From positions 1 through 41,892 of the forward strand of contig JAGWAN010000015.1 in NCBI GenBank assembly GCA_021296345.1: DNA of 41,892 bases, read 5' to 3'. The notes below the pieces were generated by a model, which saw only the letters and a program-made list of their open reading frames with translations, made no database searches and was not told the DNA's origin. A program made the position numbers and the translations under genes. Shown here in pieces: positions 1 to 41,892 of the stretch. The DNA is from Acidimicrobiia bacterium. Lineage in GTDB: Bacteria; Actinomycetota; Acidimicrobiia; Spongiisociales; Spongiisociaceae. How positions within the stretch are numbered: the first letter of the stretch is position 1; each line of letters starts with the position of its first letter.

Positions 1-451
1 CGACCGTCCAGAGGTTCTCCAGGTCCTCGAAAATCGAGACGAGGAACGCGACAGCCCGAGGAAGGCTCCAGTAGGCAAACCCGACGCCGAGGCTGAACAG
101 GATGACCAGCGCCGCCACCACCGGGAAGGCCCACTTGCGTTCCTTCTGGGTGAGACCGGGGTTGACGAAGGACCACGCCTGGTAGGCGATCACGGGGCTG
201 GCCAGGACCACCCCACCGAAGAGCGCCATGCGCATGGCGATCGAGAACTGGTCGGTAGGGCCGGTCACCACCAGATCCCGCCCCGCCACCTCGCTGTAGG
301 AGCTCTGCAAGAGGTGGAGCATCTGGTGGCGGAAGAAGAAAGCGACCACCGTGCCGACTCCGACCGCTATGAAGGTCTTGACGAGACGTGACCGGAGCTC
401 CGTTAGGTGCTCCATCAGCGGCTGGCCGGAGGGATCGGCTCCTTCCGTCAT
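1..451 (-). CDS. tatC: Sec-independent translocase TatC (C-terminal part outside window)
   Basis: Membrane receptor subunit of the twin-arginine pathway, which exports folded proteins. Translating from the ATG at 451 gives about 150 residues, ending at the window edge without a stop. The N-terminus contains MEHLTELRSRL, the hallmark cytoplasmic start of TatC, followed by a first membrane helix (about residues 23-42). An extracellular loop and a second helix precede the FVNPGLTQKERK loop typical of the family. The start overlaps the stop of the upstream tatA/B gene as ATGA, so the two are translationally coupled. Placement directly after pafC matches the mycobacterial order. Only the first two to three of six expected helices are visible. 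Confidence 0.93.
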   Translation of the reverse strand, partial: MTEGADPSGQPLMEHLTELRSRLVKTFIAVGVGTVVAFFFRHQMLHLLQSSYSEVAGRDLVVTGPTDQFSIAMRMALFGGVVLASPVIAYQAWSFVNPGLTQKERKWAFPVVAALVILFSLGVGFAYWSLPRAVAFLVSIFEDLENLWTV

Positions 452-1017
452 TCGCCCTTGTCGGGTGATTCGTCTTCCTCATGGCCGCCAGGAGTATTCC
501 GGAGGGGATCGCCCTCCCCTGCCGGAGGTTTCGGAGCCGTCACGTCCGGCCCGTTCTCGGGTGGAGAGCTGAGCGGTACGACGTTCTCGGGCATCTGGTC
601 GTCCAGACCCTCCCATACCTCGCTCGGCGACACCCCCACCGGTGGTTCGGGGGCCACCCATCGTGCCTCGGGCACCTTCGGGACGGGAGCGCCGGTGCCC
701 GGGGCGGGTTGGCCGGCGTCCTCCACGGATTGCCTGATATCCCGCTCCATGGAGCCGGCGGCATCGGCGGTCTCGGCCAGCGTGCGCTTCACCTCGCTCA
801 CCGGCTCGGCCAGATCCTGGCGGAGTTCCTTCATCGGCTCGCGTATCGGAGCGACCTCCCTCTCGATCCCCTCGCGAAGGTCTCTCACCGCTTCTCGGAG
901 CTCGCGGACGTACTTTCCGATGGTACGAGCGATCTCAGGCAGGCGGTTCGGTCCGAAGACCACCAGGGCTACCACGGCGATAGTGAGTATCTCGAGACCG
1001 CTGAACGTGTCGAACAC
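448..1017 (-). CDS. tatA: Twin-arginine translocase subunit TatA/TatB
   Basis: Small single-span component of the Tat protein-export machinery. Residues 1-20 form a short N-terminal membrane helix that ends in FGPNRLPEIAR, the conserved hinge (FGP-LPE/LPEL) of the family. An amphipathic helix and a long charged helical region (about residues 25-95) follow. The C-terminal half is Pro/Glu-rich and probably disordered. The length (189 residues) and long helical tail look more like TatB than a minimal TatA, so the A/B assignment is uncertain. It overlaps tatC by four bases (ATGA) and lies 42 bp after pafC. Confidence 0.88.
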   Translation of the reverse strand: MFDTFSGLEILTIAVVALVVFGPNRLPEIARTIGKYVRELREAVRDLREGIEREVAPIREPMKELRQDLAEPVSEVKRTLAETADAAGSMERDIRQSVEDAGQPAPGTGAPVPKVPEARWVAPEPPVGVSPSEVWEGLDDQMPENVVPLSSPPENGPDVTAPKPPAGEGDPLRNTPGGHEEDESPDKGE

Positions 1018-1059
1018 GATGCCATGCTACCGGCGCACACCTACATGCCCCCCGGCGGT

Positions 1060-2007
1060 TCAGGTGCGGGAGACCTCGTATCGAGCCAGGATCGCTTCGC
1101 GCAGGCGTTCGGTCTCGTCCCGGACTTCCCGTCCCTCGATCAAACGCGCCTGGGCACCCAGCCGGAGCAGCAGGCGGGCGCCGACGCGTGCGTCGGACAT
1201 GGCGAACCGGATCACGAGCTCCTCGCCGGTGTCCTCCAGTATCTCGACCGGGTAGTACTCGGCTACCCATCTGGCGCCGGACCCCAGGGCAATCCGGGCG
1301 TAGATCGCGTCAGCGGACGGGGTGTAGTCCATATTCGTGGCAGCGGGCGGCTTGGCAGCAGGTTCGAACGTCTCCCCCTGCTCCTCCACCGCTCGGATCC
1401 GATCTACGCGGAACAGGCGCCGGTCGCCCGCCAGACGGCAATGCGCCCGGAGGTACCAGCTTCCCATCGAGGCGTGGACCATCAGCGGTTCGATGGCTCG
1501 GACGGTGGTCCGGTTGGTGCTCATCGACAGGTAGGTGATAGTCAGCACGGTTCCGTCGCGGGCGGCCCGGCGCAAGGTGTCGAGATGGCCGGGCTCGGGA
1601 GGCAACTCGGCAGCGATGACCGTTGCGGCCTCCGGGAAGAGGGCGTCGGTCAGCTTCTCCACCGCCCTTGCCAGCGCCTCGTTCCCCTGGGAGGTGCCGG
1701 CCACCGCCAGACCGGCGCTGAGCAGACCCAGGGCTTCGTGCGGCGTCAGCCGGAGCGGTCTGGAGAAATAGTCGGCCATGTCCAGCACCACCTCGTCCCC
1801 ATCGATGTACGCGACCATCAGATCACCGGGGCCGTAGCCGGGCAGCCCGCAACAGAAGAGCAGGTTGAGATCGTCGGCGAGTTGGCGACGGCTCGTGTAG
1901 CCGAACCGCTCCATGACTTCGGTGACGGTCGGATAGGGGTTGGCCAGCGCCCACGGAAGCAGAGCCAGGATCCGGGCCAGCCGCTGCTGGGTCCTGGCGG
2001 CGGTCAC
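1060..2007 (-). CDS. pafC: PafC, WYL-domain DNA-damage regulator subunit
   Basis: Second subunit of the PafBC transcriptional activator that drives the LexA-independent DNA-damage response in actinobacteria. An N-terminal winged-helix region (TRTQQRLARIL-like start, YTSRRQLADDLNLL recognition segment) precedes a WYL domain with an exact WYL in GSWYLRAHCR and the downstream RLFRVDRI motif, then a WCX-like C-terminus. The frame stays open further upstream, but the GTG at 2007 overlaps the pafB stop as GTGA and gives 315 residues, the normal family length, so that start is chosen. Gene order pafA-pafB-pafC matches Mycobacterium. Confidence 0.9.
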   Translation of the reverse strand: MTAARTQQRLARILALLPWALANPYPTVTEVMERFGYTSRRQLADDLNLLFCCGLPGYGPGDLMVAYIDGDEVVLDMADYFSRPLRLTPHEALGLLSAGLAVAGTSQGNEALARAVEKLTDALFPEAATVIAAELPPEPGHLDTLRRAARDGTVLTITYLSMSTNRTTVRAIEPLMVHASMGSWYLRAHCRLAGDRRLFRVDRIRAVEEQGETFEPAAKPPAATNMDYTPSADAIYARIALGSGARWVAEYYPVEILEDTGEELVIRFAMSDARVGARLLLRLGAQARLIEGREVRDETERLREAILARYEVSRT

Positions 2008-2927
2008 CGGCCCGCCTCGAGTCGTCGGACCATCGCGGCGCGCAACTCCGGAGGTTCGAGGATCACCGCCCCGTCGTCGAGGTGTATGACCGTGTCGAGG
2101 AGCGAGTCGTTCACGAAGGGGACTTCCAGGATCGTTCCTCCGGCCTCGGTTATCCCCACAGCCCTGGCATCGGGGAACCGGTTCTCGACCCACCAGGCGA
2201 TCTCGGGATCGCATTCGATCAGAGAACGTTGTGGCTCCCGTTGCTCCCAGGGCAGCGACGACAGGATGTCCCGGGCGCCGTAACCCTCGGGCCGCGGGAA
2301 CGCGTCCGGTTCTCCGACCAGTTCGAGCTGCTCCGCCCGATCGAGCCGGTACGTCCTTATCGTGTCCGCCTGTTCGGGCTCGACGCCTGCGAAGTACCAA
2401 CGGCCGCGCCGATGGTGCATGGCATAGGTGCACAGGGTCCGCGGCCGGCCGCGGTAGCCGCATAGGATCCGGCGGCGCTCCAGCACCGCCTGGAAGATCA
2501 GGCCCAGGTGCTGGCTGCCCAGACCCAGGTCGGCGCCTACCGGCGTGTCCGTGTCAGTTAGCCGGGCCCCTCCCAGCTTGAGCAGGCAGTTGGCGCCCGA
2601 CGGCCAGCCACCGGAACGCACCATGTGCACAGCGAGAGCCAGCGCGGTCCGTTCCTCGTCGGTCAGCCCCGGTTCGATGGTCCGGTAATTGCTTTCGGGA
2701 ACCACGTAACCCCACTCGACCTCCCAGGCGTCGGTGGCTTCCTGCTCGAGTTCGATCCCTAACTCGCGCAGGCTGGCCTTGTCCCGCTCGAACTTGCGGT
2801 GGAAGGCCTGGTCGGATAGGTTCTCGTACCCGGCCACCGTATTCCGTATTCGCTCGGCAGTGACGGGACGCGGGGAGTCGACCAGATATGCCAGCAGGTT
2901 GATCAGGCGCTCGACGACGGTGCTCAT
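2004..2927 (-). CDS. pafB: PafB, WYL-domain DNA-damage regulator subunit
   Basis: First subunit of the PafBC activator, 307 residues. It opens with a winged helix (VVERLINLLAYLVDSPRPVT, then the FERDKASLRELGI segment) that is typical of PafB. A WYL domain follows with GRWYFAGVEPE in place of a strict WYL and a TYRLDRAEQ motif, then a WCX-type C-terminal domain. PafB and PafC form an obligate pair; in mycobacteria they respond to DNA damage and activate recA, uvrA and others. A TACATT -10-like box ends nine bases before the ATG, so the mRNA leader is very short or absent. The 131 bp before pafA holds only low-complexity repeats. Confidence 0.9.
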   Translation of the reverse strand: MSTVVERLINLLAYLVDSPRPVTAERIRNTVAGYENLSDQAFHRKFERDKASLRELGIELEQEATDAWEVEWGYVVPESNYRTIEPGLTDEERTALALAVHMVRSGGWPSGANCLLKLGGARLTDTDTPVGADLGLGSQHLGLIFQAVLERRRILCGYRGRPRTLCTYAMHHRRGRWYFAGVEPEQADTIRTYRLDRAEQLELVGEPDAFPRPEGYGARDILSSLPWEQREPQRSLIECDPEIAWWVENRFPDARAVGITEAGGTILEVPFVNDSLLDTVIHLDDGAVILEPPELRAAMVRRLEAGR

Positions 2928-3058
2928 AGTCTGCCAAATGTACCGATCTCGATTGCCAGTTACCAGCGGCCGGCTTCCAGCGGCCAGTGGACGACCCCGA
3001 GGTGATCAGGTTGCGTGAGGTGAACCACCGGGGTTGTACCATTCACTGATCACTGATT
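2928..3058. other. pafA-pafB intergenic low-complexity sequence
   Basis: No gene is visible. The minus strand directly after the pafA stop reads as overlapping ATCAGTGATCAGTG units, and the far half is built of CTGGCCGCTGG/CCGGCCGCTGG/CTGGCAA units. Similar degenerate units (CAGCACTGGCCACT, CCAATTGCCAACG) occur at 16540-16575, next to a decayed four-helix-bundle gene. This may be a scar of the same type of insertion, but no coding remnant can be read here. Confidence 0.4.
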
Positions 3059-4414
3059 TCATAGGCCCGCGATCAGGCGTTCCACCCGCTCGTCGAAGGC
3101 CTTGAAGGGATCCTTGCAGAGCACGGTCCGCTGGGCCTGATCGTTCAGCTTCAGGTGGACCCAGTCCACCGTGTAGTCGCGGTTCTTGGCCTTGGCGGCG
3201 GCGATGAACTGCCCCCGGAGCCGGGCACGGGTGGTCTGTGGAGGCTTCTCCTTGGCGATCGCGATCGCGGCGTCGGTCACGAGGCGCTCGACGACACCCC
3301 GCCGGGCCAGCAGGTAGTAGAGGCTGCGCTCCTCCGTCACATCGTGATAGCTGAGGTCCAGCAGCTGGACCCGGGCATCGGAGAGCGTCAGGTCGTGCTT
3401 GGCGCGGTAACGCTCGATGAGGTGGTACTTCGTGACCCAATCGACCTGGCGTTCGAGCGAGAAGGGATCCTTCTCGAGGCCGGTGAGCAGATGCTCCCAC
3501 ATCTCGACAGCTCGCTGCACCGAGGGGGGGAAGCCGGGGTTCCGGGCGTACCGGATGATCCGGTCCAGGTATTCCCACTGGATGTCGAGGGCCGAGAGCA
3601 TCCGACCGTTGGCAAGGCGCACCGGTTGCCGACAAGTCGGGTCCTGGCTGATCTCCCGGATGGCTCGGATGGGGTTCGCCAGGGTCAGGTCTCTGAACAT
3701 CACGTCCGCTTCGATCATCTCCAGCAGCGCGACGGTGGCGCCCACCTTGACGTAAGTGGCGTATTCGTTCATGTTGGAATCGCCGGCGATCACATGGAGG
3801 CGCCGGAACCGCTCGGCATCGGCGTGGGGCTCATCACGCGTGTTGATGATGGGCCGGGACCGTGTCGTGGCCGAGGAGACCCCCTCCCAGATGTGGTCGG
3901 CACGTTGGGAGATCGAGAAGGTGGGCCCCTTGGCGGTCTGGAGGAGCTTGCCCGCTCCGGAGAAGATCTGGCGGCTGACCAGGAACGGTATGAGGATGTC
4001 CAGCATCTTCTGGAAGTCGGCCTTGCGGAGTACCAGGTAGTTCTCATGGCACCCGTAGGAGTTGCCGGCCGAGTCGGTGTTGTTCTTGTAGAGGAAGATG
4101 TTGCCTCGGATGCCATCATTCCGGAGGCGTTGCTCGGCGGAACGTTGGAGGTTCTCCAGGACTCGCTCCCCGGCCTTGTCGTGGGCTACCAGATCGAGGA
4201 GATCGTCACATTCCGGTGTGGCGTACTCCGGATGGCTGCCCACGTCCAGATAGAGGCGCGCTCCGTTCTCCAGGAACACGTTAGAGGACCGACCCCATGT
4301 CACGACCCCCCGGAAGAGGATACGGGCTACCTCGTCGGGACTGAGGCGGCGCTGGCCTCGAAGCGTGCAGGTGATCCCAAACTCGTTCTCGATACCGAAG
4401 ATGCGCCGTTCCAT
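3059..4414 (-). CDS. pafA: PafA, Pup-protein ligase
   Basis: Carboxylate-amine ligase that attaches the C-terminal glutamate of Pup to substrate lysines using ATP. It has 451 residues, the usual length, and aligns end to end with mycobacterial PafA in recall. It opens with [13 protein letters not shown] (nucleotide/metal-binding Glu). [15 protein letters not shown] carries the catalytic aspartate (residue 57), followed by [29 protein letters not shown] and the C-terminal [22 protein letters not shown]. No Shine-Dalgarno precedes the ATG, and a TAGCCT -10 box ends eight bases upstream, so a leaderless mRNA is likely. Confidence 0.97.
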
Positions 4415-4422
4415 GGATCAAT

Positions 4423-4428
4423 AGGCTA
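4423..4428 (-). promoter_or_regulatory. Candidate -10 box of pafA (leaderless)
   Basis: TAGCCT on the minus strand fits the actinobacterial TAnnnT -10 consensus and lies eight bases before the pafA ATG. There is no ribosome binding site between them. No clear -35 hexamer is visible. Confidence 0.45.
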
Positions 4429-4477
4429 GGCGTGATGCAGGTACGGCCGGGTGGGGGTCACCGGAGCGGGAGGCGAT

Positions 4478-5155
4478 TCAGGAGGTCGCTATCTCGCCGA
4501 GTTCTTCCTTGGTCAGCCGGCGGAACCGGCGAGTCGGGCCCTCGCGTGCCAGGAGGGCGCCCTCCCAGCCGTCGATAGCGCGGCTCTCGACCTCCCGGAA
4601 CGCGTTGGCGGCAAGCGCCAGGGCCTCGGCCAGCCCGGGGGTGCCTTCGTAATCCTCCCCCAGCCGGTCGGACAGCTCGTCGGCTTGTCCACCGATGGCC
4701 GTGTAACCGCGCTTGTCGTACAGGGTGCCGTCATATGTCACCTTGAACAGGCGGTCCTCGGCAACGGTCCGCCCCACTTCCGCCACGAGCACTTCCACCT
4801 CGAAGGGCTTAGGTCCCTGAACGAAGATATTCCCCAGCGTCTGCGAGAAGGCGGACGCCAGGCTCTTGGCGGTGACGTCACGGCGCCCGTACTGGTATCC
4901 CTTGATATCGGCATAGCGTATTCCCGCCACCCGCAACGACTCGAACTCGTTGTACTTGCCCACTCCGGCGAAGGCGATACGGTCGTATATCTCGGAAGTC
5001 TTGGTGAGAGTGCGGCTGGGGTTCTCCGCCAGTAGCAGCACCCCCTCCTGAACCTCCAGAGCGGCGATCGAACGGCCTCGGGCGATGCCCTTGCGGGCGT
5101 ACTCGGCACGGTCCTTGACCATCTGTTCGGGAGCAACGTAGAACGGAAGGGTCAT
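4478..5155 (-). CDS. prcA: Proteasome subunit alpha
   Basis: Non-catalytic outer-ring subunit of the 20S proteasome core, 225 residues. The N-terminal gate segment (MTLPFYVAPEQMVKDRAEYARKG) is characteristic; EYARKGIARG is the conserved alpha-subunit helix entrance. IAGVG/FAGVGKYNEFE and YADIKGYQYGRRDVTAK follow as in mycobacterial PrcA. No N-terminal catalytic Thr is present. The ATG overlaps the prcB stop (ATGA), which supports stoichiometric co-translation of beta and alpha. It would bind the Arc/Mpa ring through the QYL tail of that ATPase. Confidence 0.96.
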   Translation of the reverse strand: MTLPFYVAPEQMVKDRAEYARKGIARGRSIAALEVQEGVLLLAENPSRTLTKTSEIYDRIAFAGVGKYNEFESLRVAGIRYADIKGYQYGRRDVTAKSLASAFSQTLGNIFVQGPKPFEVEVLVAEVGRTVAEDRLFKVTYDGTLYDKRGYTAIGGQADELSDRLGEDYEGTPGLAEALALAANAFREVESRAIDGWEGALLAREGPTRRFRRLTKEELGEIATS

Positions 5156-5943
5156 CGGATCACCTCCATTGCCCGTTCGGCTGCCGCCGCGATTGCCGAC
5201 CGGCCGATTTCCTCAACGCCGTCGGTGGTGACCGTGACCACATTTGGGTAGATCCCGCGACGCAGAGCGGGACCTCCGGTGGCGAGGTCCTGTCCGGCCG
5301 CGGCGACGAGAGCGGCGATGCTGTGGTCGATGGCCTGGGTCCGGTCGGATCCGGGGCTGTACACCGTTCTCAGGTATGCCCGCGCTTCCCGGCTCCCCGA
5401 CCCGGCGGCGCCGAAGTCTCGCTCCTCATAGCGCCCTCCGATAGCATCGAAGGTGAACACGTGCCCGGTCCCGCTCTCGGGTTCGATACCGCAGAACAGG
5501 GGCACGACCACGAACCCTTGCAGGGCCATCGGTAGCTGGGAACGAACCATCCGGGCGAGGTAGGTGGCCTTGCCTTCCAAGCTGAGCCGCACCCCCTCGA
5601 GCTTCTCGTAATGCTCCAACTCGGTCTGGAAGAGGCGGATCAACTCGACTCCGAGGCCTGCCGTTCCCGAGATGGCCACCGCCGAGTAGGCATCCGCCGC
5701 GAATACCTTCTGGATATGGCGATGGGCTATGTCGTAGCCGGCGGTTGCCTGACGATCCCCCACCATTACCACGCCGCCGTCGTAGCGGAGGGCCAGCACA
5801 GTGGTGGCGTCAGGCGGGCGGAAGTCGGGAGGCGCGGGGTCCGGCCCCAGCGCCCATTTCGGCGCCAGATCAAGGGACCTGATGAGTTCGGTGAAGCTGG
5901 CGCCGGGCAGGGGCGCTCCCAGCGGAAGCAGACTCCCCGTCAC
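5152..5943 (-). CDS. prcB: Proteasome subunit beta, threonine protease
   Basis: Catalytic subunit of the 20S proteasome, 263 residues including a propeptide of about 46. The mature N-terminus would be Thr47 in DATTVLALRYDGG; the Asp (GDR) and Lys (HIQKVF) of the active site are present at the expected spacing. The residue just before the catalytic Thr is Ala, where Gly is the usual processing residue. The GTG start at 5943 overlaps the pup stop as GTGA. The frame closes in an ATGA overlap with prcA. The chain then follows the SGTAGLG and DAIGG-YEERDFGAAGSGS segments typical of actinobacterial PrcB. Confidence 0.96.
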   Translation of the reverse strand: MTGSLLPLGAPLPGASFTELIRSLDLAPKWALGPDPAPPDFRPPDATTVLALRYDGGVVMVGDRQATAGYDIAHRHIQKVFAADAYSAVAISGTAGLGVELIRLFQTELEHYEKLEGVRLSLEGKATYLARMVRSQLPMALQGFVVVPLFCGIEPESGTGHVFTFDAIGGRYEERDFGAAGSGSREARAYLRTVYSPGSDRTQAIDHSIAALVAAAGQDLATGGPALRRGIYPNVVTVTTDGVEEIGRSAIAAAAERAMEVIR

Positions 5944-6128
5944 TCGCCGCCCTTTTGCACGTAGTTCTTCACGAACTCCTCGGCGTTCTCCTCGAGCACG
6001 GAATCTATCTCGTCCAGGAGTTCGTCGATCTTGTGCACCCCGCCTTGCCCGGCGACCTCCGGGGCTGACGCAACCGGCTCAGATACCTCGCCGGGACGGC
6101 GCCGGATCCGCTCTCGTTCCTGTGCCAT
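5940..6128 (-). CDS. pup: Prokaryotic ubiquitin-like protein Pup (GGE C-terminus)
   Basis: Protein tag that marks substrates for the proteasome, 62 residues. The frame is open for nine more codons upstream, but a near-perfect Shine-Dalgarno (AGGAGGAGAAAG) directly before the ATG at 6128 fixes the start. The N-terminus (MAQERERIRRR) is basic. The C-terminal half (IDELLDEIDSVLEENAEEFV) is the Mpa-binding helical segment, followed by NYVQKGGE. The last residue is Glu rather than the mycobacterial Gln, so Pup would be ligation-ready without deamidation. A hairpin-forming inverted repeat lies 19 bases upstream. It overlaps prcB by GTGA. Confidence 0.96.
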   Translation of the reverse strand: MAQERERIRRRPGEVSEPVASAPEVAGQGGVHKIDELLDEIDSVLEENAEEFVKNYVQKGGE

Positions 6129-6146
6129 CTTTCTCCTCCTAGAACT

Positions 6147-6166
6147 CGTGGCCAAACTCGGCCACG
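6147..6166 (-). promoter_or_regulatory. Inverted repeat in the pup leader
   Basis: CGTGGCC, six bases, GGCCACG: perfect seven-base arms about ten bases before the pup Shine-Dalgarno. It could be an mRNA hairpin adjusting pup translation or an operator. No run of T follows, so it does not look like a terminator. Confidence 0.5.
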
Positions 6167-6337
6167 TTGTGACGCTTCACTTGTCGACCAATCATGCACG
6201 ATAACCGAGGACGGGGCTTCATAGCGTTCCCAAGCCGACCCTCACTCTAGGGAGAGTGCCGATGAACATCCGTTGGCCCGACGGCCGATCGGATGATCCT
6301 CGGGTCTGTGCCGGTGGGTCCTACCCATCCACGTCTC

Positions 6338-7816
6338 TCAGCACGCTCCAAGAGCGTCCAGAAGCGCGGCCGCGTCTGGACAGGTGTCGAGCAGGCCTCC
6401 GACCAGGGACTCGTTACCACGCAAGGGCTCCATCATAGGCACCCGCTTGAGGGAATCCTCACCCACGTCGAACACCAGGGAGTCCCAGTTGGCCGCCACG
6501 AGCGAGTCGGGGTACTTCTTGACGCATCGTCCCCGGAAGTAGGCGCGGGTCTCGGCGGGCGGTTCCGCGGTGGCCCGCCGTAGTTCGGCGTCGTCGAAGA
6601 TCCTCCGGAGCAGCCCTCGCTCTTCGAGCCGGTATGCCAAGCCCTTGCGGGGATCGGTGTCATGGTATTGGAGCGCGGCCATGGCCAGCTTGGGATCGTG
6701 CCATTCCAGGTCGTCTCGCCGGCGGAATGCGCTCAGCATCCGTAGCTTGGCAGTCCAGTCGATCCGGTCCGAAGTGAGCATCGCGTCCTGTTCCAGGTCG
6801 TTGAGGATCGAACTCCACTCGGTGATGACGTCCGCCCACACCGGCTCCGGATAGTTAGAGGCCGCATATTTCGACAGCCATTCGAGGTAACGGAACTGGA
6901 GCTCGAGAGCGGTGGCGGACGAGCCGTCGGCCATGGCTATGGGCAGGCTGAGCGACAGGTCACGGCTCAATTGCCAAGTAGCCGAGACCGGGTCGGCCAG
7001 GGCCAGATCGTCGGGAATGGCACGGTCCTCGATGGCGGCCAGGATCAAGGCGGTGGTTCCCAGCTTCACGAACGTCTGCACCTCGGACATGTTGGCGTCG
7101 CCGATGATGACGTGGAATCGGCGATAACGGGCCGGGTCGCCGTGAGGCTCGTCCCTGGTATTGATGATGGGTCTCTTGAGCGTGGTCTCCAGGCCGACTT
7201 CCTCCTCGAAGAAGTCTGCTCGCTGGCTGATCTGGTACCGCACCGGTGGGCGGCCGTTCTCGGATCCGAGCTTCCCCGACCCCGTGAAGATCTGGCGGGT
7301 GACCAGCCATGTGGTGGCGTAGCGGATCAGGTCGGAGAAGGGCAACTCCCGGTCGACCAGGTAGTTCTCGTGATGACCGTAGGAGTTTCCCTTACCGTCG
7401 CTGTTGTTCTTGTGGACGTACATGTACTCGCCCGGCCGGAGGATCTGGTAGGCCTGGTCCACGGCAGTGGCCACCACCCTCTCCCCTGCCTTGTCGTATA
7501 GAGCGGCCTGCCGGGGGTCGACGCATTCGGGGCTGGAGTACTCGGGATGGGCGTGATCGACGTAGAAACGGGCGCCATTGGTCAGCACGACGTTGACCAG
7601 ACCGGAATCCGGCTCGGCCAGGCCGAGGCCCTCATGACCGCCCCCGCGGGCGTCCCGGCCCGGGGTTTCCTCGTCGAACGACCACCGCACTCGAACGCGG
7701 CCCCCCTGGTAGGAGTTGACGACTAGAGAGGAGGCGAGGGTCGGGTTGAAGTCCGGTTGGTTGCGAACGGTGATTCCGTATTCGGTCTCGGTCCCGATGA
7801 CTTTGGGGGTTGCCAT
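6338..7816 (-). CDS. dop: Dop, depupylase
   Basis: Homologue of PafA that removes Pup from proteins and, in species with Pup-GGQ, deamidates Pup. It has 492 residues. It opens with MATPKVIGTETEYGITV, and the catalytic aspartate is in FYVDHAHPEYSSPEC (Asp87). The Dop-specific loop (RWSFDEETPGRDARGGG, about residues 45-60) is present and separates it from Paf[31 protein letters not shown] and IIGDANMSE are family motifs. Because Pup here already ends in Glu, the depupylase activity should be the one that matters. It follows arc by only two bases. Confidence 0.96.
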   Translation of the reverse strand: MATPKVIGTETEYGITVRNQPDFNPTLASSLVVNSYQGGRVRVRWSFDEETPGRDARGGGHEGLGLAEPDSGLVNVVLTNGARFYVDHAHPEYSSPECVDPRQAALYDKAGERVVATAVDQAYQILRPGEYMYVHKNNSDGKGNSYGHHENYLVDRELPFSDLIRYATTWLVTRQIFTGSGKLGSENGRPPVRYQISQRADFFEEEVGLETTLKRPIINTRDEPHGDPARYRRFHVIIGDANMSEVQTFVKLGTTALILAAIEDRAIPDDLALADPVSATWQLSRDLSLSLPIAMADGSSATALELQFRYLEWLSKYAASNYPEPVWADVITEWSSILNDLEQDAMLTSDRIDWTAKLRMLSAFRRRDDLEWHDPKLAMAALQYHDTDPRKGLAYRLEERGLLRRIFDDAELRRATAEPPAETRAYFRGRCVKKYPDSLVAANWDSLVFDVGEDSLKRVPMMEPLRGNESLVGGLLDTCPDAAALLDALGAC

Positions 7817-7818
7817 GC

Positions 7819-9558
7819 CTACAGGTACTGACCTGCGCCGACCGCCTCGATGGTTCTCGACTCGTCCTCACCCTCGATAAGGGTGCGAACGTAGACGATC
7901 CGCTCCCCCTTCTTACCGGATATCTTGGCCCAGTCATCCGGGTTGGTGGTGTTCGGAAGATCCTCGTGCTCCCGGAACTCCTGCTTGATGCCGACCAGCA
8001 GATCCTGGGGGCTGATCCCGCCGGATTCGCCGGCTATCCGCCGCTTGATGGCCGCCTTCTTAGCCCGGCGGACGATGTTCTCGATCATGGCGCCGGAGGC
8101 GAAGTCACGGAAGTAGAGGATTTCCCGGTCACCGTTCTGGTAGGTGACCTCGAGGAAGCGGTTCTCATCGCTCTCGGCGTACATCTTCTTCACCACCTGG
8201 TCAATCATGCGACCCACTAGGACAACCGGATCACCGCCTGCCTCTTCGAGAGCGGTGGCGTCGAACGGGAGGTCGGGATCGAGGTAGATCTTGAAGATCT
8301 GGCGGGCCGCCACGGTGTTGGGACGGGCGATCTTGATCTTCACATCCAACCTTCCGGGGCGGAGAATGGCCGGATCGATGAGGTCCTCCCGGTTGGAGGC
8401 GCCGATCACGATCACGTTCTTGATCATCTCCACGCCATCGAGTTCCGAGAGAAGCTGGGGGACGATGGTGGACTCGACATCGGATGAGATACCGGTGCCA
8501 CGGGTCCGGAACAGGGAGTCCATCTCGTCGAAGAAGACGATCACAGGGACGCCCTCATCCGACTTCTCCCGGGCTCGCTGGAAGATCAGCCGGATCTGCC
8601 GCTCGGTCTCGCCCACGTACTTGTTGAGGAGTTCCGGGCCCTTGATATTGAGGAAGTAGGACCGGGCGTCATCGTGGCCCGTCCGCCTGGCCACCGCGTC
8701 GGCCAGGCTGTTGGCCACCGCTTTGGCGATGAGGGTCTTCCCGCATCCGGGCGGCCCGTAGAGGAGGACGCCCTTCGGCGCCACCAGTCCGTATTCCTCG
8801 AACAGGTCCCGGTGGACGTACGGGAGCTCGACTGCGTCCTTGATCGCTTCGATCTGGTCCCGAAGTCCGCCCACCCGCTCGTAGGTGACGTCGGGGACCT
8901 CTTCGAGCACCAGTTCCTCCACCTCGGGCCGGATCAGCCTCTCGTAGGCGAGACCGTGGCGGGGATCGATGCGGACGTGGTCTCCGATCCTCAGGAAGAT
9001 CCCCTGCAGTGGCCCGGCGAGCTCCACGACCCGCTCCTCGTCGGCGTGGGCCATCACCAGCAGCCGGTCGTCGGAAAGGAGCTCCTTGATGGTGACAACC
9101 TGGCCCTGGCGGTCGAAGTCCCTCACCTCCACGATGTTCATCGAGTCGTTTACCAGCACCTGCTGGCCGCGCTGGAGCTCCTTGATCTCGATGGAGGGTT
9201 GGGCGTTCACCCGCATCTGCCGCCCACCGCTGATCACGTCTACGGTGCTGTCGCTGTTGACGCCGAAGACCGTGGCGAACGGATTGGGGGCGGTGGTCAG
9301 CTTCTCCACCTCGGCCCTGAGCATGGCGAGTTGCTCCCTCGCTTCCTCCAGCACTGCGGACAGCTTCTCGTTACGCTGACCGGCTAGGGCAAGCTGGGAT
9401 TTGACCTCGGCGAGACGGCTCTCCAGCATCCGGACGCGGCGGGGGGCGTCCTGGAGGCGACGACGCAGGACGGAGACCTCTTCCTCCAGAGCGTGGACGG
9501 TGCCTCGAAGCGCGTTGATCCGGTGCTCGTATTCGTACGGCATCTGTCGATCAGTCAT
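7819..9558 (-). CDS. arc: Proteasomal AAA+ ATPase Arc/Mpa
   Basis: Hexameric unfoldase that captures Pup through an N-terminal coiled coil and feeds substrates into the 20S core. It has 579 residues. Coiled coil at about 10-90; tandem OB folds at about 95-220; AAA module with Walker A GPPGCGKT (268-275) and Walker [13 protein letters not shown]; sensor/Arg-finger region [20 protein letters not shown] and ILRPGRLD. The C-terminus is QYL, with the penultimate Tyr required to open the 20S gate. The ATG follows the trmI stop without any spacer. The gene order trmI-arc-dop-pup-prcB-prcA is the canonical actinobacterial one. Confidence 0.97.
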
Positions 9559-10419
9559 TCACCCACCTGCATTTCGGGCAGTATACGAGTGCATGCTCTC
9601 TTCGTGAACAATCGTGTCTTCAGGAGGGGCGACGCATCGGGCGGTGGTCACGAATCCCGTGTGGCCGACCATTCCGTGATCCGGGCGTACCGAACGGCCG
9701 GCAACGTGCCAGGTCCGGAGCAGTATCTCGAAGGTCTCGACATCTACGAACCGGTCGCTGGACGCCAGGGTGCTGTGGATCTTGTCGACCTGCGGAACGG
9801 TGGGGACGTAGGCGGCGACGAGACCGCCGGTTCGTAGCGTCCCAGCTGCGGCCGGGATGACCTGCCAGGGCTCCGCAAGGTCCAGGACAAGGCGGTCGTG
9901 CTCGACCTCGGCCACGATCTCGCGTACATCGCCCACTCGAAGGTCCAGGTGTTCAGGAATCGATCCGAAGTAGCGCTTGATGTTGGTCCGCCCGCGGCCG
10001 GCGTGGTCCTCACGGGAATCGCACGAGATCACCCTGCCGGTGAGACCCACCGCCCGGACCAAAGCCATGGTGACGGCACCGGAGCCCGTACCGGCCTCCA
10101 CGACGGTGGCGCCGGGGCGGATGTCGGCATACACCAGGATCGGGCCGAGATCCTTCGGGTACACCACCTGCGGCCCGCGTCGCATCTTGAGGATGTAATC
10201 GGCCAGGCGTGGGCGGACACCGATCAACGGTGCGCCCTTCGAGGAGACGAATCTGGTGCCTTCGGGCCGGCCGATGATGTCGGCGTGGGCCAGGCTTCCC
10301 CGGTGGTATTGGAAGGTACCGGTGGAGCGAAGGCGCAACAGGTACTTGCGGCCCTTGTCGTCGAGCAGGAGAGCCGGTTCACCCTCCCCAAACGAGCTGC
10401 CCGCTGCCACTACGGTCAC
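9559..10419 (-). CDS. trmI: tRNA (adenine-58-N1)-methyltransferase TrmI
   Basis: SAM-dependent enzyme that forms m1A58 in the tRNA T-loop. An N-terminal beta-domain (LLLDDKGRKYLLRL, YHRGSLAHADIIG) and GPQVVYPKDLGPILV lead into the Rossmann domain with motif I VVEAGTGSGAVTMAL. SYE/CDSREDHAGRGRTN and the C-terminal RPDHGMVGHTGFVTTAR match actinobacterial TrmI. The frame is open further upstream, but the GTG at 10419 overlaps the stop of the small upstream peptide as GTGA and gives 286 residues, the family length. A second in-frame GTG nine bases later is an alternative start. Confidence 0.93.
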   Translation of the reverse strand: MTVVAAGSSFGEGEPALLLDDKGRKYLLRLRSTGTFQYHRGSLAHADIIGRPEGTRFVSSKGAPLIGVRPRLADYILKMRRGPQVVYPKDLGPILVYADIRPGATVVEAGTGSGAVTMALVRAVGLTGRVISCDSREDHAGRGRTNIKRYFGSIPEHLDLRVGDVREIVAEVEHDRLVLDLAEPWQVIPAAAGTLRTGGLVAAYVPTVPQVDKIHSTLASSDRFVDVETFEILLRTWHVAGRSVRPDHGMVGHTGFVTTARCVAPPEDTIVHEESMHSYTARNAGG

Positions 10420-10517
10420 AGTCCTCCGAGCGAGGCCAGGCTGGCCACCAAGGTCAGCACCATGCCGGCCACGGTCACCCAGACCACTACCTTCACCCAC
10501 GTGGGCGTGCGCCTCAT
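10416..10517 (-). CDS. 33-residue single-span membrane peptide
   Basis: Short ORF beginning MRRTPTWVKVVVW and continuing as one hydrophobic helix to a GGL end. GGGAGGAATGG before the ATG is a good ribosome binding site, and the stop overlaps the trmI start as GTGA, so it looks genuine and co-translated. Basic N-terminus, Trp/Val-rich start of the helix and the AGMVLTL segment resemble in outline Prli42/DUF4044-type micro-membrane proteins of Gram-positives, but that is only a visual likeness. No function can be assigned. Confidence 0.6.
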   Translation of the reverse strand: MRRTPTWVKVVVWVTVAGMVLTLVASLASLGGL

Positions 10518-10575
10518 CCATTCCTCCCGGTGTTCCGGCCGGGGGTCGGGTCGGTACGGCCGACACCCTGCCGCC

Positions 10576-10581
10576 AATCTA
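10576..10581 (-). promoter_or_regulatory. Candidate -10 box of the small peptide-trmI-arc-dop operon
   Basis: TAGATT on the minus strand (TAnnnT), about 58 bases before the ATG of the 33-residue peptide. It lies in the gene-free region and could start the operon. No convincing -35 is seen. Confidence 0.35.
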
Positions 10582-10930
10582 GTGTCATAAAGCCGCCGGA
10601 AGAACGCGAAAATCGGCCGACCGGCAAACCGGTGCTCCGAACCGGGCCCAGCCCCCGCCACCACCTGTCCTTGGCTGGGAGCGTGTTCGGCGATGCCCGG
10701 TTTGGGCCGGGTATCGGCGAGACGCTCCGTTTTGAAGCCTTTGAATGTTCCCTGCGGGCCGGGCCGCTCCGATCGGTGACACGCTTGCGTCCGGTGTAGG
10801 TGCTTGGCAGTTGGGGAACGTGTCGCGGGGGTGGGCCACCTTCAACCCCTCCTTGTGGCGGGTGAGGCGTTCGTTCCAGGTCGCTGCTGCCCGGCTGGGT
10901 CACAGAGCCGGACACCGTTGCCGGCGATAC
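10582..10930. other. Gene-free stretch with a strong hairpin
   Basis: About 350 bp without a credible gene on either strand: open frames exist but show no family resemblance and no ribosome binding sites. It holds a small hairpin at 10620-10633 (ACCGG-CAAA-CCGGT) and the larger two-part hairpin at 10678-10728 listed separately. The rest is ordinary high-GC sequence between two outward-facing promoters. Confidence 0.5.
10678..10728 (+). terminator. Two-part hairpin with T-run: terminator or structured RNA
   Basis: Outer stem GGAGCGT/ACGCTCC (7 bp) encloses an internal loop and an inner stem CGATGCCCGG/CCGGGTATCG (10 bp with one G-T wobble) closed by TTTGGG. On the plus strand it is followed directly by GTTTT, as in an intrinsic terminator. 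No plus-strand gene lies upstream, so it may be the 3' end of an unannotated RNA or a structured leader. Confidence 0.4.
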
Positions 10931-10933
10931 GGC

Positions 10934-10939
10934 TAGCCT
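10934..10939 (+). promoter_or_regulatory. Candidate -10 box, leaderless gene at 10945
   Basis: TAGCCT ends five bases before the GTG at 10945, with TTGCCG about a helix turn and a half further upstream as a weak -35. Confidence 0.4.
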
Positions 10940-10944
10940 GTTCG

Positions 10945-11187
10945 GTGATGCTCCGGTTCTTCTCTGCGCGTCGCGGCGCCCGTTACCTTTTCCAGGGCCT
11001 TCGGGAAGGCAGGTGGCCGCTCATCCTGGTAGGCCTGACCGTCCTGGTGGCGCGGTTCAATAGGCGTTGGAGGCGGGCCGGATCACGGGTGGCATCGGTA
11101 CGGGTGAAAACCGGTCAGTCCGTGGGTCTGCGGGTCTTCCGGCCGGGCGAGACACCGGCAGCCTTCCGGGTGGACGCCTCCGACTAG
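10945..11187 (+). CDS. Small membrane-anchored protein of unknown function
   Basis: Short protein of about 80 residues. After a basic start (MLRFFSARRGARYLFQGLREGRW) comes one hydrophobic segment (PLILVGLTVLVARF) and then a basic, beta-prone tail (RVASVRVKTGQSVGLRVFRPGETP). The start is either the GTG at 10945 or the ATG at 10948; a TAGCCT -10 box immediately upstream favours a leaderless mRNA. I do not recognise the family. It converges on a minus-strand pair of small membrane proteins 11 bp away. Confidence 0.45.
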   Translation: MMLRFFSARRGARYLFQGLREGRWPLILVGLTVLVARFNRRWRRAGSRVASVRVKTGQSVGLRVFRPGETPAAFRVDASD

Positions 11188-11198
11188 AAACCGATCAT

Positions 11199-11390
11199 CT
11201 AGAGGCGGTGGATCTCGATCCGGGCACCGCGGCGCCTGGCGCGCCTCCGTCCGGCGAGAAACGCGATGACAAGCGCACCCGCCCAGCCCAACGCAACTCT
11301 CATCGCGGCCGAACGGACGAAGTCACCGGTGTCGTTGACGGCTTCCTCGATCTGCTGAGCCTTGGCTTCGATATCGTCACGGGTTATCAC
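11199..11390 (-). CDS. Small membrane protein with basic tail
   Basis: 63 residues from the GTG at 11390, which overlaps the stop of the upstream holin-like gene as GTGA. A charged helical start (ITRDDIEAKAQQIEEAVND) is followed by one membrane helix (ALGWAGALVIAFLAG) and a strongly basic tail (RRRARRRGARIE). Actinobacterial genomes often pair such a protein with a PF07332-type protein; a role in envelope organisation is possible, but no function is known to me. Confidence 0.65.
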   Translation of the reverse strand: MITRDDIEAKAQQIEEAVNDTGDFVRSAAMRVALGWAGALVIAFLAGRRRARRRGARIEIHRL

Positions 11391-11692
11391 AGGGACTCCC
11401 TCGGGCGGTTGGCGAGATACATGACGAAGAGGGCCACCAGGACGGCGACCGCCGCGCCGATGAAGTAGCCGAGGACACTCCACAGCGCGCTGTCAGGAAG
11501 CAGGTCCAGCACCAGCCTCAGACCTGCGATCGAGAGCAACAGCCATCCCACGGCGAACAGCAGTCCCGCCAGCAAGCTGAACCCCGCGAAACGCGCCACC
11601 CTGCGCAAGGGAGCAACCGTCTCCTGGGCGAGGTAGGCCTTGGACATGTCGACCAGTTCGGAGATCAACTGGGGGATTTCAGGTTGCTTCAT
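11387..11692 (-). CDS. Putative actinobacterial holin-X / phage holin superfamily III protein
   Basis: 101 residues. An amphipathic helix (LISELVDMSKAYLAQE) precedes two membrane helices (about 33-58 and 70-93), the layout of the PF07332 family (LxxLvxxxkxLvrqE start). Despite the family name these chromosomal copies are usually not phage genes; their function is unclear. It is co-translated with the next small membrane protein by a GTGA overlap. A TAGGCT -10-like box is centred about 30 bases upstream at 11720-11725. Confidence 0.65.
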   Translation of the reverse strand: MKQPEIPQLISELVDMSKAYLAQETVAPLRRVARFAGFSLLAGLLFAVGWLLLSIAGLRLVLDLLPDSALWSVLGYFIGAAVAVLVALFVMYLANRPRESL

Positions 11693-11805
11693 GGCATGTG
11701 CGTCCGGCAGGGGGACTCAAGCCTAGCCCCCGAACGTGGGTATTCCTCATGGAGATCATGGCCGCGGGCTGCGGCACCGGCCGCCACCAGGAGGAGGCGG
11801 AGCCT

Positions 11806-12348
11806 TCATCCCAGCAGGGGCTTGTAGGCCTCCAGGAAGCGCTGGTAAGTGGTCACGCCGGATCTCTGCCGCTCGATCTCCTCTTCGGTCAGCCGCCGTA
11901 CCGGCTTGGCCGGGATGCCCATGGCGAGGGTCCAGGGTGGGATGCTCCGGCCCTCCGGCAGCACGGCGCCGGACGCCAGCCAGGCTCCCTCGCCGAGTTC
12001 GGATCCGGTGAGCGCCATGGAGCCGATCCCGACCAGGCAATGGTCGCCGACCTTTACACTGTGCAGCACCGCGGCGTGCCCTACGGTGGTGTTCCTGCCC
12101 ACGATGCACGGGAAGCCGGGATCGCAATGCATCACCACGTTGTCCTGGAGGTTCGACCCGGCCCGCACCTCCACCCGGTCCAGTTCGGCGCGGATCACCA
12201 CCCCGAACATGACTACGGCGCGGGCTTCTATCACGACATCGCCGTAGATATGAACGTTCGGGGCCACGAACGAGTCGGGATGGATGTTGGGGGATCCGAT
12301 GACCACTGGTCCGTCAGGCTCCCCAAGGGTTTGATCGACCCGGGACAC
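11806..12348 (-). CDS. Gamma-class carbonic anhydrase family protein
   Basis: Left-handed beta-helix protein, 180 residues, trimer expected. Hexapeptide repeats run through residues 20-140. The three zinc-ligand histidines of the gamma carbonic anhydrase/YrdA/PaaY group are present: His74 in VVMHCDPG, His91 and His96 in VGHAAVLHS. A C-terminal helix (TEEEIERQRSGVTTYQRFLEAY) is typical. Whether it hydrates CO2 cannot be told, since many relatives lack measurable activity. It stands alone between tRNA-Leu and the small membrane genes. Confidence 0.85.
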   Translation of the reverse strand: MSRVDQTLGEPDGPVVIGSPNIHPDSFVAPNVHIYGDVVIEARAVVMFGVVIRAELDRVEVRAGSNLQDNVVMHCDPGFPCIVGRNTTVGHAAVLHSVKVGDHCLVGIGSMALTGSELGEGAWLASGAVLPEGRSIPPWTLAMGIPAKPVRRLTEEEIERQRSGVTTYQRFLEAYKPLLG

Positions 12349-12380
12349 GACCGAAGGATACCTCCGGTCCGGCGGCGGGG

Positions 12381-12464
12381 TGTCGGAGAGAGGACTCGAA
12401 CCTCCACGCCCTTGCGGGCACTAGGCCCTCAACCTAGCGCGTCTACCAGTTCCGCCACTCCGAC
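12381..12464 (-). tRNA. tRNA-Leu(GAG)
   Basis: 84-nt class II tRNA. Acceptor stem GTCGGAG/CTCCGAC with discriminator A, D-loop GGTAGACGC, anticodon stem CTAGG/CCTAG around TTGAGGG (anticodon GAG), a long variable arm GCCCGCAAGGGC, and T-arm GGTTCGAGTCC. The 3' CCA is not encoded. Confidence 0.95.
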
Positions 12465-12504
12465 CCGAGCGGAGGCACGAGTATACCCACTGCGGCTCCC
12501 CGCA

Positions 12505-13134
12505 TCAGGCGACGCCCAGCCGGGCGATCAGGTCGAGCACGCCGGCCCGTTCCGCACCGATGGTGGTGCTGTCGCCATGGCCGGTGTGGACGACCGTCTC
12601 GTCCGGGAGGACCAGCAGCAGGTCGCGAATGCTCCTCAAAATGGTGGGCCGGTCACTGAAGCTCCGTCCCGTGGCGCCCGGACCCCCGTTGAACAGGGTG
12701 TCGCCCGAGAACATCAGCCCGCTCCTCTCGTCCCGGAAGCAGCACGAGCCCGGTGAATGGCCCGGGGTGTGGATCACGCGCAGCTCGTGTCCGGCCACTT
12801 GCAGGGTGGCGCCGTCTGCCAGGTCACGATCCGGAGCGTCATCGGCATACACCATGTCCCACAGCATCCGGTCGTCGGGGTGCAGCATGATTGGAGCGTC
12901 GACCCGATCGCGCAAGGCGACTGCCGAGTTGATGTGGTCGTTGTGGCCGTGGGTGAGCACGATGGAGGACACCCGCCGTCCTGCCACCGCCTCGACTATC
13001 GGAGCGTGATCGTGGGAGGCATCGATCACCAGCACCTCCCGATCGTCTCCGATCAGCCAGATGTTGTTGGTGACCTCCCACTCCCCGCCATCAAGACGGA
13101 AGAGCCCGTCCGTTGTCACCAGCTCGAGTGGCAT
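12505..13134 (-). CDS. MBL-fold metallo-hydrolase, possible S-formylmycothiol hydrolase
   Basis: 209-residue glyoxalase II-like metallo-beta-lactamase fold enzyme. The di-metal site is complete: THGHNDH (His62, His64, Asp66, His67), His126 in PGHSPGS, Asp145 in SGDTLF and His186 in TGHGDST. It lies directly downstream of the mycothiol-dependent formaldehyde dehydrogenase, and mycobacteria keep the same pair (Rv2259/Rv2260). The substrate may therefore be the S-formylmycothiol made by that enzyme; this is inferred from context only. Confidence 0.85.
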   Translation of the reverse strand: MPLELVTTDGLFRLDGGEWEVTNNIWLIGDDREVLVIDASHDHAPIVEAVAGRRVSSIVLTHGHNDHINSAVALRDRVDAPIMLHPDDRMLWDMVYADDAPDRDLADGATLQVAGHELRVIHTPGHSPGSCCFRDERSGLMFSGDTLFNGGPGATGRSFSDRPTILRSIRDLLLVLPDETVVHTGHGDSTTIGAERAGVLDLIARLGVA

Positions 13135-13256
13135 GGTCGGCTCAGAAGGGTGCTGGAAAAGACGAGTATGGGTGGCCGCGATGGCCTCGACCTGGGGCTT
13201 CGGGTTTCGGGCTTCGTTGCCGACAATCGGGCCAAACGGACATTTTCAGTACCCTC

Positions 13257-14342
13257 CTAGAACACGGCTACCGAGCGAAGCACTTCTCCACGCTCCATCT
13301 TGTGGAAGGCCTCCTCTACGTCTCCCACTCCTATCGTTTCGGAGACGAAGCGGTCCAGATCGAGGCGGCCCTGGAGGTACAGGTCGATCAGCATGGGAAA
13401 GTCCTTGGAAGGCAGGCAGTCTCCGTACCAGCTGGACTTCAGGGCGCCTCCGCGACCGAACACCTCGATGAACGGCAGTTCCAGGGTCATGTCGGGGGCG
13501 GGCACCCCTACGAGCACCACGGTGCCGGCCAGGTCACGGGCCTTGAAGGCCTGCTGGTAGACGTGGGGCAGGCCGATCGCCTCGATGGCCACATCGACCC
13601 CGTTACCTCCGGTCAATGCCTTGATGGCATGGACCGGGTCCTCGTCGTTGGAGTTGATCGTGTGGGTCGCTCCGAACTCTCCGGCCCATTCGAGCTTACG
13701 GTTGTCGATGTCGACGCCGATGATGGTGGTCGCTCCGGCCAGCTTGGCCCCCGCAATGGCGCCGTCGCCGACGCCTCCGCAGCCGAACACGGCCACGCTG
13801 TCACCCGGGCGTACACCCCCGGTGTTCATGGCCGCCCCGATACCGGCCATGACCCCGCAGCCAAGTAGGCCCGCCGCCACGGGTGAGGCGGCGGGGTTCA
13901 CCTTCGTGCACTGGCCGGCCGCCACGAGGGTGGCTTCCGCGAATGCGCCGATGCCGAGGGCGGCCGATAGCTCGGTGCCGTCGGCGAGGGTCATCTTCTG
14001 GGAAGCGTTGTGGGTGTCGAAACATATGTTGGGCCGGCCCCTCATGCATGACCGGCACTGGCCGCACACGGCCCGCCAGTTCAGGATGACGAAGTCCCCG
14101 GGCGCCACCTCCGTCACACCCGGGCCCACCTCTTCGACCACTCCGGCCGCCTCGTGGCCGAGGAAGAAGGGGAAGTCGTTGTTGATGCCGCCCTCGCGGT
14201 AGTGGAGGTCGGTGTGGCAGACTCCACATGCCTGGATACCGACCACGGCTTCTCCGGGACCGGGATCCGGTATAACGATTTCCTCGAGGGTTACCGGCTC
14301 ACCGACCGCCTTCGACACCACACCCTGTACCGTCCGTGGCAT
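13257..14342 (-). CDS. mscR: S-(hydroxymethyl)mycothiol dehydrogenase
   Basis: NAD-dependent zinc alcohol dehydrogenase that oxidises the adduct of formaldehyde and mycothiol; it can also act as an S-nitrosomycothiol reductase. It has 361 residues, the same length as the mycobacterial enzyme. Catalytic zinc: Cys42, His63, Glu64. Structural zinc: Cys93, Cys96, Cys99, Cys107. The Rossmann motif is [13 protein letters not shown]. The segments [14 protein letters not shown] and [15 protein letters not shown] are characteristic. AGGAG six bases before the ATG at 14342 selects this start over longer options. It implies that the organism makes mycothiol. Confidence 0.93.
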
Positions 14343-14446
14343 TTTCATCTCCTCTGTTGTCGCTATCCGAACCAGAGCAGCCACCGGATCGATCCGGGCG
14401 GCCCACCGGAAGACTAGTTCGCGGTGGCCGGGTCCGACCCGAGTCT

Positions 14447-16069
14447 TCACCCCTCGATTGGTCTCCAGAGTTCTGTACCGGGATGGAACTGGCTCCACGC
14501 GAACCAGAAGGATTCATGCGTGGGTGTCTCGACTCCGTCCGGTCCCAAGGCGCGCAGACCGCCTCCGTCCAGCGTGACCACGATCCCCTCGTGCTCGACC
14601 GTTCCACCCCGTCTCAGAGTTGCCTGGGCCTCGGCGACCGGGAAAGCCACCGCAGTGGGGGACCCTCCCTCGTAGATCAGCACGCCCAGCACCTTTTCCT
14701 GGACCGGTAGGCGGTCGTCCCAGTCCCCGATCGGGAAAATGGGACCGTGGTCGTCCCGACCCCTCAGCGGATCCTCCGGGTAGGACCGGCCGATCCCGCC
14801 GTCCTCCGCCACGATGAGAGTTTGCGGATTGGCCGCCTTCCACTCCCCCCACCGCGAGGTCACCATGGTGGTCTGGGGCAACCGGACAGCCGCTTCCCGG
14901 AGAGGGCCGCTGACCGCTTGGCCGGTGAACGTGTCGAACATGGAACGCGTGTGGTACTCGTACATCATCTTGTTGGAACGTGACAGGAGCCCGGACGTGC
15001 GGAGCTCGAATGTCCCGGCGTCGCCGAGGTGGTCGCGGACCGAGTCGGGCACCACGTCAGTGAAGTAGGCCTGGGCAGAGCCGCACAGGGTGCAGTACGG
15101 GATCCCCAAGCGCCTGCCCCCAATGGTGATGTTGACCATCTCGTGGACTTCCATCATGTTCTTGGGGAACGCCACCGCCTCTCCGTTGACGGTCACCGCG
15201 AACACGTATGCCTCATCGGGGTAGTAGTCACCCTCGGAGACGGTTACCAGTCGAGGATCGTTGAGTGCCGGGATGCAGCCCCGCGGACACGGCAGATGCG
15301 TCGAGTTGAGAGGGCGGTCGTCGATCAGCACCCCGCCCCAGGTGACGTGGCGCCAATCGATAAGCGAGCCCTCGTCTACGAAGAACGGCGCCCATCCCAG
15401 CTCGATCAAGGTGTACAACCCGCCCTTCCACCTGGCAAGCCCGGGCGGTGCAGGCGTATCCCATGCGATCAGCTGGTTGGTGGCATCGTGCCACGGCTTG
15501 GAGCCGAGGTCGACGCCGGTCAGTTCGGTGAACGCGGATCGGAGGCCCGAGGCATCGGGAGGGATGAAGCGCATGAGATCCGCGATGACCCAGGCGACGC
15601 GCAGGTCACCGGACCGGCCGAGGCGTGCGATGGCCTCGGTGTCCAGCCCGGTGGTCAGCGAGTCGAGCAGGGCTTGGAGATCGTCTTCTACGTCCACCGC
15701 CAGGGCATCCTCCGCCGAAAGGACCGGCGGTTCATCGGTCGAGTCGGCCGGGGCCGTCGCGGTCTCGGCGGAGACCTCCTCAGGCGCACCCGCCGGAGCC
15801 GTGCCGGTCGGTTGTTCACCGCCCGGCACGGTGGTGGATTCCTTGAGGCCCGTCGTGGTGGGGGTTCCGAGGGGCTCGGCGACCTCACCGCCTGGCACGG
15901 TGGTGGATTCCTTGGGGCCGGTCATGGTGGGGGTTTCGAAAGGCTCGGCGACCTCGACCGTCCCGGTAGCCCGGCTCGACGGCCCTGCAGATCGGATGGC
16001 AACCAGCACGGCCAACCCCGCCAGCACGACCAGGCCGATCAGGAGCGCCCAGCGGCGTCTGGGGTTCAC
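14447..16069 (-). CDS. DUF3179-domain exported protein
   Basis: 540 residues. An N-terminal membrane anchor (about residues 7-25) is followed by a low-complexity Thr/Pro/Glu linker (30-120) containing a nearly exact 23-residue tandem repeat ([19 protein letters not shown]... / [19 protein letters not shown]...). The globular DUF3179 domain carries the family's Cys motifs ([16 protein letters not shown]) and the conserved [20 protein letters not shown] segment. The domain would sit outside the membrane. DUF3179 has no established function. It lies just upstream of mscR on the same strand, with 104 bp between them. Confidence 0.8.
15816..15953 (-). repeat. Two tandem 69-bp units inside the DUF3179 gene
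   Basis: Units 15816-15884 and 15885-15953 differ at only a handful of positions and encode 23 residues each, keeping frame. They lie in the disordered linker. Confidence 0.85.
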
Positions 16070-16108
16070 GCCGCGGTGCCTCCGGGTGTTCGGGCCATCA
16101 ACTCGTGC

Positions 16109-16132
16109 GCCGGCCTGCTCCCGAGGGCCGGC
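16109..16132 (-). terminator. GC-rich hairpin after secG
   Basis: GCCGGCC, ten bases, GGCCGGC, 14 bases beyond the secG stop. No T-run follows, so a terminator role is tentative. Confidence 0.3.
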
Positions 16133-16146
16133 CGGCGATCATGAGT

Positions 16147-16386
16147 TCAGCGGCCGAGGAGGATCGCCAGGCTCACCGTGGTAGCCGCGAACAGGACCGC
16201 CACGATGACGGTCATGCGATCAAGGTTCCGTTCGGCGAGCGTAGACCCGCCCATCCCGCCGGCCTGCATCCCACCGCCGAACATGTCACCGAGCCCTCCC
16301 TTGCCGGCATGGAGCAGGATAAGGAAGACCAGGGCAACCGCCACGATGAGATGAAGGACGGTGATGATGGCGATCGCGATGGTCAC
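16147..16386 (-). CDS. secG: Preprotein translocase subunit SecG
   Basis: Two-span accessory subunit of the SecYEG channel, 79 residues. Helix 1 (IAIITVLHLIVAVALVFLILLH), then the conserved AGKGGLGDMFGGG loop, then helix 2 (MTVIVAVLFAATTVSLAILLG). AGGA seven bases before the GTG at 16386 favours that start; a TTG six bases earlier is an alternative. Position after gpmA/tpiA/pgk is normal for actinobacteria. Confidence 0.93.
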   Translation of the reverse strand: MTIAIAIITVLHLIVAVALVFLILLHAGKGGLGDMFGGGMQAGGMGGSTLAERNLDRMTVIVAVLFAATTVSLAILLGR

Positions 16387-16402
16387 TGGCAAGTCCTAGT
16401 TG

Positions 16403-16596
16403 GTAGTTCGTAGTCGGCGTCAGCGAAGCGCTCGCTTGAGTCCGGTCAGCATCTTACCAACCTCGTCGGCACAGACCAGAACATCCTCGACGCGCCCGTG
16501 CTCCTCGTGGAGTTGCGCGCTCTAGTGGACTGAGGGTGACCAGCACTGGCCACTAAGCAGCCAATTGCCAACGACAAACTATCGACTACAAACTAC
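16403..16596. repeat. Inverted repeats flanking a four-helix-bundle gene remnant
   Basis: GTAGTTCGTAGTCG (16403-16416) and CGACTACAAACTAC (16583-16596) are inverted copies with one mismatch. The interval contains the decayed end of an S23-type gene and degenerate TTGCCAA/CTGGCCA units. The right copy runs into the gpmA stop codon. Confidence 0.6.
16420..16521 (-). pseudogene. Remnant of a four-helix-bundle (S23/IVS-type) protein gene
   Basis: The minus-strand frame ends ...ADEVGKMLTGLKRALR and a stop. This matches the conserved C-terminal helix of the 23S-rRNA intervening-sequence/four-helix-bundle family (typically EVGRML-GLIRSLR). An in-frame TAG at 16522-16524 cuts it off, and only about 33 residues remain of a usual ~115. 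No start or promoter is left. Confidence 0.5.
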
Positions 16597-17342
16597 CCGG
16601 CTTGAGCGGCCACTGCCGCGGCGGCCGCCGCCGCTACCTCCGGATCGCCCAGATACCGGTCTGCGACATACTCGAGCTCGTCGTCCAGCTCCACGACCAG
16701 CGGGATGCCGGTGGGGATGTTGAGGCGGGTGATCTCCTCGTCGCCGATCCGTTTCAGGTACTTGAGCAGGGCACGGATGCTGTTGCCGTGGGCGACCACC
16801 AGGACCCGGCGTCCTGCGGAAAGGTCGGGCACGATCCCCGCATTCCAGTAGGGCACCGCGCGACCGACCACATCGGCCAGGCATTCGGAGGCAGGGAGCT
16901 CATCCTCAGCCACATCCTGGTACCTCCGGTCGAAGCGAGGATGGCGCGGATCGTCTCTTTCCAGGACCGGGGGCGGCACCGCGTAGCTCCGCCTCCACCG
17001 GAAGACCTGTTCCGCGCCATGCAGGGCGGCGGTCTCCTTCTTGTTCAGGCCCTGCAAGCCACCGTAGTGACGCTCGTTGAGCCGCCAGCTCCGCTTGACG
17101 GGTAACCAGTGAAGATCCATGCGGTCCAGGGCGAGGTTGGCGGTGTTGATGGCCCTTCGTAGCAGCGAAGTGTGAACGATGTCGAAGCCCAGACCCTCCT
17201 CGGCCATCAGCAGACCGGCGGAGATCGCTTCGTCCTCTCCGGTAACCGTGAGCGGCACGTCGGTCCAGCCCGAGAAGCGATTCTCCAGATTCCACGTGCT
17301 CTCGCCATGTCGTAGCAGGACCAGTTCGTTCGATCGGGTCAT
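16593..17342 (-). CDS. gpmA: 2,3-bisphosphoglycerate-dependent phosphoglycerate mutase
   Basis: Interconverts 3- and 2-phosphoglycerate in glycolysis; 249 residues. The phosphohistidine motif [10 protein letters not shown] holds His12; [23 protein letters not shown] and the second catalytic His in [15 protein letters not shown] are all present. The Ala-rich tail ([12 protein letters not shown]) is variable in the family. It follows tpiA by 19 bp, so pgk-tpiA-gpmA is probably one transcript. The stop codon lies inside the inverted repeat that flanks the four-helix-bundle remnant. Confidence 0.95.
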
Positions 17343-17361
17343 ACGCGTTCGCTCCCCTCCC

Positions 17362-18138
17362 TTACGTCCAATACCTCACGCAGGCCGCCAGTGTTCCGGG
17401 GTCGAGGGATGCGCCCCCGATCAGGCCGCCGTCGATGTCCCGCTTGGCCATGAGAGCGGCCACGTTACCCGGGTTGATCGACCCGCCGTAGATGATCCGC
17501 ACATGGTCGGCCGCATCCCCGTGCCGTGATCGAATACGGTCCCTTATGTAGGAGGTCATCTCCTGCGCCACCGATGGTCGGGCATGCCGGCCGGTGCCGA
17601 TCGCCCACACCGGTTCGTACGCAACCACCAGCCGGGCTACCTGGTCGGACGGTATCCTGGCGAGGGCTCCCGAGACCTGCCGGCCAACTACCTCGTCGAC
17701 ACGATCCGCTTCGCGTTCCGCCAGGGTCTCCCCCACCGCCACGATCGGCAATATTCCCGCCGCCAGCGCTGCCCGAGCCTTCCTGTTGACCATCCGGTCG
17801 TCCTCGCCGCAGTCACGGCGGCGCTCCGAATGGCCGACTATGACGTAGCTGACGGCCAGCTTGGCCAGCATGCGGGCCGATACCTCACCGGTATAGGCGC
17901 CCTCCTTCGCCCAATGTACGTTCTGCGCCACGATTTGGATCGGAAGGTCGTCCATCTGGACCACGGTCTGGACCGAGCGGAGCGAGGTGAAGGAAGGCGC
18001 CAGACCGACGTCGACCCGGTCGTAGTCGGCCGGATCGAGCTGGTAGCTCAGCGCCTGCACCCACTGCATCGCCTCGAAGTAGGTCCCGTGCATCTTCCAG
18101 TTGCCCACCATCAGGGGCTTGCGCGCTAGCCGGCCCAT
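17362..18138 (-). CDS. tpiA: Triosephosphate isomerase
   Basis: Glycolytic TIM-barrel enzyme, 258 residues. GNWKMHG holds Asn13 and Lys15; [10 protein letters not shown] holds catalytic His103; [13 protein letters not shown] holds catalytic Glu175; the phosphate loop [11 protein letters not shown] and GGLIGGASL are complete. The frame is open about 70 codons upstream into pgk, but the ATG at 18138 gives the conserved N-terminus with only a 13-bp overlap with pgk. An AAGGGA lies nine bases ahead of it. Confidence 0.95.
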
Positions 18139-19316
18139 CGTTCCAGTCCCTTCACGCCCGGCAGGGTCTTGCCTTCCAGCAACTCCAGCCCGGCCCCGCC
18201 GCCTGTGGACAGATGATCGAGGTCGGCTTGACAGCCGAGCATTCGTAGAGCGGCCACGGAGTCGCCACCCCCGGCCACTCGAAAGGCGCTCGATCGGGCC
18301 ATTGCGGCCGCCACCGTCGCCGTCCCTGCCCGGAACGCCTCCCACTCGAACACCCCCATGGGGCCGTTCCAGAACACGGACCGCGATCCGTCGATGACTT
18401 CCGCGAACTGTTCGGCAGTGGCGGGACCGATGTCCAGACCCCAGCTGCCCTCCTCTATGGAGCTCACGCCAACCGCGGTGGCGTTGGCCCCTTCCTGGAA
18501 GCGGTCACTGGTCACGATGTCGGAGGGCAGGACCAGCCGGTCCGCCGCCGGGGTGCTCAGGAGTTCACCCAACGAGTCGAAGTGGTCCGGCTCCACCAGC
18601 GAGTTGCCGACCTCGAAGCCTTCGACGGCCAGGAAGCTGAAGCACATACCGCCGCCGACCAGCATGGCGTCCACCTTGGGTAGCAGCGCCCGGATCAGCG
18701 GAAGCTTGTCCGAGATCTTGGCGCCTCCCAGCACCACGGTGAACGGGTGGGGCGGGTCATCCATGAGAGTTCGGAAGACGGCTAGCTCGCGTTCGAGCAG
18801 CGGCCCGGCTGCTGATCTCAGCAGAGCGGACACTCCGGTGGTGGAAGCATGGGCCCGGTGAGCCGAGCCGAAGGCGTCCAGCACGAAGAAGTCGGCCCAT
18901 TCGGCCAACTCCGACGCGTAGTCGGGGTCGTTGGTGGTCTCGCCGGGATGGAAGCGGGTGTTCTCGAGCAGCACCACGTCGCCCGGACGGGCCTCACCGA
19001 CCAGGCGCCCGGCGTCCTCGCCCACCGAGTCAGAGGCGGTGACAACCGGGAATCCACCTAGCTCCGAGAGTGCCCTCGCGACGGGCGCCATTCGCATCCC
19101 ATCCGCCACGCAGCCCCGGGGCCGTCCCAGATGGCTGCAGAGGATGACCGATGCGCCCGCGTCACGGAGCTGGTTGATGGCAGGGAGCGCCGCTCGGAGG
19201 CGAAAGTCATCGGCCACGCGGCCGTCTCGCAGGGGAACGTTCAGGTCGGAGCGGAGCAGCACGCGGCACCCGGACACCGGAAGATCCGCGACGGTCAAGA
19301 ACTTCTCCACCAGCAC
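18126..19316 (-). CDS. pgk: Phosphoglycerate kinase
   Basis: Transfers phosphate from 1,3-bisphosphoglycerate to ADP; 396 residues. LLRSDLNVPL, SHLGRPRG, LLENTRFHPGE, VLGGAKISDKL and the C-terminal GGGDSVAAL are present in order, as are the two domains. It starts seven bases after the inverted-repeat element at 19326-19524. In the usual order gap sits immediately upstream, but no gap gene is found here. It overlaps tpiA by 13 bp. Confidence 0.96.
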   Translation of the reverse strand: MLVEKFLTVADLPVSGCRVLLRSDLNVPLRDGRVADDFRLRAALPAINQLRDAGASVILCSHLGRPRGCVADGMRMAPVARALSELGGFPVVTASDSVGEDAGRLVGEARPGDVVLLENTRFHPGETTNDPDYASELAEWADFFVLDAFGSAHRAHASTTGVSALLRSAAGPLLERELAVFRTLMDDPPHPFTVVLGGAKISDKLPLIRALLPKVDAMLVGGGMCFSFLAVEGFEVGNSLVEPDHFDSLGELLSTPAADRLVLPSDIVTSDRFQEGANATAVGVSSIEEGSWGLDIGPATAEQFAEVIDGSRSVFWNGPMGVFEWEAFRAGTATVAAAMARSSAFRVAGGGDSVAALRMLGCQADLDHLSTGGGAGLELLEGKTLPGVKGLERWAG

Positions 19317-19325
19317 CTTCTCTAG

Positions 19326-19524
19326 CCCTGATTATTCATGGTCCCGGCACACCGATGCGCATCAGGCCACGTCAACCTCATTACCGAGAAGCGCCCACCC
19401 TTCACCCGGGTGTGGATTCTACGCACGGCCGGAGATGGGCCGGTCAAGCCGGCCATAACACCAAGTCGGATACATGGAGCCCTATTCCCTTCACCGGCAC
19501 AACCCTCATCCATGAGTAATGGGG
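19326..19524. mobile_element. MITE-like inverted-repeat element, copy 1
   Basis: 199-bp element with imperfect terminal inverted repeats: CCCTGATTATTCATGG at the left end, and the right end reads CCCCATTACTCATGG on the other strand. TA flanks both ends. It is clearly homologous to 37300-37499: the first 45 bases are nearly identical, including the palindrome GATGCGCATC, and GGCCATAAC and the right end are shared. No intact gene is inside; the minus frame in both copies ends PDAHR-AG--MNNQG, possibly a transposase tail. It fills the rapZ-pgk gap. Confidence 0.7.
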
Positions 19525-20418
19525 CTACTGCTCGACATCCCGATGCCGGATGGTGGCGTGATATCCCTGGTCCCCCAGCCACTCCCCCAGTTCCTCGGCG
19601 ATGGCCACGGATCGGTGTCTCCCTCCCGTGCAGCCGATCCCGATGCTCACATAGGACTTGCCCTCCTCGCGGTAGCGCGGGATCAGGAACGAGAGCAGGT
19701 CACGGATCCTTACCAGGAAACCACGCGCATCTTCGGTGCCGAGCACGAAGGTCTTCACCTGCTCATCCCGGCCGGTGAGGAGACGGAGGCTGGGCGCCCA
19801 GTGAGGATTGGGGAGGAAACGTACATCGAACATCAAATCATTGTCGCGGGGCGTACCGTTCTTGAAACCGAACGAGGTCACCGCCAGGCGCATCGCGTGC
19901 TCGTCCACCAGCGCCGACAGGTGACTCCCGAACCACTCTCGAAGCTGATGGACGTTGGTCTCGCTGGTGTTGATGTACATATCGGCTCGGAGCCGGAGGT
20001 CGACCATCATCTCGCGCTCGGCGGCGATCGAGTCGGCCAGGGTCGGCAATCCGAGGGGGTGCGGTCGGCGGTGCTCCTCGTAGCGGCGGATCAGGACGTC
20101 GTCGTCGGCGTCCAGGAAGACCAGCGTCATACCGATACCGGACCGCTCCAACTCCTGGATATGGGTCTCGAGTTCGGTGAGCGGGAAGCCGCCGCGGCTG
20201 TCCAGGACTACGGCCAGGTGCCGGCCGCCGGCTCGCAGGTCGTTCAGCTCGACAGCTTGGCGGAGAAGGAAAGGGGGCAGGTTGTCGATCACGTAGAAGT
20301 CCAGGTCTTCGAGGACCTTGGCACCGGTGGAGCGGCCGGCCCCGGAAAGCCCGGTCAGGACCAGCAAACGGGAACCGTGGCCTGTCGGGGAGGATACCGG
20401 GGCGTCGGGCTCAGCCAT
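19525..20418 (-). CDS. rapZ: RNase adapter/nucleotide-binding protein RapZ
   Basis: P-loop protein of the RapZ/YvcJ family, 297 residues. Walker A appears as GLSGAGRST with Arg in the usual Lys position, as is common in actinobacteria. VLEDLDFYVIDNLPP, LVFLDADDDVLIRRYEEHRRPHPL, SFGFKNGTPRDNDLMFDVRFLPNPHW and the C-terminal IGIGCTGGRHRSVAIAEEL are family signatures. In enterobacteria it controls GlmZ decay; the actinobacterial role is less clear. It overlaps uvrC by eight bases. Its TAG stop is formed at the border of the inverted-repeat element. Confidence 0.94.
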   Translation of the reverse strand: MAEPDAPVSSPTGHGSRLLVLTGLSGAGRSTGAKVLEDLDFYVIDNLPPFLLRQAVELNDLRAGGRHLAVVLDSRGGFPLTELETHIQELERSGIGMTLVFLDADDDVLIRRYEEHRRPHPLGLPTLADSIAAEREMMVDLRLRADMYINTSETNVHQLREWFGSHLSALVDEHAMRLAVTSFGFKNGTPRDNDLMFDVRFLPNPHWAPSLRLLTGRDEQVKTFVLGTEDARGFLVRIRDLLSFLIPRYREEGKSYVSIGIGCTGGRHRSVAIAEELGEWLGDQGYHATIRHRDVEQ

Positions 20419-22285
20419 GGAGGGAAGCGTAGAGGTTCTCGGCCACCCGTTGTGGCACCACTTCGGCCAGCTGGCTCAGGCTGGCCTCGCGCATCTTCTT
20501 GACCGAGCCGAACGTCCGGACAAGGGCTTTCTTGCGAGCCGGTCCCACCCCGTCCACATCGTCGAGGATGGAATCGATCATCCGCTTCCCGCGGAGTTGG
20601 CGGTGATACATGAGGGCGAAGCGATGGGCCTCGTCACGGACCCGTTGGAGCAGGTGGAGTGCGGGCTGGTCTCTCGGGATGACGATGGGCTCGACCTGGC
20701 CCGGGACGAAAACCTCCTCCATGCGCTTCGCGAGTCCGGCCACGGGTATGTCGAGATCGAGCTGGGCGAGCACCTCAACCGCCCTGGCGATCTGGCCCGG
20801 CCCCCCGTCGATCAGAACCAGTGATGGCGGGTAGGCGAACTTACCTCGTTCGGAAACGGGTTTGTCGAGATCGGCGAGATAGGCGGTGAAGCGCCGGCGA
20901 ACGACCTCCTCCATTGAGGAGAAGTCATCCTGCCCGGTCACGGTCCGGATCCGGAACCTTCGATAGTCAGCCCGCCGGGGAAGCCCGTCTTCAAGGACCA
21001 CCATCGAGGCCACAGTATGGCGCCCCTGGATCGTCGAGATGTCGTAGGCCTCGATCCGTAGCGGCGGCTCCGGAAGGGCGAGGGCGGTCTGGAGGCTGCG
21101 CAGGTCGCGGGCTCGGGCGTTGTGGTCCGACCGGCGCCTCAGCCGATGCCGCAGGAGAGCCTCGGAAGCGTTGGTCTTGGCGGTCTCCAGCAACCGGCGT
21201 TTGGGGCCCCGCTTGGGAGATCTGAGGGTTACCCGAGCACCCCGTCGCTGGGACAGGAGATCCGACCAGGGCTCGTCTTCGGGAGGCAGGGCTTCCACCA
21301 GGATAAGACGTGGCGGCGGCGAGGACTCATCGTAGAGATCCCGCAGCACCGTGGCGGTGACCTGGGAGGGCGTTACGTCCTCGACCTTGTCGAGGATGGA
21401 CCCCAACCGTCCCACGATGCGGCCGTTTCGCACCTTGAGCACCTGCACGGAGGTCTCGAGATCGGTTTCGTCCGTGGCGATCAGGTCGAAGTCCTCGCGG
21501 CGTTCGGTGACTACCTCCTGGCGGGCCACCGCGCGCCTTACATCCTGAGCCTGGTCGCGCAGGCGGGCGGCTCGTTCATAGTCGAGTTGCTCTGACGCTT
21601 CGAGCATCCGGGCTTCTATGCGGTCGATCAGGTCGTCAGCGCTGCCCGAGAGCACCTGGTCCAGGCCGCTCACGTACCCGGCGTAGGTATCCGGATCGAC
21701 ATAGCCGACGCAGGGCGCCGAACATCGCTCGATCTCGTACTCGATGCATGGCCTGCCCTTGAGCTCGTGACGCCGGAACACCGTATCGGAGCAGGTGCGG
21801 ATGGGCAGCGATTTGAGCAGCAGGTCCAGGGTGTTGCGGATGGCATATGCATGGGCGAAGGGGCCGAAGTATTGGATGCCCTTGCGCTTCGCCCCCCGAA
21901 CCACCCGGGCCCGCGGCCACCGGTCGGACCGGGTTAGGGCTAGGTAGGGGTAGCTCTTGTCGTCTCGCAGCCGGATATTGAAGCGGGGCCGGTGCTCCTT
22001 GATCAGGGAGAACTCCAGGAACAAGGCCGCTACCTCGCTGTCCACCACGATCCATTCCACCCCTTCGGACGCCTCGACCATGGCCCGGGTCCGGGGGGGC
22101 AGATCCCCGGTGAAGTAGGTGGCGACCCGCTTGCGGAGAGAGTTGGCCTTGCCCACATAGTTCACCCGGCCGTGGCGATCACGGAACAGGTAGGCGCCGG
22201 GAGCGTCCGGTATCTCGGCCGGCAGGGGACGGTTCACAGGGAGTTTTCCATCGGCGTCGAACAGCCCATCAACCGAACGCGCCAA
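20411..22285 (-). CDS. uvrC: Excinuclease ABC subunit C
   Basis: Dual-incision nuclease of nucleotide excision repair, up to 624 residues. GIY-YIG domain (IPDAPGAYLFRD...YVGKANSLRKRV), Cys cluster (CIEYEIERCSAPC), UVR domain (LDYERAARLRDQ), RNase H-like nuclease (EAYDISTIQG, LVLIDGGPGQ, RDEAHRFAL supply Asp/Asp/His) and a C-terminal helix-hairpin-helix (DVDGVGPARKKALVRTFGSV). The longest start is a TTG at 22285 overlapping the channel gene by 17 bp. A GTG at 22237, just after the channel stop and eight residues before IPD, is an equally good choice. Confidence 0.95.
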   Translation of the reverse strand: MARSVDGLFDADGKLPVNRPLPAEIPDAPGAYLFRDRHGRVNYVGKANSLRKRVATYFTGDLPPRTRAMVEASEGVEWIVVDSEVAALFLEFSLIKEHRPRFNIRLRDDKSYPYLALTRSDRWPRARVVRGAKRKGIQYFGPFAHAYAIRNTLDLLLKSLPIRTCSDTVFRRHELKGRPCIEYEIERCSAPCVGYVDPDTYAGYVSGLDQVLSGSADDLIDRIEARMLEASEQLDYERAARLRDQAQDVRRAVARQEVVTERREDFDLIATDETDLETSVQVLKVRNGRIVGRLGSILDKVEDVTPSQVTATVLRDLYDESSPPPRLILVEALPPEDEPWSDLLSQRRGARVTLRSPKRGPKRRLLETAKTNASEALLRHRLRRRSDHNARARDLRSLQTALALPEPPLRIEAYDISTIQGRHTVASMVVLEDGLPRRADYRRFRIRTVTGQDDFSSMEEVVRRRFTAYLADLDKPVSERGKFAYPPSLVLIDGGPGQIARAVEVLAQLDLDIPVAGLAKRMEEVFVPGQVEPIVIPRDQPALHLLQRVRDEAHRFALMYHRQLRGKRMIDSILDDVDGVGPARKKALVRTFGSVKKMREASLSQLAEVVPQRVAENLYASLHG

Positions 22286-24362
22286 ACCACCGGTGGTGGA
22301 GTTGCTTGTAGATGCCGGACTCGATGATGTCCAGAAGGGCCAGATCGATCCTCTCGCGTAGCTCGGTGTCGTCCTCGCTGACCATCAGCCCGTACTGGAC
22401 CTTGTCGAACAGTGGGCCGACCGTGGTCACCTTGCCCTCGCCCAGGCGCGATACGTGGAACTGGAGAACCGGCGCGTCGAACACGACCGCATCGACCTCG
22501 CCCTGCGCCAACAGATCGTATGCATGGTCGACATCGTGCACTATGACCGGGCCGACGGCGATACCGGTCAGGTAGTCGTATCCGGCCGAGTCGTGGACGG
22601 TGGCGACCCGTTTACCCGGAAGATCGGTGGGTCCGTCGATGTGGCCTCGGAGCTCGTTCACCGCCAATGACGAGGCGATGGCGGCGGTGAAGCTGGCGAA
22701 TACCAGGGTTCCGAGGGCGATCCAGATCAGGGCGAACGACCTACCCCATTTTCCGCGGGCCACCTTGTCGCCGTAACCGACCGTACTCATGGTCACGACC
22801 GACCAGTAGAACGAGTCCCAGATGCCCCGGCGGTACGGCACCGCGAAGTCCGGGTTGTGCTTCCGTTCCAACCACCAGATCAGGTGCGCGGCAACCAGAA
22901 CGGCAACCCCGAACACCACGAGCAGCCAGGGCAGGTCCGAACTCGTGATGGCTCGCAGGAAGACCAGGATGCGGCCCCATATCCCTTGGGATCCGCTGGT
23001 GGAGGTCATTATCGTGAGTCCGGTGTCGAGTAGCGGTAGCGAGAAGTCGATCACTTCTTCACGCGGGCCGGTGATGGCCACGCCCCCCAAACCCACATCG
23101 GCGACCCCACGGTTGATGTCGTCCACCTGCTTGGCAACGGTGTCGACCGCGTAGATCTCGACCGTCATGCCGAGATGGGCGGCGATCAACTCCACCAGGT
23201 CAACCTCGAAGCCGTTATAGAGATCTGCATTGTGTTGGTCGTAGATGACGAAGGGCGGAAGGGCGCGGGCGGCCACTCGGAGCACCCCACCTGCGGCCCC
23301 AGGACCAACTCCGCTGCTGCCATCCAGCGCGATCGCCTCCGAATCGGCGGCTTCGATCCACTCCGACACAACGCCTGGGTGGCGGTCCACCCACTCTTGG
23401 GCGTGCCGGCGGATGTCCTCCGGATCGCCCGCGTCACGGACCATGTGGGCGTTCTGCTCGGAGATGTCCTCAAGCGGGATGACCACTTGCTCGAGTAGCC
23501 GGCGAACGGGCGGGTTCGCTTCGAGAAAGCCGGAGTTGGCCACGGCCCTGATGTCGTTGGGGGGCCATCCCACCTGGCAGGGATCGTTGGCGCAGCCCGC
23601 TATTCCCCGTATCGACGTTTGGTCGAGAAAGGCTGACTGGTCGGGAGGGAGGGACGGGAAGGGTGTCTCCAGCCAAACCACGTCACGTCCGGGCACCAGC
23701 TCGCCGACGGTCCAGTTGGGAGTCCACGTGTAGTAGAGGACCGGCTGCCCGGCTTCGAAGCGGGTGATGGTCTCGGCTATCAGCGGGGAGTAGTCGCCCT
23801 GAACCTGCTCGACCGTGGCATCCAGTCCAAACACCTCCAGATGGTGCCCGATGACCTGGGAACAGGTCCATCCGGTCTGGCAACCGATCAGGTCGGCCCG
23901 CCCGTCTGCGTCCAGGTCGAAGAGCGCGGCGACCTCGGGATCGGCCAGGTCTCCGAGGTTGGTTATGCCGTGCGCCCCGGCCGTGGCCGCATCTATGAAA
24001 TAGCCTTGGAGCGCACCCGCGTCGACCTGCGTCCCGACCCGCTCCACGAGATCCTCTTCGATGAGACCGTCGTGGGTAGGGAACCATCCGTTAACCCAGA
24101 GATCGACCTCCCCGGCAGCCACCGCGCGGTAGAAGTCCGGGTTCTCCATGGTAACCGGGCCCTCCACGCGATACCCAAGCCGCAGGAGTAGGAGACGGTA
24201 CACCTCGGCCTGGAACCAACCGGTGTCCCAGGTCGCCCGGGCCATCCGCACCGTCTTCGCTTCTACAGGATCCTCCTCCGGCTGGCCTAGGGCAGGGAGG
24301 ACCGTTCCCATGGCCAGCAGTGCCAGAGCCGTTAGCGAGCAGACGATCAGGGTGCGGCGCAC
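22269..24362 (-). CDS. ProX-GluR0 fusion: betaine-binding domain joined to a ligand-gated K+ channel
   Basis: Single 697-residue reading frame. Signal peptide about 1-26. Residues 36-340 are a ProX/OpuAC domain: NGWFPTHD (Trp93), CQTGWTC (Cys161/Trp165/Cys167) and YYTWTPNW (Trp213) keep the three box tryptophans and disulfide known from E. coli ProX. Residues 358-457 are S1 of a type-2 binding protein, with TGPREEVIDFS carrying the Arg that in glutamate receptors holds the ligand carboxylate (Arg434). M1 at 476-497; pore 512-535 with filter TVGYGD (527-532); M2 at 543-567; S2 573-697 with VVFDAPVLQF. This is a prokaryotic ionotropic-receptor K+ channel with an extra betaine sensor. GTG start with GGAG eight bases upstream. 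Divergent from the BCCT-proX operon. Confidence 0.9.
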   Translation of the reverse strand: MRRTLIVCSLTALALLAMGTVLPALGQPEEDPVEAKTVRMARATWDTGWFQAEVYRLLLLRLGYRVEGPVTMENPDFYRAVAAGEVDLWVNGWFPTHDGLIEEDLVERVGTQVDAGALQGYFIDAATAGAHGITNLGDLADPEVAALFDLDADGRADLIGCQTGWTCSQVIGHHLEVFGLDATVEQVQGDYSPLIAETITRFEAGQPVLYYTWTPNWTVGELVPGRDVVWLETPFPSLPPDQSAFLDQTSIRGIAGCANDPCQVGWPPNDIRAVANSGFLEANPPVRRLLEQVVIPLEDISEQNAHMVRDAGDPEDIRRHAQEWVDRHPGVVSEWIEAADSEAIALDGSSGVGPGAAGGVLRVAARALPPFVIYDQHNADLYNGFEVDLVELIAAHLGMTVEIYAVDTVAKQVDDINRGVADVGLGGVAITGPREEVIDFSLPLLDTGLTIMTSTSGSQGIWGRILVFLRAITSSDLPWLLVVFGVAVLVAAHLIWWLERKHNPDFAVPYRRGIWDSFYWSVVTMSTVGYGDKVARGKWGRSFALIWIALGTLVFASFTAAIASSLAVNELRGHIDGPTDLPGKRVATVHDSAGYDYLTGIAVGPVIVHDVDHAYDLLAQGEVDAVVFDAPVLQFHVSRLGEGKVTTVGPLFDKVQYGLMVSEDDTELRERIDLALLDIIESGIYKQLHHRWFGAFG

Positions 24363-24388
24363 GATGGTCTCCGGTAGTGGTTGAGCCC

Positions 24389-24394
24389 AGGCTA
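24389..24394 (-). promoter_or_regulatory. Candidate -10 box of the betaine-sensor channel gene
   Basis: TAGCCT on the minus strand, about 27 bases before the GTG start. It lies in the ~200-bp region shared with the divergent transporter operon. No clear -35. Confidence 0.4.
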
Positions 24395-24531
24395 GCTACG
24401 TTTCCATCGCTCCTCACCGAACAAATACCCGGGTTTCCCCGATCACCCGGTCCCCTTCCTTGTATCGTGAACAGGCACAGGTCGCGCCGAAAACGGCTGC
24501 GGAACTGGCAGGCAACTGAAAGGAGGCCCGT

Positions 24532-24567
24532 ATGGTCATGAGCATCGGGAGGAGGCGCGATGGCTGA
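24532..24567 (+). CDS. 11-codon leader ORF coupled to the BCCT gene
   Basis: MVMSIGRRRDG, preceded by a strong AAAGGAGG Shine-Dalgarno. Its stop TGA (24565-24567) falls eight bases into the transporter gene in another frame, and the transporter's own GGGAGGAGG site lies inside it. The geometry suggests translational coupling or a regulatory leader rather than a functional peptide. Confidence 0.4.
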   Translation: MVMSIGRRRDG

Positions 24568-26338
24568 GAAGCAAGGCCACGACCAGGATCTCGACCTCAC
24601 CAAGATCTCCGAGGCCTACGAGGACTGGGAGAAGGACCGGGACCGCCGCCGCGAGGAAGCTATCCGGCATCGGGCGCGCTTCGAGGGTCTTCAGGTCGAT
24701 CCCGACATCGACTTCTATCCGGAGGTGGCCGACCGGGAGCCCGGTGACAAGAACATAGTCAGGTGGGGATTCGACATACATCCCCAGGTGACATTCTCTG
24801 CCGCCGGCTTCTTGCTGATCTTCATCGCCGCCACCCTGATCTTCCCGGATCAGGCAGCCGGGGTGTTCAGCGCCATCCTCAACTTCATCAACGAGAAGGT
24901 TGGCTGGCTCTACATCATCTCGTTCAACATCTTCATCGGAGCCGCTCTCTACTTCGCGTTGGGCAGGTACGGCAAGATCAGATTGGGCGGTCCGGCGGCC
25001 CTAGCGGAGTTCTCCACCCCCGCCTGGTACGCCATGTTGATCTCCGCCGGTCTCGGTATCGGTCTGATGTTCTGGGGTGTGGCAGAGCCGATCTTCCACC
25101 TGACATCACCGCCTCCCCTCTTTGACGTAGAACCCTTGACAACGGGCGCGGCCAGAGCGTCCCTAGCGACCTCCTACCTCCACTGGGGGATACATGGATG
25201 GGCGCTGTACGGCCTGGTAGCCCTCGCACTGGGGTTCTTCGCCTACAACCGGGGCCTGCCTCTGACCTTCCGATCGGTGTTCTACCCGATCCTGGGTCCG
25301 AGGATCTACGGCGGATGGGGTAATGCGATCGACGTGCTCACCGTGGTGGCCACACTCTTCGGACTGGCCACTTCGCTGGGGTTCGGCGCCTCACAGGCTG
25401 CCGCGGGCCTGCACAAGGTCTTCGGTGTCCCGGATAATCTGGGGATCCAGATACTGCTCATCGCAGGTATCACGGGGCTTGCCACCATCTCGGTTGTGGC
25501 CGGCCTGGACGCCGGGGTCAAGAGGCTCAGCGCGCTCAACGTATGGCTGGCCGCGGCCTTCCTGGTCTTCGTGCTGGCGGTGGGTCCGACCCTGCTGGTC
25601 CTCTCGCTGTACGTGGAGAGCATCGGCGTCTACATCCAGATACTGCCGGAGTTCTCCTTCTGGAACGCGGCACTGCTCGACACCCAGTGGCAGCAGTGGT
25701 GGACCATCTTCTACTGGGGATGGTGGATCTCCTGGTCGCCCTTCGTCGGCATGTTCATCGCCCGGATCTCCAAGGGGCGCTCGGTGCGGGAAATGATCAT
25801 CGGTGTGATCGTCCTTCCCTGCCTGCTGTGCTTCCTCTGGTTCGCGGTGTTCGGCGGAGCGGCCATGAACCTGCAGATAACCGGCAAACTAGACGTTGCT
25901 ACTGCAGTTAACGAAAACGTGGCCACTGCCCTGTTCGTGATGCTGGAGGCCTTCCCATGGACCTACTTCGTCTCGATTGTCGGCATCCTGTTGCTGATCT
26001 CGTTCTTCGTCACCTCGTCGGACTCGGGATCGCTGGTGGTCGACCACCTCACATCGGGAGGAAAGCTTGACTCACCCAAACCGCAGCGGGTGTTCTGGGC
26101 GCTGATGGAAGGCTTGGTGGCCATAGTGCTGCTGATCGGGGGTGGCCTGTCGGCCCTCCAGACGGCTGCCGTGGCTACCGGACTGCCCTTCCTCTTCGTG
26201 CTCCTCATCATGCTGTGGAGCCTGAAGAAGGCCTTCGACGAGGAGCTCGACCTTCTGGAGAGCCACTACGACGAGGCCATCTTCCAAGCCCAGCACAGCG
26301 GCTTGATCGAGCGGCTGGGAAGAGGAGGTGAAAAGTGA
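24560..26338 (+). CDS. BCCT-family glycine betaine/carnitine/choline transporter
   Basis: Secondary transporter of the betaine-carnitine-choline family, 592 residues, about 12 membrane helices. A charged cytoplasmic N-terminal extension (about 70 residues) precedes the membrane core. SAGLGIGLMFWGVAEP corresponds to the glycine-rich stretch of helix 3, and the family signature WTIFYWGWWISWSPFVGMFIARISKGRSVRE is intact, with aromatic-box residues Trp388, Trp389 and Trp392 in the WWISW motif. TSSDSGS in helix 10 is also conserved. Strong ribosome site GGGAGGAGG. The stop overlaps the next gene as GTGA, pairing the transporter with a solute-binding lipoprotein, which is not usual for BCCT proteins. 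Substrate inferred as glycine betaine or a relative. Confidence 0.93.
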   Translation: MAEKQGHDQDLDLTKISEAYEDWEKDRDRRREEAIRHRARFEGLQVDPDIDFYPEVADREPGDKNIVRWGFDIHPQVTFSAAGFLLIFIAATLIFPDQAAGVFSAILNFINEKVGWLYIISFNIFIGAALYFALGRYGKIRLGGPAALAEFSTPAWYAMLISAGLGIGLMFWGVAEPIFHLTSPPPLFDVEPLTTGAARASLATSYLHWGIHGWALYGLVALALGFFAYNRGLPLTFRSVFYPILGPRIYGGWGNAIDVLTVVATLFGLATSLGFGASQAAAGLHKVFGVPDNLGIQILLIAGITGLATISVVAGLDAGVKRLSALNVWLAAAFLVFVLAVGPTLLVLSLYVESIGVYIQILPEFSFWNAALLDTQWQQWWTIFYWGWWISWSPFVGMFIARISKGRSVREMIIGVIVLPCLLCFLWFAVFGGAAMNLQITGKLDVATAVNENVATALFVMLEAFPWTYFVSIVGILLLISFFVTSSDSGSLVVDHLTSGGKLDSPKPQRVFWALMEGLVAIVLLIGGGLSALQTAAVATGLPFLFVLLIMLWSLKKAFDEELDLLESHYDEAIFQAQHSGLIERLGRGGEK

Positions 26339-27276
26339 TCAAGAGATCGAGCACACTGATCGCCGCTGTCGCGGCTTTCGTGCTGGTGCTCTCGGCCTGT
26401 GCCGTCGAGGACGAAGGTGGGCCCGTGGCCATAGCCCGGGCCGACTGGAGTTCCGGCTACATGCAGGCTGCCATCTATGCGCAGCTGATCGAGGAACTCG
26501 GGCACGAGGTAACCGACCCGGCCGCTGCCGAACTGAGCCCGTATTCGTTCTATCCGGCTCTGGCTGCCGGTCAGTACGATCTGTGGGCCAATGGCTGGTT
26601 CCCGATCCACGACATCTTCTTGGAAGGCGAAAACGTGACAGGTCAGGCGGTCGATCTTCCGATCGAACCGGTGGGCTGGCAAGTGCCGGATGGAGCCGTA
26701 GACGGTCTGATGATCGACAAGGCCACCGCTGACAGCTTCGGCATCACGTCGATGGATGGCGTGGCCGCCAACGCTGGCGTCTTCGACGCGGACGGCGACG
26801 GCAAGGCTGATCTGATCGGATGCAATACCGGATGGGGATGCCACACCAGGATTGATGACCAGATCGCCAGTGAGAGCTGGGGATCCAGGGTGGAACAGAT
26901 CTCCGGTACGTACGGCGACCTGATGGGGAGCGTTGTGGACAAGGTGAAAGCCGGTCAGGCCGCACTGTTCTATGCCTGGACGCCGAACTGGACGGACAGT
27001 GTCCTGGTGCCGGGTGAGAATGCGGTTTGGCTGCAGTCCAACGTCAATGACATTCGAGCGGTGGCGAACACCGACTTCCTGGATGCCAACCCGGACATCC
27101 ACCGCCTCCTCGAGGTAGTGGCGATTCCCTATGGTGACATCCTGGCTCAAAACGCCAAGATGGCTTCTGCCGACGAGTACACAAACGCAGATGTCGAGGC
27201 TGACGCCGAGGCTTGGATCGCCAACAACCGCGCCCAGGTCGACGACTGGCTCGCGCAAGCGCGAGCCGCCGGCTGA
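26335..27276 (+). CDS. ProX-like glycine betaine-binding lipoprotein
   Basis: 313-residue substrate-binding protein of the OpuAC/ProX type. Lipobox VLSAC with Cys22 anchors it outside the membrane. YDLWANGWFPIHD (Trp88), GCNTGWGC (Cys163/Trp167/Cys169) and FYAWTPNW (Trp215) preserve the betaine box and disulfide. NDIRAVANTDFLDANP and IPYGDILAQNAKM match E. coli ProX and the N-terminal domain of the divergent channel gene, its apparent paralogue. GGAGGTGAAAA precedes the GTG, which overlaps the BCCT stop. No ABC permease or ATPase gene is nearby, so it either serves the BCCT protein or presents ligand to the channel. Confidence 0.92.
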   Translation: MIKRSSTLIAAVAAFVLVLSACAVEDEGGPVAIARADWSSGYMQAAIYAQLIEELGHEVTDPAAAELSPYSFYPALAAGQYDLWANGWFPIHDIFLEGENVTGQAVDLPIEPVGWQVPDGAVDGLMIDKATADSFGITSMDGVAANAGVFDADGDGKADLIGCNTGWGCHTRIDDQIASESWGSRVEQISGTYGDLMGSVVDKVKAGQAALFYAWTPNWTDSVLVPGENAVWLQSNVNDIRAVANTDFLDANPDIHRLLEVVAIPYGDILAQNAKMASADEYTNADVEADAEAWIANNRAQVDDWLAQARAAG

Positions 27277-27307
27277 TAGGCCGAGAACCAAGACAGCTAA
27301 CAGCTAT

Positions 27308-27349
27308 GAAGACCCGGCTTCTCACCGATTCAAGAGGAGCCGGGTCTTC
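27308..27349. terminator. Bidirectional terminator hairpin
   Basis: GAAGACCCGGCT and AGCCGGGTCTTC form a perfect 12-bp stem with an 18-base loop, between convergent genes. No T-run on either side, as is common in high-GC actinobacteria. The last codons of the methyltransferase lie within it. Confidence 0.7.
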
Positions 27350-28103
27350 GCGTCACCGAACGAGTTTCTGCGCTTGGGCTGCTTCGTCGCCATCGGAGCG
27401 CCATGAGGTGGGGAATGTCACGGTGCTTGGCGAGGATCGGATCCCTGGACGCGGCCCGTGAACCCATCCCTTGCTCCACCGCCGCCTCGATAGACCACCC
27501 GGCCGCGGCGGCCTGGGTGAGCAGCGTTCCGATGGGCCGGTGCCGGAACTCGATCGTCTGATCACCGGCGGGTTCGTAGCTCTTTCCCGGGCTCAGGTAG
27601 CGGCCGAACCGCCACAGCAACTCGCCGTCGGTCTGATCGATCACCGGCCCGGACCGCGGAGCCGTGTAGACCGGATGGTTGATGACGATCGTCAGCGAGC
27701 CGCCGGCGCGGGTGACCCGGGCGGTCTCAGCGAAGAAGCATGCTGAGTCGTCGATATGCTCCAGCGCCAGAACGGCGTAGGCGCCATCCACCGCCGCGTC
27801 GCGTACGCATGCCAGGTCGGGCAGCCGCTTGAGCAACACCGGATGGCGCCCGGAGGCCACACGGACCAGCTCGACATTGATGTCGACACCGACCACCCTG
27901 ACGCCCTGAGCCGCCACCCTCTCGCCGATGCGCCCGTCCCCGCAGCCCAGATCCAGTAACACCTGCCCACTCCGTGGCCGGAATACTTCGAGGAAGAGTG
28001 GAACCACCTCCTCCCGGTAGGCGGGATCATCTACTTCCACCAGCCACCACGCGGCTAGCTCGTCCCAATCGTCCGTCTGTTCAAGTCTCCCTGGCGTTCT
28101 CAT
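27330..28103 (-). CDS. Class I SAM-dependent methyltransferase
   Basis: 257 residues. DELAAWWLVEVDDPAYREEVVP precedes motif I LLDLGCGDGRIGERV; VVGVDINVELVRVA is motif II; AYAVLALEHIDD is the post-motif region. This is the general type that alkylates small molecules or quinone-like substrates; the substrate is unknown. The ATG at 28103 overlaps the stop of the upstream Phd-like ORF as ATGA, which decides between this and an ATG six bases earlier. The basic C-terminus overlaps the terminator hairpin. Confidence 0.75.
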   Translation of the reverse strand: MRTPGRLEQTDDWDELAAWWLVEVDDPAYREEVVPLFLEVFRPRSGQVLLDLGCGDGRIGERVAAQGVRVVGVDINVELVRVASGRHPVLLKRLPDLACVRDAAVDGAYAVLALEHIDDSACFFAETARVTRAGGSLTIVINHPVYTAPRSGPVIDQTDGELLWRFGRYLSPGKSYEPAGDQTIEFRHRPIGTLLTQAAAAGWSIEAAVEQGMGSRAASRDPILAKHRDIPHLMALRWRRSSPSAETRSVTRRPGSS

Positions 28104-28260
28104 GGCCATCCGGGGCGGCGGCCTGCATCCGCGAGAGGAAGCGGTCCTTGCACGGCACAAGGCGTTCCTGCCTTGGCGAGGATGATCTCCTCCCCGGCAT
28201 GGGCACGATCCAACAGCTTCGACAGGTGTGTCTTGGCCTGATGCAGGTCCACAGTCACGG

Positions 28261-28264
<4 letters not shown>
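28100..28264 (-). pseudogene. Truncated Phd/YefM-type antitoxin
   Basis: 54 residues starting [21 protein letters not shown], then AGEEIILAKAGTPCAV. This is the DNA-binding half of a Phd/YefM (prevent-host-death) antitoxin, whose usual pattern is AKTHLSKLL---AGEEIIIARRGKPVA. After about residue 36 the sequence loses the family pattern and stops early (family about 75-90). No PIN or RelE toxin gene follows. Its ATG overlaps the uvrA stop as ATGA and its stop overlaps the methyltransferase start as ATGA, so it is still translated within the operon. It may be a decayed or solo antitoxin. Confidence 0.6.
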
Positions 28265-31080
<2,816 letters not shown>

Positions 31081-31123
31081 GAAGCCCGGGCGGTTCGGCG
31101 CAGGGGAAGCGGGATGCCCGGTC

Positions 31124-31129
31124 ATCCTA
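31124..31129 (-). promoter_or_regulatory. Candidate -10 box of uvrA, possibly PafBC-dependent
   Basis: TAGGAT on the minus strand, 43 bases before the uvrA ATG. It is preceded, with exactly eight bases between, by TGGTCACAG, which matches six of nine positions of the RecA-independent damage promoter element TTGTCRGTG-N8-TAnnnT used by PafBC. Confidence 0.45.
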
Positions 31130-31132
31130 GTG

Positions 31133-31152
31133 GGTGGCTGTGACCAGCCACC
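31133..31152. promoter_or_regulatory. Palindromic repeat between uvrB and uvrA
   Basis: GGTGGCTGTGACCAGCCACC has perfect eight-base arms around TGAC. It covers the -35 region of the presumed uvrA promoter and lies 31 bp beyond the uvrB stop, so it could be an operator or the uvrB terminator. Confidence 0.5.
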
Positions 31153-31183
31153 TCCCGGGCACGACGGGGGGCAGGCTCGGTGA

Positions 31184-33202
31184 CTACCGGGTTACCTCGC
31201 TCAGTTCCTTCATCTCGCGCTTGAGTTCGGTTACCTCGTCCCTGAGGCGAGCGGCGTATTCGAAGCGGAGTTCCCGGGCGGCTTCTCTCATCTCGTCCTC
31301 GAGGCTCTGGATCAGACGACCCAGGTCCTCGCTGGCCAGCTCCACCGGGGAGTTCACCTCCATCGAGCCCAGGCTCCTGTCCCGGCGGCGGGATGATGAC
31401 GGTCCTGATGACACCAACTCGAGGATGTCGGACACCTTCTTACGGATGGTCTGGGGGTCGATGCCGTGCACCTCGTTGTAGCGCACCTGAAGGTGGCGCC
31501 GACGGTTGGTCTCCCCGATGGCGGCCCTCATGGAATCGGTCAGATCGTCCGCGTACATGATCACCCGGCCCGAGACATTCCGGGCCGCCCTACCGATGAT
31601 CTGGATCAGGCTGGTCTCGGAGCGGAGGAACCCTTCCTTGTCAGCGTCCAGGATCGCCACCAACGACACCTCGGGCAGGTCCAATCCCTCCCGGAGCAGG
31701 TTGATGCCGACCAGCACGTCGTAATCCCCCAAGCGCAGCTCGCGTAGCAGCTGGACCCGTTCGAGGGTGTCGATCTCCGAGTGGAGGTAGCGAGCCCGGA
31801 CCCCCATCTCCAGGAGGTAGTCGGTCAGATCCTCCGACATCTTCTTGGTCAGCGTGGTGACCAGTATCCGGTTGCCCAGCACAGCCTGGTCCCGGATCTC
31901 CCCGATGAGGTCGTCAATCTGACCCTTGGCGGGCCTGACCACCACTTCGGGATCGATCAGTCCGGTGGGCCGGACTATCTGTTCCACGATGTTGTCGGAA
32001 TGCCTGCGCTCGAAGGGGCTGGGCGTGGCTGACATGAAGATCACCTGGCCGGTCTTCTCCAACCACTCATCGAATCGCAGCGGCCGGTTGTCGAGCGCCG
32101 AAGGCAGGCGGAAGCCGTGCTCCACCAGCACGTCCTTGCGGCTCCGGTCCCCCTCATACTGGCCATGAAGCTGCGGGATGGCCACATGGCTCTCGTCGAT
32201 GATGGTCAGGAAGTCGTCCGGGAAGTAGTCCAGCAACGTGTAGGGCGCCTCCCCCGGCTCCCTACCGTCGATATGGCGGCTGTAGTTCTCGATCCCGGAG
32301 CAGAACCCCACCTCGCGGATCATCTCCAAGTCGTATGTCGTGCGCATGCGAAGCCGTTGCGCTTCAAGTAGTTTCCCCTGCTGCTCCAGCTCCGCCAGCC
32401 TGTCCCGTAGCTCTGCCTGGATACCCACCATCGCCCGCTCCATGCGCTCCTCCGAGGCGGCGTAGTGGGTGGCCGGGTAGACCCAAAGCTCCCTCATCTC
32501 GTCGATGATCTCACCGGTCACCGGGTTGATACGGACGATGCGCTCCACCTCATCACCGAAATACTCCACCCGGGCGATGGTCTCCTCGTAGGCGGGAAAG
32601 ACCTCGAGGGTGTCACCCCTGACGCGGAACCGCCCTCGCACCAGGTTCACCTCGTTGCGCTGGTACTGGATGTCCACCAGCCGGCGGATGGCCTGGTGGA
32701 GCGGGAACTCGACGCCTCGGATCAGCCGCAGGACCTGCCCGGCGTACTCGTCGGGACTGCCCAGACCGTAGATGCAGGACACGCTGGCCACGATCACCAC
32801 ATCGTCCCGGAACAGCAGCGACGATGTGGCGGCGTGGCGGAGCCGGTCTATCTCGTCGTTGATGGTGGCATCCTTCTCGATGTACGTATCGGTCTGGGGG
32901 ATGTAGGCCTCGGGTTGGTAGTAGTCGTAATAGGAGACGAAGTACTCCACCCGATTGCCGGGGAAGAATTGGCGGAATTCCGAGGCCAGCTGAGCGGCGA
33001 GGGCCTTGTTCGGAGCGATCACCAGAGCAGGACGTTGCGCCTGCTCGATCGTCCAGGCGATGGTGGCGGACTTTCCGGAGCCGGTTATGCCCAGCAGAGT
33101 CTGGAACGCATCGCCGCGCTCCACGCCTTCTGCCAGTGCCGCGATGGCGGCAGGTTGATCACCGGCCGGGTTGAAGTCCGAAACCACCGCGAAATCCGCC
33201 AC
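31184..33202 (-). CDS. uvrB: Excinuclease ABC subunit B
   Basis: DNA helicase-like damage-verification subunit, 672 residues from the GTG at 33202. Walker A GITGSGKS (38-45), beta-hairpin region [30 protein letters not shown]-like IIDESH, TPSPFE, motif [30 protein letters not shown] and IGRAARN, and a C-terminal UVR motif ([19 protein letters not shown]) that binds UvrC. Longer starts exist, but a TAGGAT -10 box ends seven bases before this GTG, and no ribosome site is present, which points to a leaderless mRNA at the conserved N-terminus ([12 protein letters not shown]). Confidence 0.95.
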
Positions 33203-33209
33203 GCCGTCG

Positions 33210-33215
33210 ATCCTA
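33210..33215 (-). promoter_or_regulatory. Candidate -10 box of uvrB (leaderless)
   Basis: TAGGAT on the minus strand, with seven bases between it and the GTG start of uvrB. No Shine-Dalgarno is present. No LexA-type CGAAC-N4-GTTCG palindrome is seen nearby. Confidence 0.45.
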
Positions 33216-33338
33216 CAGCGTGGGCGGGACATCGACCGATGGAGGCATCGCGGGCCAGCCAATCCACGCCCCTCTAGGCACCCTCCTTCGACGGCGCCGG
33301 GATGGTCTATCGTTCATCGCCGGCGATGGCGAGGGGCG

Positions 33339-34382
33339 ATGCCCGACTACGGGAACATGCACGGATGGCACAGCGAGGAGTTCGTAGAACGTCCTGATTT
33401 CGCCCTGCCTGCGTACATGGGGGCCACTACGTTCGCCAAGCTGCCCCTGGTAACGGAGGTCGACCGGGTTGCCGACCTGGCCCCTGACGCGGTCATCGTG
33501 GGCGCGCCCCTCGACGACGGCACCACCTACCGGCCAGGGGCAAGATTCGGTCCCAGAGCCATACGGACGGGGAACAACAACTACGGGGTCTTCCACTCCC
33601 TCCAGCTCGGTGTGAACCTCTTCGAGGTCCTCGAGGTCGTCGACGCCGGCGATGCCAACATCGAACCGGTGTGGCTGGAACGGGGCTACGCGATGATCTA
33701 CCGGAAGGTTCGTGACCTGGCCGGAACGGGTGCGGTGCCGATCGTTCTCGGCGGTGACCACGGCATCACCTGGCCGTCGGCCACTGCCATCGCAGAGGTC
33801 AACGATCCGGCCAGGATCGGGATGGTCCATTTCGATGCGCACGCCGACACCGGTGAGGTCAGCGGACCGATAGCGAACCACGGATCCCCGATGCGACAGC
33901 TCCTGGAGTCGGGGGCGATCGCGGGACCGAACTTCGTCCAGGTCGGGCTCAGGGGGTACTGGCCGGACGGGGAGACCCTGGCCTGGATGAAGGAGAAGGG
34001 CTTCCGGTCGCACTTCATCACCGAGATAGAGGAGGATGGCGCCGAGGCGGTCGTCGACAGGGCGATCGACGAAGCATTGGACGGCGCCGATGCCGTATAC
34101 CTGAGCGTGGACATAGACGTTCTCGACCCTGCCTACGCCCCGGGGACGGGAACGGCCGAGCCCGGCGGGATGAGTACCCGGGAGCTCTTGCGGGCGGTCC
34201 GGCGGATAGTCGGCGCAGTCGACCTGGCGGGCATGGACGTCGTCGAGGTGTCACCACCCTTCGACCATGCCGATCTGACATCGATGGCGGCCAACCGCGT
34301 GGTGATGGAGGCCTTGTCGGCCCTCGCCCTCAAGAAGCAGTCGGGTACCGGTATCCGAAGATCTGTCGGCCATATCCTCTGA
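33339..34382 (+). CDS. Ureohydrolase family protein (agmatinase-like)
   Basis: Dinuclear-manganese hydrolase of the arginase/agmatinase family, 347 residues. Metal ligands are complete: His141 in LGGDHG, Asp166/His168/Asp170 in HFDAHADTG, Asp258/Asp260 in LSVDIDVLDPAYAPG. Substrate-loop features (NHGSPMRQLLE) suit agmatinase, guanidinobutyrase or guanidinase; the N-terminal 40 residues are an extension found in some of these. Start at 33339 with GAGGGG five bases upstream. It is divergent from uvrB and not in an obvious polyamine operon, so the substrate is left open. Confidence 0.87.
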   Translation: MPDYGNMHGWHSEEFVERPDFALPAYMGATTFAKLPLVTEVDRVADLAPDAVIVGAPLDDGTTYRPGARFGPRAIRTGNNNYGVFHSLQLGVNLFEVLEVVDAGDANIEPVWLERGYAMIYRKVRDLAGTGAVPIVLGGDHGITWPSATAIAEVNDPARIGMVHFDAHADTGEVSGPIANHGSPMRQLLESGAIAGPNFVQVGLRGYWPDGETLAWMKEKGFRSHFITEIEEDGAEAVVDRAIDEALDGADAVYLSVDIDVLDPAYAPGTGTAEPGGMSTRELLRAVRRIVGAVDLAGMDVVEVSPPFDHADLTSMAANRVVMEALSALALKKQSGTGIRRSVGHIL

Positions 34383-34418
34383 GGCGAAACCGGCGGGCAC
34401 AGATTCCGAGGCTGGTCT

Positions 34419-35030
34419 CTACGTCGCAGGGCGGACGGACTCCGGCGTGCAGGCCAGCCCGTTCCAAATCGTGTCCACGGTCTGCTCTACGCGTAGCCTC
34501 GACTCGGTGACCCCGAAGATGTGTCGCGTGATAACCGCTCCCACCATGGCTTGGACGGCTACTTCCAGATCTACGTCGGCCCGGATCTCCCCCCGGTCCA
34601 CACCGCGTTGCAGGGCCATGATCGCCTCCTCCCTGCGCGGGCGAAGGACCCGTTCGCGTAGCAGTTCGAGGAGTTCGGGACTACGACGCTCCTCCACGAG
34701 CAGTGCGCCGATCATGCCCAAGCCCGGACCCTGCCGCAGGGCACGCCGCATCTGCAGGATCATCTCCACGATGTCGGAACGTATGTCACCCGTGTCCGGC
34801 AAGGGGCCAAGGTCGTCTCTCAGCGCTCCGAGGGCGGCGGCTACCAGCTCCACCTTGGAGGAGTAGCGGCGGTAGATGGTCGTCTTTCCGACACCGGCCC
34901 TGGAAGCCACCCCTTCAACGGACATCCCCGCATATCCCCGGTCCGTCAATAGCTTCAGGGCTGCTCGTAGGATCGCCCGGTCGGTCTCCGGATCACGGGG
35001 CCGGCCGGGCTTCGGGTCTTCCCGCGTCAT
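34419..35030 (-). CDS. TetR/AcrR-family transcriptional regulator
   Basis: 203 residues. N-terminal helix-turn-helix (AILRAALKLLTDRGYAGMSVEGVASRAGVGKTTIYRRYSSK, read as helices 1-3) and a C-terminal ligand/dimer domain of the TetR_C type often linked to MFS pumps (GLGMIGALLVEERRSPELLELLRERVLRPRREEA). It follows the efflux gene by nine bases on the same strand and probably represses it through the palindrome at 36614-36632, thereby also controlling itself. Confidence 0.9.
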   Translation of the reverse strand: MTREDPKPGRPRDPETDRAILRAALKLLTDRGYAGMSVEGVASRAGVGKTTIYRRYSSKVELVAAALGALRDDLGPLPDTGDIRSDIVEMILQMRRALRQGPGLGMIGALLVEERRSPELLELLRERVLRPRREEAIMALQRGVDRGEIRADVDLEVAVQAMVGAVITRHIFGVTESRLRVEQTVDTIWNGLACTPESVRPAT

Positions 35031-35039
35031 GGGAGCACC

Positions 35040-36596
35040 CTATTCGCTCCGGGTCCCGGATCCCCCGTCCCTCGGTAGATGGCGAGGCGGCATGAACTTC
35101 GCTACGAGTACCGAGCCGGCCAGCGCCACCCCGGCTGCCACCAATACGGCTACGCCGAGCGCATCCGAGAAGGCACTCCTTGCCGAATCCGCCAACCGCA
35201 CACCGACCTCGGCAGGCAACATCGAGGCTATCTTCGATGCCGCCCCCACCGAGTCACGGGCGGCGCTAGCCGCCTCCGTCGGCAATCCGGTCACGGCTCC
35301 GTCCATCCTCCCGCTGTACACGGTGTTCATCACAGAGCCCATCACCGCCACACCGAACGCTCCCGCTACCTGCCGGGTGACGTCGTTCATAGCCGAGGCC
35401 ACACCGGCGTTCGCCTCGGGCACCGCTCCCATGACGGAGTCGGTGGACGGGGCCATCACGTTTCCCATGCCGAAGGCCATGAAAAAGAAGGTCAGGCCGA
35501 TGGCCCAGTACTCGGTGTTCGGGTCCCAGAATGTGATCGAGATCAGTACAGCGGCGAGTACCGCGAGGCCTGGAGCCACTACTTTGTTCGAGCCCAACTT
35601 GGCGACCAGCCGGTGGCTGAGACCGGCGCCGACCGCGATGCCCAAGGCCACGGGAACCATCCGAGAGCCGGCTTCCAGCGGGGTGTAGCCCTGGACGAAC
35701 TGAAGGTACTGCGTCATTCCGAAGACCATCCCGAAAAGGGCGAAGAACCCGATCGAGATAGCCCCAGCACCTGCGGAGAATCTCGGATTCCGGAAGAACG
35801 CTAGGTTGAGCATCGGGTGTTCGGTTCTGGTCTCCCAGTAGACGAAGATCCCGACGAGGACCGCTCCAACCGCGAAGCCGGCGAGCACCAAGGCTTCCGT
35901 CCATCCCCGCACCGGGGCCTCGATGATCGAGAAGACCAGAATCGTCACAGCCGAAATGGACAGGATTGCACCCGGAATGTCCAACGGAACCGGGTCCGGA
36001 TCCCGGCTCTCGGGCACCAGCAGGACCCCTGCAACCAGCGCCACCACGATGATCGGGATATTGATGAAGAACACGGAGCCCCACCAGAAGTGCTCGAGAA
36101 GCAAGCCGCCGGCCAGAGGGCCGAGACCCACCCCCAGTCCGGAAACCCCGGCCCAGATCCCGATCGCCTTGCCTCGCTCGTCGCGGGGGAACACGTTGGT
36201 GAGGATCGAAAGGGTGGACGGCATGATGAGCGCTCCCCCGATTCCCATCAGGCCGCGAGCCGTGATGAGCTGACCGCTCGAACCCGCCAGCGCCGCGAAC
36301 AGGCTTGACACGCCGAAGATCACCAGGCCCACCTGGAGGGCGAGCCTTCGCCCGTAGCGGTCGCCCAGGGACCCCATCGTCAGCAGGAGCCCGGCGAATA
36401 CGAGGATATATGCGTCCACCATCCACTGAAGTGACGTGGCCGACGCGCCGAATTCCTGCTGCAGCGTAGGGATGGCCACGTTCAGGATGGTGTTGTCCAA
36501 GCCGATGATGAGAAGGCTCGTCGAGAGGACCCCGAGGGTCCACCATCGCCTCCGGTAGGCGACCGACGCTGTCGAGACCGACTCCGTTCCCGCCAT
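35040..36596 (-). CDS. MFS drug efflux transporter, DHA2 family
   Basis: Proton-driven exporter with 14 predicted helices, 518 residues. LDNTILNVAIPTLQQEF is motif D1, GSLGDRYGRRLAL is motif A, and GIWAGVSGLGVGLGPLAGGLLLEHFWWGSVFFINIP is the motif C region of DHA2 members (EmrB/QacA type). Substrates are probably amphipathic toxic compounds; this cannot be read from sequence. AGGAG six bases before the ATG at 36596 fixes the start, six codons inside the longest frame. It is the first gene of a two-gene unit with its TetR regulator. Confidence 0.9.
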   Translation of the reverse strand: MAGTESVSTASVAYRRRWWTLGVLSTSLLIIGLDNTILNVAIPTLQQEFGASATSLQWMVDAYILVFAGLLLTMGSLGDRYGRRLALQVGLVIFGVSSLFAALAGSSGQLITARGLMGIGGALIMPSTLSILTNVFPRDERGKAIGIWAGVSGLGVGLGPLAGGLLLEHFWWGSVFFINIPIIVVALVAGVLLVPESRDPDPVPLDIPGAILSISAVTILVFSIIEAPVRGWTEALVLAGFAVGAVLVGIFVYWETRTEHPMLNLAFFRNPRFSAGAGAISIGFFALFGMVFGMTQYLQFVQGYTPLEAGSRMVPVALGIAVGAGLSHRLVAKLGSNKVVAPGLAVLAAVLISITFWDPNTEYWAIGLTFFFMAFGMGNVMAPSTDSVMGAVPEANAGVASAMNDVTRQVAGAFGVAVMGSVMNTVYSGRMDGAVTGLPTEAASAARDSVGAASKIASMLPAEVGVRLADSARSAFSDALGVAVLVAAGVALAGSVLVAKFMPPRHLPRDGGSGTRSE

Positions 36597-36613
36597 GGTG
36601 ACTCCTCTTATCA

Positions 36614-36632
36614 AAACGCTACGGTAGCGTTT
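36614..36632. promoter_or_regulatory. TetR operator upstream of the efflux gene
   Basis: AAACGCTACGGTAGCGTTT: perfect eight-base arms around CGG, 18 bases before the MFS start codon and next to AT-rich TATAGA. Size and place fit a TetR dimer site that represses the pump operon. Confidence 0.75.
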
Positions 36633-36688
36633 CTATATTCTGTGGGCATCGCAGAACCTGTCAACTCACTGCGAGCGACCGCTGGGTC

Positions 36689-37279
36689 TCAAAGAGACTG
36701 GGAACTTCGCTGCGATACTTCCAGCGTCTCGTCGAGTGCCCTGCCGAGATTCTTCCGTGTTCCGGCGTTACCGATCACGAAGTCGGCTGCTTCCAACCAC
36801 TCCCCCCGGCTGGGCTGGACGGCCAGGCGAGCATCGATTTCCTCATCCGACATGCCCCGCCGCCTTAGCCGCTTCCTTCTGAGCTCGAGAGGCGCGTCGA
36901 TTATCACCCACACCCAGCCGTTGTCGAGCAGGTCCGCCAGGATCGGAATCTCCACGGCCACCGGACGCCTTCCTGCCTCCCGAACCCATCCGGCGATGCC
37001 ATCGCGAATGGCCGGGTGCGTCATGGCCTCGAGTTCGGCAAGCTGGTCCCGGTCGTGAAAGACTATACGTCCCAGCGCACGCCGATCGATCCTCCCGGCC
37101 GTCACAGCCTCAGGCCAGCGCTCGGCAACCTGGAGGGCTACCGGATGGTCTCCCGAGAGGATCGAATGACCAACCCGGTCGGCGTCCAGAACCGCGAAGC
37201 CCCGCTCGACCAGTAATTCCCCTGCCTGTGACTTACCCGAACCGATGCCTCCGCCGATGACCAACCGCAGCGGCTTCAT
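36689..37279 (-). CDS. coaE: Dephospho-CoA kinase
   Basis: Last step of coenzyme A synthesis: phosphorylates the 3'-OH of dephospho-CoA. 196 residues with P-loop GGGIGSGKS (9-17), DADRVGHSIL, FHDRDQLAELEAMTHPAIR, VAVEIPILADL and the lid segment RRRGMSDEEIDARL. The single-domain length is normal. It begins 20 bp after the inverted-repeat element copy 2, so its promoter may lie within or across the element. The rpsA-coaE order is typical for actinobacteria. Confidence 0.94.
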   Translation of the reverse strand: MKPLRLVIGGGIGSGKSQAGELLVERGFAVLDADRVGHSILSGDHPVALQVAERWPEAVTAGRIDRRALGRIVFHDRDQLAELEAMTHPAIRDGIAGWVREAGRRPVAVEIPILADLLDNGWVWVIIDAPLELRRKRLRRRGMSDEEIDARLAVQPSRGEWLEAADFVIGNAGTRKNLGRALDETLEVSQRSSQSL

Positions 37280-37299
37280 GGTCGGCCTCGTCTCACTAA

Positions 37300-37499
37300 C
37301 CCTGATTATTCATATTCCCGGCACGCCGATGCGCATCAGGCGAGTTCAATGTCATCACTGCGAAGCGGCCGTCTTCCACTCGGCGACGGGTGGCAGGCCA
37401 GGTCGCGGACAGAGCTGTCATGTGGCCATAACCCCAGGTCAGGCGACCCGGGGCACCCACTCCCTGCTCATGTGAACCCCCATCCACGAATAATTGGGG
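37300..37499. mobile_element. MITE-like inverted-repeat element, copy 2
   Basis: 200-bp relative of the element at 19326-19524, in the same orientation. Left end CCCTGATTATTCAT; right end reads CCCCAATTATTCGT on the other strand. TA flanks both ends. It lies between rpsA and coaE, and the TAA stop of rpsA is made at its right border. The minus frame again ends in an SPDAHRRAG--MNNQG-like string. No intact gene. Confidence 0.7.
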
Positions 37500-38918
37500 T
37501 TACCTGCGGCCGATCCCCCGCTCCTTCAGCTCCTGGAGGATCGCTTCCAGAGAGGCATCCACATCGAATGAGGGTTGCTTCTCCTCGCGGGTGTCCGCCC
37601 GCTCGAACTCGGATACGGCGGGACGCCGGCGACGAGGGGGACGATGGCCCGACTGCCGAGCGCTGAACTCGGGCAGGGCCTGCTTGATAGAGAAACTCAC
37701 GCGGCGGCGACCCTCGTCCATCTCGGTCAGCTTGACCTTGACCTGCTGGCCGATGGAAAGCTCCAACTCGGGAGACTCGACCCGGTGCATGGCGATCTCC
37801 GAGACGTGGACCAAGCCTTCAACGCCGTCTCCAACCGCAACGAAGGCGCCGAAGGGCACCGTCTTGATCACCTCTCCTTCAAGAACGGTCCCGACCTCGT
37901 GCTGGCGGCTGAACGCCTGCCACGGATCGTCGGTGGTCTGCTTGATGGATAGGGATATCCGTTCCCGATTGCGGTCGATCTCCAGAACCTTGACGGTTAC
38001 CTTCTGGCCGACCCTGACCACCTCCGATGGATGGTTGACGTGTTTCCAACTCAGCTCGGAGACGTGCACCAGGCCGTCCATTCCGCCCAGGTCTACGAAA
38101 GCCCCGAAGTTCACCACCGATGAGACCGAGCCGGTTCGGGTCTCGCCCACCGTGAGGTTGCTGAGGAACGCGCCTCTTTGCTCGGCCTGGGCCTCTTCGA
38201 GGTAGGCCCGCCGGGACAGCACCACGTTGTTGCGGTTACGGTCCAACTCGATGACCTTGGCCTCGATGTCCTCGCCCACGAACGGATCGAGATCACGAAC
38301 ACGGCGGAGATCGACCAGTGAGGCGGGCAGGAAGCCCCGGAGTCCGATGTCCACGATCAATCCGCCCTTGACTACTTCAATCACGGTACCCCGAACAGTG
38401 CCTTTGTTCTCCTTGACCGCTTCTATCTGACCCCAGACCCGTTCGTACAGAGCCCGCTTCTTGGACAGGATCAGGCGGCCCTGCTCGTCCTCCTTGTCGA
38501 TGACCAGCACCTCGATCTTCTGGCCGATCGAGACGATCTGGTCCGGGGTGGCGTTCTTGCGGATCGATAGTTCCTTGAGCGGAACGACGCCCTCGGATTT
38601 GTAACCGATATCGACGAGGACCTCATCCTGGCTCATGCTGACGACGTGACCCTCGAGGATGTCGCCCTCTTTGAATTCGAGAACGGTCTCGGCAATGGCG
38701 GCTTCGAAGTCCTCGGGGCCTAGGTCGTCCGGCAGGGAGCTGACGCTACGAGCCTTGATGGCAGGCGGCCCCATAACCGGGTTGTTCCCATCCGGGTTGG
38801 CGACCACCTCGGTCGGTACCACGACCGGTGGCAGGGATGCCACTGCGGCAGGGGATGCTTCCGACATGGCAGGGCCGGTGTCCTGTATCTTCTCTGTCTT
38901 ATCGGTGGGAGTTTCCAT
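37500..38918 (-). CDS. rpsA: 30S ribosomal protein S1
   Basis: mRNA-binding ribosomal protein, 472 residues. An unstructured N-terminus (1-80) is followed by four S1 repeats at about 84-153, 170-236, 256-325 and 342-410; the third and fourth are the best conserved (VNFGAFVDLGGMDGLVHVSELSW, VPFGAFVAVGDGVEGLVHVSEIA). Four repeats is the normal actinobacterial form. The C-terminal tail is basic, then acidic (RPPRRRRPAVSEF...LEAILQELKERGIGRR). AGGAAAG sits just before the ATG. The TAA stop coincides with the edge of the inverted-repeat element. Confidence 0.95.
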   Translation of the reverse strand: METPTDKTEKIQDTGPAMSEASPAAVASLPPVVVPTEVVANPDGNNPVMGPPAIKARSVSSLPDDLGPEDFEAAIAETVLEFKEGDILEGHVVSMSQDEVLVDIGYKSEGVVPLKELSIRKNATPDQIVSIGQKIEVLVIDKEDEQGRLILSKKRALYERVWGQIEAVKENKGTVRGTVIEVVKGGLIVDIGLRGFLPASLVDLRRVRDLDPFVGEDIEAKVIELDRNRNNVVLSRRAYLEEAQAEQRGAFLSNLTVGETRTGSVSSVVNFGAFVDLGGMDGLVHVSELSWKHVNHPSEVVRVGQKVTVKVLEIDRNRERISLSIKQTTDDPWQAFSRQHEVGTVLEGEVIKTVPFGAFVAVGDGVEGLVHVSEIAMHRVESPELELSIGQQVKVKLTEMDEGRRRVSFSIKQALPEFSARQSGHRPPRRRRPAVSEFERADTREEKQPSFDVDASLEAILQELKERGIGRR

Positions 38919-39136
38919 CTTTCCTATTTCTCTGCGGGGAGGACCTGGACTGGGGTTTGGGAGCCGGACGGATCACGCCCGGCAAAGCTGAACGGGTTGG
39001 GTGTCGTTGGTTGTGGACCTCCAGGCAGGAAACCGCCGCCGCTATGCGATACCGGTGACGGGGCGCCGAAGATTAACACCTCGCCGCCCGGCCACGCAGG
39101 CGTATTTGGGAGGGTATCAGCCCGTCATCCTGCACA
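38919..39136. other. polA-rpsA intergenic region
   Basis: 218 bp without a gene. On the minus strand TAATCT (39072-39077) is a possible -10 for rpsA, which would give a leader of about 150 bases. No convincing terminator for polA or riboswitch structure is seen. Confidence 0.35.
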
Positions 39137-41794
39137 CTAGCCCTTGACAGAGGCCAGGTCCGGTCCTGTTCCCATGTCGACGGTGAGCGGGACGTCGAGT
39201 TCCACCACCCCCTCCATCACTTCGCGGACGAGGCGGACGGTAGGTTCGACAGCGTCCTCCCGGACCTCGAACACTAGCTCGTCATGGATCTGGAGCAGCA
39301 TTCTGGCCTCATCGAGAGCCAGGCGGCTGTCCAGTTCGATCATCGCCATCTTGATCACATCGGCGGCGGAACCCTGAACCGGAGCGTTCAGAGCCATCCG
39401 CTCCCCCATCTGACGGGTACGCCAGTTGCCGGACAACAGCTCGGGAAGGTACCGGCGACGCCCGAAGAGGGTGGTGGTGTAGCCAACCCTACGGGCCTCC
39501 TGCACGACCTCCTTGAGGTATTGGCGCACGTCGGGGAACTGGCGGAAGTAGGTATCCATGTGCTCGCGGGCTTCCGCCCGGCCGATCTTCAGCCGGTCTG
39601 CTAGGCCGTACGCCTCCATCCCGTAGAGGAGCCCGAAGTTGATAGCTTTGGCCCGTCGCCTGGTGTCCGCGGTGACCTCGTCGGTGGCGAGCCCGAACAC
39701 ACGGGCCGCCGTGGCGGTGTGGATGTCCTCACCCGCCTTGAACGCACCCAACAGACCGGCGTCCTTGGAGAGGTGGGCAAGGATCCGGAGCTCGATCTGG
39801 GAGTAGTCCGCGACGACAAACTCGCAACCGTCAGACGCTACAAACGCCCGGCGGAGCGTCCGCCCGGTTTCCGAACGAACCGGGATGGTCTGCAGGTTGG
39901 GCCGATCGGACGAAAGGCGTCCGGTGGCTGCACCTGTCTGATTGAAGTGGGCGTGGATACGCCCTGACGGCTCCACCAGCGGCAGGAAGCTGTCGATGTA
40001 GCCGCTGCGGAGTTTCTCGATCTCACGATATCGCAGAAGCTTTGCCACTATAGGGTGGGCGTTCTCGAGCTTGGCCAGTACCGATGCGTCGGTACTCGGA
40101 ACTCCCCCGGGGGTCTTCTTCAGGACCGGCAAACCGAGCGTGTCGAACAAGACCTCCCGTAGCTGTAGCAGCGAGTTTATGTTGAAGGTCGTCTCTGCCA
40201 GCTCGTGGATCTCGGTCTCGAGCGTGGCGAGTTCCCCGCGCAGCGTTTCGCCAATACCCTCGAGGTAGTGCCCGTCGACGCCGATCCCGTGTTGCTCCAT
40301 TCGGGCCAGCACCCGTACCAGGGGCAACTCCATCTCCCGTAGCAGGGTCACCTGATCTCGATCCGCCAACTCTGCTTCCATGACGGCCTGCAAGGCCCTG
40401 ACCGCTATGGCTCTGGCCCCGGCAGCCTCCAGGTTCGGGCCTCCGCCGAAGTCGAAGGCGGCTTGGCCGTCATCTGTCCCCCCGTTGTCGGTGGCGGTCA
40501 GGTCGACCGCCAGGAAGCGGGAGGCCAAGTCTTCCAGCGTCTCGGATCGGCCGGCCGGCCCGATAATGTATCCCGCCAGTTCAGGGTCGAACCCCACGCC
40601 TTCCAGCTCGTAGCCGATCCGGTGCATCTCCTGCACCAGTTCCTTCGACTTGTAGATCGATTGCGGCACGCCGGGATCGGCCATAGCGGGCGCGAGGTGA
40701 TCGAATAGCGACGCCGGCACGTAGAAGGCCGTCGCGGATATGGGTTCCAACCCCTCAGACGCCGGCTCCTCGAGAAGCGGGACGACCATCAACCCCGTTA
40801 GCTCGCCCGACTCGTGAACGGGCTCCAGGGCCAGACCTTCCGCGCGTGCGAGCGTGGAGACCTCGGTCGCCGACGCCACCACCCGGACTTCCACCTCGAT
40901 GGTCGTCTCCGTGGCTGGAGCGGAACTTCTCTCTTGCTCCGTCAGGCGTTTCCAGAGGGTGGCGAACTCCAGGCGGTCGAAGACTGCTTGTATCGACGGC
41001 CAGTCAAGATCCCCCCTGCGGAGACTGTCTTCGTCGACTTCGAGATCGAGGTCATCAACCAGCGCCATCAGTTGGCGGTTGAGCATGACCTGGTCCTGGT
41101 GGGTAGTCAGGTTGCTGCGTAGCCTGGGGGGGAAGCTCTCGAGATGAGCGAAGACCCCCTCCAGGTCGTCGAATTGCGACAGGAGCCGGGCGGCGGTCTT
41201 CTCCCCCACCCCTGGAACACCGGGCAGGTTGTCGGATGTGTCGCCCCGCAGGGCCGCGTAGTCCAGATACTGCCCCGGCCGCACCCCGTACTTGCCCTCG
41301 ACCCACTCGGGATCGACCACCACCGTATCGGAAATGCCGCGACGGGTGTAGATCACCCTCACGGTCGGGGACACCAGCTGGAAGCTGTCGCGGTCTCCCG
41401 TGACCACCAGCACCTCCCACCCGAGGTCGGTCACCGTCTTCGCCAGCGTCGCGATCACGTCGTCGGCTTCGAATCCGGGGCGTTCCATCTGGACGATCCC
41501 CATGGATTCCAGCACTTCACGGATCAAGGGGAGCTGGCTACGGAACACGTCCGGCGCCGATTCTCTCTGGGCCTTGTACTCGGCGTAGCGCTCGGTGCGG
41601 AAGGTGGATCTCCCCACATCCCAGGCCACCGCCAAGCCGTCGGGCCGGTGCTCGCCGAGCAGCTTGATCAGCATCGACGTGAACCCGAACGCGGCGTTGG
41701 TCACCTGGCCGGAGCTGGTGGAGAGGTCGGGCGGAAGGGCGTAGAAGGCGCGATAGGCGAGGCTATGGCCATCCACAACCGCCAGGGTGGGCAT
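39137..41794 (-). CDS. polA: DNA polymerase I
   Basis: Repair and Okazaki-fragment polymerase, 885 residues. N-terminal 5' nuclease domain (VVDGHSLAYRAFYALP, RPGFEADDVIATLAK, VTGDRDSFQLV, GVPGVGEKTAARLL). The middle domain (about 290-470) lacks the DxE and other acidic residues of the 3'-5' exonuclease, so proofreading is lost, as in Taq and many actinobacterial enzymes. Polymerase motifs: A DYSQIELR (about 661), B RRRAKAINFGLLYGMEAYGL region (about 711-730), C QIHDELVFEV (about 834). A TACGAT box lies one base before the ATG, too close to be its promoter. Confidence 0.96.
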   Translation of the reverse strand: MPTLAVVDGHSLAYRAFYALPPDLSTSSGQVTNAAFGFTSMLIKLLGEHRPDGLAVAWDVGRSTFRTERYAEYKAQRESAPDVFRSQLPLIREVLESMGIVQMERPGFEADDVIATLAKTVTDLGWEVLVVTGDRDSFQLVSPTVRVIYTRRGISDTVVVDPEWVEGKYGVRPGQYLDYAALRGDTSDNLPGVPGVGEKTAARLLSQFDDLEGVFAHLESFPPRLRSNLTTHQDQVMLNRQLMALVDDLDLEVDEDSLRRGDLDWPSIQAVFDRLEFATLWKRLTEQERSSAPATETTIEVEVRVVASATEVSTLARAEGLALEPVHESGELTGLMVVPLLEEPASEGLEPISATAFYVPASLFDHLAPAMADPGVPQSIYKSKELVQEMHRIGYELEGVGFDPELAGYIIGPAGRSETLEDLASRFLAVDLTATDNGGTDDGQAAFDFGGGPNLEAAGARAIAVRALQAVMEAELADRDQVTLLREMELPLVRVLARMEQHGIGVDGHYLEGIGETLRGELATLETEIHELAETTFNINSLLQLREVLFDTLGLPVLKKTPGGVPSTDASVLAKLENAHPIVAKLLRYREIEKLRSGYIDSFLPLVEPSGRIHAHFNQTGAATGRLSSDRPNLQTIPVRSETGRTLRRAFVASDGCEFVVADYSQIELRILAHLSKDAGLLGAFKAGEDIHTATAARVFGLATDEVTADTRRRAKAINFGLLYGMEAYGLADRLKIGRAEAREHMDTYFRQFPDVRQYLKEVVQEARRVGYTTTLFGRRRYLPELLSGNWRTRQMGERMALNAPVQGSAADVIKMAMIELDSRLALDEARMLLQIHDELVFEVREDAVEPTVRLVREVMEGVVELDVPLTVDMGTGPDLASVKG

Positions 41795-41835
41795 GCGATG
41801 ATCGTAGCCGTAGTCTTAGAGGGCGCGCGGATTGC

Positions 41836-41892
41836 TTAGTTGGTGGGGTTCCAGCGGTTTCTCCAGTCGATGAGTTTGATGGTGATGATCAG
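41836..41892 (-). CDS. C-terminal end of an unidentified gene (partial)
   Basis: The frame entering from the window edge reads 18 residues ending KLIDWRNRWNPTN and a TAA. High-GC codon choice fits coding sequence, and it lies 41 bp before polA on the same strand. Too short to identify; the basic, Trp-rich end could belong to many families. Confidence 0.3.
   Translation of the reverse strand: MIITIKLIDWRNRWNPTN

Follow-up and report, generated by a model that had tools for sequence, protein, structure and literature searches.

A ProX domain of the betaine-binding type fused to a GluR0-like potassium channel and its linkage to BCCT carrier genes

Why should a bacterial K+ channel carry a betaine-binding type of domain at its outer end, and what would such a channel do for the cell? 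The locus that raises this question lies in a stretch of 41,892 nucleotides from an acidimicrobiian of the order Spongiisociales (contig JAGWAN010000015.1; hereafter the window). The fused gene occupies positions 22269..24362 on the minus strand, where an open frame of 697 codons runs from a GTG start at 24362 to a stop at 22271-22269; the plus-strand translation is interrupted by stops. An earlier note on this DNA had given the uninterrupted frame with the right coordinates, leaving the strand unstated. The product is probably a K+ channel that is modulated by betaine and coupled to its import, for which we infer binding, gating and conductance; the order of its parts, its kept binding residues, its kept filter and a lasting linkage to a BCCT gene are established from the sequence and a structure model.

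The polypeptide begins with a hydrophobic N-terminus (residues 1-28, 24279..24362), judged from hydrophobicity and sequence to be a probable signal peptide. It is followed by a ProX/OpuAC domain of the betaine-binding type (residues 36-326, 23385..24257), recognised by profiles (Pfam OpuAC, E 2.4e-50), alignment and structure comparison, and by the S1 half of an amino-acid-binding clamshell (residues 362-456, 22995..23279). Next come the M1 helix of the model (residues 477-499, 22866..22934), a pore helix with a TVGYGD filter (residues 510-532, 22767..22835) and the M2 helix of the model (residues 538-571, 22650..22751), and the S2 half of the clamshell (residues 573-694, 22281..22646) completes the chain, all on the minus strand. 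The two clamshell halves were placed by profiles, alignment and conservation, the helices by hydrophobicity and the model, and the filter by sequence, profiles and the model. SBP_bac_3 is spread across residues 362-694 (E 6.4e-23), Ion_trans_2 covers residues 487-566 (E 1.6e-15), and Lig_chan and Lig_chan-Glu_bd exceed their Pfam cut-offs.

According to profiles, hydrophobicity and the model, the membrane part, two transmembrane helices with a pore loop, lies between S1 and S2. The hydrophobic segments are residues 1-28, 465-500 and 540-571; with two such stretches besides the N-terminus and a chain that stops after S2, M4 is absent. ANF_receptor is absent from the Pfam matches at E up to 1, the N-terminal match being OpuAC. 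The structure prediction was of a monomer with a pTM of 0.48, so that the domain packing in the model is tentative; the structure comparison, whose list is filled by binding proteins, bears on the parts outside the pore. The residues singled out in the earlier note (W93, W165, W213, C161 and C167 in the outer domain, R434 in S1 and TVGYGD at 527-532) all lie where it had placed them, and its reading, in which a ProX-type domain precedes a K+ channel of the S1-M1-P-M2-S2 plan, is supported by profiles, conservation over 59 fused proteins, structure prediction and structure comparison.

The outer domain scores 339.1 bits against the NCBIfam ProX equivalog (NF008334; cut-off 215) and poorly against the choline-binding model. 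The domain folds onto ProX, whose structure with glycine betaine is the best match. W93, W165 and W213 align with Trp residues of 1r9l and are presumably the three-Trp betaine box of ProX. An unassembled box had been named as a ground for doubt; the box was found to be kept among the fused homologues apart from W213, which is replaced by F or Y in 8/58 relatives, and the betaine pocket is kept across several phyla. H97 is replaced in 8/56 relatives. Whereas E. coli ProX, the glycine-betaine-binding protein of ProVWX, is a free protein of an ABC transporter, the fused domain is the outer part of a channel and is adjoined by a secondary carrier gene. At this locus the fused protein is no free periplasmic partner of ProVW, and the adjoining genes are uvrC-like and BCCT.

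The order contains 20 full-length fused members, the window's included, with a lowest pairwise identity of 59%, and dN/dS within the ProX domain is 0.07-0.14 (six pairs); the fused gene is therefore more than chance. Fused homologues occur in several phyla, with BCCT as a recurrent neighbour, and among those that carry the fusion are the named strains Salsipaludibacter albus AS10 and Halomicronema sp. CCY15110. It had been suggested that homologues without the ProX domain, together with an assembly fusion, would speak against the proposal: GluR0-type channels of that kind do exist in numbers, but no sign of an assembly fusion was seen, and an assembly artefact is ruled out by the many separate records that carry the fusion. 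One scan of viral contigs gave two pattern matches and no relative of the fused channel. The architecture had been thought undescribed, and the matches listed in searches of the open-access literature included neither a description of a ProX-type domain fused to a GluR0-like channel nor a characterised family of this kind.

Divergently from the channel gene, across an intergenic region of 197 bases (24363..24559), runs the gene of a BCCT-family carrier of 592 aa (24560..26338, plus strand), which the earlier note had left unreported and which is the sole BCCT match in the window's genome. Its stop is overlapped by the start of a gene for a free ProX-type binding protein of 313 aa (26335..27276, plus strand), whose N-terminus looks lipoprotein-like by eye. 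Both neighbours are conserved beside the fused channel in the order and beyond, which further supports its predicted link to betaine-type transport. No shared operator was recognised in the intergenic region, and when 11 such divergent regions were aligned, it was chiefly the nearest relatives that showed conservation.

The substrate of the carrier bears on what the outer domain senses. The window's BCCT is a full-length member of the family that includes TmaT and BetP, but it is paired with a betaine-type binding protein and a channel. Among its solved relatives TmaT, a trimethylamine carrier, comes first (501 bits), followed by an unnamed BCCT and a choline carrier, with BetP behind at 298 bits; since TmaT ranks first, the substrate may not be betaine. 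The carrier at locus L103 ranks the solved relatives in the same way, and the free binding protein at L107 is nearest to OsmF and choline-type proteins. These rankings, and the variation at H97 and W213, would suit an outer domain that detects a different methylated compound (trimethylamine or its oxide, choline, carnitine or DMSP), in a module for nutrient uptake rather than osmoadaptation whose channel would still respond and balance charge. The ProX equivalog score, the poor choline-binding score and the match to ProX with glycine betaine argue against such a module, which we regard as somewhat unlikely.

In the channel core, TVGYGD is kept in 57/59 fused proteins; the two exceptions are Jiangellaceae, one of them frame-broken, and both retain the outer domain. 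R434 is kept in 59/59 and D629 in 56/58, both aligning with 2pyy; this S1 Arg and S2 Asp are the residues that hold the alpha-carboxyl and alpha-amino groups of the ligand. With R434 and T431 of S1 and D629 of S2 kept, S1S2 is predicted from sequence still to be apt for an amino-acid-like ligand, as the earlier note had proposed. The same three residues are kept in channels without the N-terminal domain (NTD), which, like the abundance of such channels, would fit an outer domain that serves assembly, trafficking or ligand gathering and leaves gating to an amino acid on S1S2, as in GluR0. This we consider unlikely: conservation of the betaine pocket is tighter than a scaffold would require, residues of S1 co-vary with the ProX domain, and the BCCT linkage is seen solely with fused channels (62 fused and 30 NTD-less loci).

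Altogether six core residues track the presence of the ProX domain. When the cores were thinned at 85% identity to 45 rows, 35 fused and 10 NTD-less rows were separated at 99. In a quick tree of 66 rows, three NTD-less cyanobacterial channels were nested inside the fused clade, and these are read as domain loss. In a careful tree of 62 rows, from which the long-branch rows L193, L177, L169 and L192 had been dropped, the fused rows form one side of a branch with support of just 84/71 (not starred), and the remaining 22 NTD-less rows are set off at 100/97.

BCCT was present on the examined stretch at 45/62 fused loci, in several gene orders, and at 0/30 NTD-less loci. A Fisher test on counts of 44/16 fused and 0/11 NTD-less loci ignores relatedness and is not leaned on. 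Seventeen of the 62 fused loci had no BCCT on the examined stretch; among 16 named ones, nine have less than 2 kb on one side, and seven (L086, L095, L099, L101, L105, L110, L124) have more than 4 kb on both. In each of seven genomes checked that lack a BCCT beside the fused channel, one is present elsewhere. Halophiles often have BCCT carriers; both genes are to be expected in salt-adapted bacteria, and a BCCT was present in 8/8 fused-channel genomes checked. Shared salt-stress regulation or cassette transfer could thus bring the genes together with no working partnership, but the adjacency at fused loci, its absence from NTD-less loci and the several gene orders make this quite improbable. 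It is highly unlikely that the fusion is mainly a membrane-tethered binding protein passing betaine to the BCCT carrier, with ion conduction minor: the carrier frequently comes with a free binding protein from the same superfamily and the two Jiangellaceae have dispensed with the filter, but the filter is kept elsewhere and the free protein is already available for that role.

For the betaine-modulated channel, the following course is proposed. The product would be one subunit of a K+-selective channel resembling GluR0. Its two soluble parts would lie outside the cell, the ProX-type domain standing ahead of an S1S2 clamshell that connects to an inverted K+ pore. Binding of betaine, or of a related compound such as proline betaine, to the ProX domain would alter the open chance of the S1S2-gated pore. 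Carriers like BetP import their substrate with Na+ and move charge; if the BCCT carrier is of this kind, its import would carry charge because Na+ enters too. The open channel would release K+, or keep the membrane potential close to the K+ equilibrium, during betaine entry, thereby balancing charge and exchanging K+, the emergency osmolyte, for betaine. The free ProX-type protein probably captures betaine and supplies the carrier with it, and a second input may come through S1S2, which may respond to a released amino acid, for example glutamate. Since Synechocystis GluR0 is interpreted by its authors as a passive K+ influx route, inward flow is also conceivable.

More tentatively, and perhaps with less than even chances, the protein could be a two-input channel, with two stacked sensors on the inverted pore, the outer one for betaine and the inner one for amino acids, releasing K+ only with the replacement osmolyte outside (perhaps with glutamate shed) and forming one unit with a BCCT that has its own binding protein. 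If this is true, bacteria would have arrived independently at the stacked two-clamshell plan, which is otherwise known from the glutamate receptors of eukaryotes. In AMPA, kainate and NMDA receptors a clamshell likewise precedes S1, but their amino-terminal domain is of the LIVBP/ANF_receptor kind, whereas the fused channel has an OpuAC domain, no M4 and a K+ filter; if the reading is right, the plan would be a parallel and not a homologue of that domain's use. Betaine-gated ion channels are found in nematodes (ACR-23, LGC-41), but these are Cys-loop channels of an unrelated pentameric fold in animals.

The GluR0-type prokaryotic receptors (Synechocystis GluR0, Nostoc GluR0) reportedly make up Group 1 of Ger et al. 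2010. They share with the fused channel the flanking S1 and S2, the K+ filter, the S1 Arg and the S2 Asp. The OpuAC domain at 36-326 sets the fused channel apart from a plain GluR0, and almost all NTD-less cores are separate in the trees from the fused cores, which have residues of their own and BCCT as the usual neighbour. GluR0 is described as lacking an N-terminal domain (PMC6385376). Expression in K+-uptake-deficient E. coli is reported to serve as a working assay for Synechocystis GluR0 (PMC13099474).

The BCCT neighbour, its overlap with the second ProX-type gene, the BCCT linkage and the six tracking core residues are new in this analysis. That a channel gene often stands beside a betaine-type transporter gene suggests cells that tie K+ flow to betaine uptake. 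We know of no channel that senses betaine for K+ shedding, for which this family is a directly testable candidate, and of no BCCT carrier that uses a binding protein, at which the pairing hints. The family also shows that prokaryotic iGluR relatives can bear an N-terminal sensor domain, and fused and NTD-less channels offer a natural series in which the communication between an upper and a lower clamshell could be studied. The shedding of K+ on the arrival of compatible solutes has been named as a step in osmoadaptation (PMC5818414).

Two smaller observations concern the neighbours and the origin of the outer domain. Among 30 other neighbouring proteins scanned from 16 loci, some of them with BCCT, only two kinds recurred besides the OpuAC proteins of L103 and L107: an EamA transporter at L101 and L108, and an ABC exporter at L094 and L096, both Halomicronema. 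In the NTD tree, the fused domains are nearer to free ProX proteins of other bacteria than to the neighbouring ProX-type protein; the idea that the outer domain is a recent duplicate of that neighbour is unsupported, as the two lie apart. The fused domains are not one clade: four label changes are needed, at least two of them forced by starred branches. One is L109, labelled free although its sequence is one half of a fused gene with a broken frame. A further one is L090 from Chloroflexi, which may represent a second fusion or domain swap, since its domain falls among free ProX proteins of Chloroflexi (88, drawn open).

The fused channel is encoded on the minus strand (22269-24362) as a single open frame of 697 codons with a GTG start at 24362, and the plus-strand reading of the same interval is broken by stops. 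The earlier note had claimed an uninterrupted frame here; this was confirmed, on the minus strand, and its residue numbers proved correct. Pfam matches were found for OpuAC (residues 36-326), Ion_trans_2 (487-566) and, scattered across 362-694, SBP_bac_3, and the Lig_chan match exceeds its cut-off. The protein scores 339 bits on the NCBIfam ProX equivalog (cut-off 215) and 36 bits on the choline-binding model (cut-off 379). In sequence, the solved structures nearest to the outer domain and to the clamshell of the core (the channel part) are, respectively, those of E. coli ProX (1r9l, 1.6e-59) and of the binding core of Nostoc GluR0 (2pyy, 3.6e-31). No description of a ProX-channel fusion was found in the open-access library searched, which agrees with the earlier note; a prior mention elsewhere may exist. 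In a 2010 survey of 100 prokaryotic relatives, the InterPro domains in the legend include no betaine-binding domain, and the words betaine and OpuAC are absent from its text (PMC2950845).

Conservation was mapped over 59 fused proteins (58 and that of the window), the denominators being proteins with a letter at the position. Of the residues singled out in the earlier note, W93 (56/56), W165 (58/58) and R434 (59/59) are invariant, and W213 is not (50 W, 7 F and 1 Y among 58). C161 (58/58), C167 (59/59) and T431 (59/59) are always kept, H97 and D629 are found in 48/56 and 56/58, and the TVGYGD filter is present in 57/59. The two filter exceptions, both Jiangellaceae, carry TPFGAGN: Haloactinopolyspora (L091:4749-6947) and Phytoactinopolyspora (L110:4494-6957), the latter additionally frame-broken within the ProX domain; either decay or a changed pore would account for them. 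Single records of broken or reduced genes were also seen at L109:4866-7081, L105:4806-7072 and L124:4968-6031. Among 20 members of the order, invariant positions amount to 128/309 in the ProX domain, 31/98 in S1, 36/129 in S2, 28/35 in the filter-bearing stretch 501-535 and 2/16 in the ProX-S1 linker. In six pairs, dN/dS was 0.07-0.14 for the ProX domain, 0.08-0.17 for S1, 0.04-0.22 for the membrane part and 0.11-0.40 for S2.

Divergent from the channel, with 197 bases between, lies a BCCT-family carrier gene (24560-26338, plus strand, 611 bits), whose stop is overlapped by a gene (26335-27276, plus strand) for a ProX-type protein of 313 aa that begins like a lipoprotein. The closest solved relative of the carrier is TmaT, a trimethylamine carrier (501 bits), followed by an unnamed BCCT (369), a choline carrier (350) and BetP (298). 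Betaine is therefore a likely but not certain substrate. The carrier is the single BCCT match in the genome assembly (2.83 Mb, 95% complete), which holds three OpuAC matches: the fused channel, the 313-aa protein and one elsewhere. In the window the free binding protein belongs to the E. coli ProX kind; the pairing extends to two further subclasses, the Bacillus OpuAC kind (L103) and the OsmF kind (L107), and three genomes (L026, L027, L028) have BCCT-ProX pairs without a channel on the retrieved stretch (4.6-10 kb). A BCCT carrier assisted by a binding protein (24560-27276) would, if true, be unusual.

A full-length fused copy occurs in 20/138 genomes of the order, the window's included, and one further genome has it as two fragments at contig ends. 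In all 21 of these genomes the channel is accompanied next door by the BCCT and ProX-type genes, and the module stays intact although its flanks vary from family to family; in the window's family they are relatives of its uvrC, rapZ and uvrA, names read off translations. A BCCT gene lies on the retrieved stretch at 44/60 fused loci from named genomes, or 45/62 with L176 (BCCT present) and L194 (absent), compared with 0/11 beside GluR0-type channels lacking the ProX domain (NTD-less) in the class and 0/19 beside those from the phylum and cyanobacteria, on control stretches of 3.6-11 kb; these counts include many close relatives, and the cyanobacterial control retrieved 18/46 matches, 17 of them NTD-less. 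Linkage was found in the main Acidimicrobiia group, Salsipaludibacter/Nitriliruptorales, a distant Acidimicrobiales group, Chloroflexi, Kiritimatiellae and deltaproteobacteria, with divergent, convergent or same-strand arrangements (BCCT upstream or downstream), and not on the retrieved stretches of cyanobacteria, Desulfosarcinaceae, Jiangellaceae or Bacteroidetes. The 16 named loci that lack a BCCT there comprise nine with <2 kb on one side and seven with >4 kb on both (L086, L095, L099, L101, L105, L110 and L124, the last a remnant). BCCT was present somewhere in all eight genomes checked via fused loci, seven of which lack it on the retrieved stretch.

The domain architecture, the kept pockets and filter and the lasting linkage to a betaine-type carrier are shown by sequence and model. 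In osmoadaptation, K+ import is described as coming first, compatible solutes next and export of the imported K+ last (PMC5818414), with comparable initial steps in PMC7876524. GluR0 is reported to carry K+ with both termini outside and to influence cell volume after KCl upshock; it is interpreted there as a route of passive K+ influx, with glutamate set free by cells as a possible activator (PMC13099474). In the fused channel, external betaine would tune the pore, and K+ would exit or clamp the voltage while the carrier imports betaine. BetP couples betaine transport to two Na+ and responds to internal K+ by activation; such activation of the carrier, if as in BetP, would close a loop. A betaine-tuned K+ channel working with a betaine-importing carrier is on balance the reading we favour; a stricter gate with betaine and an amino acid as two inputs is more doubtful.

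The domain combination suggested for searching in the earlier note was found in several phyla. Among the best 80 of 109 relatives in named genomes (76 distinct loci), both parts share a frame at 58, some truncated. Titles include Acidimicrobiia, Nitriliruptorales, Salsipaludibacter, two Jiangellaceae, Desulfosarcinaceae, other deltaproteobacteria (an Olavius symbiont among them), several cyanobacteria, and one record each of Chloroflexi, Bacteroidetes and Kiritimatiellae; since most records are metagenome bins, phyla with one record could be misbinned. In evenly drawn samples, the core matched in 38/395 genomes of the class (E 1e-40; 39 matches, 26 in fused-length frames, one split in G026, 12 shorter), 10/396 of the phylum and 44/244 cyanobacteria, where 2/46 matches are of fused length, one belonging to the genome used as the centre of that search.

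In core trees, fused channels cluster apart from nearly all NTD-less ones (support 99 in one tree). A second tree joins them with three cyanobacterial NTD-less rows (100), and in a further tree the other 22 NTD-less rows split off (100/97). Those three, the nearest NTD-less channels (L179, L180, L182), may have lost the domain, as one tree has it, or, as a sister group, may never have had it, as in another (84/71). The outer-domain tree is weaker; fused domains do not form one clade there, and the Chloroflexi member (L090) groups with free ProX proteins. The simplest account is a single gain and subsequent spread; several gains may also have occurred, and transfer between phyla is likely.

In a thinned set of 37 fused and 26 NTD-less channels, residues shared by <1/4 of the latter were V406, A410, K411 and R418 (each 37/37 in the fused set), Y374 (36/37) and E570 (35/37); position 411 is E, D, N or A among 23 NTD-less letters. 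The three close NTD-less channels also lack A410, Y374, K411, R418 and E570, yet have Y382, the seventh position through this filter. The six residues may contact the ProX domain or reflect an altered ligand site. Among related proteins, a Chloroflexaceae double binding protein (L114:294-2465) consists of a ProX domain fused to a binding protein of the amino-acid type (SBP_bac_3) and gives no match to a pore, and Marinimicrococcus flavescens has six consecutive ProX-type frames on the same strand (L116:2861-10621).
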